NCBI GenBank assembly: GCA_030447875.1
Contig: JAUJOA010000001.1
Location: 124,001-188,000 of the forward strand
Direction of reading: 5' to 3'
DNA: 64,000 nt
Source: Thermoleophilaceae bacterium
GTDB lineage: Bacteria > Actinomycetota > Thermoleophilia > Solirubrobacterales > Thermoleophilaceae
Below are positions 1 to 64,000 of this stretch, piece by piece (position 1 is the first letter of the stretch; each line of letters opens with the position of its first letter). The notes beneath the pieces were generated by a model. That model did no database searches and was not told the origin of the DNA. It worked only from the letters and a program-made list of their open reading frames with translations. The translations under genes and the position numbers were made by a program.

Positions 1-1
1 C

Positions 2-43
2 ACGGGGGAGATCGCCGTCTCCCGCGGCCGCTCGGCGACCTAG
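2..43 (+). CDS. 3' end of an upstream gene (partial, unidentified)
   Basis: An open frame enters from the window edge and ends at TAG 41-43; the visible tail reads TGEIAVSRGRSAT. It lies on the same strand as menF and about 70 bases before it, so an upstream gene in the same direction is plausible. Too little protein is visible to name a family, and other frames are also open here, so this is a weak call. Confidence 0.25.
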   Translation, partial: TGEIAVSRGRSAT

Positions 44-115
44 CCACCGGATGGCCCAGGCGACTCGAGCCGGCGGGGACCGTTCCGGCTCGAGGGCGAT
101 GCCCGCGAGGTCTTG

Positions 116-1503
116 ATGCGCCGCCTCGACGGGGCGGCCCTGAGACGCGCTCGGGTGGAGCGCCGATCCGTTCTGGCGAGCGTGACCGTTCCGGTGCCGG
201 CCGAGATCGATCTCTCCGCCTGCGTCGTTCGCGCCAGGCGAGACGACGACCGGTTCTTCTGCCTCGAGCAGCCGGACCGCGACGGGTTCGCGCTTGCATC
301 CCTCGGCCAGGCCGTCGTCGTGGAGGCACGCGGCCCGACGCGGTTCGCCGACGCCGTGGCCGCCTGTCGAAGGGCGGCTGCCGGGGCGCTGGCGGGTGGG
401 CTCCGCGAGGACGCGGGCCGGCCGCCCGCCGCGGGGCCTGTCTGGGTGGGAGGCTTCTCCTTCGCGCCCGACGGGGGGCGACGCCCGACTGGTCCTCGCT
501 GGCACCGACGCAGCTCGTGATGCCGGAGGTCGCGTTCGCACGGCAGGGAGGGGAGGCGCGCCTGACGGTCACGCTGTCGGTGAACGGCGATGAATCGCCC
601 GACGCCCTGGTCGGTCGCCTGGACCAACGCCTCGAATCGCTTCGGCCAGAGGGAATGCCGCTCATGGATCCCGATCCGGTTGCCCCTTGCCCGCGTCTCG
701 GGGGCATCGCCGCCGTCCCATTACGAGGCCGCGGTCGCGCGAGCGATCGAGCGCATCGCTCGCGGGGAGCTGAGCAAGGTGGTGCTCGCCCGCGAGGTCC
801 GCGTTCACCTACCGCGTGCGATCGACCCGGCGCCTGTGCTCGACGGCTCCGCGCCGTGTTTCCGGCCTGCTACTGCTACCTGGTCGGCACGCCGGAGCTC
901 TCGTTCGTGGGCGCGAGCCCGGAGCTGCTCGTGCGCCGCGACGGCGCCCGTGCGCAATCCGTCGCGCTCGCCGGCACCGCGCGCCGAAGCGCGGACCCGG
1001 CGGTGGACACGCATCTCGGCGAGGCGCTGCTGCGCAGCGCGAAGGACCGAGAGGAGCAGGCGATCGTGGCGCGCCGCATCGAGCGGACCCTGCGACCGGT
1101 CAGCGTGTGGGTCGCCGCCGCCGAGGAGCCCGCGCTCGTAAAGGTGCACAACGTCCAGCACCTGGCCACGCCGATCCGCGCCCAGCTGGCGGAGCCGCTG
1201 TCGGCCCTCGAGCTGGCGGAGCTCCTCCACCCGACGCCGGCCGTGGGCGGCGAGCCGTGGCGGATCGCCGAGCCGCTGATCCCGGCGCTCGAGGGACTCG
1301 ACCGCGGCTGGTACGCCGGGCCGGTCGGGTGGACCGACCTGTCGGAGGACGGCGAGTTCTGCGTGGCGCTGCGTTGCGCGCTGCTGCGGGGGAACGTCGC
1401 CCACCTCTTCGCCGGCGACGGGATCGTTCGGGACTCCGTCCCCGCCGAGGAGCTCGCCGAGACGGAGGTCAAGCTGCAGGCGCTGCTGCCGCTCCTCACC
1501 TAA
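116..1503 (+). CDS. menF: Isochorismate synthase (MenF), broken by three indels
   Basis: Isochorismate synthase converts chorismate to isochorismate, the first step of classical menaquinone synthesis. The chorismate-binding fold is clear: an N-terminal half with WVGGFSFAPDGG, then GELSKVVLAREVRV, then VGTPELSFVGASPELLV, VKVHNVQHL, HPTPAVGGEP, GWYAGPVGW and the final FAGDGIVRDS. No single frame holds all of it. The frame breaks at a G6 run (473-478, one G missing), near 683-686 (one C extra) and near 843-846 (one base missing). Repairing these gives a continuous protein of normal length. ATG 116 follows a GAGG at 107-110. The gene sits beside menD and menH. The breaks look like sequence errors, although a pseudogene cannot be excluded. 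Confidence 0.82.
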
Positions 1504-1573
1504 AGGCGGGAAAGCCGACCATGTCTGGCTAGTATCGTCGGCTCAACGCCGAACGCGATCAGGGGAGCCCCAG

Positions 1574-2065
1574 ATGAGCACCACCGACGAGCTGCTTCAG
1601 AACGCCGAGTCATACGCCGCCGGCTTCGACAAGGCTGACCTGCCGATGCCGCCCGGGAAGGGCGTCGCGGTGGTCGCCTGCATGGACGCGCGGCTCAATC
1701 CCTACGGGCTCCTCGGCCTCAGCGAAGGAGACGCGCACGTGATCCGCAACGCCGGCGGGGTGATCACCGACGACGAGATCAGGTCGCTCGCGATCTCCCA
1801 GAACCTCCTCGGCACCTCCGAGATCGTGCTGATCCACCACACCGATTGCGGGATGCTCACGTTCACCGACGATCAGTTCGCCCAGCAGCTCGAGGAGGCC
1901 ACCGGCCAGCGTCCGGAATGGCAGGCGCGGACGTTCACCGACCTCGAGGACAATGTTCGCGACTCGATCCGGCGCATCAAGGAGAGCCCCTTCATCCCGA
2001 AGAAGGACGACGTGCGCGGCTTCGTGTACGACGTGAAGAGCGGCGGGCTGACCGAAGTCACTTGA
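1574..2065 (+). CDS. Beta-class carbonic anhydrase
   Basis: This 163-residue protein should interconvert CO2 and bicarbonate in the cytoplasm. Zinc ligands fit the beta class: Cys36 with Asp38 and Arg40 in ACMDAR, and His89 and Cys92 in IHHTDCGMLTFTDD. The length and the run PMPPGKGVAVVACMDARLNP closely resemble mycobacterial Rv1284, from memory of that family. ATG 1574 is preceded by a GGGGAG ribosome site. It is not part of menaquinone synthesis, and its place between menF and menD is probably incidental. It ends 24 bases from the convergent SMR transporter gene. Confidence 0.9.
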   Translation: MSTTDELLQNAESYAAGFDKADLPMPPGKGVAVVACMDARLNPYGLLGLSEGDAHVIRNAGGVITDDEIRSLAISQNLLGTSEIVLIHHTDCGMLTFTDDQFAQQLEEATGQRPEWQARTFTDLEDNVRDSIRRIKESPFIPKKDDVRGFVYDVKSGGLTEVT

Positions 2066-2089
2066 CGTGCCCTCCGGGCCGCGCGAGCG

Positions 2090-2413
2090 TTAGTGCGCGC
2101 CGGCGAGGTTGAGCCCGATGACCCCCGCGATGATCAGCGCCAGGCTAGCCAGCTTCAGCACCCCAGCGCCCTCGTCGAGGGCGAGGATGCCGATCAACGC
2201 GATCGCAGCGGTGCCGGCGCCGGCCCACACGGCGTAGGTCACCCCGAGCGAGATCTGCTTGAGGGTCAGCGCCAGGAAGTAGAACGAGAGCGCATAGCCC
2301 ACGACGACCACGAGCGCCGGCGCGAGGCGCGTGAAGCCGTCGCTGGCGCGAAGCGCCACCGTGCCCACCACCTCGGTTGCGATAGCGAGGGTGAGCAGCA
2401 GCCATCCGGGCAC
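2090..2413 (-). CDS. Small multidrug resistance (SMR) family transporter
   Basis: This 107-residue, four-helix inner-membrane protein belongs to the EmrE/SugE/QacE family. The conserved membrane Glu of helix 1 is visible in AIATEVVGTVALR, followed by helices at about 33-52, 57-78 and 85-104, with the typical GVTYAVWAGAGTA segment. Family members export cationic compounds or guanidinium, or act on polyamines; the substrate cannot be told from sequence. GTG 2413 is chosen because it gives the standard family length. It lies 26 bases downstream of menD on the same strand and may be cotranscribed. Confidence 0.87.
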   Translation of the reverse strand: MPGWLLLTLAIATEVVGTVALRASDGFTRLAPALVVVVGYALSFYFLALTLKQISLGVTYAVWAGAGTAAIALIGILALDEGAGVLKLASLALIIAGVIGLNLAGAH

Positions 2414-2439
2414 GTCCGGGACCGTATCGCGAGCAGCGC

Positions 2440-4158
2440 CTATGCGTCCCCGAGTGCCTCTCGAACCTGTGCGAAGACCCGACGGTGCAGCGCCACGCTC
2501 TCGGCGCGATCCGTGCGCACCTCCACGAGGCCCGGCCGGGCGGCGGCCTCGCATACCTCGGCTGGGCTCGTGGCGGTGGTGTGCGGAATGTCGGCCATGG
2601 CGGCGACGCGTGCCAGGTCCACGCCGCTCGGGGTGGCGATGTGCTCCTCATAGGCCTCGCGGGCGGCGCTGTCGGCCACGGGCAGGAAGTCGAAGATGCC
2701 GCCGCCGCCGTTGTTCACGCAGACGATCGTCAGCTCCACTCCCTGGCGGCGGCTGGCAAGCAATCCACCCAGGTCGTGCAACAGGGCCAGCTCGCCGATC
2801 AGGAGGTAGCAGGGGCCCCCCGTCGCGCCGGCGCCCGCCGCTGAGGAGACGACCCCATCGATGCCGTTGGCACCGCGGTTCGAGAGGAACCGCAGCGGCG
2901 TCGCCGTCTGCGGGAAGAAGGTCTCCACGTCGCGAACCGGCATCGACGAGCTCAGCCAGAGGGTGGCGTGGTCGGGCAGCGCCGGAGCCAGGGCCGCGTA
3001 GACCTTCGGCTCGAAGGGGTCGGGCGCCGCCGCTAGCGCGTCGGCCACCACGCCGTCGGCCGCTCGCCATGACGTGGCCCACGCTCGATCCGGCGCCGCT
3101 TGGACGCGCTCCAGCTCATCGGCCAGCGCGGTGCAGGTGAGCGTCGCGTCGGCCGCCACGATCGTCGGCGCGGCGCGGGTCGGCTCGTGCCACGTGGAGT
3201 GAGGATCGATGACGACCTGCGGCGACCGCTCGAGCCACGCGCGCAGCGGCTTCGAGGTAGGGGTGTCGCCGAGCCGGAACACGATGTCCGGCCGGTGCGC
3301 GCCGGCGAAGCGCTCGCTGCGGAGAAGCGCGTCGTAGTGCGCGATCACGTGGGAGCGGTCGTGCCTGCCGCAGCGCACCCCGGAGGTCGGGTCGGCGAGG
3401 AGCGGCCAGCCGGTGGCGGCCGCGAGCCTCGCGGCCGGTGCTGCGAGGTCCTCCGCCGTCGAGCCGCAGACGAGCACGCCGCGCGCCCGTCCCGCCGCCT
3501 CGCCCGCGAGCTTGCCGACGATCGCCGCGCCGGGCTCGCGCGGCGGCTCGCGATGCTCCACCCATGGACGACCGTCCGGTCTTCCCGCCCATATACCGGG
3601 GTCAACCCGCTCCTCCACGGGCGCGAGCGGCTCGCGCAGCGGGAGGTTCAGGTGAACCGCCCCCGGGCGCCCACCGGCGGCCGTGAAGTACGCCCGGCAC
3701 GCGAGCGATCGATAGTGGATCGCGGTCGCGCGACCGGGCTCGTGATTTCCGACCTCCACGAACCACTTGGCCGCCGTTCCGTAGAGCTTCACCTGGTCGA
3801 TCGCCTGCCCTGCGCCCACATCCCGAAGCTCGGGAGGCCGATCGGCGGTCAGCACGATCAGCGGCACCCGCGCCTCGTGCGCCTCGATCACCGCCGGCAG
3901 GAGGTTCGCGGCGGCGGTCCCCGACGTGCAGGTCACGATGACCGGCCGTCGAGTCGCCTTGGCCGCGCCGAGCGCCAAGAACCCCGCCGACCGCTCGTCG
4001 AGCACCGACAGGGAGCGGATCCGCTCCTCGTCCGCCAACGTGAGGAGAATCGGCGCATTACGGGACCCCGGCGACGTGACCGCGTGCTGCACTCCACAGC
4101 GAGCCAGCTCGTCGACGAACGCTCGAAGCGGGGCGAAGGTCCGGTTGGCTGGGATCAT
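2440..4158 (-). CDS. menD: SEPHCHC synthase (MenD)
   Basis: MenD is a thiamine-diphosphate enzyme that joins 2-oxoglutarate to isochorismate in menaquinone synthesis. The 572-residue protein starts FAPLRAFVDELARCGV and has TSPGSRNAPILLTLA, the ThDP Glu region DERSAGFLALG, CTSGTAAANLLPAVIEA, the SNRGANGIDG stretch, and the ThDP/Mg motif GELALLHDLGG followed by NNGGGGIFDFLP. ATG 4158 fits family N-termini. The start lies only 6 bases from the divergent menH start, so the promoter and any ribosome site must lie inside menH. Confidence 0.95.
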   Translation of the reverse strand: MIPANRTFAPLRAFVDELARCGVQHAVTSPGSRNAPILLTLADEERIRSLSVLDERSAGFLALGAAKATRRPVIVTCTSGTAAANLLPAVIEAHEARVPLIVLTADRPPELRDVGAGQAIDQVKLYGTAAKWFVEVGNHEPGRATAIHYRSLACRAYFTAAGGRPGAVHLNLPLREPLAPVEERVDPGIWAGRPDGRPWVEHREPPREPGAAIVGKLAGEAAGRARGVLVCGSTAEDLAAPAARLAAATGWPLLADPTSGVRCGRHDRSHVIAHYDALLRSERFAGAHRPDIVFRLGDTPTSKPLRAWLERSPQVVIDPHSTWHEPTRAAPTIVAADATLTCTALADELERVQAAPDRAWATSWRAADGVVADALAAAPDPFEPKVYAALAPALPDHATLWLSSSMPVRDVETFFPQTATPLRFLSNRGANGIDGVVSSAAGAGATGGPCYLLIGELALLHDLGGLLASRRQGVELTIVCVNNGGGGIFDFLPVADSAAREAYEEHIATPSGVDLARVAAMADIPHTTATSPAEVCEAAARPGLVEVRTDRAESVALHRRVFAQVREALGDA

Positions 4159-4164
4159 CGGGCT

Positions 4165-4941
4165 ATGGGTCGCGATCGAGCGCCCGCGGTCGTCTTCGTG
4201 CCGGGCTTCATGCAGCGGGGCGAGGCCTGGAGGCCCGTGGCCGAGCGGCTCGGGGAACGCTATCGGAGCGTCTGCCTCGATCCACGCGGGTCGACCTTCG
4301 AGGCGCGCCTCGAGGAGATCCTCACCGGTACGCCGAGGGGCGCGGCGCTGGTCGGGTACTCGTTGGGCGCCCGGCTGGCACTTCACGCCGCGCTTCACGA
4401 GCCGGATCGGCTGGCGGCGCTGGTGCTGGTCGGAGGCAACGCGGGGATCGAGGACGATGCCGCGCGCGGAGCGCGCCGCTCGTTCGACGAGGCGCTGGCC
4501 GCCTGGATGGAGGGGCGACCGATCGACGAGATCGTTTCGCGATGGGAGTGGTCGCCGATCTTCGCCAGTCAGAGCCGAAAGCTTCGCGGTGCCCAGCGTG
4601 CGGCTCGCCTTTCGCACGATCCGGGCGAGCTGGCTTCACTGCTCCGGACCGCCGGTCAGGGCGTCGTGCCTCCCGTCTGGCACCGGATGGGTGAGATCGC
4701 ATGTCCCGCGCTGGCCGTGGCCGGCGAGCTCGACCGCAAGTACGCCGACGCGGCCGCTCGAATGGCGAAGCTGATGCCGGCGGCACGCGTGAGGTTGATC
4801 CCGGGAACGGGGCACGCGCCGCAGCTCGAGGCACCCGAGCGGTTTGCCACCGCGCTAGACGAGTTCCTCGACGAGCACCTCGCTCAGGGCGGCCTCGTCG
4901 GCGGCGACTCCGAGCCCCGGGCCCTGGGGGACGGCCAGTAG
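4165..4941 (+). CDS. menH: Alpha/beta hydrolase, probable SHCHC synthase (MenH)
   Basis: A 258-residue alpha/beta hydrolase. The oxyanion region is VVFVPGFMQRG, the nucleophile Ser is in GYSLGARLAL, the acid Asp is in AGELDRKY, and the His is in PGTGHAPQLE. In the men cluster the expected role is elimination of pyruvate from SEPHCHC to give SHCHC. ATG 4165 places the first beta strand at residue 9, so a later start is unlikely. The last 87 bases overlap the end of menC on the other strand. MenH assignments rest largely on context because the fold is promiscuous. Confidence 0.83.
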   Translation: MGRDRAPAVVFVPGFMQRGEAWRPVAERLGERYRSVCLDPRGSTFEARLEEILTGTPRGAALVGYSLGARLALHAALHEPDRLAALVLVGGNAGIEDDAARGARRSFDEALAAWMEGRPIDEIVSRWEWSPIFASQSRKLRGAQRAARLSHDPGELASLLRTAGQGVVPPVWHRMGEIACPALAVAGELDRKYADAAARMAKLMPAARVRLIPGTGHAPQLEAPERFATALDEFLDEHLAQGGLVGGDSEPRALGDGQ

Positions 4942-5877
4942 CCCGCGCTCGGGCGGCGGAATGGCTCGCGCCAGCCGCGCATCGAAGAGCTCGAGAGTCG
5001 CGAGCCCGCACGCGAGCGACACTCCCTCGGCGGCGGCCAGCTGGAGGGCGGCCGCGATGCCCCACGGACCGTCGAGCGTGCTCGAGAGGAACGCGTCGAG
5101 ACCGTGCTCCCGCGCCGCCCTCAGGGCGTCACGCGCGGCCCCGAACCCGCCGCTCCCGGCGACCTTCACGTTCACGGCGTCGCACGCCCCGACCGTCGCG
5201 GCCCGCTCCACGTCGGCTGCCGAGGCGATCGGCTCGTCCGCGGCCACGGGCGGCTCGACCGCCGCCCGCACCGCGGCGAGCTCCTCGAGCGTTCGGCACG
5301 GCTGCTCCACCAGCTGGACGTCATACGGAGCGAGAGCGCGGGTCGTGGCGACCGCCTCGTCCACGTCCCAGGCGCCGTTCGCGTCGATCCGCAGGGCGGG
5401 CCATGGTCCGATGACCTCTCTCACGGCCGCGACCCGCTGCTCGTCGTCGGGGAGCCCCACCTTGACCTTGAAGCACGAGTAGCCGGCTCGCAGGCCCTCC
5501 TCCGCGCGCGCCGCCACCTCGTCGGGCGGGCCCGCGGGCAGCGTTCGGTTGACCACGATCGCGTCGGCCCCCGGCTCGCCGATCGGGCGACCCGCGCGTC
5601 GGGCCGCCAGGTCGAGTCGCGCGAGCTCCTCGGCCGCTTGCGCCTGTGGCGGCGCGCGCCCGTCCCCGCCCGCCGCTCGCCCGTCGCGCAGTGCCGCTGC
5701 CGCTTCGTCGATCGAGACCCCGTCGTAGGGTTCGAAGGGCGCCGCCTCGCCGTGGCCCACGGCGCCGTCGTCGTCCTCCAAGCGGAGCAGGAGCAGCTCT
5801 CGTGCGGCCACGACTCCAGCGGCCGTCGCAAACGGCTCGCGGAACGGGATCGACAGCCGCTTGATCGTTCGCCTCAC
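4855..5877 (-). CDS. menC: o-Succinylbenzoate synthase (MenC)
   Basis: A 340-residue enolase-superfamily enzyme that dehydrates SHCHC to o-succinylbenzoate. The catalytic set is present: Lys pair in CFKVKVGLP, metal ligands Asp in RIDANGAWD, Glu in QLVEQP and Asp in AADEPIA, and the second catalytic Lys in AVNVKVAGSGG. GTG 5877 overlaps the menA stop as GTGA, which implies translational coupling and agrees with the start of the conserved region, [15 protein letters not shown]. The final 87 bases are shared with menH on the plus strand, an unusually long tail-to-tail overlap. Confidence 0.94.
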   Translation of the reverse strand: MRRTIKRLSIPFREPFATAAGVVAARELLLLRLEDDDGAVGHGEAAPFEPYDGVSIDEAAAALRDGRAAGGDGRAPPQAQAAEELARLDLAARRAGRPIGEPGADAIVVNRTLPAGPPDEVAARAEEGLRAGYSCFKVKVGLPDDEQRVAAVREVIGPWPALRIDANGAWDVDEAVATTRALAPYDVQLVEQPCRTLEELAAVRAAVEPPVAADEPIASAADVERAATVGACDAVNVKVAGSGGFGAARDALRAAREHGLDAFLSSTLDGPWGIAAALQLAAAEGVSLACGLATLELFDARLARAIPPPERGLLAVPQGPGLGVAADEAALSEVLVEELV

Positions 5878-6785
5878 GAGAGAAGCACTCCGATGGCGAG
5901 GAGGAGGGAGAAGACGGCGAGCAGCATGCCGGTTCCGGCGAGCGCCGCGTTGAGCGCCGGGCCGTCCGTGCGGGACGAGACCGTGCGGCTCAGGCGAACG
6001 CCGACCGGCAGCGCGAGGACGGTGAGAAGGACCCAAGCGGAGAGCCCGCCCGTCAGCCAGGTCGCGGCGGGCGCGATGAACGCCAGAGCGAGCATCGCCG
6101 TGAACAGCGTCCGGGCGCGGTCGCGGCCGAGCTTCACCGCCAGCGTGCGCTTGCCCGCGCGGCGGTCGGTGTCGATGTCGCGGACGTTGTTGACGACGAG
6201 CACGGCGGCGGCGAGCAGGCCGACCGGCACGGCTAGTGCCAGCGCCTCCCAGCGCAGCTCCTCGGTCTGCACGAAGTAGGAGCCACCCACGGCGACCACG
6301 CCGAAGAAGAGGAAGACGAACAGCTCCCCGAGTCCCTCGTACCCATAGGGCCGTGGCCCGCCGGTGTAGAGCACGCCCGCGAGGATCGAGACGAGGCCCA
6401 CGATCAAGAGCTCGATCCCCGCGATGACCGTGAGGTAGAGACCGGCCGCCAGCGCAACGCCGAACGCCACGTAGGTGCCCACGAGCACCCGCCTCGGGGG
6501 CAGCAACCCCCCGGCCGTCACACGGACCGGGCCGAGACGGTCCTCCGTGTCTGCCCCGCGGCGGGCATCCGAGTAGTCATTCGACAGGTTGGTGCCGATC
6601 TGGATGAAGACGCTCCCTATCAGTGCCGCCACGAACGCAAGCGGCCGGATGACGCCCTCCGTTCCCGCCAGCGCGGTGCCGACGCCGACTGGGGCGATCG
6701 CCGCCGGCAGCGTTCGCGGCCGCGCGGCGGTCGCCCAGAGCCGAAGCGGGCTCAGCGCCGCGACCTCGCGCGAGACGGCCGTCAA
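5874..6785 (-). CDS. menA: 1,4-Dihydroxy-2-naphthoate polyprenyltransferase (MenA)
   Basis: An integral-membrane UbiA-family prenyltransferase of 303 residues with eight or nine hydrophobic segments. It attaches the isoprenoid tail to DHNA. The two Asp-rich motifs for diphosphate and Mg are [18 protein letters not shown] and [16 protein letters not shown]. The start appears to be TTG 6785, which overlaps the menB stop as TTGA; no ATG or GTG lies near it in frame. It is translationally linked to menB before it and menC after it. Confidence 0.94.
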
Positions 6786-7642
6786 GGTCGCTTCGGGAAC
6801 TGCCCGAAGTCCGGCGGGCGCCGCTCCACGTATGCGTCTCGGCCCTCCTGGGCCTCCTCGCTCATGTAGAAGAGCAGCGTGGCGTCACCGGCCAGCTGCT
6901 GGATGCCGGCGAGGCCGTCGTCCGCGGCGTTCATCGACGCTTTGAGCATCCGCAGCGCGAGCGGCGAGTGGCGGAGCATCTCGCGGGAGTAGGCCACCGT
7001 CTCCTCCTCCAGCCGCTCGAGCGGCACGACCTGATTGACGAGGCCCATCTCGAGCGCCTGCTGTGCGTCGTACTCGCGGCAGAGGAACCAGATCTCGCGA
7101 GCGCGCTTCTGCCCGACCTGACGCGCGAGCAGCCCCGAGCCGTAGCCGCCGTCGAACGAGCCCACCTTGGGACCGGTCTGACCGAAGCGGGCGTTGTCCG
7201 CGGCGATCGTCAGGTCACACACGATGTGAAGCACATGGCCGCCGCCGATCGCATAGCCGGCCACCATCGCCACGACCGGCTTCGGCGTCCGGCGGATCTG
7301 CACCTGCAGGTCGAGGACGTTCAGCCGCCCGACGCCCCGCTGGGCCACTGCGTCGTCCCCGATGTAGCCATCGTCACCGCGGACCCTCTGGTCGCCTCCG
7401 GAGCAGAACGCCAAGGGTCCCTCGCCGGTTAGCACGATCACCCCGACATCCGTGTCGTCGCGCGCCCTGTCGAAGGCGTCCGCGAGCTCGAATAGCGTCT
7501 GCGGCCGAAACGCGTTTCGCACCTCCGGGCGGTCGATCGTGATCTTCGCGATCCCGTCGCCCGACAGCTCGTAGCGGATGTCGCGGTAGTCGGCGGCGGG
7601 CTGCCACTCGACCGCGGGCCGGATCGCGGGCTCGGAGGCCAT
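6782..7642 (-). CDS. menB: 1,4-Dihydroxy-2-naphthoyl-CoA synthase (MenB)
   Basis: A crotonase-fold enzyme of 286 residues that cyclises o-succinylbenzoyl-CoA. Family landmarks are [26 protein letters not shown], the oxyanion region [11 protein letters not shown], the segment [13 protein letters not shown], and the C-terminal [17 protein letters not shown] 7642 lies inside the palindrome CATG 7640-7643, whose other strand supplies the menE start. The genes menB-menA-menC form one overlapping minus-strand unit. Confidence 0.96.
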
Positions 7643-8978
7643 GCAACCTACGATAGTTCGCTTGGACGATTGGCTGACCCTTCGTGCCCGCACCCATGCC
7701 GATCGACCCGCGCTGGTGGCCGGAGGGCGAGCCATCTCATACGCCGGGCTCGAAGCGCGAGCGGCCGCCACGGCACGCCGGCTCGCGGCGCTCGGAGTGC
7801 GGCCGGGCGACCGCGTCGCCACGACCCTGGGGGCCGGCGCCGAGTTCGTCGAGCTCGTCCATTCGCTACCAAAGCTCGGCGCGGTGCTGGTGCCGCTGAA
7901 CACGCGCCTCACGACCGGTGAGCGGCGACTCCAAATCGCGGACGTCGATGTCCGGCTGGTCGTGGACGAGGCGCTCACCGGCGAGGAGGCGGACGTCGCC
8001 CTCAGCGGGACCGTCGAGCCCGCGGCCACCCAGACGCTGCTCTTCACCTCCGGAACCTCGGCGCGGCCGAAGCCGGTCGAGCTCACCTACAGAAACCATG
8101 CCGCCGGGGCGATCGCCTCGGCATGGAACCTCGGCGTGGCGCCGGACGATCAATGGCTCTGCGTCCTGCCGTTGTTCCACGTCGGCGGGTTGGCGATCGT
8201 GCTCCGCTCGGCCGTCTACGGCACGACGGCAGTACTCCACGAGCGCTTCGACGAGGACGCGGTGGCGGAAGCCCTGGGTGACGGCACCGTCACGCTCGTA
8301 TCGCTCGTACCGACCATGCTCCGACGCCTGCGCGACACCGGCTTTACCCGAGCGCCTCGACTCAGGGCGGCGCTCCTCGGCGGAGGACCGATCCCGTCGG
8401 ATCTCATCGAGTGGGCCAGGGACCGGAAGCTTCCCGTGGTGCCGACCTACGGGATGACCGAGACCGCGTCCCAGGTGGCGACGGTCGCGCCGGACGAAGC
8501 GATCTCGGCCCGCACGGCCGCCGCTCGCCCGCTGCCCGGCGTCGGGATCCGGATCGCGGCTAACGGTGAGATCCTCGTGCGCGGGCCGATGGTCGCGCCG
8601 GGGGCGATGGCGCATGACGGCTGGCTTCACACGGGCGACACCGGACAGCTCGACGATGACGGCCTCCTGCGCGTCGAGGGTCGGCTGAAGGACGTCATCG
8701 TCACCGGCGGCGAGAACGTCTCCCCGGCGGAGGTCGAGGAGGCGCTGTCGGCCCACCCGGCGGTCGCCGACGCCGGAGTGGTCGGGTCGCCCGACAGCGG
8801 GTGGGGGGAGGCCGTGTCGGCGTTCGTCGTGCTGCGCGAGCCGGCCACGGAGGCCGAGCTGATCGCCCACTGCCGTGAGCGCCTCGCCCCCTACAAGGTC
8901 CCTAAGCGCGTGGAGCAGGTCGGAGGCCTCCCGAGGAACGCGGCCGGCAAGCTGCTGCGCGACCAGATCCTCCACTAG
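7641..8978 (+). CDS. menE: o-Succinylbenzoate-CoA ligase (MenE)
   Basis: An AMP-forming ligase (ANL superfamily) of 445 residues that activates o-succinylbenzoate with CoA. Motifs in order are [20 protein letters not shown] (ATP loop), [41 protein letters not shown] (hinge) and a C-terminal Lys in [13 protein letters not shown]. The protein is short, as MenE proteins usually are. ATG 7641 shares its bases with the menB start on the opposite strand. A TTG at 7662 is an alternative that would relieve that overlap. Confidence 0.93.
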
Positions 8979-9020
8979 GCCGGCTCTCGGCTCGCCCTCG
9001 CCAACGTCTAGAGTCACGCC

Positions 9021-10010
9021 GTGATCTACGACGACGGCGCCGATCTCGGCAGGCTCGACGGCAAGACCGTCGCGATCCTCGGGTTCGGATCGCAGGGCCA
9101 TGCGCACGCGCTCAACCTGAAGGAGTCGGGCGTCGACGTGGTCGTCGGCCTTCGCTCGGATTCGAGCTCCGTCGCCAAGGCGGAGGGTGAGGGCCTGGAG
9201 GTCGTGTCCATCGCCGACGCCGCCAGCCGGGGCGACGTGGTGATGGTCCTGCTCCCAGACGAGAAGCAGGGAGCCGTCTGGGAGTCGGACGTCCGCGACG
9301 GGGTCGCCCCCGCCAACCTGCTCATGTTCGCCCACGGCTTCACGATTCACTTCGGGCAGATCGACCCGGGGGCGGAGGTCGACGTGGGCATGGTCGCCCC
9401 GAAGGGCCCTGGTCACCTGGTTCGCCGCCAGTACCAGCAGGGAAACGGTGTGCCGGGACTGATCGCGGTGCATCAGGACGCCTCAGGCAACGCGCGCGAC
9501 CTGGTGCTCGCCTACGCCAAGGGCATCGGTTGCACGCGCGCCGGCGTGATCGAGACGAGCTTCCGTGACGAGACGGAGACGGACCTCTTCGGGGAGCAGT
9601 CGGTCCTCTGTGGCGGCGTGACGGAGCTCGTGCGCGCCGGGTACGAGACGCTCGTGGAGGCCGGCTACGACTCGCGGCTCGCCTACTTCGAGTGTCTCCA
9701 CGAGCTGAAGCTGATCGTCGACCTCATGTACGAGAAGGGCATCACCGGCATGCGCTACTCGATCTCGAACACGGCCGAGTACGGCGACCTGACGCGCGGC
9801 ACGCGTGTAATCGGCGAGCCGACCCGTCAGGCGATGCGCCAGATCCTCGACGAGATCCAGTCAGGTGAGTTCGCGCGCGAGTGGATCGCCGAGAACCAGG
9901 CGGGCCAGGAGAGCTTCCAGCGGATGCGGGAGGAGCAGCAGAACCACCGGATCGAGCGCGAGGGCAAGGAGCTCCGCTCGATGATGGACTGGATCGACCG
10001 GGACTTCTGA
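9021..10010 (+). CDS. ilvC: Ketol-acid reductoisomerase (IlvC)
   Basis: A class I (short) KARI of 329 residues that converts acetolactate or acetohydroxybutyrate into the dihydroxy acid of valine, leucine or isoleucine synthesis. The Rossmann motif is [13 protein letters not shown]. The cofactor loop GLRSDSSSV is Ser-rich, which suits NADPH. Active-site landmarks are [33 protein letters not shown] and [14 protein letters not shown] 9021 gives the normal N-terminus. No ilvB or ilvN is adjacent in the window. The next gene starts directly after the stop codon. Confidence 0.96.
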
Positions 10011-10496
10011 GTGGCGGGCGAAGCGCCACCGCCGCCCCAGGGATACCCGCCGGGTCCGGGCGCCTACCCTCCGCCCGGCCAGCCCTGGTATCCGCCGCCG
10101 GGCGTCTATCCGCCGGCGCCGCGGGGTCCCGCCAATGACGTCGCCGTCGCCGGCTTCGTGCTCTCGGTCTGCGCGGTGGTCCTGCTCGTCTTCTCGTCGG
10201 GCCTCGGCGCTCCGCTGACGCTCGTCCTCGCCGTCCTCGGCGTCGTGTTCGCGCGCAAGGGAAAGCAGAAGCTCGAGCGGGGGGAGACCGATCAGAACCG
10301 AGGGCTCGCCCAGGCCGGCTTCATCGTCGGGATCGTCGGCGTCGGCCTGTCGCTACTGGCGGCCCTGTTCTGGATCGGCCTCATCATCCTCGCGGTGGCG
10401 GCCGACGACGACTTCGGCGACTCGAGCGACCCGGAGGGGTTCGAGGCCACGAGCACGCTCATCGCTCTCGGTCGGGCGCTCCTTCAGCTCGCCTGA
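10011..10496 (+). CDS. Pro-rich DUF4190-like two-TM membrane protein, paralogue 1
   Basis: A 161-residue protein of unknown function. The first 40 residues are a Pro/Gly/Tyr-rich tail (PPPPQGYPPGPGAYPPP). Two hydrophobic segments follow at about 45-75 and 103-131, joined by a basic loop with RKGKQKLERGET and GLAQAGFIVGIVG. This layout resembles DUF4190-type actinobacterial membrane proteins. GTG 10011 directly follows the ilvC TGA, so it is probably cotranscribed with ilvC. It is the first of three adjacent paralogues. Confidence 0.78.
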   Translation: MAGEAPPPPQGYPPGPGAYPPPGQPWYPPPGVYPPAPRGPANDVAVAGFVLSVCAVVLLVFSSGLGAPLTLVLAVLGVVFARKGKQKLERGETDQNRGLAQAGFIVGIVGVGLSLLAALFWIGLIILAVAADDDFGDSSDPEGFEATSTLIALGRALLQLA

Positions 10497-10525
10497 GCCA
10501 CCCGCGCGTGCGCTAGGGTCGCGTC

Positions 10526-11170
10526 GTGCAGCAGGACCCCCCGGCGCCACCCGGCGAGCCCGGTCAGGGCGGTGGCTGGCTGCCGCCGCAGCCGGCCGGG
10601 CCGGCCCCCCCGACGGCCCCGGTTGGGCCGCAGTCACCCGGCCAGTCGAGCCAGGCGCCGAAGTACGAGCAGCAACCCGCCGAGCCGCCGCAATACACGC
10701 CGCCGCAGGCGCAGCCGCGGCCTCAGTCCCCGACGGGCTGGCAGCAGCCCCCGCCCCAGGGCTATCCGCCGCAGGCGTGGGCGCCCCAGCCGCAGGAGCC
10801 GGGCAACGGCGAGGCAGTGGGCGGCTTTGTCTGCGGCGTGGCCTCGCTCGCCATGCTGCTGTTCACTCTCGGCCTATCGACGATCATCTCGCTGGCCTGC
10901 TCGGTTGTCGCGGTGTTCCTCGGCCGTCGCGGGAAGCAGAAGATTCAGCGCGGGGACACCCGAAAGCACGGCGGTCTCGCGCAGGCGGCTTTCATCACCG
11001 GCATCGTCGGCATCCCGCTGTCGATCATCGCCACCGCCCTATGGATCCTCGTCATCCTCTCCGACGACTTCCAGGAGGGGTTCGAGGAGGGTCTCGAGGA
11101 CACCGACAGCAGCACGTTCGTTCCGGTCCTCAGGGTGGCGGCGGCGATCGGGCGAGCCATCGCCGGCTGA
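10526..11170 (+). CDS. Pro-rich DUF4190-like two-TM membrane protein, paralogue 2
   Basis: A 214-residue protein with the same plan as its upstream neighbour. A longer Pro/Gln-rich N-terminus (about 90 residues, with repeated PPQ, QPP and GYPP) is followed by two membrane segments that flank GRRGKQKIQRGDT and GLAQAAFITGIVG. The tail is acidic (EGFEEGLEDTD). GTG 10526 is used. The Pro/Gln region probably lies outside the membrane and is low complexity. Function is unknown. Confidence 0.77.
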   Translation: MQQDPPAPPGEPGQGGGWLPPQPAGPAPPTAPVGPQSPGQSSQAPKYEQQPAEPPQYTPPQAQPRPQSPTGWQQPPPQGYPPQAWAPQPQEPGNGEAVGGFVCGVASLAMLLFTLGLSTIISLACSVVAVFLGRRGKQKIQRGDTRKHGGLAQAAFITGIVGIPLSIIATALWILVILSDDFQEGFEEGLEDTDSSTFVPVLRVAAAIGRAIAG

Positions 11171-11171
11171 C

Positions 11172-11756
11172 GTGGAGTCCGGGCCTCCGCCACCACCGAA
11201 CGCGGGCCCGCAGTCTCCGGCGCCGGGAGCCCCGCCCCCGCAGGAGCCGGACGCGCAGCTGGCGCCGGCACAGCCGCCCGGCTACCCCGCGCACCCCGGC
11301 TGGAGTGGCGCTCCCCCTGCGAAGAAGGAGAACGTGCTCGGCATCATCGGGCTCGTCTGCTCGATCGCCGGGGCGCTTGGCCTGCTGGCGATCGTCGTCA
11401 CGCTTGGGTTCTTCTTCTTCATCGGGTTCATCTCGCTTCCGCTCTCGATCGCCGGGATGATCTGCGGACGGATCGGGGTGCAGAAGGTGGACCGCGGTGA
11501 GCTCCCGGGCGGGCGCGGGATGTCGCAGGCGGCCTTCATCACCGGTCTCGTAGGCGTGATCCTGCACGTGCTCGCCGCCATCATCGTCGTGGTCATCCTG
11601 GGACTCCTCCTCGGCGCGATCGACAACTTCGAGATCCCCGATCAGGAGAGGCGGAGGAACTTCGACGGACCGGATTTCCAGTCCGCGCTGCTGGTCTCCG
11701 CAGGCCTCGCGCTCGTCCGGCTGGGCGTGCGCTCGGGCACACCGAGCGGCGCCTGA
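11172..11756 (+). CDS. Pro-rich DUF4190-like two-TM membrane protein, paralogue 3
   Basis: A 194-residue third copy. A Pro-rich N-terminus of about 50 residues is followed by a long Phe-rich hydrophobic stretch (GFFFFIGFISLPLSIAG), the loop CGRIGVQKVDRGELPG with GMSQAAFITGLVG, and a second hydrophobic region at about 120-145. GTG 11172 lies one base after the stop of paralogue 2. Divergence from the other copies indicates an old duplication. Function is unknown. Confidence 0.75.
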   Translation: MESGPPPPPNAGPQSPAPGAPPPQEPDAQLAPAQPPGYPAHPGWSGAPPAKKENVLGIIGLVCSIAGALGLLAIVVTLGFFFFIGFISLPLSIAGMICGRIGVQKVDRGELPGGRGMSQAAFITGLVGVILHVLAAIIVVVILGLLLGAIDNFEIPDQERRRNFDGPDFQSALLVSAGLALVRLGVRSGTPSGA

Positions 11757-11789
11757 CCAAGCCGGCCGCTCCGCTATTCTCGGCCGCCC

Positions 11790-12974
11790 GTGAGCGACGC
11801 CTTCATCAAGCAGTACCTCATGACCGCCGGGCCCACGCCCCTGCCCCCGAGCGTCTCGCAGGTGATGGCCGAGCCGATCCTCTATCACCGCGCCCCGGCC
11901 TTCATCGAGGTCTACGCGCGCGCCCTCGACGGATTGCGGCAGGTGTTCCAGACCCAGAACGATGTCCTGGCGTTCGCCGCGTCGGGCTCGGGCGCGATGG
12001 AGTCGGCCGTCGCGAACCTGACCCGGCCGGGAGAGCCGGCGCTCGTCGCCTCGTGCGGGAAGTTCGGCGAGCGCTGGGGGGAGCTGTGCGATGCCTACGG
12101 CGCGCAGACGGTGCGTCTCGACGTCGAGTGGGGGAGCAAGGTGGAGCCCGCCGAGCTCGACCGCGTCCTCGGCGCGAACCCGCAGGTCAGCCTGGTCTTC
12201 ACCACCCTGTCGGAGACGTCCACCGGTGTCGTCAACGACATCCGGTCGCTCACGGAGGTGGCCCACGAGCACGATGCGCTGATCGTGGTCGACGCGGTCT
12301 CCGGTCTCGGTGCGGTGCCGATCCCGCAGGACGAGTGGGGCGTGGATGTCGTGGTGGGCGGATCTCAGAAGGCGTTGATGTGCCCGCCGGGCCTCGGTTT
12401 CGCGAGCCCGTCCGAGCGCGCCCTCGCGCGCGCCGCCGAGGACGGCGGGGGCCGCTACTACTTCGACTGGCATCGCACCGCGGCGGGCCAGCGCAAGGAC
12501 CCGCCCGACAGCCCGTTCACCCCGGCGGTCAGCCTCTTCGTGGCACTCGACGTGGCCCTAGGGATGATCCACGACGAGGGTCTCGACCAGGTGCACGCGC
12601 GCCATGCGTTGCTGGGTAGTGCCGCGCGCCAGGCCGTGAAGGCCCTCGAGCTCGAGCTCTTCGGCCCCGAGGACGAGGGCGCCAACGTCGTCACGGCGAT
12701 CAAGATGCCGGACGGGGTCGAGGGCGCGAAGGTGCCGAAGCTCATGCGCGACCGCTTCGGTGTGACGATCGCCGGCGGTCAGGGCCGGCTCAAGGGCAAG
12801 ATCGTCCGCATCGCCCACTGCGGTTACTTCGGGGCGTTCGACATCATCACCTCGATCGCAGCTCTCGAGATGTCGCTGCGCGAGCTCGGGCACGAGCTCG
12901 AGCTTGGCGCCGGGGTTGGAGCCGCCCAGCGGGTCTTCAGCGAGGCCGGCGTGCCCGTCGGCGCGCCCGCGTGA
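11790..12974 (+). CDS. Class V aminotransferase (serine-pyruvate / alanine-glyoxylate type)
   Basis: A 394-residue PLP enzyme of the AGXT/SgaA type. It begins with LMTAGPTPLPPSVSQ, has the PLP Lys in GGSQKALMCPPG and the SETSTGVVNDI segment, and ends in RIAHCGYFGAFDIITSIAALE. Its GTGA overlap with serA suggests it supplies the transamination step (phosphohydroxypyruvate to phosphoserine) in place of a classical SerC. That role is inferred from context. The alternative is serine-glyoxylate transamination. GTG 11790 is the start. Confidence 0.88.
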   Translation: MSDAFIKQYLMTAGPTPLPPSVSQVMAEPILYHRAPAFIEVYARALDGLRQVFQTQNDVLAFAASGSGAMESAVANLTRPGEPALVASCGKFGERWGELCDAYGAQTVRLDVEWGSKVEPAELDRVLGANPQVSLVFTTLSETSTGVVNDIRSLTEVAHEHDALIVVDAVSGLGAVPIPQDEWGVDVVVGGSQKALMCPPGLGFASPSERALARAAEDGGGRYYFDWHRTAAGQRKDPPDSPFTPAVSLFVALDVALGMIHDEGLDQVHARHALLGSAARQAVKALELELFGPEDEGANVVTAIKMPDGVEGAKVPKLMRDRFGVTIAGGQGRLKGKIVRIAHCGYFGAFDIITSIAALEMSLRELGHELELGAGVGAAQRVFSEAGVPVGAPA

Positions 12975-14566
12975 CCGACAACCATCGAGTACTCGTCAAG
13001 GAGAAGATCGCCGACTCCGGCGTCGAGCTTCTGCGCGGGCGCTTCGACGTCGACATCGGCACCGATTGGGCCGACGGCGACCTGGCCGAGCGCATCGGCG
13101 GCTACGACGGGATCATCATCCGCTCGGCCACGACGCTCACCGCCGACATCATCGAGCGCGGCGAGCGCCTAAAGGTGATCGGCCGCGCCGGGATCGGCGT
13201 CGACAACATCGACATCGCCGCGGCCACCAAGCACGGCGTGATCGTGGCGAACGCGCCGGAGTCGAACGTGATCGCGGCCGCCGAGCACACGATGGCGCTG
13301 ATGCTCGCGCTGTGTCGCAACGTCCCCCAGGCGCACGGCTCGCTCACGAGCGGCAAGTGGGAGCGCGCGAAGTTCGGCGGCGTGGAGGTCTACCGCAAGA
13401 CGCTCGGGGTCCTCGGCTTCGGCCGCATCGGCCAGCTGGTGGCCGAGCGCGCCAAGAGCTTCGGGATGACCGTCGTCGCGTTCGATCCCTTCATCTCGGC
13501 GGAGCGTTACCGAGAGCTGGGAGTCGAGCGCGCCGAGAGCTCCTCGGAGCTGTACGGGCGCGCAGACATCGTGACCCTGCACCTGCCCAAGACGCCGGAG
13601 ACCGCGAACTGGCTTGACGCCGAGTCGATCGCGCAGATGCGAGACGGCGTGCGCGTGGTCAACTGCGCACGCGGTGAGCTGGTCGACCACGCCGCGCTCG
13701 AGGATGGCCTGCGCTCGGGCAAGGTGGCGGGTGCCGCGCTGGACGTCTTTCCCGAGGAGCCGATCACCGAGCATCCGCTCTTCGGGCTGCCAGGCGTCGT
13801 GGTCACCCCGCACCTCGGCGCCTCGACGGCCGAGGCACAGGATCGCGCCGGGGTGATCACGGCCGAGCAGGTACTGGCGGCTCTGAGCGGGGCGCCCGTC
13901 ACCAACGCCGTGAACATCCCGACGATCCGCCCTGAGGACATGGAGGTGCTCGGTCCCTTCCTGCCGCTGTCGCGAAACCTCGGCCGGCTCGCGGTCTCGC
14001 TCGGCGAGGCGTCCTCGATCGACCGCATCGAGGTCGGCTACGAGGGTCGGCTCTCGGACTTCGACACGCGGCTGTTGACCACCGCCGTGCTGCGCGGCGT
14101 GCTCGAGGGCCACACCGAGGAGCCGGTGAACGACGTGAACGCGCCGTCGATCGCCGAGCAGCGCGGAATCGTCGTGGCCGAGCGCAAGGAGCCCGAGTCG
14201 GCGGACTTCAACGAGCTCGTGACCGTGTGCATCACATCGGATGGCAACGAGGTTCGGGTGGCGGGCACGGGCTTCGGCCCGCGCAACGTGCCGCATCTCG
14301 TATCGGTGCACGGGCAGAGCTTCAACATCGAGTTCGCCGACCACCTCGCCGTCTTTCGCTACCGCGACCAGCCCGGGATGATCGGTCGCGTCGGCACGAT
14401 CTTCGGCGCGCACGGGGTGAACATCGGCTCCGCGGCCGTCGGCGCCAGGGAGGGGGCCGAGGAGGCCGTGATGGCGGTCACCACAGACGCTCCCGTGCCC
14501 GACGACCTGATTCGCGAGATCGTGGCGCTCGATGGCTTCGACGACGGCCGGGCGGTCAACCTGTAG
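12971..14566 (+). CDS. serA: D-3-phosphoglycerate dehydrogenase (SerA)
   Basis: A long-form SerA of 531 residues that commits 3-phosphoglycerate to serine. The catalytic and NAD domain (about 1-315) holds GRAGIGVDNIDI, the nucleotide motif GFGRIGQLVAERA, NCARGELVDH and PHLGASTAEAQ. An intervening allosteric-substrate-binding domain follows. A C-terminal ACT domain (about 455-531) begins LAVFRYRDQPGMIGRVGTIF, so serine feedback is likely. GTG 12971 overlaps the aminotransferase stop as GTGA. Confidence 0.96.
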   Translation: MTDNHRVLVKEKIADSGVELLRGRFDVDIGTDWADGDLAERIGGYDGIIIRSATTLTADIIERGERLKVIGRAGIGVDNIDIAAATKHGVIVANAPESNVIAAAEHTMALMLALCRNVPQAHGSLTSGKWERAKFGGVEVYRKTLGVLGFGRIGQLVAERAKSFGMTVVAFDPFISAERYRELGVERAESSSELYGRADIVTLHLPKTPETANWLDAESIAQMRDGVRVVNCARGELVDHAALEDGLRSGKVAGAALDVFPEEPITEHPLFGLPGVVVTPHLGASTAEAQDRAGVITAEQVLAALSGAPVTNAVNIPTIRPEDMEVLGPFLPLSRNLGRLAVSLGEASSIDRIEVGYEGRLSDFDTRLLTTAVLRGVLEGHTEEPVNDVNAPSIAEQRGIVVAERKEPESADFNELVTVCITSDGNEVRVAGTGFGPRNVPHLVSVHGQSFNIEFADHLAVFRYRDQPGMIGRVGTIFGAHGVNIGSAAVGAREGAEEAVMAVTTDAPVPDDLIREIVALDGFDDGRAVNL

Positions 14567-14748
14567 CGTCCGGTCCACCGTGCGCCGTGGCAGCGCGCCG
14601 ACCACGGTCGTCGTGCTTGCGCTCGGGCGCAGCCTGGTGATCGACCTCGACGAGCCGGGGCGGGCCACCGTCTATCTCCAGGCCTTCACCATCTAGCACC
14701 GGGCGCCGCCGATGCGAGATCGATAGCGTCCAGACGATCAGAGCCCTC

Positions 14749-15756
14749 GTGATCACAGAGGCCGGGGCCCCCGACGTGCTGAAGGTCCAGGACCGGCCGG
14801 CGCCCGCACCGGGAGCGGGTCAGGTCCGCGTTGCGGTAAAGGCGGCCGGGATCAACTTCGCCGACGTGATGGCGCGCATGGGCCTCTATCCCGACGCGCC
14901 GAAGCTGCCTGCCGTAGTCGGCTACGAGTTCGCCGGCGAGGTCGAGTCGCTCGGTAGCGGGGTGGATGGCGTGACGGCCGGCGATCGCGTCCTCGGCGGC
15001 TGCCGCTTCGGCGGCTACGCGGAGCAGGTCGTGGTAGACGTGGACCAGCTCATCCCCCTGCCCGACGGCTGGAGCTTCGAGGAGGGCGCCGCCCTGCCTG
15101 TGAACTACTCGACCGCCTACGCCGGGCTCGTGCGCTACGGATCGCTTCACGCGGATGAGCGCGTGCTCCTGCACGCGGTGGCCGGTGGGGTCGGGATCGC
15201 CGCCACGCAGATTGCCAAGCAGGTCGGAGCGGAGGTGTTCGGCACGGCCTCGGCTTCGAAGCACGCGGCCGTGCGCGGCTTCGGGGTCGACCATCCGATC
15301 GACTACCGGTCCGAGAGCTTCGTGAAGGCCGTTCGCCGCATCACCGGGGAGAGGCAGTCGCTCGACCTCGTGATGGACGCGGTGGGCGGTTCGAGCTTTC
15401 GCAAGAGCTTCTCGCTCTTGCGACCGGGCGGTCGCCTGGTCTGCTTCGGCGCTTCGGCGCTCGTCAGCGGCGAGAAGCGCAGCATCCCGACCGCGGTCAA
15501 GGGCGTGGTGCAGACGCCCTGGTTCAACCCGATGCGGCTGATGCCCGAGTCGAAGGCCGTGATCGGCCTGAACATGCTCACGCTGTGGGACGCGAAGGGG
15601 TCGCTCGAGGAGTACGTCGAGCCCCTGCGTGGCTGGCTCGAGTCGGGCGCGGTCAGGCCCGTGGTGGCGGAGGCGTTTCCGCTCGAGCGAGGGCCCGACG
15701 CGCACCGCTTCATACAGGAGCGGAAGAACGTCGGGAAGGTAGTTCTCACCCTGTAG
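14749..15756 (+). CDS. NADPH:quinone oxidoreductase-like MDR protein
   Basis: A 335-residue medium-chain dehydrogenase/reductase of the zinc-free quinone-oxidoreductase group. The N-terminal GroES-like half contains AAGINFADVMARMGLYP and VGYEFAGEV. The NADPH domain contains HAVAGGVGIAATQIAKQVGA and LVMDAVGGSSFRKS. No structural or catalytic zinc-ligand set is visible. GTG 14749 is the only near in-frame start, although the preceding codons (IRAL) look like a typical N-terminus, so a few residues may be missing. Substrate is unknown. Confidence 0.87.
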   Translation: MITEAGAPDVLKVQDRPAPAPGAGQVRVAVKAAGINFADVMARMGLYPDAPKLPAVVGYEFAGEVESLGSGVDGVTAGDRVLGGCRFGGYAEQVVVDVDQLIPLPDGWSFEEGAALPVNYSTAYAGLVRYGSLHADERVLLHAVAGGVGIAATQIAKQVGAEVFGTASASKHAAVRGFGVDHPIDYRSESFVKAVRRITGERQSLDLVMDAVGGSSFRKSFSLLRPGGRLVCFGASALVSGEKRSIPTAVKGVVQTPWFNPMRLMPESKAVIGLNMLTLWDAKGSLEEYVEPLRGWLESGAVRPVVAEAFPLERGPDAHRFIQERKNVGKVVLTL

Positions 15757-15770
15757 GCTGTCTTGCAGCG

Positions 15771-15824
15771 ATGTCGTTCACGCTCGACCTGCGACTTCTC
15801 CTTCTCCCCCTGCGGGGGGAATAG
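15771..15824 (+). CDS. Leucine-rich leader peptide upstream of leuA
   Basis: A 17-codon ORF reads MSFTLDLRLLLLPLRGE and stops at TAG 15822-15824, 62 bases before leuA. Seven of its 17 residues are Leu, with four in a row, as expected of an attenuation leader that senses charged leucyl-tRNA. Leucine-rich leaders before leuA are known in actinobacteria. The Leu codons used are CTC, CTG and CTT. No strong ribosome site precedes it. Confidence 0.65.
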   Translation: MSFTLDLRLLLLPLRGE

Positions 15825-15859
15825 CGCGCGGCGGCCGCGAAGCCGCACACGAAGGAGAA
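15796..15859 (+). promoter_or_regulatory. leuA leader RNA: Leu-codon tract complementary to GAAGGAGAA
   Basis: The Leu-codon tract TTCTCCTTC (15796-15804) is perfectly complementary over 9 bases to GAAGGAGAA (15851-15859), which looks like a ribosome-binding sequence. Competing hairpins lie between them: CCCCC-TGC-GGGGG at 15806-15819 and GCGGC/GCCGC near 15831-15845. A ribosome stalled on the Leu codons would block the long pairing and change the fold before leuA. There is no T-run, so control may act on translation or through Rho. Confidence 0.5.
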
Positions 15860-15886
15860 CGGGGACGAGCAACTGAAAGGGACGAC

Positions 15887-17491
15887 ATGACTCATCACAT
15901 GCCAGACGTACGGCGCGAGCAGACCGATCGGGTACGGATCTTCGACACGACCCTGCGCGACGGCGAGCAGTCGCCCGGCATCTCGCTCAACAAGCAGGAG
16001 AAGGTCGAGATCGCCCAGCAGCTCGCGCGCCTCGGCGTGGACGTGATCGAGGCCGGCTTCCCGATCACCTCGCCGGGTGACTTCGACTCGGTCCAGGCGA
16101 TCGCGCGGGAGGTCGAGGGCCCGGTCATATGCGGCCTGGCCCGCACGAGCTTTCAGGACATCGACGCGGCATGGAACGCCATCCGCGACTCCGAGCGCCC
16201 GCGTATCCATACGTTCATCTCGACGAGCGACATCCACATCGAGCATCAGCTCCAGACCACGCGCGACGACGTGAAGGGTCAGGCGCGCGCCGCGGTGGCG
16301 CACGCCCGCTCGTACACCGACGACGTGGAATTCTCCCCGATGGACGCGACGCGCGCGGACGTCGACTTCACCGCCGAGGTGATCAGGATCGCGCTCGACG
16401 AGGGCGCCACCACAATCAACGTCCCGGACACCGTCGGCTACACGCTGCCCCAGGAATACGCGGCGATGTTCGAGGAGCTCTATCGCCTGGTGCCCGGCCT
16501 CCGCGACGTCGTCGTCTCGGTCCACTGCCACAACGATCTCGGTCTCGCCGTCGCCAACTCCTTCGCCGGCCTCGGCGCCGGCTGCCGCCAGGTGGAGTGC
16601 GCCGTTAACGGCATCGGCGAGCGCGCGGGGAACGCCTCGCTCGAGGAGATCGTGATGCTGCTGCGCACGCGCGAGGCCAGCGTCGGGCTCTGGACCGCGG
16701 CGGACACGCGCGAGATCGCGCGCACGAGCCGACTCGTCTCCCGCCTGACCGGCTATGCGGTGCAGCCCAACAAGGCGATCGTCGGGCGCAACGCCTTCGC
16801 GCACGAGTCGGGCATCCATCAGGACGGCGTGCTGAAGGACCGCACGACCTACGAGATCATGGATGCGACCACGATCGGGCTCGAGACGAACGCGCTGGTG
16901 CTCGGCAAGCACTCCGGGCGCCATGCACTGCGCAACGCGCTTCAGGAGCTCGGCTTTCAGGTCGAGGGCGCGGCGCTCAACACCGCCTTCAAGCGCTTCA
17001 AGGAGATCGCCGACAAGAAGAAGCGGGTCACGGCGCTCGACCTCGAGGCGATCGTGTCCGACGAGATGCGCCAGTCCCCCTCGGCTTACGGCCTCGAGTG
17101 GTTCGAGGTGGAGGCCTCGTCCACCCGGGCGCCCCTGGCACGCGTTCGAGTGAGGCTCCCGGGGGGCGAGGTCGTCGAGGGCAGCTTCACCGGCGATGGA
17201 CCGGTCGATGCCTTCTTCAGCGCGATCAACGCCGCCACCGGCAGGGAGGGGCGCCTGAAGGAGTACCACGTGAGCGCTGTCACCGGCGGCCGCGACGCAC
17301 TCGGCGAGGTCACCGTGCTCCTCGAGCTGAACGGCGTCACGGCGTCCGGCCAGGGCGTGTCCACGGACATCCTCGAGGCGTCGGGGCGCGCCTACCTGCG
17401 GGCGCTCACGAACGCGCTCGCCGACTCGCCGGTGGCCGAGGCCGAGCACCACCTCGAGCGCGCGAGCGCGGCAAGTACGCCGACCCCTTAA
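15887..17491 (+). CDS. leuA: 2-Isopropylmalate synthase (LeuA)
   Basis: This 534-residue enzyme condenses acetyl-CoA with 2-oxoisovalerate, the first step of leucine synthesis. The catalytic TIM barrel starts RIFDTTLRDGEQSPGISL and has the metal site HCHNDLGLAVANS and the loop NGIGERAGNASLEE. Next come GRNAFAHESGIHQDGVLK and LGKHSGRHAL. A C-terminal regulatory (LeuA dimer) domain from about residue 390 implies leucine feedback. ATG 15887 follows GAAAGGGA at 15875-15882. A leucine-rich leader lies just upstream. Confidence 0.96.
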   Translation: MTHHMPDVRREQTDRVRIFDTTLRDGEQSPGISLNKQEKVEIAQQLARLGVDVIEAGFPITSPGDFDSVQAIAREVEGPVICGLARTSFQDIDAAWNAIRDSERPRIHTFISTSDIHIEHQLQTTRDDVKGQARAAVAHARSYTDDVEFSPMDATRADVDFTAEVIRIALDEGATTINVPDTVGYTLPQEYAAMFEELYRLVPGLRDVVVSVHCHNDLGLAVANSFAGLGAGCRQVECAVNGIGERAGNASLEEIVMLLRTREASVGLWTAADTREIARTSRLVSRLTGYAVQPNKAIVGRNAFAHESGIHQDGVLKDRTTYEIMDATTIGLETNALVLGKHSGRHALRNALQELGFQVEGAALNTAFKRFKEIADKKKRVTALDLEAIVSDEMRQSPSAYGLEWFEVEASSTRAPLARVRVRLPGGEVVEGSFTGDGPVDAFFSAINAATGREGRLKEYHVSAVTGGRDALGEVTVLLELNGVTASGQGVSTDILEASGRAYLRALTNALADSPVAEAEHHLERASAASTPTP

Positions 17492-17504
17492 GGCGCCCGG
17501 CACA

Positions 17505-18539
17505 GTGGAATCGATGGAAGGCCTCGGACGCGGCTTGGACGTGCCCGAGGACTTCACCTGGCTCGACGGCGAGCGCCTGATCCGCTTCGGCGAGGGGGCG
17601 CTGGACGACGCGCCACGCCTGCTCGAGGAGCGCGGCTTCTCGGACTACGCGCTGCTCACTACGGATCGTGCCCTGGCGAAGGCGCCGAAGGCGGCCGAGG
17701 CGGCGGACACGGTCCTCCGCGTGCCCTCGGGGCGCGTGCCCCAGGCGGCTGCGGCGGTCAGGACCGGCGTGGGTCAGCGGCCGATCGTGGCACTGGGCGG
17801 CGGGCGGGTCATCGACTCCGCGAAGGCGATCGCCGGCGCCGACGGCCTCGCGTGCGCGGCGGTGCCCACGACGCTGTCCGGCGCGGAGATGACCGGCTTC
17901 CACCGCCTGCCGGCCGACGCGCGCGGCGGGCGGCTGGTGCGGCCGTGGCTAGTCGTGGCCGCGCCGGCCCTGATGGCCTCGCAACCCATGCCGGCGCTGG
18001 CGGCCAGCGCCATGAACGCATTGGCGCACGCGGTCGAGTCGCTCTACACGTCGCTCGCCAATCCGGTGTCCGGCATGGCGGCGACCCGGGCGATCGCGCT
18101 CGTCGGGGAGGCCCTCGGCCGCGAGAGGCCCGCTCGGACGGAGCTCGCGCTCGGGGCGCTGCTGGCCGGCTACGCGGTCGGAGGCACGGGCTACGCAGTG
18201 CACCACGTCGTCTCCCAGACGCTGGTCGCCGTGACGGGCGCGCCGCATGCTGAGACGAACGCCGTGATGCTGCCGCACTGCGTGGAGCTGATGACGGCCA
18301 GGGCGCCGCGAGCGGTGGCCTCGGTAGCGACCGCGCTCGGGGGCGGGCCGGATGACGCGTCCGACCTGATCGCCGGCCTGTCAGCCAAAGCGGGCGTGAC
18401 ACGACTGGCGGAGCTCGGCGTGGAGGGCACGGCCCTCGCCGAGGTCGCCCGCCAGGCGGCGACCCGTCCCGAGCTTCAGAACGCGCTCGATCCGCCTGAC
18501 GAGAAGCAGCTGGGCGAGTTGCTCAAGCGGGCGCACTAG
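17505..18539 (+). CDS. Iron-type alcohol dehydrogenase, maleylacetate reductase-like
   Basis: A 344-residue group III dehydrogenase. The nucleotide-binding GGGRVIDSAKAIA and the PTTLSGAEMT segment are clear. Metal-region residues read SAMNALAHAVESLY and YAVHHVVSQ...GAPHAETNAVMLPH. Asn replaces the usual metal Asp in DALxH, which is typical of maleylacetate reductases, so aromatic-ring breakdown is one possible role. No ring-cleavage genes are nearby, so the substrate is uncertain. Start is GTG 17505, with ATG 17514 as an alternative. It lies 13 bases after leuA. Confidence 0.83.
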   Translation: MESMEGLGRGLDVPEDFTWLDGERLIRFGEGALDDAPRLLEERGFSDYALLTTDRALAKAPKAAEAADTVLRVPSGRVPQAAAAVRTGVGQRPIVALGGGRVIDSAKAIAGADGLACAAVPTTLSGAEMTGFHRLPADARGGRLVRPWLVVAAPALMASQPMPALAASAMNALAHAVESLYTSLANPVSGMAATRAIALVGEALGRERPARTELALGALLAGYAVGGTGYAVHHVVSQTLVAVTGAPHAETNAVMLPHCVELMTARAPRAVASVATALGGGPDDASDLIAGLSAKAGVTRLAELGVEGTALAEVARQAATRPELQNALDPPDEKQLGELLKRAH

Positions 18540-18597
18540 CGACCAGGTTCGCCTTCGCCGATGCCCTCCGCTCTCGAAGCCTGCGAAGCCAGCCGGT

Positions 18598-19797
18598 TTA
18601 GCCCGCGGAGGGACCCCTCAACCCGAGTCGCCGCTTGAGCTCGAGAACGCGGCCCGCCGACCGCTCGATCCGAGCGCGAAACTCGGGCGATCGCCTCGCC
18701 CGGTCGAGCAGGCGCTCGAACACCGGCGCATAGCTTGCATCGTCCGTCGTGAGAGCCAGGTCGGCGCCCGCCTCGAGCGCGCGGATAGCGCCAAGGGGAA
18801 CGGACCCGGAGGAGGCGTCGAGCGATGCCTCCGCCTCGAGGCTGTCGGTGACCACGACGCCGTCGAAGCCAAGCTCCTGCCGCAGGAGACCCTCGATGAC
18901 CGTATTCGACTGCGACGCGATGTTGTCACGGTCGAATGCGGGATACCTGGCGTGACCGACCATGACGATCGGCACGCCGGCGCCGATCGCCGCCCGAAAC
19001 GGCTCGAGGTCGCTCTGCTCGAGCTCCTCGCGCCCCGTGCGAATCGTCGCCGGAGCGTCGTCGGTGTTGGCCGTGGCTCCGCCGAGCCCGGGAAAGTGCT
19101 TGGCGGTGGCCGCGACGCGGGCCTCGCGGTAAGCCGCTACCGCGGCCTCCACGAGCGATGCGACCGCGTCGGAGTCGCCCGGAAAGGAACGGTCCCCAAG
19201 CGGCGAGCCTTCGCCCGCGCCGACGTCCGCGACCGGCGCGAGGTTCATGTTGAGTCCGACCGCGCGGAGGTCGCGCGCAGTTCGTCGGGCCGCGGTTCGC
19301 GCGCGGCTTGCCGTGTCCTGGGCGGATTGACCGGAGCTCGAAGCGGCGAAGGGAAGGATCCTGATGGCCCCGCCTTCCTGGTCGGCGCTGACGAGCGCGC
19401 TGTCCCCGGCCGCGCGCTGGAGCCGCCTCGTCAGGTCACGAACCTGACTCGACGAGACCACGTTGTCGCCGAACAGCACTACTCCCGCGGCTTCCCGCGC
19501 GCGAAGCGCGTCAGCGACGTACGTGGGCACCGCGGCGCCCTCAAAGCGCAGAAGGACCGTCTGTCCGACCTGCTCGCGCAGCGTCATCTCCGCGACGACG
19601 TCCTCCGCCGAGGGCTCGGTGCCACCCGATCCCGAACTCGTTGAGCCGGCGGTCGACGGATGGTTGGCACTGGCAGGTGTGCTCGGCTCGTCACCGGCAC
19701 CAGCGCCAACGACGAGCCCGCAGAGGAGCGCGACGAGCGCGACCAGGCCGAACGCGGCGCGTCGGCGGCGAATCGCGGTGCGGGTGGTGGGAGCCAC
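18598..19797 (-). CDS. Glycoside hydrolase family 3, NagZ-like
   Basis: A 399-residue secreted or membrane-anchored enzyme with a hydrophobic segment at about 16-35 and a Ser/Gly/Thr linker. The GH3 domain has SADQEGGAIRI, LNMNLAPVADVG, DRSFPGDSD, KHFPGLGGATANTDD and the nucleophile Asp in VVTDSLEAEA. The likely target is beta-linked N-acetylglucosamine in wall fragments. The usual catalytic Asp-His loop of NagZ (KHFPGHGDT..DSH) is altered to KHFPGLG..NTDD, so mechanism or specificity may differ. It diverges from the XRE-cupin gene. Confidence 0.85.
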   Translation of the reverse strand: MAPTTRTAIRRRRAAFGLVALVALLCGLVVGAGAGDEPSTPASANHPSTAGSTSSGSGGTEPSAEDVVAEMTLREQVGQTVLLRFEGAAVPTYVADALRAREAAGVVLFGDNVVSSSQVRDLTRRLQRAAGDSALVSADQEGGAIRILPFAASSSGQSAQDTASRARTAARRTARDLRAVGLNMNLAPVADVGAGEGSPLGDRSFPGDSDAVASLVEAAVAAYREARVAATAKHFPGLGGATANTDDAPATIRTGREELEQSDLEPFRAAIGAGVPIVMVGHARYPAFDRDNIASQSNTVIEGLLRQELGFDGVVVTDSLEAEASLDASSGSVPLGAIRALEAGADLALTTDDASYAPVFERLLDRARRSPEFRARIERSAGRVLELKRRLGLRGPSAG

Positions 19798-19887
19798 GGT
19801 TCGACAACCTACGCGAGCGTGCCATTCGCCCCGGACGCCGGGGGCCGGCCAGCTCGTCCGCCGAGGTGGTCAGCTCACCTGACGTCA

Positions 19888-19939
19888 CCCGGGAGCACAC
19901 AATCACACGCGTCCCGGGCGACTGTACGTGATAACGTAC
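19888..19939. promoter_or_regulatory. Two inverted repeats before the XRE-cupin gene (operator candidates)
   Basis: GTACGT-GATA-ACGTAC (19924-19939) is a perfect palindrome with 6-base arms, ending 7 bases before the TTG start of the regulator. The central TGATAAC could act as a -10 box, giving a nearly leaderless transcript. A second repeat, CCCGGGA (19888-19894) with TCCCGGG (19912-19918), lies upstream. Both sit in the 149-base divergent region next to the GH3 gene. Autoregulation by the adjacent HTH protein is an inference. Confidence 0.5.
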
Positions 19940-19946
19940 GCTTGTC

Positions 19947-20534
19947 TTGACCGCGACCAGCGCTCCACCCGACGCCATCGGCCCCCGGATCCGCCTGCTG
20001 CGCGAGGGCATGGCCTTCTCGCTGCGTGATCTCGCCGAGCGCTCGGGAGTCTCGGCGCCGATGCTCTCCCAGGTGGAGCGCGGTGAGACGAGTCCCACGC
20101 TGGCCGTCGCCGGCAGGATCGCCGCCGGGCTCGAGCTGTCGCTCTCGCAGCTCCTGCGCCTCGACGAGTCCGACGGCGTGACGATCGTCCATACGGGCGA
20201 GCGGCTCGCCGGTGGTGCGGCCGGAGGAGGGCACCGCTACGAGGTGCTCACGCCGCCGATTCCCGGCCAGCGCGCGGAGGTCTCCTGGCACACGCTCGCA
20301 CCGGGCGCCGCCACAGGGGGCCCGGACGACCCACCCATGCACGAGCCCGGGAGCCGCGAGACGGCGGTCGTGAGCGATGGCCGCCTGCGGCTCGTCTGCG
20401 ACGGCATCGCGCACGAGCTGGGGCAGGGCGACGCGGTGACCTTCGATGCCGACCTGCCCCATCACTTCGAGAACGCAGCCCCGGAGGACGCCCGCTTCCT
20501 GTCGGTCGTCGCCGCCGGGCTGAGAAGGAGCTGA
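19947..20534 (+). CDS. XRE-family regulator with C-terminal cupin domain
   Basis: A 195-residue transcription factor. The helix-turn-helix (about 12-68) reads [20 protein letters not shown], then [20 protein letters not shown] cupin fold (about 95-190) with [16 protein letters not shown] probably binds a small ligand. TTG 19947 is needed to keep helix 1, because the next in-frame start (ATG 20010) would remove it. It overlaps or abuts leuC and may be cotranscribed with leuCDB-ilvE-cimA, so a role in branched-chain amino acid control is plausible. Confidence 0.87.
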
Positions 20535-20539
20535 GCACG

Positions 20540-21899
20540 ATTCCGCGCACGCTGCTCGACAAGATCTGGGAGGCCCACGAGGTCACGCGCGACCTGCTCT
20601 TCGTGGACCTCCATCTCGTGCACGAGGTCACCTCGCCGCAGGCCTTCGACGGTCTCCGGCTGGCCGGCCGGAAGGTTCGCCGCCCGGACCGCACGCTCGC
20701 GACCGCCGACCACAACGTGCCGACAGACGGCTCGGTGGTCGCCGCGCAGATCGCCGATCATCTCTCGCGGGTCCAGGTCGAGACGCTCGAGCGCAACTGC
20801 CGCGAGTTCGGCATTCCGGCCTACTCGCTCGGCTCGGAGCGCCAGGGGATCGTGCACGTGATCGGCCCGGAGCTTGGCGTCACGCAGCCGGGCATGACGA
20901 TCGTCTGCGGCGACTCCCACACCGCCACTCACGGAGCGCTCGGAGCGCTCGCCTTCGGCATCGGAACCAGCGAGGTCGAGCACGTGCTGGCCACCCAGAC
21001 GCTCCAGCAGACGAAGCCTAAGTCGATGCGCATCCGCTACGACGGAGAGCTCGGCTTCGGCGTGACCGCCAAGGACCTGATCCTCGGCACGATCGGCCAG
21101 ATCGGCGTGGACGGCGGCGTGGGCTACGCGATCGAGTACGCGGGCTCGGCCATCGAGGCGCTGTCGATGGAGAGCCGCATGACGGTCTGCAACATGACCA
21201 TCGAGGCCGGCGGGCGGGCGGGAATGGTCGCACCCGACGACACCACGTTCGAGTGGCTCGAGGGTCGGCCGGCGGCACCGGCGACGATTCCCGACGAGTG
21301 GCGCGAGCTGCGCACCGATCCAGGCGCTCACTTCGACGCCGAGGTGGAGGTCGACGCGTCCGCGCTCTCCCCGCAGGTCACCTGGGGCACCACCCCCGGC
21401 ATGGTCGTCCCGGTCACGGGAAGGTGCCGCAGCCCGGCTCCGAGGGCGATGAGCGCGCGCTCCTCTACATGGACCTCGAGCCGGGAACGCCGATCGAGCA
21501 GATCGAGGTCGAGCGCGTCTTCATCGGCTCCTGCACCAACTCACGGGTCGGCGACCTGAGGGCGGCGGCGAGGGTAGTGGAGGGCCGGCGTGTGAGCGAT
21601 CGCGTCAAGGCGATGGTCGTGCCCGGCTCGCAACAGGTGAAGGCGCAGGCCGAGGCCGAGGGCTCGACGATGTCTTCCGCCGTGCGGGCTTCGACTGGCG
21701 CTCGGCGGGCTGCTCCATGTGCCTGGGCATGAACCCCGACATCCTCGAGCCGGGCGAGCGCTGTGCGTCCACCTCGAACCGCAACTTCGAGGGTCGTCAG
21801 GGTCGCGGCGGGCGCAGTCACCTCGTGAGCCCGCAGATGGCCGCTGCCGCCGCGATCGAAGGACGGTTCGTCGACGTCAGGAGCTGGGCTGATGGGTAG
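20540..21899 (+). CDS. leuC: 3-Isopropylmalate dehydratase large subunit (LeuC), two frame breaks
   Basis: An aconitase-family [4Fe-4S] subunit. Homology begins at [14 protein letters not shown], preceded by ATT 20540 where family members have ATG; GGAG lies nine bases upstream at 20527-20530. Landmarks are [33 protein letters not shown] in [12 protein letters not shown], and the cluster cysteines in [12 protein letters not shown]. One G seems missing at 21418-21420 and one C near 21661-21664; repairing both gives full length. LeuC with LeuD isomerises isopropylmalate and probably citramalate-pathway intermediates. Confidence 0.88.
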
Positions 21900-21936
21900 G
21901 CGGTGGATGATGGACGCTGCACAGGGCTCTAGGTCC

Positions 21937-21963
21937 GCCATCTGCCATCTGCCATCTGCCATC
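21937..21963. repeat. Short tandem repeat (GCCATCT)n between leuC and leuD
   Basis: Three full copies plus a partial copy of the 7-mer GCCATCT lie in the 83-base spacer 21900-21982 between leuC and leuD. The spacer also has ATG/GTGG-rich sequence (GGTGGATGATGG) unlike the surrounding coding DNA. Close LeuC/LeuD spacing is usual, so this looks like a small inserted or expanded spacer. Confidence 0.7.
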
Positions 21964-21982
21964 CCGGACCGGAGGTCGGCTG

Positions 21983-22545
21983 ATGGACCCGATACGCATA
22001 ATCGAGGGCGCGGTCTCGGTACTCAACCGCGCGGACGTCGACACCGACCAGATCATGCCCAAGCAGTTCCTGAAGCGGGTCGAGCGGACCGGCTTCGGCC
22101 AGTTCCTCTTCCACGACTGGGCGAAGCAGCCGGGCTGGCGCCTCGACCCGCATCCGATCCTCGCCACCGGACGCAACTTCGGCTGCGGCTCCTCGCGCGA
22201 GCACGCGCCGTGGGGGCTGCAGGACTACGGCTTCAAGGCGATCGTCGCCCCCTCCTTCGCCGACATCTTCTACTCGAACTGCACGAAGATCGGGCTCCTG
22301 CCGGTGCCGCTCCCCGGGAGCCCGACGTGGAGGAGCTGATGCGCGCCGGGCGCGCCCGTATAGACCTCGAAGAGCAGAAGGTGTCGTTCGCCGGCCGCCA
22401 GGTGCCCTTCGACATCGCCCCCGAGACGGCCAGGCGGCTGCTCGAGGGACTCGATGACATCGGCGTCACGTTCCAGGCCGAGCACGCGATCGACGCCTAC
22501 GAGCGCGACCGCGAGCGCTCCGGGCCGGTCACGACGGCGCTGTGA
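21983..22545 (+). CDS. leuD: 3-Isopropylmalate dehydratase small subunit (LeuD), one frame break
   Basis: The swivelling subunit of isopropylmalate isomerase, about 187 residues after repair. It begins [20 protein letters not shown] and has [19 protein letters not shown], the substrate loop [17 protein letters not shown] and [16 protein letters not shown]. The frame changes in the CCCCGGG run at 22312-22318 (one base missing), then continues as [11 protein letters not shown] to VTTAL. It overlaps the methyltransferase start as GTGA. Confidence 0.9.
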
Positions 22546-23363
22546 GCGGCGCCACGCCGGTGTCGCACGAGTGGGACGCGGGGACCTACGACCGGGTCTC
22601 CGAGCCGCAGCTCGAGTGGGGCCGGGAGGTGCTCGAGCGCCTGGTGCTGCAGGGCGATGAGACGGTGCTCGACGCCGGCTGCGGGAGCGGTCGCGTCACG
22701 CGGCTCCTCTTGGAGCGGCTGCCGCGCGGACGGGTCATCGCGGTCGACGCCTCGCCCTCGATGGTCGAGAGGGCGCGCGCGGCGCTCGGGCCGCGCGCCC
22801 AGGTGGTCCTCGCGGACCTGGCCGACCTGAGGCTCGAGGAGCCGGTCGACGCGGTGTTCTCCTCGGCCGTGTTCCACTGGATCCCGGACCACGACCGCCT
22901 CTTCGGTCGCCTCTACGACGCGCTCAAGCCGGGTGGGCGCCTGGTCGCCCAGTGCGGGGGGCGGGGGAACGTCGCGAACTTTCTCGAGGCCGTCCGCCCC
23001 GTCTGCGAGGAGGCGCCGTTCAAGGAGTTCATCGGAGGATGGTCGGGAAACTGGCACTTCGCGTCCCCCGACGACGCCTCGGCCTCCCTCGCCCGTGCCG
23101 GCTTCAGCGACATCGACTGCCGCCTCCACGTCAGGGAAGTGCAGCCACCGGAACCGCGGGACTACCTCCGGTCGGTCTGCCTGGGTCCTCACCTCGAGCT
23201 GCTTCCGGCCCGGTTGCACGAATCGTTCCTCGACGCCGTCATGGAGCGGTTGGCGAGCGCCGGAAGCTGGACCAGCTCGAAGCTCGACGTGTCCGCCCGC
23301 CGCCCGCCGACCGGCCTCGAGCTCGACTACGTCCGGCTCGACATCGACGCTCGGCGCCCGTGA
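22542..23363 (+). CDS. Class I SAM methyltransferase, trans-aconitate methyltransferase-like
   Basis: A 273-residue methyltransferase. The SAM motif is [15 protein letters not shown], followed by the acidic [15 protein letters not shown] and the post-motif [17 protein letters not shown]. The start [14 protein letters not shown] and overall layout resemble Tam (trans-aconitate 2-methyltransferase). It overlaps both leuD and leuB by GTGA junctions, so it is a true operon member. It could methylate isopropylmalate or a trans-aconitate-like by-product of the isomerase; this is an inference. Confidence 0.85.
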
Positions 23364-24388
23364 CCGCCCGACCGCGGATCGTCGCGCTGCCGGGCGACGG
23401 CATCGGTCCCGAGATCGCGGGCGCCGCGCGCGAGCTCCTCGACCGCATCGGCGACTTCGAGGTGGACGAGCGCCTGGTAGGCGGTGCATCGATCGACGCG
23501 CACGGCACCGCGCTGACCCCCGAGGTGCTGGAGGCCTGCCGAGCGGCGGACGCGGTGCTCCTCGGCGCGGTGGGTGGCCCGAAGTGGGACGCGACCGATC
23601 CCGGCGCACCCCGTCCCGAGCAGGGCCTCCTCGGGCTTCGGAAGGGCATGGAGCTGTTCGCCAACCTGAGGCCCGTCCGCCCGAGCCCGGCGCTGCTCGA
23701 CGCGAGTCCGCTCAGGCCCGAGCGCATCGAGGGCACGGACCTCTTGGTCGTGCGCGAGCTCACCGGCGGTATCTACTTCGGCGATCGTGGACGGCGTGAC
23801 GGCGCCGCCTTCGACACCTGCGTCTACTCGACCGCTGAGATCGAGCGCATCGCCGACGTCGCCTTCCGCTTCGCCCGCAGCAAGGTCACGAGCGTGGACA
23901 AGGCGAACATCCTCGAGACCTCGCGTCTTTGGCGCGAGGTCGTGACGCGCGTGTCGACCGCGCACCGCGGGGCCGCCCTCGAGCACCTGCTGGTGGACAA
24001 CGCCGCGATGCAGCTCGTCTCACGCCCGAGCGACTTCGACGTGATCCTGACCGAGAACATGTTCGGCGACATCCTCAGCGACGAGGCGGCGATGCTCACC
24101 GGCTCCATCGGGATGCTCCCGAGCGCCTCCGTGGGCGCTGGGGGACCCGGCCTCTTCGAGCCCGTCCACGGCTCCGCGCCCGACATTGCCGGCACGGGCA
24201 AGGCCAACCCGCTCGCCATGTTCGGCTCCGTGGCGATGATGCTCCGATACGGCCTCGGCCGGGAACCGGATGCCGCACGGATAGAATCGGCCATCGATCG
24301 CGCCCTCCAGGGTGGGCTTCGAACCCCGGACCTCGGCGGGAGCGCGACGACCGAGGACGCGGCGGGGGCGGTCCTCGAGCACCTGTAG
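23360..24388 (+). CDS. leuB: 3-Isopropylmalate dehydrogenase (LeuB)
   Basis: A 342-residue decarboxylating dehydrogenase that forms the leucine keto acid, and can oxidise erythro-3-methylmalate in the citramalate route. Key segments are [82 protein letters not shown] and [23 protein letters not shown] 23360 overlaps the methyltransferase stop as GTGA. Confidence 0.96.
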
Positions 24389-24407
24389 GCGAACCGAGAG
24401 GACGCAC

Positions 24408-25334
24408 GTGGACACCGCGGAGCTCATCTGGATGAACGGCGAGTTCGTCGCATGGGAGGACGCCAAGGTGCACGTGCTGACGCACACGCTGCATTACGGC
24501 ACCGGAGTGTTCGAGGGCATCCGCGCCTACGACACCGAGCGCGGCACCGCCGTCTTTCGCCACCGCGAGCACCTCGACCGGCTCGAGCGCTCGGCCGGGC
24601 TGTACCACATGGACGTGCCGTACTCGATCGACGAGTTGCGCTCGGCCACGCACGAGCTGATCACGCGCAACGGCCTCAGGAGCTGCTACATCCGGCCGAT
24701 CGTGTTCCGCGGCTACGGGCCGATGGGGCTCGATCCGCTCGACAACCCGGTCGACGTGTCGATCGCGTGCTGGGAGTGGGGGGCCTACCTGGGCGAGCAG
24801 GGCCAGCGCGACGGCATACGCGCGAAGATCTCCTCGTGGCGGCGCATCTCGCCGGATTCGCTCATCCCGCACTCCAAGGCCAGCGGCCAGTACCTGAACT
24901 CGGTGCTCGCGAAGATCGAGTCGAAGAAGGCGGGCTACGAGGAGGCGATCCTGCTCGACCACCGCGGCAACGTCTGCGAGGGGACGGGTGAGAACGTCTT
25001 CGTGGTGCGCGACGGGCGAATCACCACCCCCGGCCACTCCTCCAGCATCCTCGACGGGATCACGCGCAAGTCGGTCATGGAGATCGCGCGCGATCTCGGG
25101 TACGACGTCGCAGAGCGTGACGTCGCACGCTCCGAGCTCGTCCTCGCCGACGAGGTCTTCCTCACGGGCACCGCCGCCGAGCTCGTGCCGGTCCGCGAGC
25201 TCGACGACCACGTCGTGGGCCCGCCCGGTGAGATCACCCGCACGATTCAGCGCGCCTTCGACGACGCGCTGCACGGGCGCAACGACAGGTACGCCGAGTG
25301 GCTCGACATCGTGCAGGTACCATCAAGGGCGTGA
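24408..25334 (+). CDS. ilvE: Branched-chain amino acid aminotransferase (IlvE)
   Basis: A fold-type IV PLP transaminase of 308 residues that performs the last step of leucine, isoleucine and valine synthesis. Landmarks are LHYGTGVFEGIRAYDTERG, RPIVFRGYG, the PLP Lys in IPHSKASGQYLNSVLA, EAILLDHRGNVCEGTGENVF and FLTGTAAELVPV. GTG 24408 follows GAGAGGA at 24396-24402. It lies 19 bases after leuB. The 114 bases between it and cimA hold no convincing leader or terminator. Confidence 0.95.
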   Translation: MDTAELIWMNGEFVAWEDAKVHVLTHTLHYGTGVFEGIRAYDTERGTAVFRHREHLDRLERSAGLYHMDVPYSIDELRSATHELITRNGLRSCYIRPIVFRGYGPMGLDPLDNPVDVSIACWEWGAYLGEQGQRDGIRAKISSWRRISPDSLIPHSKASGQYLNSVLAKIESKKAGYEEAILLDHRGNVCEGTGENVFVVRDGRITTPGHSSSILDGITRKSVMEIARDLGYDVAERDVARSELVLADEVFLTGTAAELVPVRELDDHVVGPPGEITRTIQRAFDDALHGRNDRYAEWLDIVQVPSRA

Positions 25335-25448
25335 ACGCACCGCTCGAGCGAATTACCGACGCGCCGGCGCGCTAGCCGCACCGGCGCCGCAGGGGCCGCC
25401 AGCGGTCCCGCTCGTCCCGCTCGACCACCCAGAAAGGCGTTCCCCCCG

Positions 25449-27049
25449 ATGACTCAGCAGGTCCTCCTCTATGACACGACCCTTCGCGACGGCATGCAGG
25501 GCGAGGGCATGTCACTCTCCGTGGACGAGAAGCTCCGCGTGGCTCACGCGCTCGACGGCCTGGGGATCCACTTCATCGAGGCCGGCTTCCCGGGCTCGAA
25601 CCCCAAGGAGGAGGCGTTCTTCGATCTCCTGGCGGCCGAGCACTTCGAGCACGCCGAGGTGGCGGCCTTCGGGATGACCCGCCGGCGCGGACTGAGAGCT
25701 GCCGACGACCCCACCCTGCGCCTGCTGGCGGAAGGATCCGCCCCGGTCTGCACCCTTGTCGGCAAGACGTGGAAGCTCCACCTCGAGAAGGTCACGCGCG
25801 TCGACCCCAACGAGAACCTGGCGATGATCGCCGACTCGGTTGGCTTCCTCCGCGATCAGGACCGGCGCGTGATCTACGACGCCGAGCACTTCTTCGACGC
25901 CTTCCGCGACGACGCCGACTACGCCCTGCGCTGCGTGCGCGCGGCGCTGGAGGCCGGAGCGGAGAACGTCACGCTGTGCGACACGAACGGATCCTCGCTT
26001 CCATCGGACGTGGAGGCGGCCACGGCACGCGTCGTGCAAGAGGTCGGCGGTGCCGTAGGCATCCACACCCACGACGACGCGGGCTGCGGGGTCGCCAACT
26101 CGCTCTTGGCGGTCGAGAGCGGCGCGTCGCTCGTGCAGGGCACGATGAACGGCTACGGGGAGCGCTGCGGCAACGCCAACCTCGTCTCGATCATCCCCGC
26201 CCTGCAGCTAAAGCTCGGCTTGAAGTGCATCGAGCGGGAGCTTCTATCGCGCCTCACGGAGACAGCGCACCTAGTGGACGAGATCTGCAACGTGACGCCT
26301 GGCCCTAACCAGCCCTACGTCGGAAAGAACGCCTTCGCGCACAAGGGCGGCATGCACGTGGCCGGCGTCACCCAGGACTCACGCACGTTCGAGCACGTGG
26401 ACCCCGCAGCCGTGGGCAACGATCGTGAGCTGCTCGTCTCGGAGCTCTCCGGTCGCGGGACCGTGCACGCGCGCCGAGCAGACCGGCGTGGTGCTCGATG
26501 AGCACGCTGCCAAGCGCGCCGTCGAGCGCGTCAAGCGGCTCGAGCACGATGGCTTCCAGTTCGAGGCCGCCGATGGCTCCTTCGACCTCTTGATCCGCAG
26601 GGAGGCCGGCGACTACGAGCCACTCTTCCGGCTCGAGTCGTTCCGCGTGATCGTCGAGAAGCGCGAGGACGGCAAGGTCCAGACGGAGGCGACGATCAAG
26701 ATCTGGGTCGAGGGAGCGCTACGTGCGCACCTCGGAGGGCAACGGCCCCGTCAACGCGCTCGACCGCGCGCTTCGCGACGCTATCGGGGAGACGTACCCG
26801 CACCTCCGCGACATCGAGCTCGTGAACTTCAAGGTCCGCATCCTGGACGAGGCCAAGGGCACCGGCGCCGTCACGCGGGTCCTGCTCGACGCCAGCGACG
26901 GCGTGGACACCTGGGGCTCGATCGGCGTGTCCGAGAACGTCATCGAGGCGAGCTGGGAGGCTCTCGTCGACTCACTCGAGGCCGGGATGCTCCCGAGCCG
27001 CGCGGAGAACACGCGTCTGGCGGCGGAGGCTCGAGCGGGCCAGCCCTGA
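25449..27049 (+). CDS. cimA: (R)-Citramalate synthase (CimA), two frame breaks
   Basis: A LeuA-superfamily enzyme that condenses pyruvate with acetyl-CoA, opening a threonine-independent route to isoleucine. The CimA signature is LYDTTLRDGMQGEGMSLSV, then EAGFPGSNPKEEAFF, HTHDDAGCGVANSL, NGYGERCGNANL and KNAFAHKGGMHV. The C-terminal regulatory domain continues after breaks near 26468-26474 (a CG pair apparently missing in CGCGCG) and 26712-26714. The three pieces join smoothly to LAAEARAGQP. It ends the leuCDB-ilvE operon. Confidence 0.9.
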
Positions 27050-27062
27050 TCGTCCGAGAGCG

Positions 27063-27488
27063 GTGGGCAAGGCCGCGCACGCTCGCCATAATCCTCACAG
27101 CGTGGCGGGGGATTCGAGACGCATCACGACGAGGCCTCGAGGCAGGGACCAGCTCGACCGGCGCACCGCCCGGGTCGTCGGCACCGCGGGGTTCCTGACT
27201 GCGGCCTTGCTCCCGCTGGTCCTGTGGCACCGCGCGATCGGCCTCATCGCGAGCGAGTTCAGGCTCGAGCTTGACTACCTCATCACCGGCTGGACCGCAT
27301 ACGCGCTGATCGGCCTCGGCCTTCTCTTCGGGCTGCCGGCCGTTATGTCCATCGGTCGGAGCCCGGGCAGCCGACTCTACCCCCGCAGCCGCGGGGCGTA
27401 TGCGGGCTGGGGGATCGTGCTGTACCTGCTGGGGTTCGCGCTCGCGGCTCAGGTCGCCCAGATCGCGGACGGCCCCGGCGGCACGTAG
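27063..27488 (+). CDS. Hypothetical membrane protein
   Basis: A 141-residue protein with a basic N-terminus and three predicted membrane segments: about 39-60 (VGTAGFLTAALLPLVLW), 71-98 (YLITGWTAYALIGLGLLFG) and 115-134 (GWGIVLYLLGFALAAQVA). No family is recognised. Start GTG 27063 is 13 bases after cimA; GTG 27102 is an alternative that would trim 13 residues. It sits between cimA and argH on the same strand. Confidence 0.65.
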   Translation: MGKAAHARHNPHSVAGDSRRITTRPRGRDQLDRRTARVVGTAGFLTAALLPLVLWHRAIGLIASEFRLELDYLITGWTAYALIGLGLLFGLPAVMSIGRSPGSRLYPRSRGAYAGWGIVLYLLGFALAAQVAQIADGPGGT

Positions 27489-27526
27489 GCTCGGCGCCGG
27501 CGGGGGCGACTCGTAGACTGCGGCCG

Positions 27527-28897
27527 ATGTCGCGGTTCTCGTCCCCTCAGGATCCGCGTTTTCGGGCGCTCAACTCCTCTGTCTCGTTCGACTACCGGCT
27601 CGCCCCCTACGACCTGGAGCAGTCGAGGGCCCACGTCCGAATGCTCGCTCGCTGTCAGATCATCGAGCCCGACGACATGACGGAGCTCGAACGAGGGCTT
27701 GAGGAGATACGAGCCGAGATCGACGGCGATCGCTTTCAGGTCCTGCCCGAAGACGAGGATGTTCATATGGCGATCGAACGGCGCCTGATCGAGATCGTTG
27801 GGCCGGTGGGCGGCAAGCTTCAGACGGCTCGGTCGCGCAACGACCAGGTGGCCACCGACCTCGCCATGTTCGTGCGCGCGCACTCCTTGAACGCTCAGGA
27901 GGCGCTGCTCGACCTCATGCGCGGGCTGGTCGATCTGGCCGAGCGCCATCTCGACTGGCAGATGCCGGGGTACACGCACCTGCAGCGTGCCCAGCCGGTC
28001 TACCTCTCACACCATCTGCTCGCCTACTTCTGGAAGTTCCGGCGCGACCTGGGGCGGTTCGGGTTCTGCATGAGGGCCACCGACGACCTTCCACTCGGCG
28101 CAGGCGCGCTGGCGGGCGTCAATTTCGAGACCAGCCGGATGTCCGTGGCGCATGACCTCAGCTTTCAGGGCGTCGTCGAGAACTCCATCGACGCCGTGTC
28201 GAATCGCGATTTCGTGATCGACTATCTCTCGGCAGCGGCCACCTGCGCCACGCATCTCTCGCAGCTGGCCTCCGAAATCGTGCTGTGGTCGAGCGAGGAG
28301 TTCGGCTTCTGCGAGGTGTCGGACGGCTTCGCGTCGGGCTCGAGCATCATGCCCCAGAAGAAGAATCCGGATGCGGCCGAGCTGCTCCGCGCGAAGGCTC
28401 CCCGGGTCGCGGGGGGCTTGGTCGCGCTACACGGCGTCCTGCACGCGCTGCCGCTGACCTACAACAAGGACCTCCAGGAGGACAAGGAGCACCTCTTCGA
28501 TGCAGTCGACACGCTTGAGCTGTCGCTCGCCGCGGCGAGCGGGATGCTGGAGGAGATCTCGTTCGACCGCGAGCGACTGGCGACCGCGGCTCAGGACGAC
28601 CTGCTCGGTGCCACCGACGTCGCTGACCTCCTGGTGCGCCGTGGGGTTCCGTTTCGGGAGTCGCACGGGATCGTGGCCGGCCTCGTGCGCAGGGCGGTGG
28701 AGAGCGGCAGACAGCTATCGGAGCTAACCGAGGACGAGCTCGGGGAGCTCGCGCCTCAGCTCGGAAGCGAGTTCTACGAGCTCTTGTCCGACGGGGGCTG
28801 GATCGAGTCGAAGGTATCGGAGGGCGGTACGTCGCTCGCACGCGTCCGCGAGCAGCTGGCTCGGGCACGCCATGCGCTCGAGGAGGCGACTCGATGA
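27527..28897 (+). CDS. argH: Argininosuccinate lyase (ArgH)
   Basis: A 456-residue fumarase-superfamily enzyme that splits argininosuccinate into arginine and fumarate. It shows EDEDVHMAIERRL, KLQTARSRNDQVATDL, GYTHLQRAQPV, the second His region SVAHDLSFQG and the signature GSSIMPQKKNPDAAELLRAK. Start is ATG 27527. No other arg gene is in the window. Its stop overlaps the following glycosylase start as ATGA. Confidence 0.96.
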   Translation: MSRFSSPQDPRFRALNSSVSFDYRLAPYDLEQSRAHVRMLARCQIIEPDDMTELERGLEEIRAEIDGDRFQVLPEDEDVHMAIERRLIEIVGPVGGKLQTARSRNDQVATDLAMFVRAHSLNAQEALLDLMRGLVDLAERHLDWQMPGYTHLQRAQPVYLSHHLLAYFWKFRRDLGRFGFCMRATDDLPLGAGALAGVNFETSRMSVAHDLSFQGVVENSIDAVSNRDFVIDYLSAAATCATHLSQLASEIVLWSSEEFGFCEVSDGFASGSSIMPQKKNPDAAELLRAKAPRVAGGLVALHGVLHALPLTYNKDLQEDKEHLFDAVDTLELSLAAASGMLEEISFDRERLATAAQDDLLGATDVADLLVRRGVPFRESHGIVAGLVRRAVESGRQLSELTEDELGELAPQLGSEFYELLSDGGWIESKVSEGGTSLARVREQLARARHALEEATR

Positions 28898-29532
28898 GCG
28901 ATCGCGGCTCGCGCGATCCACGCCGGCTCGACTTCTACGACCGCTCAGTTCACGTGGTGGCCCGCGAGCTCGTGGGCTGCCGGTTACGCCACGGGAGCGC
29001 TGCGGGACGGATCGTCGAGACCGAGAGCTACCACGAGGAGGAGCCGGCCTGCCACGCCTACATCGGCCTCACCGCGCGCACGCAAGTTCTCTTTGGGCCG
29101 CCCGGCCATGCCTACGTCTATCGGTCCTACGGCATCCACGCGCTCTTCAACGTCGTGGTCGAGGGAGAGGGCGTCGGGGCGGCGGTGCTGATCCGCGCGC
29201 TCGAGCCGGTGGAGGGCGTCGAGCTGATGGAGGCGCGACGCGGCCGGCGTGCCCGAAAGGACCTCTGCTCGGGCCCCGGCAAGCTCACGCAGGCGCTCGG
29301 GATCGGCCTCGAGTCGAACGGGTCACCGCTTCTGGCGGGGGCGATCGCGATCGAGCCTCCGCGGCGGGACGAGCGCTCGGTCGAGCTCGTCGCCGGCAGG
29401 CGGATCGGCATCACGAAGGCGGCCGAGCTCCCCTGGCGCTTCTGCGACGCCGCCAGCGCCTGCGTCTCGCGCCCCTGGCCCGCGGCGATGCAGGGGCACT
29501 CCCCAGCGCTGAGCGGGCACCGCGCCGCCTGA
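28894..29532 (+). CDS. DNA-3-methyladenine glycosylase (AAG/MPG family)
   Basis: A 212-residue base-excision repair enzyme that removes alkylated purines. The family pattern is present: ARELVGCRL, the catalytic Glu in IVETESYHEEEPACHAYIGL, FGPPGHAYVYRSYGIHALFNVV, and GPGKLTQALGI. Start ATG 28894 overlaps the argH stop (ATGA). Function does not relate to arginine synthesis; the link is operon packing. Confidence 0.93.
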   Translation: MSDRGSRDPRRLDFYDRSVHVVARELVGCRLRHGSAAGRIVETESYHEEEPACHAYIGLTARTQVLFGPPGHAYVYRSYGIHALFNVVVEGEGVGAAVLIRALEPVEGVELMEARRGRRARKDLCSGPGKLTQALGIGLESNGSPLLAGAIAIEPPRRDERSVELVAGRRIGITKAAELPWRFCDAASACVSRPWPAAMQGHSPALSGHRAA

Positions 29533-29544
29533 GCGAGCGCGGCC

Positions 29545-31788
29545 TTACTGACCCTCGGCGCCCGGTGCGACTCCCTGGTCCTGGCCGGTCTCCGGGGCGG
29601 GGGCCGGAGCCGGCGTGGACGGCTCCGGCTGCGGTTGCGCGGGCTGGCTGCTCTCCGGCGGGGCCGCCGGGGCGGGAGCGGTCGGAGGTGGAGCGGCGGG
29701 CGCGGCGGGCGCGGCGGGCGCCTCGGGCGCGGGCTCCGTCGGGGCTGGAGTGGTCGGGGTGACGGGCAGGGCGCCGGGGTCGTCGCCCGACTTGATGTCG
29801 TCGTCGCTGACCGCGGCCGTCATGAAGGCGTGCCAGATCTCGGCCGGATACGTCCCCCCGGCCACGCCCTCGCCGTTGTACTCGGTGGTCATCGGCTTGA
29901 CCCTGTCCGCGTATCCGACCCAGACGGCGACCGTGTACTCGTCGTTGCCTCCGACGAACCACGCGTCGCCATAGTTCTCGGTCGTGCCGGTCTTGCCCCA
30001 CACCTCCTGGCCGGGGATCTGCGCCTTGGTGCCGGTGCCGCTCGTGACGACCCCCGTCAGGATCTCGCGCGCCTCGTTCGCCGCGTCCGCCGGCAGAGCC
30101 CGCTCTGAGCGGGACTTGTTCACGTCGACCTCGTCGTCCTCGTACTGGACCTTCTTGATCGCTACCGGTCCCGACGGATATGACGCGAGCGTGCCGGACT
30201 GCCGCTCGCCGCCATTGGCGATCGAGGAGTACGCGAAGGCCATCTCGAGGGGCGTGAAGCCCTCCTTCAGGCCGCCCAAGGTCATCGCCGGGTTGGTGGA
30301 GATCGGCGTGCGGATGCCCATCTGCTCGGCGTTGGCGGCGATCTTCTTCGTGCCCACCTCGAGACCGACCTCGGCGTAGACGGAGTTGTCCGACTTGATC
30401 GTGGCGTCGCGCAGCGTCGCGGTGCCGGAGTAGCTGCCCTCGTAGTTGGTGGCGACGAAGTTCGAGTTCGGTCGCCCGGGATACGGGAGGACCTTCCGGC
30501 GCGACTCGTAGGTCATGTCGGGGCTGATTCCCTGCTCGAGCGCCGTCACGAGCGTGAACGGCTTGATCGTCGAGCCGGGCTGGCGATGGCCGTTCGTCGC
30601 CAGGTTGAACGGCTCCTTGTCGTAGTTCTCGCCGCCAACCATCGCCTTCACCTCGCCGGTGTCGTTCTCGATGGCCACGAGCGACGACGTCGGCCCGACC
30701 CCCGAGATCCGGGAGACCGCTCGCTCGGCCGCCGCCTGCAGACTCGGGTCGAGGGTGGTCGTGATCTTGAGGCCGCCCGCGAACACGCGTCCGGCCCCGT
30801 AGCGGTCGACCAGTTGCTGGGTCACCCAGGTGCTGAAGTAGGGCTGCTTCGACTCGAGCTCCGGGGGCTCGATCTCCGACTCGGTCGGTATCGGCTCGTT
30901 GATTCCGGCCTCGTACTCGGCCGGCGTGATCATCCCCTGGTCGCGCATCTTCTCGAGGACGAGGTTTCGCCGGTCGCGCGCGTCGGTGGGGTTCTGCACC
31001 GGGTCGTAGCCGGACGGGGTTGCGATCATCCCGGCTAGAAGCGCCGCCTGCGCCGGCTCCACGTTCTCGGCCAGCCGATCGCTGGAGGAGAGGTCGTCGC
31101 CCCCCTCGTTGAAGTAGGTGCGCATCGCCGACTCCACGCCGTAGGCGCCGTTCCCGAAGTAGACGGTGTTGAGGTACTGGGTGAGGATCTTCTGCTTCGT
31201 CCACTGGCGCTCGAGGTGGTAGGCGAGCGCCGACTCCCGCAGCTTCTGGAACACGGAGCGGTCACCCTGGGCGGCGAGGGCGTTCTTCACGAACTGCTGC
31301 GTGATCGTCGATCCGCCCTGGACGGCGCTCTGCCGGCGGATGTCCTGGACCAGCGCCCGTCCGATGCCGAAGTAGTCGACGCCCTCGTGGTCGTAGAAGC
31401 GCTCGTCCTCGACGGCGATCACCGCGTTCTTGAGCGTCGGCGAGACATCGGTCTCGTCAATCAAGATCCGGTTGTTGTTGCCGGTCAGGCGGGCGAGCTG
31501 CCCGTCCTTTGCGTCGAGAAGCACCGAGTTGCGCGCTGCCTGGTACTCGGCCTGGTTCTCGAGCGCCGGCAGATCGCTCGCTACGGCCATCATCATCCCG
31601 AACACGGTCGAGATCAGGGCGAGCAGCGACAAACCGAGCAGGATCAGCGCCACGCGCAGCTTCTTGAGCTTCGGGCGCGACTGAGGCGGCCCTCCGTCAC
31701 CGGCGATCGGCTCGGGTGCCATCGTCGGTCGCCCGTTCCGACCGGCGGAGCGCGGCGCCTTCAGGGGGGTGAGGGTCGGTTCCGGCAT
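29545..31788 (-). CDS. Class A penicillin-binding protein (glycosyltransferase 51 + transpeptidase)
   Basis: A 747-residue bifunctional peptidoglycan synthase. A cytoplasmic tail and one TM helix (about 45-68) are followed by the GT51 domain with VEDERFYDHEGVD, QGGSTITQQFVKN and LTQYLNTVYFGNGAYG. The transpeptidase domain has the Ser-xx-Lys motif in PGSTIKPFTL, Ser-x-Asn in IKSDNSVYAEVG and KTGT in VWGKTGTTENYGDAWFVG. The last about 80 residues are Pro/Ala/Glu-rich. ATG 31788 is chosen; longer frames upstream read as non-coding. Confidence 0.93.
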   Translation of the reverse strand: MPEPTLTPLKAPRSAGRNGRPTMAPEPIAGDGGPPQSRPKLKKLRVALILLGLSLLALISTVFGMMMAVASDLPALENQAEYQAARNSVLLDAKDGQLARLTGNNNRILIDETDVSPTLKNAVIAVEDERFYDHEGVDYFGIGRALVQDIRRQSAVQGGSTITQQFVKNALAAQGDRSVFQKLRESALAYHLERQWTKQKILTQYLNTVYFGNGAYGVESAMRTYFNEGGDDLSSSDRLAENVEPAQAALLAGMIATPSGYDPVQNPTDARDRRNLVLEKMRDQGMITPAEYEAGINEPIPTESEIEPPELESKQPYFSTWVTQQLVDRYGAGRVFAGGLKITTTLDPSLQAAAERAVSRISGVGPTSSLVAIENDTGEVKAMVGGENYDKEPFNLATNGHRQPGSTIKPFTLVTALEQGISPDMTYESRRKVLPYPGRPNSNFVATNYEGSYSGTATLRDATIKSDNSVYAEVGLEVGTKKIAANAEQMGIRTPISTNPAMTLGGLKEGFTPLEMAFAYSSIANGGERQSGTLASYPSGPVAIKKVQYEDDEVDVNKSRSERALPADAANEAREILTGVVTSGTGTKAQIPGQEVWGKTGTTENYGDAWFVGGNDEYTVAVWVGYADRVKPMTTEYNGEGVAGGTYPAEIWHAFMTAAVSDDDIKSGDDPGALPVTPTTPAPTEPAPEAPAAPAAPAAPPPTAPAPAAPPESSQPAQPQPEPSTPAPAPAPETGQDQGVAPGAEGQ

Positions 31789-31891
31789 ACGTGAAGCGCT
31801 CGTTGGACGAGCGTACGGCGATATCCGGACGGGGGAAACGGCGGCATCCTCAGGCCCCGCCCTGCGCCGGCGGGAGTCTAGCATTGGCCCG

Positions 31892-33061
31892 GTGACGGAT
31901 TCCGTCGCCTCGGCGGCGCAAACCCTGCTGCGAAACGCCGTCGAGGCCCTTCCGGTTGGCGCGCTCGAGGCCAAGCTCGAGGAACAGCGGCCCCTGCGTG
32001 TCAAGCTCGGGATCGACCCCACGGCACCCGACATCCACCTGGGTCACGTCGTAGTGCTCCGCAAGCTGAGGGAGTTTCAGGACCTGGGTCATGTGATCGT
32101 CCTGATAATCGGCGACTACACGGCAAGGGTGGGCGATCCGAGTGGACGCTCCGCCGAGCGGCCGCAGCTCGACCCGGTGGAGGTGGACCGCAACGCGGAG
32201 ACCTTCAAGCGCCAGGCGTTCACCGTGCTCGACCCGGAGCGGACGGAGGTCCGTCGCAACGGCGAATGGCTCGACATGGCGATGGAGGATCTCTTTCGCC
32301 TGGCCCGTACCTCGACGGTCGCTCAGCTCCTCGAGCGCGACGACTTCGCGAAGCGCTACGCCGCGGGTGAGCCGATCTCCATCTTGGAGCTCCTCTATCC
32401 GCTCCTCCAGGGCTACGACTCCGTGGCCGTTCGCGCCGACGTGGAGCTGGGCGGGACCGACCAGAAGTTCAACCTCTTACGCGCGCGCGAGATCCAGCAG
32501 GCCTACGGCGTCCCTTCCCAGGCTGTTCTGACGATGCCGATCCTTCCCGGGATCGACGGCGTGAGGCGCATGTCCAAGTCGGCGCGCAACTACGTCGGGG
32601 TGGCCGAGCCGGCCGATGAGGTCTTCGGAAAGCTGATGCGCGTCCCGGACGACGTGATGCCCACGTACTATGAGCTGCTCCTCACGGAGCCCTTCGACCC
32701 CGGACGTCCGGCGGTGGAGTCAAAGCGGGCGCTCGCGAGCGGGATCACCGCTCGCTTCCGCGGCGAAGCCGCGGCGCGCGACGCCGAGGCGCGCTTCGAC
32801 GAGCGCCATGTGGATCGCACCGTGCCGTCGGGGGTCGAGGAGGCGCGGCTTCCGGACGAGGATCCGGTTCACCTCCCCGCGCTGATCGCGAGCGAGTTCG
32901 GCCTGTCGCGCTCGGAGGGGCGCCGGCTGCTGTCCCAGGGCGGCGTGAAGCTGAACGGCGAGCCGCTCGATGGAGACGCGCTCGACATCCCCGCCGAGCG
33001 ACTGGATGGCTCGGTCCTCCAACTCGGCAAGCGGCGGTTCGTGCGCTTTCGCCGAGATTGA
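31892..33061 (+). CDS. tyrS: Tyrosyl-tRNA synthetase (TyrS)
   Basis: A class I synthetase of 389 residues. The HIGH motif is HLGH in DPTAPDIHLGHVVVL. The tyrosine pocket region reads YDSVAVRADVELGGTDQKFN. The KMSKS loop is RRMSKSARNYVG. A C-terminal S4-like RNA-binding domain (about 325-389) has RSEGRRLLSQGGVKLNG. GTG 31892 gives the normal N-terminus. The TGA stop (33059-33061) lies within the -35 box of a strong promoter that points to the rRNA operon. Confidence 0.95.
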   Translation: MTDSVASAAQTLLRNAVEALPVGALEAKLEEQRPLRVKLGIDPTAPDIHLGHVVVLRKLREFQDLGHVIVLIIGDYTARVGDPSGRSAERPQLDPVEVDRNAETFKRQAFTVLDPERTEVRRNGEWLDMAMEDLFRLARTSTVAQLLERDDFAKRYAAGEPISILELLYPLLQGYDSVAVRADVELGGTDQKFNLLRAREIQQAYGVPSQAVLTMPILPGIDGVRRMSKSARNYVGVAEPADEVFGKLMRVPDDVMPTYYELLLTEPFDPGRPAVESKRALASGITARFRGEAAARDAEARFDERHVDRTVPSGVEEARLPDEDPVHLPALIASEFGLSRSEGRRLLSQGGVKLNGEPLDGDALDIPAERLDGSVLQLGKRRFVRFRRD

Positions 33062-33086
33062 CTACCGCCGCTCGGAGCGCTATATT
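33058..33086 (+). promoter_or_regulatory. Strong sigma-A-type promoter before the rRNA operon
   Basis: TTGACT (33058-33063), a 17-base spacer and TATATT (33081-33086) match the consensus -35 and -10 closely. It is the only such AT-rich promoter I find between tyrS and 16S. The -35 box overlaps the tyrS stop codon. Transcription should begin near 33092-33094. Confidence 0.8.
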
Positions 33087-33098
33087 TGTCGGCCCCGA

Positions 33099-33140
33099 AT
33101 GGCCTTGGACAAGACCTACTGGGAGACACTCACGGCATAA
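33099..33140 (+). CDS. Possible 13-codon ORF in the rRNA leader
   Basis: ATG 33099 opens a short frame, MALDKTYWETLTA, ending TAA 33138-33140. It would lie about six bases from the predicted transcript start, so it would be almost leaderless with no ribosome site. An intrinsic terminator follows 28 bases later. It may be chance; I record it because promoter, ORF and terminator together resemble an attenuator. Confidence 0.25.
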   Translation: MALDKTYWETLTA

Positions 33141-33168
33141 GGGCCGCTTCGTCGGCGCCTGTCCCGTG

Positions 33169-33192
33169 GGCCTCTCTCGGAGAGGCCTTTTT
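33169..33192 (+). terminator. Intrinsic terminator in the rRNA leader
   Basis: A perfect 8-bp stem GGCCTCTC (33169-33176) and GAGAGGCC (33180-33187) with loop TCG is followed directly by TTTTT (33188-33192). It lies 83 bases downstream of the promoter and about 285 bases before 16S. It could end tyrS transcripts, end a short RNA of about 100 nt, or attenuate the rRNA operon. Confidence 0.85.
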
Positions 33193-33256
33193 CATGGCCT
33201 TCGGTCGGCGTCGGACCGGGCGGAGTCCCCGCCCCGAAGAGGCGCGACGGTCCTTG

Positions 33257-33274
33257 AAAACTCAACAGCATGTG
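33257..33274 (+). repeat. 5' arm of the 16S precursor processing stem
   Basis: AAAACTCAACAGCATGTG is perfectly complementary over 18 bases to 35125-35142, beyond the 3' end of 16S. The two arms would enclose the 16S rRNA in a long helix for RNase III-type cleavage. The sequence CCTTGAAAACT beginning four bases earlier also resembles a boxA antitermination element and recurs before 23S. Confidence 0.85.
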
Positions 33275-33475
33275 CGACCGGAGCTCTCGAGCTCCAGTCG
33301 CGTCCAGGTTCGACCCGTCGCTCGTCTCGAGCGGCGGCTGAGATAGAACCCGTCAAGTCCGAGGTCGGCTGCAGGTGTACAGGGCCGGCCACGCAGTACG
33401 GACCTGACAGCTTTCCTGACTAGACAGTGGAGCCGGTGCCGGCGCTCGCGCCCGTGCCGGATGACACGCAAGTCT

Positions 33476-38259
<4,784 letters not shown>

Positions 38260-38331
38260 GGATACTTCGATGCCTGATTCGCGCGGCCAACTGTGCGGTT
38301 TTGAGGGTCCGGCGAGGCCGGTCCCGCCACT

Positions 38332-38449
38332 TTTCGGTGGTCATAGCGAGGGGGAAACACCTCTTCCCATTCCGAACAGAGCAGTTAAGCCCCTCAGCGC
38401 CGATGGTACTTGGCCTTCGCGGGCCTGGGAGAGTAGGTCGCCGCCGATT
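38332..38449 (+). rRNA. rrf: 5S ribosomal RNA
   Basis: About 118 bases with the expected TCGGTGG/CCGCCGA terminal helix, GGGGGAAACACC, CCATTCCGAACAGAGCAGTT and CGATGGTACTTGG. It lies 72 bases after 23S and closes the rRNA operon in the order 16S-23S-5S. Ends are approximate. Confidence 0.95.
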
Positions 38450-38468
38450 CTTTCTTGTCAGACCGTTT

Positions 38469-38498
38469 CGCCTCGCCGTCAAGGCGAGCTCCGAGGCG
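38469..38498 (+). terminator. Possible GC-rich hairpin terminator after 5S
   Basis: CTCGCC (38472-38477) and GGCGAG (38483-38488) form a stem with loop GTCAA; an outer CGCCTCG (38469-38475) can alternatively pair with CGAGGCG (38492-38498). There is no T-run, so ending here may need Rho or be weak. Confidence 0.35.
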
Positions 38499-38536
38499 GC
38501 GGACCCCGCGCGCCGCGGAAACCTAGACTCGTAGCC

Positions 38537-38923
38537 ATGTCACCGCTCCTGATCGTCCTTATCGTCGTGGTGGTCCTGATCGTGGCCGTCTTCATCGGCG
38601 GACTGGTCGCCAGCCGCCGACGCGCGGTCGCACAGGCCGGTGGCTATGCGAGCGCCATGTCGCCGAGGCGGATCAGGCGCTCGAGGAGCGCGCGCGCCGC
38701 CGACAGAGGTTGGGACCGGGCGGTACTCGAGACGACGGCACGTGAGGCGCTCACCGCCCGGCGGCCAGAGTGGTCGTACCAGGAGCTTCATCTGACGCTG
38801 GTGGACGATCGCCCCGGGGTGGAGGAGGACAGGGCGCACTTCACCGCCGTCGGGCGTGACGGAGAGGTGCGAGTGGTGCTGGTCCGCGGCGAGGACGGCT
38901 GGAGGCCCGAGCGCGTCGACTAG
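38537..38923 (+). CDS. Hypothetical single-TM protein with a locally shifted frame
   Basis: A 128-residue protein with an N-terminal membrane anchor (about 3-26, LLIVLIVVVVLIVAVFIGGL) and a soluble domain ending VVLVRGEDGWRPERVD. Residues about 36-54 (YASAMSPRRIRRSRSARA) look out of frame. In another frame the same bases read ERHVAEADQALEERAR, which joins well to AADRGWDRAVLE. Two compensating losses, one base near 38645-38651 and one CG pair in 38688-38697, would explain this. Function is unknown. Confidence 0.65.
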   Translation: MSPLLIVLIVVVVLIVAVFIGGLVASRRRAVAQAGGYASAMSPRRIRRSRSARAADRGWDRAVLETTAREALTARRPEWSYQELHLTLVDDRPGVEEDRAHFTAVGRDGEVRVVLVRGEDGWRPERVD

Positions 38924-38942
38924 CGACCGCTCGACGCCCCAC

Positions 38943-39514
38943 ATGCCAGCGGAGCGGGCCGCCGAGCTGATCGACGGGTTCGAGCCGGAGAGCGATCTCG
39001 AGCGGGTGGTGGTCGAGCAGCCGGCGCTGCTCGAGGGCCTCGCCTGGGGAAAGCCACGAAGGGGTCACCCCGAGGGCTGCGTGGGCCACCACGTGGCGGA
39101 GCTGCTGAAGCGGATCAACGGGGTGGAGCCGGGGAGAACCGCGTGCCGCTCCGGTTCATCGCGCTCGTACACGACTCGTTCAAGTACCGAGTAAACGACC
39201 GGATGCCGAAGTCAGGCGAGAATCACCACGCGATGCGGGCGCGCCGCTTCGCCGAGCGGTTCACCGACGACGAGCGCATCCTGTGCGTGATCGAGCTGCA
39301 CGACCGCCCGTACGCGCTGTGGCGGAAAATGCAGCGCACCGGCTCGCTCGACAGGCGCGGATTCGATTCGATGATGGCCAGGGTGCGCGACCCCGATCTG
39401 TTCCTTGCCTTCGTCGAGCTCGACGGCTCAACCGACGGCAAGAGCCGGAGCCCACCCCGATGGTGGTTCCGCGCGGAGCTCGAGGAGCGTGGCGTGGGCG
39501 TAGGACGCCGGTAG
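38943..39514 (+). CDS. HD-domain protein, one frame break
   Basis: About 190 residues after repair. The first part has AAELIDGFEPESDLE and HPEGCVGHHVAELLKRING; the second continues PLRFIALVHDSFKYRV, GENHHAMRARRFAERF and CVIELHDRPYALWRKM. The His plus HD plus later His pattern is that of HD-type phosphohydrolases acting on nucleotides. The frame breaks at GGGG 39131-39134, where one G seems missing. The substrate is unknown. Confidence 0.72.
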
Positions 39515-39888
39515 CAGCCTCGGCCCGCGGGCGTAAGTCGTCGCCCATCCCGGCGCAGGGCTGCTGCGCGGTGGGTGGACTTCCGCACCTTCGAGTCGAG
39601 CGCGAACGGGCGCGGAGTCGATGCTCTCGCCCCGCCTCGGAGCAGTGGGGGGAAGCGGGCGCGGGGAACGGTGGCGGCTCCCGTCCGAGCGCCTCGAAGC
39701 GACCGGACTCGGAGAGGCGATACTCGCCGAGCGTGGCGAACTCGACCGCCAGGTCGACGCTGTCCTGAAGCAGCCATCTGAGTTCAGTTCCGAAGCGAGC
39801 GAACATCTGTTCGTCAAGCTAGATCGCTCACCGGACAGAAGCCGCCTTCTTGCAAGATCGCTTGCAGATCGCCCGGTACGCTCCGCTG
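39515..39888. other. 374-base interval without a confident gene
   Basis: No plus-strand ORF here has a convincing product. On the minus strand an ATG at 39806 opens a frame that starts MFARFGTELRWLLQDSVDLA and has plausible codon use for about 45 codons. It then becomes Arg/Pro-rich and runs antisense into the HD gene, so it may be a broken small gene or chance. No repeat or RNA gene is seen. Confidence 0.4.
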
Positions 39889-40341
39889 ATGGGCCGGGCT
39901 TACACCCATCGGCTCCGCGTCCGCTACGGGGAATGCGACCCCCAAGGCGTGGTCTTCAACGCGAACTACCTGATGTACTTCGATGTCGCCTTGACGGAGC
40001 TGTGGCGTGACGCGATCGGCTCCTATGGCGACATGGTCGGAGCCGGCACGGACATGGTGGTGGCGGAGGCTCGAGCCCGGTATCGGGCTCCGGCCGGCTT
40101 CGACGACGAGCTCGAGGTGGACGTGCAGGTCACCCACCTCGGCCGCACCTCGATGCTCACCCGGATGGCGGTCCGGCGCGGATCGACGCTCGTCGTGGAG
40201 GGCGAGATGCGCCACGTGTTCGTGGCGACCGGCGGTGGGGGGAAGGCCGACATTCCTGCGAACGTCAGAAGCGGACTCGAGCCGTATCTCGCCCCGGACG
40301 CCGAAGCGGACGAGCGCGCCGCGAGGTGCGCGGCCCAGTGA
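39889..40341 (+). CDS. Hotdog-fold acyl-CoA thioesterase (YbgC/4HBT-like)
   Basis: A 150-residue thioesterase. The 4-hydroxybenzoyl-CoA thioesterase signature is VRYGECDPQGVVFNANYLMYFD with the catalytic Asp, followed by VAEARARYRAPAGFDDELEVDVQV and GEMRHVFVA. ATG 39889 fits the family N-terminus. The substrate is unknown. DHNA-CoA hydrolysis in menaquinone synthesis is one candidate, since no MenI lies in the men cluster. It overlaps the DUF389 gene as GTGA. Confidence 0.87.
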   Translation: MGRAYTHRLRVRYGECDPQGVVFNANYLMYFDVALTELWRDAIGSYGDMVGAGTDMVVAEARARYRAPAGFDDELEVDVQVTHLGRTSMLTRMAVRRGSTLVVEGEMRHVFVATGGGGKADIPANVRSGLEPYLAPDAEADERAARCAAQ

Positions 40342-41387
40342 TCCACCTGCGGATCGTCGCGCCAGAGGGTTGCGCGACCCACGTCCTGGAGCTCCTGAAG
40401 ACCTCGCCCTCGGTCCTGAACGTCATCCACTTCGCGGGGGCCGCCAAGAAGCCGGAGGGTGACCTGATCCTCTGCGACGTGGCGCGCGAGGACGCCAGCG
40501 TGATCCTCAGCGACCTGAGGGAGCTGAACGTGCCCGAGGAGGGTTCGATCTCGATGGAGGTCATCGACAGCCAGATCTCCGACGCCGCGGTGGTCGCCGA
40601 GAAGGCGGCGGCCGGGCTTCCCTCCGACGCGGTGGTGTGGGAGGAAGTGGAGTCGCGGACCTCCGAGAACACCGAGCTCTCCGTGAGCTTCGTCGGGTTC
40701 ACCGTGCTCGCGATGCTGATCGCCTCGGTCGGTATCTTCCTCGACTCACCGATCCTGATCATCGGGGCGATGGTCGTGGGCCCCGAGTTCGGCCCGATTG
40801 CCGGCTTCTGCGTGGCCGTCGTGGAGCTACGGAAGGACCTTGCGAAGCGCTCGGCGGGCGCGCTCGCGGTGGCGTTTCCGATCGGGATCCTGGTGACGCT
40901 GCTGGCGGCGGTGATCTTTCGGGTCAGCGGGCTCGCCCCGGACAACTTCGCGGCGGCGAACCACCCGCTCACCGACTTCATCTCGCACCCCGACTTCTTC
41001 TCCTTCTTCGTCGCATATCTGGCCGGCACGGCGGGCGTCCTGTCGCTCACTACGGCGAAGTCCGGGGCGTTGATCGGCGTTCTGATCTCGGTCACCACGA
41101 TCCCCGCGGCGGCCAACATCGGCGTGGCCGCGGCCTACGCCGACTGGACGGAGTTCCGCGGTGCGGTGCTTCAGCTGGCCGTGAACCTGGGAACGATCTT
41201 CGTCGCCGGCGTGGTCACGCTCTACGTCCAGCGCCGGTTCTACATCTCGCGCCGCAGAAAGCACTTCCGCGACCCGGCACGCCGGGCGGCCGGACTTCCG
41301 GCGGGAAGAAGTCGCTTGGGCCGCACACCGGCCAGCGGAGCCGACCGCAGCGGCGACGGATCCGGTGGCGCGAACGTGGTCCCCTAG
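40338..41387 (+). CDS. DUF389 membrane protein
   Basis: A 349-residue protein. A soluble N-terminal domain (about 1-110) begins IHLRIVAPEGCATHVLELL. A five- or six-helix membrane region follows with SVGIFLDSPILIIGAMVVGPEFGPIAGFC, the DUF389 hallmark, and later LSLTTAKSGALIGVLISVTTIPAAANI. A basic tail closes it. Function is not established for the family. GTG 40338 overlaps the thioesterase stop; its own TAG shares the palindrome CTAG (41384-41387) with the convergent ICDH-like gene. Confidence 0.88.
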   Translation: MIHLRIVAPEGCATHVLELLKTSPSVLNVIHFAGAAKKPEGDLILCDVAREDASVILSDLRELNVPEEGSISMEVIDSQISDAAVVAEKAAAGLPSDAVVWEEVESRTSENTELSVSFVGFTVLAMLIASVGIFLDSPILIIGAMVVGPEFGPIAGFCVAVVELRKDLAKRSAGALAVAFPIGILVTLLAAVIFRVSGLAPDNFAAANHPLTDFISHPDFFSFFVAYLAGTAGVLSLTTAKSGALIGVLISVTTIPAAANIGVAAAYADWTEFRGAVLQLAVNLGTIFVAGVVTLYVQRRFYISRRRKHFRDPARRAAGLPAGRSRLGRTPASGADRSGDGSGGANVVP

Positions 41388-42496
41388 CCGCGGGCGCCGA
41401 GCGACGACCAGACCTCGAGCTTGCTGCGGACGCGCTCGATGACCGCGTCGGTGAACTCGCCGGTCGAAGCGTGGCCGGCGAGATCCGGCGTCCGAGTTCC
41501 TGCCGCCGTGGCCTCGAAGACGGACTCGTAGATCGCACGCGAGGCAGGCTCGGCCGCTGGGTGGCCCGCCTCCGAGACGTAATGGAGGAGGGCGGCGATC
41601 GCGAGGATCATGGCCATCGGGTTGGCGATGTCCTTGCCTTGCAGGGCGGGCGCGGTGCCGTGGGGCGCCTCGGCCATGACGGTCTGGAGCTCGTAGTCCT
41701 CGTCGAAGGCGAGCAGCATGGACTCCGCGGCGGCGATCGACCCGAAGAGCGGAAGGACCAGGTCCGACAGGCAGTCACCGTCGCGGTTCAGGGCCGGGAT
41801 CACGAGCGGCGCGTCCGCGGCGCCCGAGACGAGTCCGGCGTAGGTGGCGTCGATCAGGACCGGCTCGTAGGGCACCTTCGGATGGCGCTCGGCCGCGGCA
41901 TCGAGCTCTTCCTTCAGCATGCCTTCGTACACCGGGCTGACGGTCCACTTCGGCCCGCCGTAGACACGCCCATGGAGCCGCTCGGCCGTGCGGAAGCTGT
42001 ACTCCGCCACGGCCCTGCAGTTGGCCCGCGTGATGCGCTCGGTCCGGAAGGCGATCTCGCCGTCGGAGCTGTCGTCGCTCGCCCCCTCCCGCCATTGCTC
42101 CGCGCCGTAGGCGTCCCCGACCGCCATCCGTGCCACGGCGATCGGGTAGTGGACGCCGGCCACCGGCGCAACGCCCGGTATCCGTCGTCCCGTACGGATG
42201 ATGACCTTGCCGCTGATCAGCTCGCGCAGGAGGCGGTTCGGGCTGCCCACGTCGCCGGCGCCCTCGGGCGTGACGGTGGCCGCCTTGAGCCCGAATCCCG
42301 CCTCACGCATGGCCGTGGCCGCGTCGGTGACCACCTGGTTACCGGTTGCGCGACGGCTCTCGAGCGACAGGTCAAAGCGCTCGAGGGACACCTCGACGCC
42401 GGTGACCGAGGGGTCGAGCACGCGAATCGCCTGCTCGAGGAGCTCCTGGCCGGTCTCGTCGCCGTCTAGCACGATGATCCTGAGGCCGCCGGCCAT
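41384..42496 (-). CDS. Isocitrate/isopropylmalate dehydrogenase family, probably isocitrate dehydrogenase
   Basis: A 370-residue decarboxylating dehydrogenase. It starts LRIIVLDGDETGQELLEQ and has the SPN triad in GSPNRLLRELISGKVIIRTG, the metal Asp residues in LIDATYAGL and NRDGDCLSDLVLPLFGSI, and the nucleotide motif EAPHGTAPALQGKDIANPMA. The SPN and RDGD..SD segments resemble NADP-isocitrate dehydrogenases rather than LeuB, which is present elsewhere in the window. It stands alone, convergent with DUF389. Confidence 0.82.
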   Translation of the reverse strand: MAGGLRIIVLDGDETGQELLEQAIRVLDPSVTGVEVSLERFDLSLESRRATGNQVVTDAATAMREAGFGLKAATVTPEGAGDVGSPNRLLRELISGKVIIRTGRRIPGVAPVAGVHYPIAVARMAVGDAYGAEQWREGASDDSSDGEIAFRTERITRANCRAVAEYSFRTAERLHGRVYGGPKWTVSPVYEGMLKEELDAAAERHPKVPYEPVLIDATYAGLVSGAADAPLVIPALNRDGDCLSDLVLPLFGSIAAAESMLLAFDEDYELQTVMAEAPHGTAPALQGKDIANPMAMILAIAALLHYVSEAGHPAAEPASRAIYESVFEATAAGTRTPDLAGHASTGEFTDAVIERVRSKLEVWSSLGARG

Positions 42497-42579
42497 CGAG
42501 CTGACTGTATCCGCTGACCGCCGGTCCACCCATTCCGGACGAGGGATCCGCCGAGCCGGCTGGCCGGCGGCCGCCGGGC

Positions 42580-43170
42580 CTAGGGCGCCGTGCGCTCCTC
42601 CACATCGCCCGGCGCGAGGCCGAGCTCGTCGGCCCGTTCCTCCATCGCCGCGATGACGCGCCCCACGTGCTCGTCGAAGTCGACGCCGAGCTCCTCGGCG
42701 CCGCGCCGCACGTCGTCCCGGTCCACGCCGGCGGCGAAGCTGGGCTGCTTGAGCTTCTTCTTCACCGACTTGGGAGTGAGCCCGACGATGCCGGTCGGGC
42801 GCACCCTCGCGCAGGCGGCGATGAAGCCCGAGAGCTCGTCGACGGCGTAGAGCGTCTTCGCGAGCGCGCTCACCCGCGGCACGCGCAGGAAGTCGGCGTG
42901 GCCCGCCACCGCGTCGATCACCTCGTCCGGATAGCCGAGGCGCTCGAGCTCTCGGATCGCCATCCGCGGATGGCCGGTCTCGAGATCCGGGAAGCGCTCG
43001 TAGTCGAGGTCGTGGACGATTCCCGTCACCGCCCAAAGCTCCTCGTCATCGCCGCGCTCGCGCGCGTAGGCGCGCATCGCCGCCTCCACGCCCAGCACGT
43101 GCTTGCGCAGCGAGTCGGACTCCGTCCACTCGCAGAAGAGCCGCCAAGCCTCGTCGCGCGAGACGCTCAT
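42580..43170 (-). CDS. HD (HDIG-type) domain hydrolase
   Basis: A 196-residue protein with the HD pattern: His in SDSLRKHVLGVEAAMRAYA, HD in TGIVHDLDYERFP, then HPRMAIRELERLG and a later AVAGHADFL. These residues bind one or two metals in phosphohydrolases. The C-terminus includes SVKKKLKQPSFAAGV. ATG 43168-43170 faces murA across a 123-base divergent region. The substrate is unknown. Confidence 0.88.
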   Translation of the reverse strand: MSVSRDEAWRLFCEWTESDSLRKHVLGVEAAMRAYARERGDDEELWAVTGIVHDLDYERFPDLETGHPRMAIRELERLGYPDEVIDAVAGHADFLRVPRVSALAKTLYAVDELSGFIAACARVRPTGIVGLTPKSVKKKLKQPSFAAGVDRDDVRRGAEELGVDFDEHVGRVIAAMEERADELGLAPGDVEERTAP

Positions 43171-43293
43171 GCGCTCACCGTAGCGTCGACGCCAGCTGAC
43201 GGCCCTATGAGATGGCGTCCCAGCACCGGAAGGCGGCGGATGCCTCCGGTACCCTTGCCGGGCCGTTCGCGAGCAGGGAACGAGCGCCCACTT

Positions 43294-44592
43294 ATGGAGA
43301 AATTCGTCATCGAAGGCGGCTATCCGCTGTCGGGCCGGATGGTGCCCGCGGGGAACAAGAACGCAGCGCTGCCCGTCCTGGCCGCATCGCTCCTCACCGA
43401 GGAGGAGGTCGTCGTGCGCAACGTCCCCCGCATCCGAGACGTCGAGGCCATGCTCGACCTGCTGGCCGGGATCGGCGTCCGCGTCGAGTGGCGCGGCGAC
43501 AGCGTGGTGGCCCTCAACGCAGCGAACATCGGGCCGGGCGAGGTGGACCCCGAGCTGTCGAGCAGGATCCGGGCGTCGTTCCTGCTCGCCGGCCCGCTGC
43601 TGGCGCGCTTCGGTGAGGCGCACATGCCGCCGCCCGGGGGCGACGTGATCGGACGCCGCCGCCTCGATCCCCACCTCGACGCCTTCCGGGCGCTCGGTGC
43701 CTCGGTCGAGGCGAACCGCTCCTACACGCTCGCGGCCCCGGCGGGCCTGCGGGCGTGCGACTTCTTCATGGACGAGCCGTCGGTCATGGCGACCGAGAAC
43801 GCGCTGATGGCCGCGGCACTGACGCCGGGTTCCACGGTGATCCACAACGCGGCGTCGGAGCCGCATGTCCAGGACCTCGCTCGGATGCTGCTCCAGATGG
43901 GCGCTCGCATCGAGGGCATCGGGTCGAACGTCCTGATCGTCCACGGCCAGGACTCGCTCGGCGGGGCCGACCACGCGATCAGGCCGGACTACATCGAGAT
44001 CGGAAGCTTCATCGCGCTCGCGGCCGTGACCGGCGGCGAGTTGCGGATCGGCGACGTGGTGCCGGAGGACCTTCGCATGACCCGGCTCGTGTTCGAGCGG
44101 CTCGGGTGCAGGGTCGAGCTCGAGGGCGACGAGGTCGTGGTCCCTCCAGAACAGCGTCTGCGCGTCAAGGACGACGCCGGCGATGCGATCTCGAAGATCG
44201 AGGACGGTCCGTGGCCCGCGTTTCCCGCCGACCTCACGAGCATCGCCCTTGCGCTCGCCACGCAGGCCGACGGGATGGTGCTGATCTTCGAGAAGATGTT
44301 CGAGAACCGCCTGTTCTTCGTGGACAAGCTCGTCTCCATGGGCGCTCGGGTCCTGCTGTGCGATCCACATCGCGCGGTGGTCAGCGGCCCGAGCCGGCTT
44401 CATGCGGAGCGCATGGAGAGCCCGGACATCCGGGCGGGTATGGCCATGCTCATCGCGGCGCTCTGCGCCGAGGGCACCTCGGAGATCGGCAACATCGGCC
44501 AGATCGACCGCGGTTACGAGCGCATCGACGAGCGCCTGCGCGGCCTCGGTGCGCGCATCGAGCGCACGGGAGCCGAGCTCGAGACCGCTTAG
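43294..44592 (+). CDS. murA: UDP-N-acetylglucosamine 1-carboxyvinyltransferase (MurA), Asp117 type
   Basis: A 432-residue EPSP-synthase-fold enzyme that transfers enolpyruvate to UDP-GlcNAc, the first committed step of peptidoglycan. Landmarks are VPAGNKNAALPVLAASLLT, RASFLLAGPLLARFG, DFFMDEPSVMATENALMAA and FPADLTSIALALAT. In the active loop MPPPGGDVIGRRRLD the usual Cys is Asp117. This is the natural variant found in mycobacteria and chlamydia, which makes the enzyme insensitive to fosfomycin. ATG 43294 is well supported. Confidence 0.95.
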   Translation: MEKFVIEGGYPLSGRMVPAGNKNAALPVLAASLLTEEEVVVRNVPRIRDVEAMLDLLAGIGVRVEWRGDSVVALNAANIGPGEVDPELSSRIRASFLLAGPLLARFGEAHMPPPGGDVIGRRRLDPHLDAFRALGASVEANRSYTLAAPAGLRACDFFMDEPSVMATENALMAAALTPGSTVIHNAASEPHVQDLARMLLQMGARIEGIGSNVLIVHGQDSLGGADHAIRPDYIEIGSFIALAAVTGGELRIGDVVPEDLRMTRLVFERLGCRVELEGDEVVVPPEQRLRVKDDAGDAISKIEDGPWPAFPADLTSIALALATQADGMVLIFEKMFENRLFFVDKLVSMGARVLLCDPHRAVVSGPSRLHAERMESPDIRAGMAMLIAALCAEGTSEIGNIGQIDRGYERIDERLRGLGARIERTGAELETA

Positions 44593-44664
44593 CGGCGGTC
44601 CGGCCGCGCGCGAGCTTCGCTGCGACGGCGCCCGGCGGGACTCCAGGAGCAGCTGGACAGCAAG

Positions 44665-45642
44665 ATGATCAGCCCCACGCCACCCGGCACGCGTGACGTG
44701 CTGCCCGACGAGATGCGGGAGCTGCGCTTCATAACGGACCGGCTGCGCGCGGTGTTCGAGGCCGCCGGCTACGGCGAGGTCTCGACGCCGACGATGGAGT
44801 ACGAGGACGTGCTCGTCCGCGGCGACGACCGGGCGGCCGGGGCCGGCTACCGAGTGTTCGACGATCAGGGACGCGTGCTCGTGTTGCGGTCGGACATGAC
44901 GATCCCGATCGCGCGGCTCGCTGCCTCGCGCTACGGTGACGCACCGGCGCCGATCAGGCTGTCCTACTTCGCGCACTCATACCGTGCGGTGGAGCGGGGT
45001 CGCGGACAGGCGCGCGAGTTCCTCCAGGCGGGGATCGAGCTGATCGGCCGGCCGGCGCCGGAGGGGGACGCCGAGGTCATCGCGACCGTGCTCGACGCGC
45101 TCGAGGCCGCCGGCCTGCGCCGCCACCGGATCGGGCTGGGCGACGGGTCGCTGTATCGCACCCTGCTCGCGAGCTTGGACGTGCCGCTGGAGGAGCGCAT
45201 GCCGCTGCTCGAGGCGCTGTCCCGGCGCGATCTGGTCGGGCTCGAGTCCCGCGTGAGAGGGCTCGACCTCTCCGAGCGCGCATGCGAGCTGCTCACCAGG
45301 CTGCCGACGCTCCGCGGCGGACCCGAGATCCTCGATCGCGCGGATGGACCGGTGGCGGCCGCGCTCGACGACCTCCGCGCTTGTCACGAGCTCCTGGTCG
45401 AGCGTGGGGTGGCGGACCGGGTGATCCTCGATCTCGGCCTGGTTCGCGAGCTCGGCTACTACACCGGCGCGGTGTTCGAGGTCTATGACCCGGCGGTGGG
45501 ATTCGCGATCGGCGGCGGCGGCCGCTACGACGACCTGCTCGGCCGCTTCGGCCGAGCGCTGCCGGCATGCGGCCTTGCGCTCGACGTGCAACGTGTGCAC
45601 GTCGCGGGAGCGGAGGAGGAGCGGCTCGATGACGGCCGGTGA
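44665..45642 (+). CDS. hisZ: ATP phosphoribosyltransferase regulatory subunit (HisZ)
   Basis: A 325-residue histidyl-tRNA-synthetase-like protein without the full synthetase length. It has TPPGTRDVLPDEM, VLRSDMTIPIARLAASRYG, QAREFLQAGIELIG and AIGGGGRYDDLLGRFG. HisZ pairs with short HisG to form the regulated first enzyme of histidine synthesis. The short HisG overlaps it by 14 bases, which supports HisZ over HisS. It opens the his operon 72 bases after murA. Confidence 0.93.
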   Translation: MISPTPPGTRDVLPDEMRELRFITDRLRAVFEAAGYGEVSTPTMEYEDVLVRGDDRAAGAGYRVFDDQGRVLVLRSDMTIPIARLAASRYGDAPAPIRLSYFAHSYRAVERGRGQAREFLQAGIELIGRPAPEGDAEVIATVLDALEAAGLRRHRIGLGDGSLYRTLLASLDVPLEERMPLLEALSRRDLVGLESRVRGLDLSERACELLTRLPTLRGGPEILDRADGPVAAALDDLRACHELLVERGVADRVILDLGLVRELGYYTGAVFEVYDPAVGFAIGGGGRYDDLLGRFGRALPACGLALDVQRVHVAGAEEERLDDGR

Positions 45643-46273
45643 GAACCTCACGATCGCGGTGCCGCGGGGCGCGCTCATGGGCGAGACCCTCGATCTCCTC
45701 GAGCGCCTCGACGTCGACGTCGCCGAGGTGAGGAGCAACGAGCGCAAGCTCCTCTTCGCCGAGTCGCGCATCGTCACCATGCGGCCGAGCGACGTGCCGA
45801 CGTATGTCGAGCGCGGGGCCGCGGACATCGGGATCACGGGCAAGGACGTGCTTCTCGAGCAGTCGGAGCGCGAGGTCTACGAGCTGCTCGACCTCGGCTA
45901 CGGGCGCTGCCGGATGATCGTCGCGGCGCGCGAGGGCGACGACGCCATGGGCGAGTCACTGCGGCGGCTCGGAACGGTTCGTGTGGCCACCAAGTATCCG
46001 CGAGTGGCGGCCGCGCACTTCGGCGCGACCGGCCGCCAGGCCGAGATCGTCGAGGTGAAGGGCTCGGTCGAGCTCGCGCCGTTGACCGGGCTCGCCGACG
46101 CGATCGTCGATCTGACCGCCACGGGCCGAACCCTCGACGAGAACCGGCTCGAGGAGCGCGAAGAGATCGTCGTCTGCACCGCCCGCCTGATAGCCAACCC
46201 GGTCGTCCACAAGCTCAAGGCCGCGGCGCTCGACTCCCTGGTGGAGCGGATGCGGGAGGCCACATGCGCGTGA
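45629..46273 (+). CDS. hisG: ATP phosphoribosyltransferase catalytic subunit, short form (HisG)
   Basis: A 214-residue HisG lacking the C-terminal ACT-like domain of long forms, so it needs HisZ. It contains LTIAVPRGALMGETLDLLER, VPTYVERGAADIGITGKDVL, TKYPRVAAAHF and the PRPP loop VDLTATGRTLDENRL. ATG 45629 overlaps hisZ by 14 bases, and the end overlaps hisD by 10. Confidence 0.95.
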   Translation: MTAGENLTIAVPRGALMGETLDLLERLDVDVAEVRSNERKLLFAESRIVTMRPSDVPTYVERGAADIGITGKDVLLEQSEREVYELLDLGYGRCRMIVAAREGDDAMGESLRRLGTVRVATKYPRVAAAHFGATGRQAEIVEVKGSVELAPLTGLADAIVDLTATGRTLDENRLEEREEIVVCTARLIANPVVHKLKAAALDSLVERMREATCA

Positions 46274-47520
46274 CCAGATTCGCCGCGGACGCGAGTGCCG
46301 CCGCTATTCGCGCGCTGCAACCCGCGCCGCTCGCGGTGGAGGATGAGGTGCGCGCGATCCTCGACGAAGTCCGCTCGGGAGGCGACGCCGCCGTCGAGCG
46401 GCTGACCGCAGCCTTCGACCAGGCGGATATCGCCCCGGAGCAGCTTGCGGTCCCGCCGGCCGAGATCGAGGCCGCCGTGGGAACCCTGGAGCGGCCCGTG
46501 CTGGCCGGACTCAGAACGGCGATCGCGAACGTCCGGGCCGTGGCACGGGCACAGATCAGGGAGAACGTCGTGGTCGACCTCGAGGACGCTCAGCGGGTCG
46601 AGGTGGCTGACCTCCCCGTGCGCCGTGCCGGCGCCTACGTGCCCGGCGGGCGCGCGCCGTACCCGTCCACGCTCGTCATGTGCGCGGTCACGGCGCGGGA
46701 GGCGGGGATCGAGGAGCTCGCGGTCTGCGCTCCACCCGGGCCGGAGGGTCGCGCGCACCCCGCCGTGCTCGCCGCCTGCTACCTCTGCGGCGTGACCGAG
46801 GTGTACCGGATGGGCGGCGCCCAGGCGATCGCGGCGCTTGCGTACGGCACGGAGTCGGTGACGCCGGTCGACGTGATCGTCGGCCCGGGCAACGCGTACG
46901 TCCAGGAGGCCAAGCGGCAGGTCGTGGGCATGGTCGGCATCGACGGCGTCGCCGGCCCCAGCGAGCTCGTAGTGGTGGCGGTCGGCGGGGCGGATCCGGA
47001 GCTCGTTGCGCTCGACCTCCTGGCACAGGCAGAGCACGGTGCGGACAGCCTCGTGGCTCTGATCTCGCCGGATCGGCGGCTGGCGGCAGAGGTGGAATCC
47101 GCGGTCGGACGACTGGCGGGCTCGCGGCAGAGCGTGGCGGACGCCACGCTCGCGATCGTCGACGCCTCCGATGCGCGCGCTGCCGTCGCGCTCGGAGACG
47201 CGCTGGCTCCGGAGCACCTGCAGCTCGTGGGGGACGACGTCGAGCGGCTAGCGCCGCAGGTGCGCGCCGCCGGCTGCCTCTTCGTCGGCCGCGATGCCGG
47301 CACGGCCTTCGGCGACTACGTGGCCGGCTCGAACCACGTGCTTCCGACGGGCGGCGCGGCGCGCTTCCAGAGCGCCTTGTCGGTGGAGACCTTCCGCCGC
47401 AGAATGGCTCGGGTATCGTTGCCCGAGGGTGCGGCAGCGCGCCTCGCGTCCGCCGGCGCGGCGCTCGCCAGGGCCGAGGGCTTCGAAGTCCACGCCGAGT
47501 CGATGGAGCGCCGCGCATGA
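46264..47520 (+). CDS. hisD: Histidinol dehydrogenase (HisD)
   Basis: This 418-residue zinc enzyme oxidises histidinol to histidine in two NAD-dependent steps. Key segments are RRAGAYVPGGRAPYPSTLVM, MGGAQAIAALAYGT, VGPGNAYVQEAKRQV, GVAGPSELVVVA, LLAQAEHGADS and AGSNHVLPTGGAARF. ATG 46264 overlaps hisG, and the stop overlaps hisB as ATGA. Confidence 0.96.
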   Translation: MRVTRFAADASAAAIRALQPAPLAVEDEVRAILDEVRSGGDAAVERLTAAFDQADIAPEQLAVPPAEIEAAVGTLERPVLAGLRTAIANVRAVARAQIRENVVVDLEDAQRVEVADLPVRRAGAYVPGGRAPYPSTLVMCAVTAREAGIEELAVCAPPGPEGRAHPAVLAACYLCGVTEVYRMGGAQAIAALAYGTESVTPVDVIVGPGNAYVQEAKRQVVGMVGIDGVAGPSELVVVAVGGADPELVALDLLAQAEHGADSLVALISPDRRLAAEVESAVGRLAGSRQSVADATLAIVDASDARAAVALGDALAPEHLQLVGDDVERLAPQVRAAGCLFVGRDAGTAFGDYVAGSNHVLPTGGAARFQSALSVETFRRRMARVSLPEGAAARLASAGAALARAEGFEVHAESMERRA

Positions 47521-48104
47521 CCCGATCCGCCGACAGGTCCCGCAGCACCGCCGAGACCGAGATCAGCCTCTCGCTCACCTTGGACGGCACGGGGGAGGGC
47601 AGCCGCCGCACGGGCGTCGGATTCTTCGACCACCTCCTCGACGCGCTTGCCCGCCACGGGCGGCTCGACCTCTCGATCGAGGCACGCGGCGATCTGGAGA
47701 CCGGCGCACACCACACGGTGGAGGACACGGGGATCGTGCTCGGACAGGCGCTCGACGAGGCGCTGGGAGATCGAGCCGGAATAGCTCGCTTTGGACAGGC
47801 GACGGTTCCGATGGACGAGGCGCTCGCCAGCGCCGTCATCGACATCTCGGGTCGCCCCTACACGGTGTTCCGTGCGGATCTGCCGTCCGGGTCGATCGCG
47901 GGCTTCGACGCGGATCTGGCCGAGGAGTTCTTCCGCGCGGTGGCCGGCGCGGCGAAGCTCACCCTTCACCTCCGCGTCGCGGAGGGCTCGAACGCCCACC
48001 ACATGATCGAGGCCGCCTTCAAGGCCTTCGCGCGGGCCCTGCGCGGGGCGGTAGCGGTCGATTCCAGCGAGCCAGGCGTACCCTCTACGAAGGGACTCCT
48101 GTGA
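47517..48104 (+). CDS. hisB: Imidazoleglycerol-phosphate dehydratase (HisB)
   Basis: A 195-residue monofunctional dehydratase, without the phosphatase domain of the enteric enzyme. Metal-binding repeats are visible: VGFFDHLLDALARHG, ETGAHHTVEDTGIVLGQAL and SNAHHMIEAAFKAFARAL. ATG 47517 overlaps the hisD stop (ATGA); its own stop overlaps hisH (GTGA). Confidence 0.96.
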   Translation: MTRSADRSRSTAETEISLSLTLDGTGEGSRRTGVGFFDHLLDALARHGRLDLSIEARGDLETGAHHTVEDTGIVLGQALDEALGDRAGIARFGQATVPMDEALASAVIDISGRPYTVFRADLPSGSIAGFDADLAEEFFRAVAGAAKLTLHLRVAEGSNAHHMIEAAFKAFARALRGAVAVDSSEPGVPSTKGLL

Positions 48105-48745
48105 CCGGCCCGCGGGTAGCCATCCTCGACTACGGGATGGGCAACCTGCGCTCGGTCGAGAAGGCGCTCGAGCGAGTCGGCGCGGTGGCGGAGACCACGA
48201 GCGACCACGACCGCATCCGGAGCTCAGCGGGCCTCGTTCTGCCCGGAGTGGGCGCTTTTCCGAAGGCGATGGCGGCCGTGCGCGATCGCGGCCTCGACGA
48301 GGTCCTGGCCGAGCGCGTCGAGACGGGCGTGCCCACGCTCGGGATCTGCCTCGGCATGCAGCTCCTCTTCGAGCGAAGCTCGGAGCTCGAGGGAGGACAG
48401 GGGCTCGGCCTGCTCGAGGGTTCTGTCGAGGCGCTCGACGCCGATGGGCTCAAGCTGCCTCAGATCGGCTGGAACGGGGTCGGTTGGCTGCGGGCGTCTC
48501 GGTTGACGGCCGGCCTGCCGGACCCGTGCGCGTTCTACCACGTGCACTCGTTCGCACCAGTGCCCGAGCGGCCCGACGACGTCCTGGGCACGGCGAGCTA
48601 CGGAGGCGAGTTCGCCACCGCCGTCGAGCGCGAACCCGTCTACGGAGTCCAGTTCCACCCGGAGAAGTCCGGCGATCGGGGCCTCCGCCTGCTCGCGAAC
48701 TTTGCGGCGATATGCAGCGACACCGCCGCGCGCGTCGCCGCGTGA
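48101..48745 (+). CDS. hisH: Imidazole glycerol phosphate synthase, glutaminase subunit (HisH)
   Basis: A class I glutamine amidotransferase of 214 residues that supplies ammonia to HisF. The triad is Cys in LGICLGMQLLFE, and His and Glu in GVQFHPEKSG. LDYGMGNLRSVEKAL, LPGVGAFPKAM and YHVHSF are typical. GTG 48101 overlaps hisB and the stop overlaps hisA, both as GTGA. Confidence 0.96.
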   Translation: MTGPRVAILDYGMGNLRSVEKALERVGAVAETTSDHDRIRSSAGLVLPGVGAFPKAMAAVRDRGLDEVLAERVETGVPTLGICLGMQLLFERSSELEGGQGLGLLEGSVEALDADGLKLPQIGWNGVGWLRASRLTAGLPDPCAFYHVHSFAPVPERPDDVLGTASYGGEFATAVEREPVYGVQFHPEKSGDRGLRLLANFAAICSDTAARVAA

Positions 48746-49464
48746 TCCTTCTGCCCGCGATCGACATCCGGGGGGGGCGCGCGGTGCGACTGACCCGGGG
48801 CGACTTCCAGGCGGAGACGGTCTACGTGGACGACCCGCTCGAGGCGGCGCGCGCGTGGGTGGACGCGGGCGCCCGGGCGCTCCATATCGTGGACCTCGAC
48901 GGAGCGCGTACCGGCGAGCCCAGAAGCCTTGGGCACCTGCGCCGCATCACCGAGGAGCTCGCCGTGACCGTGCAGTACGGCGGCGGACTGCGCTCGCTGG
49001 AAGCGGTGGACGGAGCCGTGGGGGCGGGAGCGGATCGGGTGGTCCTCGGCACCGCCGCCCTCACCGACCAGGCCTTCCTCGACCGCGTCCTCGCTGCCCA
49101 CGGCGAACGTGCCGTGGTGGCGATCGACGTGCGCGGCGGTCGCGCCGCGGTCGCCGGCTGGACCGCGGCGACCGAGTCGACGGGGGAGGCGCTCGTCGAG
49201 CGCCTGCAGAAGCGCGGCGCGCGGCGCTTCGTGTATACCGACGTCGACCGTGACGGCATGCTCGACGGACCCGACGTCGATGCGGTACGGCGGTTCGCCG
49301 AAGCCCTTGAGGGGAGCTTCATCTACTCGGGTGGAGTCGGGTCGCTCGACGACCTCGTCACGCTGCGCGCCCTCGAGCTCGGCAACCTCACCGGGGTGAT
49401 CTCGGGCAAGGCTCTCTACGAGCGCCGCTTCACCGTCGGCGAGGCGCAGGCGGCGCTCCGGTGA
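48742..49464 (+). CDS. hisA: ProFAR isomerase (HisA)
   Basis: A 240-residue TIM barrel that isomerises ProFAR to PRFAR. The catalytic Asp residues are in [14 protein letters not shown] and [10 protein letters not shown]; phosphate sites are VQYGGGLRS and [14 protein letters not shown] 48742 is chosen because it overlaps hisH as GTGA and gives the standard VILLPAID start. In some actinobacteria this enzyme also serves tryptophan synthesis (PriA); that cannot be decided here. Confidence 0.94.
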
Positions 49465-49465
49465 C

Positions 49466-50224
49466 GTGCTCCTGAAGCGCGTGATCCCGTGCCTCGACGT
49501 GGACAAGGGCCGCGTCGTCAAGGGGACCAACTTCGTGAACATCCGCGACGCCGGGGATCCGGTCGAGCTGGCGGGGCGCTACGAACGTGAGGGCGCCGAC
49601 GAGATCGTGTTCCTCGACATCACTGCGTCGCACGAGAAGCGCGAGACGATGGTGGAGCTGGCGCGGCGAACGGCCGACGACGTCTTCATCCCCTTCACGC
49701 TCGGGGGCGGCATCCGCTCGGTGTTCGACGCCCAGGCCGTCCTCGACGCGGGTGCCGACAAGGTGTCGGTCAACTCGGCGGCGGTCGCTCGTCCGGAGTT
49801 GATCGATGGACTGGCAGGCGTCTTCGGCGCTCAGTGCGTGGTGCTGGCCGTGGACGCCCGCCGGCGAGAGGACGGCGGATACGAGGTCGTGGTCAACGGT
49901 GGCCGAACCCCGACCGGCAGAGAGGCCGTCGAGTGGGCTCGCGAGGGGACCCAGCGCGGCGCCGGGGAGATCCTGCTGACGAGCATGGATCGCGACGGCA
50001 CCGAGCACGGCTACGAGCTCGAGCTCACGCGCGCGGTCGCGGACGCGGTGGACGTGCCGGTCATCGCCTCGGGTGGTGCGGGCACGCTCGAGCACCTGGT
50101 CGAGGCGGTCGAGCGAGGTCGGGCCGACGCGGTGCTCTGTGCATCGATCTTCCACTACGGCCAGCACAGCGTCGGCGAGGCGAAGGAGCGCATGGCGCTC
50201 GCGGGCATCCCCGTTCGCCGCTAG
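49466..50224 (+). CDS. hisF: Imidazole glycerol phosphate synthase, cyclase subunit (HisF)
   Basis: A 252-residue TIM barrel partner of HisH. It begins [20 protein letters not shown] and has [37 protein letters not shown] and [16 protein letters not shown] 49466 starts one base after the hisA stop. The his genes hisI, hisE, hisC and hisN are not in the window. Confidence 0.96.
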
Positions 50225-50267
50225 GAGGCTCGCGACCGCGTCCGCGGAACTGGTACAGAGTGGCGCT

Positions 50268-51509
50268 GTGACAGAGCTCGCCTCGCGCATCCGCGCGCTG
50301 CCCGGAATGGACGCGCTCCTCGGCGCGCTCCCCGGCCTTCCCCCCGTCTACCTGGTCGGAGGCGCGGTCAGGGATCTGCTGCTGGGAGGGCCCGTGGGCG
50401 ACCCCGACATCGACCTGGCGGTCGAGGGCGACGGCGTCCTCGCCGCACGTCGGCTGGCGGCCCGCCTCGACGGCGAGGCGGTGGAGCATGGCCGCTTCGG
50501 AACGGCGACGGTACGGACAGGCGAGCTGGCCGTCGACCTGGCCTCCACGCGGCGCGAGCGCTACGGGCATCCCGGCGCACTGCCCGAGGTGGAGCCCGCT
50601 CCACTCGTAGAGGACCTGAGTCGGCGCGACTTCACGATCAACGCGATGGCCGCGCCGCTGTCTCCCGCGGAGCTCGGCAGCCTTCAGGACCCGCACGGAG
50701 GCGCGGCCGACCTCAGGGCGGGAACCGTCCGGATCCTGCACCAGCGCAGCTTCATCGACGACCCTACGCGCCTCCTCAGGGCGGCGCGCTACGCGGCGCG
50801 CCTCGGCTTCGCCCTGGAGGCCGAGACGGAGCGACTGGCGCGGGAGGCGGCGGCTGCCGGCGCGCTGGCGAGGGTCTCGGGGCCGCGGCTACGAGACGCC
50901 CTCCTCGGCCTCCTCGCCGAGGCGGACTGCGCCGCCGCGGTCGAGCACGTGGCCGGCCTGGGGCTCGATCGCTCCATGCACCCGGCGCTGTCGGCGGACC
51001 CCGACCGCGTTGCGAGCGCCGCGCTCGGGGCGGCGCAGACCGGCGCCGATCGTGTGCTGGCGGCGCTCGCGGCCCTCGTCATGGACGAGCCGGTGGAGCT
51101 CAGGGAGTGGCTCGAGTATCTGGCCCTCGGGCGCGAGAGGACCGATCGCGTGGCCCGCGCTGCCGACGACGCGCCCCGGCTCGCCGCCGCGCTGCGCCGG
51201 GAGCTCCGACCCTCGCAGCTGCACCGGCTGCTCGCCGCCGAGCCGCGCGAGGCGCTGGCGCTTGCGCTCGCCCTCGGAGCGCCGGCGGAGCCGATCCTCC
51301 GCTACCTCGCCGACCTGAGCCACGTCCGCCTGGAGGTCACCGGCGACGATCTGGTGGCGGCCGGAATCGCCCCGTCGCCGGTCATCGGTCGGGCGCTTCA
51401 GGAGACGCTGGCACGTAAGCTCGACGCCGAGGTGAGCGGTCGAGAGGAAGAGCTGGCGCTGGCCCTCGAGCTGGCGCACCGCGCCGGGCGGGAGGCCGGC
51501 GGTCGATGA
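50268..51509 (+). CDS. tRNA nucleotidyltransferase / poly(A) polymerase family protein
   Basis: A 413-residue class II nucleotidyltransferase, probably the CCA-adding enzyme for tRNA 3' ends. The active site is YLVGGAVRDLLLGG with two Asp residues in GDPDIDLAVEG. The neck region has LSRRDFTINAMAAPL, and the RNA-binding helices begin at DDPTRLLRAARYAARLGF. GTG 50268 is used. It is 43 bases after hisF and overlaps pgeF as ATGA. A poly(A) polymerase role is the alternative. Confidence 0.88.
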   Translation: MTELASRIRALPGMDALLGALPGLPPVYLVGGAVRDLLLGGPVGDPDIDLAVEGDGVLAARRLAARLDGEAVEHGRFGTATVRTGELAVDLASTRRERYGHPGALPEVEPAPLVEDLSRRDFTINAMAAPLSPAELGSLQDPHGGAADLRAGTVRILHQRSFIDDPTRLLRAARYAARLGFALEAETERLAREAAAAGALARVSGPRLRDALLGLLAEADCAAAVEHVAGLGLDRSMHPALSADPDRVASAALGAAQTGADRVLAALAALVMDEPVELREWLEYLALGRERTDRVARAADDAPRLAAALRRELRPSQLHRLLAAEPREALALALALGAPAEPILRYLADLSHVRLEVTGDDLVAAGIAPSPVIGRALQETLARKLDAEVSGREEELALALELAHRAGREAGGR

Positions 51510-52219
51510 TCGAGCTCGCACTGCCCGGAGGGCGCGTGATCTTCTCCACCCGCGCCGGGGGCGTCAGCGACGGTCCCTACGAGTCGCTCAACCTCGGCAT
51601 CATGACCGAGGACCATCCCGGCCGAGTGGCCGAGAACCGCCGCCGGCTCGCCCGCTTCGTAGACCTCGCGCCCGAGCGGGTGGCGATGGGAGTACAGGTT
51701 CACGGGACGGACGTCCTCGAGTGGGTCGAGCCGCCCGGACCGGGCTTCGACGCCTCCGGGGCGCGCGACGACCTCCCGCGCGTGGACGGCCATGCGACAG
51801 GAGTGCCCGGGCTCGGCCTGCTGGTACTCGGCGCCGACTGCCTGCCGGTCGCGCTAGCGGGCGGCGGGCGGGTGGCCATGCTGCACTGCGGCTGGCGCGG
51901 GTTGGCGGGCGGGATAGTCGAGCTCGCCCTCGCCGGCTTCGACGAGCCCCCGGCGGCCGCCATCGGGCCGGGCATCGGGCGCTGCTGCTTCGAGGTCGGT
52001 CCGGAGGTGCTCGCCGAGTTCGGCGACATCGACGGCGTGGCCGAGGGCCGGATGCTGGATCTCAAGGCAGTGGTCCGACGCAAGCTGGCGAGGAAGGGAG
52101 TGGCGCACGTCCAGGACGTCGACCTGTGCACGAGCTGCCGCCCCGATCTGTTCTTCTCCCACCGCCGCGACGACGGTGTGACCGGCCGTCAGGGTGGACT
52201 GGTGTGGCGGACGGCTTGA
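51506..52219 (+). CDS. pgeF: Peptidoglycan editing factor / multicopper-type laccase domain protein (PgeF, YfiH)
   Basis: A 237-residue DUF152/CNF1-like protein. Conserved residues are in IFSTRAGGVSDGPYESLNLG, VQVHGTDVLEW, DGHATGVPGLGLLVLGADCLPV, MLHCGWRGLAGGIVE and DLCTSCRPDLFFSHRRD. Family members act as purine nucleosidase-like enzymes or edit wall precursors in E. coli. It has ATGA overlap with the cca gene, and is followed by yggS, a common pairing. Confidence 0.9.
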   Translation: MIELALPGGRVIFSTRAGGVSDGPYESLNLGIMTEDHPGRVAENRRRLARFVDLAPERVAMGVQVHGTDVLEWVEPPGPGFDASGARDDLPRVDGHATGVPGLGLLVLGADCLPVALAGGGRVAMLHCGWRGLAGGIVELALAGFDEPPAAAIGPGIGRCCFEVGPEVLAEFGDIDGVAEGRMLDLKAVVRRKLARKGVAHVQDVDLCTSCRPDLFFSHRRDDGVTGRQGGLVWRTA

Positions 52220-52863
52220 GCGCCGCCTTCAGAGGGCTGCGAACGGAGGTCGTCCACGACAACCTCGAGCGCGTTCGCGAGCGGATCGCCGCGGCGGGCC
52301 GCGAGCCCGCCGACGTGGAGATCTGCGCGGCGGTGAAGTACGTACAGCCCGACGACCTGCCGGTCCTCGCCGAGGCCGGCTTGACGCTCGTCGGCGAGAA
52401 CCGCGCGCAGAGCCTCGTGTCGGCGGGCGAGCGTTACGGCGACCTGTTCACCTGGGACTTCATCGGCACCCTGCAGAGCAGGAAGGTCCGCGACGTCGCG
52501 CCAAGGGTGAGGCTGATCCATTCGGTGGCCTCCGACTCCGCACTTCGCCGGCTCGAGCGCCATCCGGCCCCCGAGATCCTCGTGGAGGTCAACGTGGCCG
52601 GGGCGGCGGACAAGGCTGGGATCGCACCCGACCGGCTGACCGAGTTCATCGACCGCTCGCCGGTGCCCGTCTCCGGCCTGATGACCATGCCGCCGCTTGC
52701 AGAACGCCCCGAGGACAGTCGCTCTCACTTCGCCCGGCTCGCGGAGCTCGCGGGCGAGCACGGCCTGGAGCGGCTGTCGATGGGGACCTCGCAGGACTAC
52801 GAGGTGGCCGTTCAGGAGGGCGCGACGATCGTGCGCCTCGGAACGGCTCTCTACAGTCGCTAG
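52204..52863 (+). CDS. YggS-family pyridoxal phosphate homeostasis protein
   Basis: A 219-residue single-domain alanine-racemase-like barrel. The PLP Lys lies in EICAAVKYVQPDDLPVLAEA. Other landmarks are LVGENRAQSL, WDFIGTLQSRKVRDV, LVEVNVAGAADKAGIAP and LSMGTSQDYEVAVQEGATIVRLGTALY. It binds PLP without known catalysis. Start GTG 52204 overlaps pgeF; TTG 52216, overlapping its stop as TTGA, is an alternative. Adjacent sepF matches the usual gram-positive order. Confidence 0.91.
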   Translation: MADGLSAAFRGLRTEVVHDNLERVRERIAAAGREPADVEICAAVKYVQPDDLPVLAEAGLTLVGENRAQSLVSAGERYGDLFTWDFIGTLQSRKVRDVAPRVRLIHSVASDSALRRLERHPAPEILVEVNVAGAADKAGIAPDRLTEFIDRSPVPVSGLMTMPPLAERPEDSRSHFARLAELAGEHGLERLSMGTSQDYEVAVQEGATIVRLGTALYSR

Positions 52864-52869
52864 GGGCGC

Positions 52870-53721
52870 TCATCCGGGGTGGTTCGGCAGCTCCCGGCCG
52901 AGGAAGGCGTCGATCGCGCGCGAGACCTGCGCACCGCGCCACGCCAGCGGCGACTTGCCCGGCTCCTCCACGACAAGCTCGGCGCGCGGCAGTCGCTCGA
53001 CGTAGGACTCGGCGACCGCGAGAGGATGCTCGGGGTCGGACTCGTCGCGGCTCGCGACGACGAGCGTGGGAGCCTCGACCCGCTCGAGCAGCTCCAGGCC
53101 CGTGAAGGCGCGGGAGCTCGGCACGACCCTGATCGCGTCGGCCAGCGCCTCCGGATGCCGGTGACGCTCGAGCCGCTGGCGGGTCAGGCGCAGGAGCGGC
53201 TCGCGCCAGCGGTCCTCGACCGAAGGGCTGTAAGCGGACATGAAGCCCTCCACGCCCGCGCGCTCCAGGCCGTCGGCAAGCGACTCCCACCCCGCCAGAT
53301 CGGCGGCGTTCGAGTGCGGCTCGCCGGTGTAGGCGGGCGTCGACTGCACGAGAGCGGCCACCCGATCCGGTCGCGCTATGGCGAAGGCCAGCGCCGTGGC
53401 GGCGCCCATGGAACTGCCCACCAGCACGGCCCGATCCACCCCCGCGTGATCGAGGATCGCCTCCAGGTCGGCGGTCATGTCGGCGTACTCGTAGGCTTCC
53501 GTCGAGGGCGCCGGCGCCGAGTCGCCGTGGCCGCGCGCGTCGTAGGCGATCACCCGGTAGCCCCGGCGCTCGAGCAGCCGGGACCCCATCACGACGTAGC
53601 GGCGCGTCGCGGTGAGCCCGTGCAGCAGCACGAGCGGGGGGCCGTCTCCCGCGCTCTCGCCCCGCAGCGTCACGCCATGGCTCTCCACATCGAATGGAGC
53701 GGTGCTTGGGTGGGGGGGCAT
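52870..53721 (-). CDS. Alpha/beta hydrolase lacking the canonical C-terminal His
   Basis: A 283-residue alpha/beta hydrolase. It has VLLHGLTATRRYV, the strand YDARGHGDSAPAP, and a nucleophile Ser in LVGSSMGAATAL. The acid region is VVASRDESDPEHPL. Where most members have Gly-His before the last helix, this reads EEPGKSPLAWRG, so the catalytic His appears replaced by Lys. Activity may be lost or use another residue. The target is unknown. It diverges from sepF. Confidence 0.82.
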   Translation of the reverse strand: MPPHPSTAPFDVESHGVTLRGESAGDGPPLVLLHGLTATRRYVVMGSRLLERRGYRVIAYDARGHGDSAPAPSTEAYEYADMTADLEAILDHAGVDRAVLVGSSMGAATALAFAIARPDRVAALVQSTPAYTGEPHSNAADLAGWESLADGLERAGVEGFMSAYSPSVEDRWREPLLRLTRQRLERHRHPEALADAIRVVPSSRAFTGLELLERVEAPTLVVASRDESDPEHPLAVAESYVERLPRAELVVEEPGKSPLAWRGAQVSRAIDAFLGRELPNHPG

Positions 53722-53765
53722 CCAGGGATCCTGGCGGTCGACGCTGTAACGTGTAAACGAAAGGA

Positions 53766-53787
53766 TTTTCGCCGTCCCGGGCGAAAA
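53766..53787. promoter_or_regulatory. Perfect inverted repeat upstream of sepF
   Basis: TTTTCGCC (53766-53773) and GGCGAAAA (53780-53787), with a 6-base spacer, form a perfect 8-base inverted repeat ending 11 bases before the sepF ATG. It could be an operator or an RNA hairpin over the ribosome site. AT-rich TGTAACGTGTAAAC just upstream could hold the -10 region. Confidence 0.5.
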
Positions 53788-53798
53788 CGACCGGCAGC

Positions 53799-54338
53799 AT
53801 GGCGCTACGCGACACCTGGCACCGCGCTCTCGTCTACTTCGGCTTGGCCGAGGACGAGGAGCGTTACCGCGACGAGCCCGAGCCCGAGCCGGACCCCGAG
53901 CCCGAGGCCGAGATCCACGACCGCTACCGCGAGCGGCCGAACGTGCGCCGCCTTGCCGGGCGCCGCCGGCGGGACGAGATCGACGACATCTTCGCGGACG
54001 ACCCACGGCCGTCGTCGCGGGAGACGCGCGTCCTGCGCCCGGTGGGGAACGGGAAGGCCGACGTCCAGGTCCACCTCGTGGTGCCGAAGAACTTCAACGA
54101 CGCCCAGCAAGTGGCCGACCGCTTCAAGGAGTCCGTTCCGGTGATCCTGAACCTGCAGTCGAGTGACACGGACCTGTCCAAGCGACTGATCGACTTCGCC
54201 TCCGGTCTCACCTACGCGCTCGAGGGGGGCATGCAGCGGATCGCCGACAAGGTCTTCCTGCTCACGCCTCGCAACGTCGAGGTCTCGGCGGAGGAGCGCG
54301 CGCGGCTGCTCGAGAAGGGCTTCTTCAACCAGTCCTAG
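53799..54338 (+). CDS. sepF: Cell division protein SepF
   Basis: A 179-residue FtsZ membrane anchor. The N-terminal amphipathic segment (MALRDTWHRALVYFGLAED) binds membrane, an acidic Pro/Glu linker follows (repeated EPEP), and the core domain (about 85-170) has VHLVVPKNFNDAQQVADRF and IDFASGLTYALEGGMQRIADKVFLLTPRNV. It leads the sepF-proC-yggT-lspA-rluD run found near division genes in gram-positives. Confidence 0.95.
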   Translation: MALRDTWHRALVYFGLAEDEERYRDEPEPEPDPEPEAEIHDRYRERPNVRRLAGRRRRDEIDDIFADDPRPSSRETRVLRPVGNGKADVQVHLVVPKNFNDAQQVADRFKESVPVILNLQSSDTDLSKRLIDFASGLTYALEGGMQRIADKVFLLTPRNVEVSAEERARLLEKGFFNQS

Positions 54339-54386
54339 CCAGGCCGGCTCGGCGCGCGCGGTGAGCCGACCGTATGCTGGCTCTCC

Positions 54387-55145
54387 ATGCGGATCGGACT
54401 GATCGGAGCGGGAAACATGGCCGGCGCGCTCGCGCGGGGGTTCGGCGAGCCGGCTCTCGTGTCGGACCCCGACGAGCGGCGCGCCCACGCGCTCGCCGAG
54501 GAGGTCGGAGGCGAGGCGCTGCCGTCGAACGCCGACGTCGCGCGGCGCGCCGACCTCGTGATTCTCTGTCACAAGCCCGCGCAGCTCGGCGAGGTGGCCG
54601 CGCAGCTGGGAGGAACGGCGCAGGCGGTTGCCTCCGTCCTCTGGGGAGTGTCGGTCCACGAGCTGGAGGACGCGTACCCCGGCGTCCCCGTCTACCGGTT
54701 CATGCCCAACATCCCCGTCCAGGTCGGGAGCGGCCTCGTGGCCTACGTGCCGGGCAGTCGTGCCGGCGAGGGCGCTGAGGGAGCCGTGCTCGAGCTCTTC
54801 GGGCGGGCGGGGACCATCCTTCCGCTCGACGAGGACCTGATCGACGCCGCCGGTGCGGTTATGAGCTGCGGCCCCGCGTTCTTCTCGCTGATCGCGGAGG
54901 CGCTCGCCGACGCGGGCGCAGGTCACGGCCTCGAGCCGGCCGCGGCCCGCCGAATGGCCGTCGAGACCATGGCCGGCACGGCCGACGTGCTGAGGGGGGA
55001 AGGCATGGACACCGCTGCCCTTCGCGAGCGCGTGGCATCGCCGGGCGGCGTCACCGCTCGCGGCTTGGAGGCACTGGAGCGAGACGGCGTCCGGGCGGCG
55101 TTCGAGGATGCCGTCGAAGCGGTTCTCGGAGGGCCCGGGCGATGA
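54387..55145 (+). CDS. proC: Pyrroline-5-carboxylate reductase (ProC)
   Basis: This 252-residue NADPH enzyme performs the last step of proline synthesis. It begins MRIGLIGAGNMAGALARGF. Other landmarks are VILCHKPAQLGEV, YRFMPNIPVQVGSG, and the C-terminal dimer domain with MSCGPAFFSLIAEALADAG and RERVASPGGVTARGL. ATG 54387 is clear; the stop overlaps yggT as ATGA. Confidence 0.95.
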   Translation: MRIGLIGAGNMAGALARGFGEPALVSDPDERRAHALAEEVGGEALPSNADVARRADLVILCHKPAQLGEVAAQLGGTAQAVASVLWGVSVHELEDAYPGVPVYRFMPNIPVQVGSGLVAYVPGSRAGEGAEGAVLELFGRAGTILPLDEDLIDAAGAVMSCGPAFFSLIAEALADAGAGHGLEPAAARRMAVETMAGTADVLRGEGMDTAALRERVASPGGVTARGLEALERDGVRAAFEDAVEAVLGGPGR

Positions 55146-55453
55146 GCCCCTTCCTGCTCGCGATCACGCGCGCCGACGTGGCGGCTTACGTCGAGACCTT
55201 CATCTACCTCTACGTGGTACTGATCTTCGTCCGGGTTATCGCGTCCTTCTTCACTCGGATCCCCTACAACCGGGCCCTGAGCGCCTTCCTCGGCTTCGTC
55301 GACGACGTGACGAACCCGTACCTGAACCTGTTTCGCCGCATCCTCCCGCCGGTGCGTCTGGGCCCCGCCGCGCTCGACCTCACGCCGATGATCGGCACGG
55401 TCGTGCTCATCCTCGTGGGCGTCAACCTCCTCGTCCCGCTGATCCGGGGCTAG
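55142..55453 (+). CDS. YggT-family membrane protein
   Basis: A 103-residue protein with two membrane segments (about 18-40 and 81-101) and the family signature in the loop, FLGFVDDVTNPYLNLFRRILPPVRLG. The biochemical function is not established. It usually accompanies sepF and yggS, as here. ATG 55142 overlaps the proC stop (ATGA). Confidence 0.9.
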   Translation: MSPFLLAITRADVAAYVETFIYLYVVLIFVRVIASFFTRIPYNRALSAFLGFVDDVTNPYLNLFRRILPPVRLGPAALDLTPMIGTVVLILVGVNLLVPLIRG

Positions 55454-55513
55454 AGCTTTGATCTTCGGCGTGGCGGCAGCGGGCGAGCCGCGGCGCCTCA
55501 GCCGCGCGTCGCC

Positions 55514-55987
55514 GTGACCGTGCGAACGACTGCGTGGGCGCGCGCGGGGAGCGTGGCGGGCGCGGTCGTAGCTCTCGATCAGGTGACCAAGGCGATCGTC
55601 GTGGCTTCGCTGGCCCGTGGGGAGAACGTGAACGTGTTCCTCGCGCTCGACGTGAGCCACGTTCGCAACACCGGCGTGGCGTTCGGCGTCCTGGCCGGCG
55701 GGGGCGGCGCGATAGTGGTTCTCGTGGCGATGGCCATGCTGGCGCTCCTGGCCTACTTCGCCCGCCACGCGCGGGTCGACTACCTCTGGCTGCCCGTGGG
55801 CGCGATCGTCGGCGGCGCCCTTGGGAACCTCGCCGACAGGGCACGCGAGGGAACGGTCATCGACTTCATCGACTTCGTCTTCTGGCCGGCGTTCAACCTC
55901 GCCGACACCGCGGTCGTCGTGGGCGTGCTCGGCGTGCTGTACGTGATGGAGGGTCAGCCCCGAGCGGGCAGGACGGGGGCGGGGTAG
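55514..55987 (+). CDS. lspA: Lipoprotein signal peptidase (LspA, signal peptidase II)
   Basis: A 157-residue aspartic membrane protease that cleaves prolipoprotein signal peptides. Four TM segments are visible, with DQVTKAIV, RNTGVAFGVLAG, the catalytic Asp residues in GALGNLADRAREGTVIDFIDF, and FNLADTAVVVG. GTG 55514 is the start. It is directly followed by the rluD-like gene, the standard order. Confidence 0.95.
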   Translation: MTVRTTAWARAGSVAGAVVALDQVTKAIVVASLARGENVNVFLALDVSHVRNTGVAFGVLAGGGGAIVVLVAMAMLALLAYFARHARVDYLWLPVGAIVGGALGNLADRAREGTVIDFIDFVFWPAFNLADTAVVVGVLGVLYVMEGQPRAGRTGAG

Positions 55988-55991
55988 GCCG

Positions 55992-56924
55992 ATGGCGGAA
56001 CGCTTCGAGCTGGTCGTCGGCGTGGGTGAGGAGGGGCTGAGGCTCGACGTGGCCATGGCGGCACTCCCTGAGATCGGCTCGAGGACGCTTGCTCAGAGGT
56101 TGATCGACGCGGGACAGGTGGCGGTCGATGGTGAGCCACGGCCGAAGCGCCATCTCCTCGCTAGCGGCGAGCGCGTGGAGATCGAGCTCCGAGCCCTCCA
56201 CGGCGCCCAGCCGGACCCCGCGGCCGGCGAGGGCGTCCCCCACTTCATCGCCTACGAGGACGAGCACCTGCTTGTGGTCGAGAAGCCCGCCGGCGTGGTC
56301 GTCCATCCCGCGCCGGGACACGCCACCGGCACCCTCGCCCAGGCGCTCGCGGCGCGCGGTGCGCGCGGCGGCGCGCGGTGGCGTCCCGGCATCGTGCACC
56401 GGCTCGATCGCGATACCTCCGGCCTGCTGGTGGTCGCGAAGGGCGAGGCGGTCCACCGAGCCCTCCAGGAGCTGATTCGCGCCAGGCGAATGGCGCGCCG
56501 ATACCTAGCGCTCGTCGACGGGCGGCCAGCCTCGAGGACCGGCACGATCGACGCCGCGCTCGGCCGCGACCGCTCGCATCGTACGACCGTCTCCACTCGC
56601 ACCGACCGACCGCGCGCTGCCAGGACGCACTTCCGCCAGCTCGAGGCCTTCCCTGCCTCGACCCTCGTACAAGCTCGCCTCGAGACCGGCCGCACCCACC
56701 AGATCCGCGCGCACTTCGCGGCGATCGGGCATCCCGTCCTCGGCGACGAGACGTACGGTGGCGGGACTAGCGGGCGGCTCGGACTCACCCGGCAGTTCCT
56801 CCACAGCGCCCGGCTCTCGTTCGCCCACCCGATAGGAGGGGCACACATCGACTGCGAGTCGGAGCTGCCGGCCGACCTCCGCCATGCGCTCGAGGCCGCT
56901 AGCCGCGAGCCGGCGAACGCCTGA
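55992..56924 (+). CDS. RluD-family 23S rRNA pseudouridine synthase
   Basis: A 310-residue RluA/RluD-type enzyme. An N-terminal S4 domain (about 14-72) contains RTLAQRLIDAGQVAVDGEP. The catalytic domain has YEDEHLLVVEKPAGVVVHPA, the Asp motif in GIVHRLDRDTSGLLVVAK and TGRTHQIRAHFAAIGHPVLGDETYGG. The likely target is uridines in helix 69 of 23S rRNA. It starts 4 bases after lspA. Confidence 0.93.
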   Translation: MAERFELVVGVGEEGLRLDVAMAALPEIGSRTLAQRLIDAGQVAVDGEPRPKRHLLASGERVEIELRALHGAQPDPAAGEGVPHFIAYEDEHLLVVEKPAGVVVHPAPGHATGTLAQALAARGARGGARWRPGIVHRLDRDTSGLLVVAKGEAVHRALQELIRARRMARRYLALVDGRPASRTGTIDAALGRDRSHRTTVSTRTDRPRAARTHFRQLEAFPASTLVQARLETGRTHQIRAHFAAIGHPVLGDETYGGGTSGRLGLTRQFLHSARLSFAHPIGGAHIDCESELPADLRHALEAASREPANA

Positions 56925-57050
56925 CGAGGCTTGCCTCTATCCTCTGCCCCGCAAGGCAATCGACCTCCGTCCGTGCACGAAGCGGCCCTGCCCGGCAAGC
57001 CCGGGTCCGCGACCCGGCCGGCCGGAGCACAGCTAACAAGGGAGCATCTC

Positions 57051-57967
57051 GTGGCTCAGGTGAGCATCAAGGAGCTGCTGGAGGCCGGCGTGCATTTCGG
57101 CCACCAGACAGGTCGCTGGAACCCCAGGATGCGCCGCTACATCTTCGGGGAGCGCGGCGGGATCCACGTGATCGACCTCCAGCAGACCGCAAAGCTGCTC
57201 CAGCAGGCTCAGGAGTACGCGGCCCAGCTGGCCGGTCGGGGCGGAACCATCCTCTTCGTCGGAACCAAGAAGCAGGCGCGCGACGCGGTGAAGGAGGCCG
57301 CGGAGAGGTCGGGAATGCCCTACGTGAACCAGCGCTGGCTCGGCGGGCTGCTCACGAACTACCAGACGATCTCCAAGCGGATCAAGCGGCTGCACGATCT
57401 GACCGACTGGACCGAGAACGGCACGCTCGAGCTCCTGCCCACGCGCGAGCGCATCGGCGCCATCGCCGAGCGCGACAAGCTCGAGATGAACCTCGGCGGC
57501 GTCCGTGACATGCAGCGCGTGCCCGACGCGGTGTTCGTGGTCGACCTGAAGACGGAGGTCATCGCCGTCAGGGAGGCCGAGCGCCTCAAGCTCCCGATCA
57601 TCGCGCTCGTGGACACCAACTGCGACCCGCAGCCGGTGAGCTACCCGATCCCCGGGAACGACGATGCCATCCGCTCCTGCAAGGTGGTGATCGACGCCAT
57701 CGGTGACGTGGCAGCTGAGCGCGCCACGCAGTTCCGGCTCGAGGAGGAGCGGGCACGTAGGGAGGCCGAGGAGCAGGCCCGGCGACAGGCCGAGGAGAAG
57801 GCGCGCAGGGATGCGGAGGAGCAGGCGCGGCGAGAAGCCGAGGAGCGCGCCCAGCGAGAGGCCCAGGAGCAGGCGCAGCAACAGGCGCAGGCCGGGGCTG
57901 GGGCGGGGGCCGCGCCCAGCGCTGCCGAGCCGGGGGAGCCCCGCCGTCACAGGACGCGGGCCAGTGA
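57051..57967 (+). CDS. rpsB: 30S ribosomal protein S2 with long charged C-terminal extension; one frame break
   Basis: S2 landmarks are [70 protein letters not shown] and [20 protein letters not shown]. After about residue 228 an E/A/R/Q-rich coiled-coil-like tail of about 50 residues follows (repeats of EEQARREAE). The raw frame never stops and runs on into pyrH. One missing G in GGGGG 57932-57936 would end it at TGA 57965-57967, overlapping tsf as GTGA. GTG 57051 follows AAGGGA. Confidence 0.92.
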
Positions 57968-58569
57968 GCGCCGCCGTGACCGCCGGGGACGTCAAGGCGC
58001 TCCGCGAGCGCACCGGAGCGGGCATGATGGACTGCAAGAACGCGCTCCAGGAGGCGGCGGGCGACATGGATCGCGCGATCGAGATCCTTCGCGTGAAGGG
58101 CCAGGCCCAGGCGGCCAAGCGTGGCGAGCGCATGGCCTCGGAGGGGGTCGTGGAGACCTATATCCACGCTACCGGCAAGATCGGAGTGCTCGTCGAGGTG
58201 GACTGCGAGACCGACTTCGTCGCCCGCAACGACGACTTTCGCGAGTTCGCCCGCGACGTGGCCCTCCATGTCGCCGCCGCCGCGCCGCTCTACGTGGCGG
58301 AGGACGACGTGCCGGAGGAGGCCCGCGCCGCCGAGCTTCGCGTCTTCGAGGAGCAGGCTGCCGACAAGCCCGAGAACGTACGCCCGCGGATCGCCGAGGG
58401 GCGGCTCAGGAAGTGGCTCGAGGAGGTCGTGCTCCTGAACCAGCCGCACGTGAACTCCGACAAGCACGAGGGCAAGACGATCGAGGAGCTACGCGCCGAG
58501 GCCGCCGCCCGGACCGGCGAGAACGTCGTGATCCGCCGGTTCGAGCGCTTCGAGGTCGGAAGGGACTGA
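57964..58569 (+). CDS. tsf: Translation elongation factor Ts
   Basis: A short-form EF-Ts of 201 residues that recharges EF-Tu with GTP. It has an N-terminal UBA-like domain with [20 protein letters not shown], then [20 protein letters not shown] and the core [16 protein letters not shown]. The end is [22 protein letters not shown] 57964 gives the right start and overlaps the reconstructed rpsB stop. Confidence 0.95.
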
Positions 58570-58577
58570 CCGGAGCC

Positions 58578-59342
58578 ATGGCCGGCGTAACCCCGGACCG
58601 CGGCAACGGGACGCCCAGCGGCCGCCAGGACACGGTCTTTCGGCGCATCCTCCTGAAGCTGTCGGGAGAGGCGCTGCTCGGTGACCTCGAGTACGGCGCC
58701 GATCCCGACCGGATAGCCGCCATCGCCGCGCAGGTCTCCCACGTGGCTCAGCGCGGCGTGGAGGTCGCGATCGTGGTGGGCGGCGGAAACGTCTACCGCG
58801 GCCTGTCGGGCGCGGCCGCGGGAATGGATCGCGCCACGGGCGACTACATGGGCATGCTCGCGACCGTGCTGAACGCCCTCGCGCTGCAGGACGCCCTGGA
58901 GAAGCTCGGGGCGCACACGCGCGTCCAGTCGGCCATCACGATCTCCGAGGTCGCCGAGCCCTACATTCGCAGGCGCGCCATTCGCCATCTCGAGAAGGGA
59001 CGGGTCGTCATCTTCGCCGCCGGCACCGGGAACCCGTTCTTCACTACCGACACCGCGGCGGCGCTGCGTGCGCTCGAGATCCACGCGGAGGCGATCTTGA
59101 TGGCGAAGAACGGGGTGGAGGGCGTCTACGACGCCGACCCGCGGGTCACGCCTGATGCGCAGTTCCTCCCGGAGCTCAGCCACCGCCATGCGATCGAGAG
59201 ACGGCTCGCGGTGATGGACTCCACCGCGCTGTCGCTGTGCATGGACAACGACCTGCCGATCTACGTCTTCAACATGGACGACGAGCACAACATCGACCGG
59301 ATAGTGTGCGGCGAGCGCGTCGGAAGCGTCGTCTCCACGTGA
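58578..59342 (+). CDS. pyrH: UMP kinase (PyrH)
   Basis: A 254-residue amino-acid-kinase-fold enzyme that makes UDP from UMP. It has [64 protein letters not shown], and [13 protein letters not shown]. An N-terminal extension of about 20 residues precedes the fold. ATG 58578 lies 8 bases after tsf. The order rpsB-tsf-pyrH-frr is conserved across bacteria. Confidence 0.96.
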
Positions 59343-59372
59343 CCGGCAGGCGGGGCACCGCGTGAGCGAATC

Positions 59373-59930
59373 ATGATCGACGAGCTGCTGCAAGACGCCC
59401 GCGAGCGGATGGCGAAGACCGTGGACTCCACCCGCGGCGAATTCACGACGGTGCGCACGGGTCGGGCGTCCCCGCACCTCCTGGACCGCATCGAGGTCGA
59501 CTACTACGGCGCACGCACCCCGCTCAGGCAGCTGGCCAACATCTCCGCCAGTGAGGCCCGGCTACTGACCGTCACCCCCTACGACAAGTCCTCGATCAAG
59601 GCGATCGAGAAGTCGATCATTGAGTCGGACGTAGGGCTGACGCCCTCGAACGACGGCAACGTGGTCAGGCTCGCCATCCCCGAGCTGACGGAGGAACGCC
59701 GCAAGGAGCTGGTCAAGGTCGTTCGCGGGATCGCCGAGAACGGCCGCGTGGCCGTGCGGAACATCAGGCGCGACGTGATGCACGACCTACGCGAGCTGAA
59801 GGGCGCCGGCGAGGCCGGCTCGGACGAGGAGCACCGTGCCGAGGCCGAGCTCCAGGAGCTCACGGACTCGCGCGTCAAGGAGATCGACGACTTCCTCGCC
59901 GGCAAGGAACAAGAGATCCTCGAGGTGTGA
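59373..59930 (+). CDS. frr: Ribosome recycling factor (Frr)
   Basis: A 185-residue two-domain factor that splits post-termination ribosomes with EF-G. Recognisable parts are EFTTVRTGRASPHLLDRIEVDYYG, ARLLTVTPYDKSSIKAIEK, SNDGNVVRLAIPELTEERRKEL and VRNIRRDVMHDLREL. ATG 59373 is clear. The stop overlaps uppS as GTGA. Confidence 0.96.
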   Translation: MIDELLQDARERMAKTVDSTRGEFTTVRTGRASPHLLDRIEVDYYGARTPLRQLANISASEARLLTVTPYDKSSIKAIEKSIIESDVGLTPSNDGNVVRLAIPELTEERRKELVKVVRGIAENGRVAVRNIRRDVMHDLRELKGAGEAGSDEEHRAEAELQELTDSRVKEIDDFLAGKEQEILEV

Positions 59931-60607
59931 GCGAGCCGGCGCCCGGCGGGGCGAGGTACGTGGCCATCATCACCGATGGCAACGGCCGTTGGGCGCAGCA
60001 GAGGGGGCTTCCGGTGCTGGATGGCCACCGGGCCGGCGCCGATGCCGTGAAGGCGCGCCTCCGCGACGCGGCGGAGTTCGGCATCCGCGAGCTCACGGTC
60101 TACTCGTTCTCGACGGAGAACTGGAGTCGCCCGCCGGCCGAGGTCGAGGGCCTGATGGCGATGTTCGCCGACCGGATCGACCGCGAGACGCCGGAGCTGG
60201 ACGACGAGGGCGTGCGCATGCGGTTCATCGGCCGGCGGACCGGCGTGGCCCCAGAGCTCATCGAGCGCATGGAGTGGGCCGAGCGGGTGACCCAGTCCAA
60301 CGAGCGAATCACCCTGTTCGTGGCCTTCAACTACGGAGGCCGCGCCGAGATCGTGGACGCCGCACGACGGTTCGAGGGGGGCGACGACGGAGACTTCGCC
60401 GCTCTGCTCTACGCGCCCGAGATGAACGACCCGGACCTCCTGATCCGGACGAGCGGCGAGCGGCGGCTGTCGAACTTCCTGCTGTGGCAGTGCGCCTACT
60501 CGGAGTGGGTGCTCTCGGACGCGATGTGGCCGGACTTCAGCAGAGAAGACCTCGCCGCGGCTCTCGAGGAGTTCCAGGCGCGCCGGCGCCGCTTCGGAGC
60601 GCGGTGA
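59927..60607 (+). CDS. uppS: Undecaprenyl diphosphate synthase-type cis-prenyltransferase (UppS)
   Basis: A 226-residue cis-prenyltransferase that makes the polyprenyl carrier for wall synthesis. The diphosphate motif is ITDGNGRWAQQRGLPVLDGH. Others are YSFSTENWSRPPAEVEGLM, FNYGGRAEIVDA, and the C-terminal PDLLIRTSGERRLSNFLLWQ. Chain length cannot be told from sequence. GTG 59927 overlaps frr, and the stop overlaps cdsA, both as GTGA. Confidence 0.95.
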   Translation: MSEPAPGGARYVAIITDGNGRWAQQRGLPVLDGHRAGADAVKARLRDAAEFGIRELTVYSFSTENWSRPPAEVEGLMAMFADRIDRETPELDDEGVRMRFIGRRTGVAPELIERMEWAERVTQSNERITLFVAFNYGGRAEIVDAARRFEGGDDGDFAALLYAPEMNDPDLLIRTSGERRLSNFLLWQCAYSEWVLSDAMWPDFSREDLAAALEEFQARRRRFGAR

Positions 60608-61455
60608 GCTTGGCCTCGCGGGGGCGCTCTGCCGAGCGACGGTCCACTCGACCGCCGCGTGGGACCTCGGACCTCGGCGCGCGCATCCTGGTGGCGATCC
60701 CCGCGATCGGCTTCGCGATCGCCATCGTGGCCTTCGGCGGGCCGGTGTTCGCCGCGGGCGTCTTCGCGCTCGGCGTCATGGCGATGCACGAGCTGTACGA
60801 CCTGGCGCGACGGGTGCAGCCGGTGGACATCGCGGGCTTCCTCGGTCTGGCCGCGCTGCTCCTCGCCGCCCTCTACGGCGGCCGCGAGGAGGTGCTGCTG
60901 GTGCTCGTCGCCACGGTCCCGCTGGTCTTCTTCCTGACGCTCCTGAGGCCGCGTCGCGAGAACGCCTCGTGGTCGATCGCCGTGACGGTGCTCGGCATCG
61001 TCTGGATCGGCTTGGGGCTGGCGCACGCGGTGCTGCTGCGCGACCTCCCGCACGGCGGCGGCCTGGTACTGGATGTCCTGATCGGAACTTTCGTAGGCGA
61101 CACCGCGGCCTACTTCGGCGGCCGCATGTGGGGGCGCAGAACGCTCGCCCCGCTCATCTCGCCCAACAAGACGCTCGAGGGCCTCGTCGCCGGCATCGGC
61201 GGTGGGACGCTCGCTTTCTGGCTGTTCGCCATCGCGTACCAGGACTGGTTCGCCGGTCCTGACGCGCTCGTGATCGGGTTCGCGGTGGCGCTCGCGGCAC
61301 CGATCGGCGACCTCTTCGAGTCGCTCATCAAGCGTGACCTCGAGGCAAAGGACACCGGGCGCTTCTTCGGCGCGCACGGCGGCGTGCTCGACCGCTTGGA
61401 CGCCGCTCTGTTCACGGCGGTGGTCGGCTACTACGCGAGCCTCGCGGTGCTCTAG
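60604..61455 (+). CDS. cdsA: Phosphatidate cytidylyltransferase (CdsA)
   Basis: A 283-residue membrane enzyme that forms CDP-diacylglycerol for phospholipids. It has about eight TM segments. The conserved C-terminal signature is SLIKRDLEAKDTGRFFGAHG, then GVLDRLDAALF, where the usual PGHGG is altered to GAHGG. GTFVGDTAAYFGGRMWGRR and SPNKTLEGLVAG are typical. GTG 60604 overlaps the uppS stop. Confidence 0.94.
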   Translation: MSLASRGRSAERRSTRPPRGTSDLGARILVAIPAIGFAIAIVAFGGPVFAAGVFALGVMAMHELYDLARRVQPVDIAGFLGLAALLLAALYGGREEVLLVLVATVPLVFFLTLLRPRRENASWSIAVTVLGIVWIGLGLAHAVLLRDLPHGGGLVLDVLIGTFVGDTAAYFGGRMWGRRTLAPLISPNKTLEGLVAGIGGGTLAFWLFAIAYQDWFAGPDALVIGFAVALAAPIGDLFESLIKRDLEAKDTGRFFGAHGGVLDRLDAALFTAVVGYYASLAVL

Positions 61456-61529
61456 CCGGGCGCTCGCGCCGGCGCGTTTCGGAAACGCCCTTACGGAGCG
61501 TTCACCCGCGTTCGTAGACTTCACCGGGC

Positions 61530-62680
61530 ATGCGCCGCATTCTCATCCTCGGCTCCACCGGCTCGATCGGCACCCAGGCGCTCGACGTCATCGCCGACAG
61601 CGACGACCTTCAGGTCGTGGGCCTTGCAGCTGACCGCAGCGCCGGGGCGCTGGTCCGCCAGGCCGAGGCACACGGGGTCGGCCGCATCGGCCTCGCCGAT
61701 CGCGACGCGGCAGCCCAGGCGGCGGAGACATGGACCGGGGAGAGGTATACGGCGGTCCAGAAGGTCTCGTCCGCCTCGTCACCGAGACGGACTGCGAGCT
61801 CGTCCTCAACGCGCTCGTGGGCTCGGCGGGCCTCGCGCCCACGGTCGCGGCGCTCGGCGAGGGAATCGATCTTGCCCTCGCAAACAAGGAAAGCCTGATC
61901 GTCGGAGGCGAGCTCGTGATGGCGCTCGCCGAGGCGACGGGCGCCCAGGTCATACCCGTCGACTCCGAGCACTCGGCTCTCCAGCAGCTCGTGGCATCCG
62001 AGCGCCCCGGGACCGTCGACCGCCTGGTCCTCACGGCCTCGGGAGGGCCGTTCCGCGGTCGTACGCTCGCCCAGCTCGCGAGTGTGACCCCTTCCGAGGC
62101 GCTCGCCCACCCCACGTGGAACATGGGCGGAAAGGTCACGATCGACTCGGCAACGCTGATGAACAAGGGCCTCGAGCTGATCGAGGCGCATCATCTGTTT
62201 GCCGTCCCCTACGAGCGGATCGACGTGGTGGTCCATCCGCAATCGATCGTCCACGCGCTGGTGCATCTGAACGACGGCGCGTCGCTGGCTCACCTCGGCT
62301 ACCCGGACATGCGCGTGCCGATCTCCTACGCGCTCCACCACCCCGAGCGTGCGGACGTGCCGGTCGAGACGCTCGACCTGGCCGCGATCGGTCAGCTGAC
62401 GTTCGAACCCGCCGACACGGCGACGTTCGGGTGTCTGCGCCTTGCCCGCGAGGCCGCGGCCGCCGGCGGCACCGCTCCATGCGTCATGAACGCTGCCAAC
62501 GAGGTGGCCGTGCACGCGTTCCTTGACGGGACGCTCCGGTTCACGGGCATCGCCGAGGTGATCGAGCGCGCGCTCGATGCGATCGAGCCGGCGCCGGTCG
62601 GTCACTTCTCCGATCTCTACGCTGCCGACGCCGAGGCGCGGCGGCTCACCCAGGGTTTGATCGAGGGGGTGGCCGCGTGA
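61530..62680 (+). CDS. dxr: 1-Deoxy-D-xylulose 5-phosphate reductoisomerase (Dxr), one frame break
   Basis: The second enzyme of the MEP isoprenoid pathway, about 383 residues after repair. The N-terminus reads RRILILGSTGSIGTQALDVI. After a break in GGGG 61737-61740 (one G missing) it continues GPEGLVRLVTETDCELVLNA, LANKESLIVGGEL, VDSEHSALQQL, HPTWNMGGKVTIDSATLMNK and PQSIVHALV. Metal and substrate residues are intact. The stop overlaps rseP as GTGA. Confidence 0.93.
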
Positions 62681-63765
62681 ACCTCAGCAGCTGGTTCCTC
62701 GCGTTCGCCGGCTTCGCGGTCCTGATCGTCCTCCACGAGCTCGGCCACTTCGCCGCCGCGAAGGCGGTCGGCATGCGCGTCGAGCGTTTCTCGCTCTTCT
62801 TTCCACCGCTCTTGCTGAAGAAGAAGGTGGGGGAGACGGAGTACGCGCTCGGCGCGCTGCCGTTAGGCGGCTACGTCAAGATCAGCGGGATGAGTCCGGA
62901 CGAGGACCTCCCGGACGACGTTAGGACTCGTGCATACACAGCGCAGCCGGTTTGGAAGCGCGTCGTCGTGATTGCCGCCGGCCCAGCCGTCAACCTTCTG
63001 CTCGCCGCCCTGCTTCTGTTCGTGTTCTTCTGGCAGATCGGCCTGCCCGAGCCACGAGTCGGAAAGATCGAGCCGGGCTTGCCGGCCGCCGGCCAGCTGC
63101 AACAGGGAGACGACCTCATCGCGGTCGACGGTCGCCGTGGCACGCCGGCGGAGCTCTCCGACGCGATCGCTGCGCACCGGTGCGCGGGCGCGCAGACCGA
63201 GGGCTGCAAGGCCGCTACGCCGGCCGAGCTACTCGTTGTGCGGGACGGCCGGACCATGGCGCTCGAGGTGACGCCCGTCTACGACGCCGACGCGCCGGGT
63301 GGCGGGCGGCCGCGCCTTGGCTTCCAGTTCGCGCTCGGCCCGCGAGCGCCGCTTGCGTTCGGTAGCGCCGCCGAGGCAGCGCTTGACCGCTTCTGGTTCG
63401 TGACCCGCGAAACGGTCAAGCTCCCCGCGCGACTGTTCGACGCGGAGCAGCGAAAGGAGATCACCGGCGTGGTCGGCGCCTACGAGATCACCCGTCAGAC
63501 GATCCTCGACGACATCGCCAACGTGGTCGGGATTCTCGCGATCATTTCGCTGTCGCTGGCGATCATCAACCTGTTTCCGTTCCTGCCGCTCGACGGCGGT
63601 CACATCTTCTGGGCGCTGCTGGAGAAGGTACGCCGGAAGCCGGTTTCCTACGCCACGATGGAGCGTGCGGGCGTGGTCGGGTTCGCGCTCGTGATCGGGC
63701 TCTTCGCGATCGGGTTCACCAATGACCTGGGCAGGCTGTTCGGCGAGGGCTTCAACGTGAGATAG
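62677..63765 (+). CDS. rseP: RIP zinc metalloprotease (RseP, site-2 protease family)
   Basis: A 362-residue intramembrane protease. The zinc motif is HELGH at residues 20-24, in the first TM helix. A conserved GALPLGGYVKISGM loop, further TM segments, a central PDZ domain (about 125-200, ADGxRGTPAEL-like), and the third zinc ligand in INLFPFLPLDGGHIFWALLE follow. Family members release anti-sigma factors or clear signal peptides. GTG 62677 overlaps the dxr stop. Confidence 0.94.
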   Translation: MNLSSWFLAFAGFAVLIVLHELGHFAAAKAVGMRVERFSLFFPPLLLKKKVGETEYALGALPLGGYVKISGMSPDEDLPDDVRTRAYTAQPVWKRVVVIAAGPAVNLLLAALLLFVFFWQIGLPEPRVGKIEPGLPAAGQLQQGDDLIAVDGRRGTPAELSDAIAAHRCAGAQTEGCKAATPAELLVVRDGRTMALEVTPVYDADAPGGGRPRLGFQFALGPRAPLAFGSAAEAALDRFWFVTRETVKLPARLFDAEQRKEITGVVGAYEITRQTILDDIANVVGILAIISLSLAIINLFPFLPLDGGHIFWALLEKVRRKPVSYATMERAGVVGFALVIGLFAIGFTNDLGRLFGEGFNVR

Positions 63766-63815
63766 TCCCCTCACATCGGGTATACGTAACCCGAGAGTCG
63801 AGGGGAGGAGACACC

Positions 63816-64000
63816 ATGGAGAGCACGACAGCCGGCGCCTCGGAGCGTGGCGGGGTGCGCGCACTCGGCGAGGCCACCGTTTGCGCCGCCTTTCAGGCGA
63901 CCGCCGAGGACAACGCCGACCGCGTAGCGATTCGGACCAAGGGCGACGAGTTCACGATGACCTGGGGCGAGTACGCGGAACGGGTCCGCCGGATAGCGGC
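63816..64000 (+). CDS. AMP-dependent acyl-CoA ligase, N-terminal part (runs off the window)
   Basis: The first 61 codons of a gene cut by the window edge. The visible protein has ATVCAAFQATAEDNADRVAI, then MTWGEYAERVRRIA, the usual N-terminus of long-chain fatty-acid-CoA ligases. A strong ribosome site AGGGGAGGAG (63801-63810) precedes ATG 63816. TATACG (63781-63786) may be a -10 box. Substrate cannot be told. Confidence 0.75.
   Translation, partial: MESTTAGASERGGVRALGEATVCAAFQATAEDNADRVAIRTKGDEFTMTWGEYAERVRRIA

What the first reader, a model, noticed from the sequence alone, without database searches (positions are those of the whole stretch)
15771..15859. Leucine-rich leader peptide and Leu-codon/GAAGGAGAA pairing before leuA
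A 17-codon ORF with seven Leu codons lies 62 bases before leuA. Its Leu tract pairs perfectly over 9 bases with a GAAGGAGAA sequence downstream, and GC hairpins compete. This couples ribosome position on the Leu codons to RNA fold. The lack of a T-run argues for translational or Rho-based control rather than classic termination.
Basis: partly seen in the sequence, partly recalled or inferred. Interest (0 to 1): 0.6.

Follow-up and report, generated by a model that had tools for sequence, protein, structure and literature searches.

The report
Leucine leader switch before leuA
A tiny leucine-rich reading frame in front of the leucine-biosynthesis gene leuA folds back on the start site of leuA, so a ribosome held up for lack of leucine would open that start site; this type of switch was known upstream of leuA in other actinobacteria, and here it is a distinct, strongly conserved version across a whole bacterial class.

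Summary
The 17-codon ORF (15771-15824, seven Leu codons), the perfect 9-bp pairing with GAAGGAGAA (15851-15859) and the missing terminator all check out. The element is conserved: a covariance model finds it in 202 of 232 genomes of the order (107 of 112 good ones), and in all 60 pairs compared it lies 21-138 nt before LeuA. The two GC hairpins do not compete with the Leu pairing; they nest inside it. The 5' side of the fold is the whole leader ORF: beyond the Leu pairing, the leader's first codons pair with the leuA start. These pairings covary between species (permutation p<1e-4; control regions do not). A TAnnnT -10 box sits 7-13 nt before the leader start in 75 of 75 loci, and 72 of 75 leaders lack a Shine-Dalgarno site, so the leader is probably (near-)leaderless. 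The same element also precedes a non-orthologous yeast-type leuA and, once, a leuS-leuA operon. Best reading: translational attenuation by ribosome stalling on Leu codons. The known relative is the actinobacterial LEU element/LeuL leader; this is a structurally distinct variant, not a new mechanism. No expression data exist; the leucine response is inferred.

The parts
15754..15759 (+). probable -10 box TAGGCT; overlaps the stop codon (15754-15756) of the upstream quinone-oxidoreductase-like gene
   Evidence: TAnnnT at gap 7-13 nt before the leader start in 75 of 75 loci and nowhere else in the 60 nt upstream; inferred, no TSS data
15771..15824 (+). leader ORF MSFTLDLRLLLLPLRGE*, probably translated from a leaderless or nearly leaderless mRNA
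   Evidence: counterpart in nearly all of 80 relatives with upstream sequence; no SD in 72 of 75 leaders
15771..15779 (+). 5' strand of outer helix P0 (AUGUCGUUC), includes the leader start codon
   Evidence: MFE; own-versus-exchanged partner test p<1e-4 with 29 representatives; register table with alternative pairs
15782..15786 (+). 5' strand of helix P0b (GCUCG)
   Evidence: MFE
15795..15806 (+). four consecutive Leu codons CUU CUC CUU CUC: presumed sensor codons and 5' strand of P1 (15796-15804)
   Evidence: sequence; CUU is 35% of Leu codons in leaders vs 3% in window genes
15806..15819 (+). hairpin P2, CCCCC-UGCG-GGGGG, in most relatives CCCCC-YUCG-GGGGG; the stop codon lies just after it, or in its loop in other lineages
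15831..15846 (+). hairpin P3, GCGGC-CGCGAA-GCCGC; sequence replaced but pairing kept in the class (GUUUGCC/GGCAAAC, GCCCGG/CCGGGC, GCCGG/CCGGC)
15851..15859 (+). GAAGGAGAA, 3' strand of P1 (anti-Leu)
   Evidence: sequence; covariation
15866..15870 (+). 3' strand of P0b (CGAGC)
   Evidence: MFE
15876..15882 (+). leuA Shine-Dalgarno site AAAGGGA
   Evidence: sequence; an SD core is present before leuA in 75 of 75 loci
15880..15888 (+). 3' strand of P0 (GGACGACAU), overlaps the SD and the leuA start codon
15887..17491 (+). leuA, 2-isopropylmalate synthase, bacterial type (TIGR00973)

Best explanation
The 5' end of the leuA mRNA is a leucine-sensing translational attenuator. Transcription starts at or a few bases before the leader AUG, so ribosomes enter at the mRNA end without an SD site. 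In the free RNA the leader ORF is the 5' strand of one long hairpin: its first codons pair with the leuA SD/start region (P0), its Leu codons pair with GAAGGAGAA (P1), and hairpins P2 and P3 form the tip. leuA is then closed. When leucyl-tRNA is plentiful the ribosome passes the Leu codons, stops at UAG behind P2, leaves, and the hairpin re-forms. When leucyl-tRNA is short the ribosome stalls on the Leu run (with the next ribosome possibly queued at the leader start), removes the 5' strand of P1 and P0, and the leuA start is opened. Shown by sequence evidence: ORF, pairings, their covariation, the -10 position, the missing terminator. Inferred: leaderless transcription, stalling, the direction of the response, and that P2 helps position the ribosome.
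For: Conservation in 202/232 genomes of the order, 60/60 compared matches just before LeuA. Own leader strand pairs better with own downstream strand than with those of relatives: z -7.3, 0 of 20000 permutations, 29 representatives; leader codons 1-7 with the leuA RBS z -5.6; two control regions show no such effect. TAnnnT box in 75/75 at a nearly fixed distance, leader SD absent in 72/75, leuA SD present in 75/75. No terminator, whereas other classes have a Leu leader plus a T-run terminator at the same place. The element follows leucine genes: also before yeast-type leuA (L217, L210, L185) and a leuS-leuA operon (L107/L220). In Streptomyces lividans the corresponding LeuL1 leader is transcribed leaderless and lacks a terminator (PMC8079986). 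Removing the leader strand in silico raises RBS accessibility in 58 of 75 loci (mean 0.40 to 0.54; window 0.40 to 0.63).
Against: With a single ribosome footprint on the Leu run the computed opening is small (mean 0.37 to 0.43, up in 68 of 107 loci) and nil in this window (0.37 to 0.38); clear opening needs the whole 5' strand covered. The Leu-tract pairing alone covaries only moderately (z -2.7) because both strands are low-complexity. For Streptomyces coelicolor leuA, leader-codon mutations were reported to act in a way not consistent with classical attenuation (as cited in PMC1262725). Related sequences are not independent, so permutation p-values are optimistic. No expression data.
Confidence: 0.72

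Rival explanations
1. Transcription attenuation: the ribosome's progress on the leader decides whether RNA polymerase stops in the leader, by Rho or by an unrecognised terminator.
For: Leu leaders with true T-run terminators exist before leuA in other classes of the phylum (L134, L138, L147, L155, L159) and before Streptomyces leuS (PMC8079986).
Against: No terminator-like site in 15400-16100; the region after the leader is richer in G than C, unlike a Rho loading site (general knowledge); the conserved pairings end exactly at the leuA SD/start, which a terminator would not need.
Confidence: 0.13
2. A regulatory protein binds the folded leader, as Seliverstov et al. 2005 proposed for the LEU element; the peptide is incidental.
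For: The P2/P3 core is very conserved within the order; Seliverstov et al. found a phylogenetic match with a putative RNA helicase (ML1624) and cited Leu-codon mutations without the expected effect (PMC1262725).
Against: The reading frame and Leu run are kept while P3 changes sequence completely in the class; leader length changes by whole codons; codon CUU is enriched about tenfold; the -10 box is locked to the leader start codon. ML1624 orthologues were not tested.
Confidence: 0.08
3. The leader simply lowers leuA translation constitutively (an RNA brake or translational coupling), without sensing leucine.
For: Free RNA is predicted to keep about 60% of the leuA RBS paired.
Against: The amino acid repeated in the leader is the product of the leuA pathway (both leuA types) and the substrate of leuS.
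Confidence: 0.05

Closest known systems
LEU element upstream of leuA in Actinobacteria (Seliverstov et al. 2005, PMC1262725), incl. LeuL1 of Streptomyces lividans (PMC8079986)
   Same: Leader ORF with a Leu run before leuA, Leu codons pairing with a purine stretch before or at the leuA SD, no terminator, -10 box close before the leader start codon.
   Different: Different leuA family here (bacterial type TIGR00973, not yeast type TIGR00970); different inner structure (P2 CCCCC/GGGGG hairpin then P3, rather than one long CCGCGGCGAGG/CCTCGTCGCGG hairpin); leader/leuA-start pairing covaries here but not in 13 actinomycete loci (p 0.34); in this window the anti-Leu strand is separate from the SD.
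Leaderless poly-cysteine short ORFs of mycobacteria (Canestrari et al. 2020; known here only through citations in PMC9031893 and PMC13236596)
   Same: Leaderless short ORF with a run of the regulated amino acid, control of downstream translation by ribosome speed.
   Different: Cysteine rather than leucine, other genes; that one is tested by experiment, this one is not.
Classical leucine attenuators with intrinsic terminator (e.g. before leuA in other classes of the phylum)
   Same: Leu-rich leader peptide at the same place.
   Different: Here no terminator; the conserved pairing reaches the leuA start site instead.

Membership tests
LEU element (Seliverstov 2005) | upstream ORF with a run of Leu codons before leuA | tested here: met
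LEU element (Seliverstov 2005) | base stem: Leu codons pair with the leuA Shine-Dalgarno box | tested here: not met
   In the window the partner GAAGGAGAA ends 27 nt before the ATG and is not the SD. Met in relatives where the partner is the SD (L034, L036, L091-L095).
LEU element (Seliverstov 2005) | conserved pseudoknot | tested here: inconclusive
   A GCG/CGC helix between the P3 5' flank and the P3 loop pairs in 92.9% of cells but is nearly invariant; the published figure could not be read
LEU element (Seliverstov 2005) | genome carries an orthologue of ML1624 | not tested
   no reference sequence at hand
Classical transcription attenuator | intrinsic terminator hairpin with T-run before the gene | tested here: not met
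Leaderless regulatory short ORF | transcription starts at or within a few bases of the leader start codon | tested here: inconclusive
   -10 box at a 7-13 nt gap in 75/75 loci and no SD in 72/75 predict it; no TSS mapping
Leaderless regulatory short ORF | amino-acid dependent control of downstream translation | not testable with these tools
   needs experiment
Riboswitch or other Rfam family | match to a curated family | tested here: not met
   no match in the leader at gathering score or at E<=1 (L105)

The most novel reading that the evidence does not exclude
The leader's own initiation region is the anti-RBS of leuA (a start-to-start clamp). leuA would then read two signals through one hairpin: how often ribosomes initiate on the leaderless 5' AUG, and how fast they pass the Leu run, with a queued second ribosome at the leader start needed for full opening.
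Probability: 0.3. Interest if true: 0.6.

Novelty: new variant of a known kind. Interest (0 to 1): 0.45.

Why it matters
It shows that leucine control of leuA by a probably leaderless leader peptide reaches a deep class known mostly from uncultured genomes, with its own RNA architecture, and that the element stays in place when leuA is replaced by the other leuA type or preceded by leuS. Its strong covariation gives the long-ambiguous actinobacterial LEU element a concrete, testable relative.

Tried and rejected
Competing hairpins: rejected, they nest. Terminator: none. Rfam families: none, also for Streptomyces and Acidimicrobiia-like leaders. H-type pseudoknot between the P3 flank and P3 loop: possible but nearly invariant, undecided. 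The actinomycete LEU set does not show the leader/leuA-start covariation. leuS regulated by its own copy of the element: found only in G101; no other of the fetched leuS loci with a readable start had the core. R1 hits outside the class (E 6e-5 to 0.01): by inspection not beside leuA, taken as chance. Representatives at low identity cut-offs (3-6 sequences) lacked power for single helices. An off-by-one in my first register table was corrected.

Full report
What is there. The leader ORF 15771-15824 (MSFTLDLRLLLLPLRGE*) lies 62 nt before leuA (15887-17491, TIGR00973). The window belongs to a 1.7-Mb, 77%-complete genome; the closest records are Thermoleophilaceae and Solirubrobacterales bins. 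The free RNA is predicted to fold as one long hairpin: leader start 15771-15779 with 15880-15888 (P0, covering the leuA start codon), 15782-15786 with 15866-15870 (P0b), Leu codons 15796-15804 with 15851-15859 (P1), and tip hairpins P2 (15806-15819) and P3 (15831-15846); z -4.0 against shuffles.

Conservation. In the 80 leuA loci fetched, nearly every one with upstream sequence has the leader (..LDLRLLLLPLRGE or ..LLLLLPR), P2, P3 and an anti-Leu stretch; L053 is an exception. A covariance model of the core (R1) finds the element in 202 of 232 genomes of the order, 107 of 112 good-quality ones, and all 60 pairs compared lie on the same strand 21-138 nt before the LeuA homology. In a phylum sample the strong matches are confined to the class; by eye the leader is also present in class members that R1 missed (L092, L094, L097, L124, L185) and absent in G209 (L187).

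Covariation. P3 keeps pairing with entirely different sequences in the class (GCGGC/GCCGC, GUUUGCC/GGCAAAC, GCCCGG/CCGGGC, GCCGG/CCGGC), and shows a G-C to C-G swap inside the order. For the long-range pairings I compared the duplex energy of each leader strand with its own downstream strand against exchanged partners. With 29 representatives: whole strand z -7.3 (0 of 20000), leader codons 1-7 with the leuA RBS z -5.6 (0 of 20000), the same without start codons z -4.2, Leu tract z -2.7; controls with P2/P3 z +2.0 and -0.4. In the P0 register, leader position 4 alone shows UA 27, CG 6, GC 5, AU 5, GU 3 among 75 loci. Sequences are related, so p-values are optimistic, but the controls share that relatedness.

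Promoter and start. TAnnnT occurs in all 75 loci 7-13 nt before the leader start (70 at 8-12) and nowhere else in the 60 nt upstream; only 3 of 75 leaders have any SD core, all 75 leuA genes do. This predicts a 5' UTR of about 0-6 nt (inference from usual promoter spacing). The leaders use CUU for 35% of Leu codons against 3% in seven window ORFs; CUU and CUC are expected to be read by one tRNA (general knowledge).

Other targets. The same element precedes yeast-type leuA (TIGR00970) in G360 (L217), G337 (L210) and, in a divergent form, G112 (L185), and a leuS gene followed about 80 nt later by yeast-type leuA in G101 (L107, L220). In G176 it sits between a yeast-type leuA and a bacterial-type leuA and precedes the latter. 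The element thus follows leucine genes, not one gene family.

Mechanism. Translational attenuation by stalling on the Leu run fits best. The in-silico opening of the leuA start is clear only when the whole leader strand is taken away (0.40 to 0.54 on average, window 0.40 to 0.63) and weak for a single footprint. A queued ribosome at the leader start, about 8 codons upstream, would cover the rest; that is inference. P2 begins about 11 nt after the first base of the Leu run, near the ribosome's mRNA entry when that codon is in the A site, so it may slow ribosomes there; also inference.

Relation to the known. Seliverstov et al. 2005 described the LEU element before leuA in other Actinobacteria. 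Streptomyces lividans LeuL1 (MRFGLLLLSCRGEGL) is leaderless and without terminator; its peptide is identical to the leader in L177. The Thermoleophilia-type element shares logic and position but not the inner structure. In other classes of the phylum the same place holds a Leu leader with a T-run terminator (L134, L138, L147, L155, L159). No held paper mentions Thermoleophilia together with a leader peptide. Verdict: a real, new variant of a known kind of regulator.

Noticed in passing
window 20603-22545: leuC and leuD look broken into overlapping frames (ORF 20603-21559 matches only about profile positions 27-313 of 466 of leuC; leuD seems to continue in another frame near 22339): frameshifts, either assembly errors or real.
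   Followed up: partly
window 25449-26465: A second LeuA-like protein (31% identity), possibly a citramalate or homocitrate-type synthase.
   Followed up: no
L134, L138, L147, L155, L159, L181, L183, L184: In other lineages of the phylum the leuA leader is a classical attenuator: short Leu leader followed by a hairpin and T-run (e.g. CCTCCTGTGCCCTCGGGCCAGGAGGTTTTTT).
   Followed up: partly
L219 (G425:C50:4316-4382 and 5439-5505): Two copies of the element 1.1 kb apart upstream of one leuA, with an ORF on the other strand between them; looks like a local duplication.
   Followed up: no
L107/L220 (G101): leuS and yeast-type leuA appear to form an operon led by the element; the only leuS seen with it.
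   Followed up: yes
window 33476-38449: Complete 16S-23S-5S rRNA operon; ARAGORN finds no tRNA gene in it or anywhere in the window.
   Followed up: no
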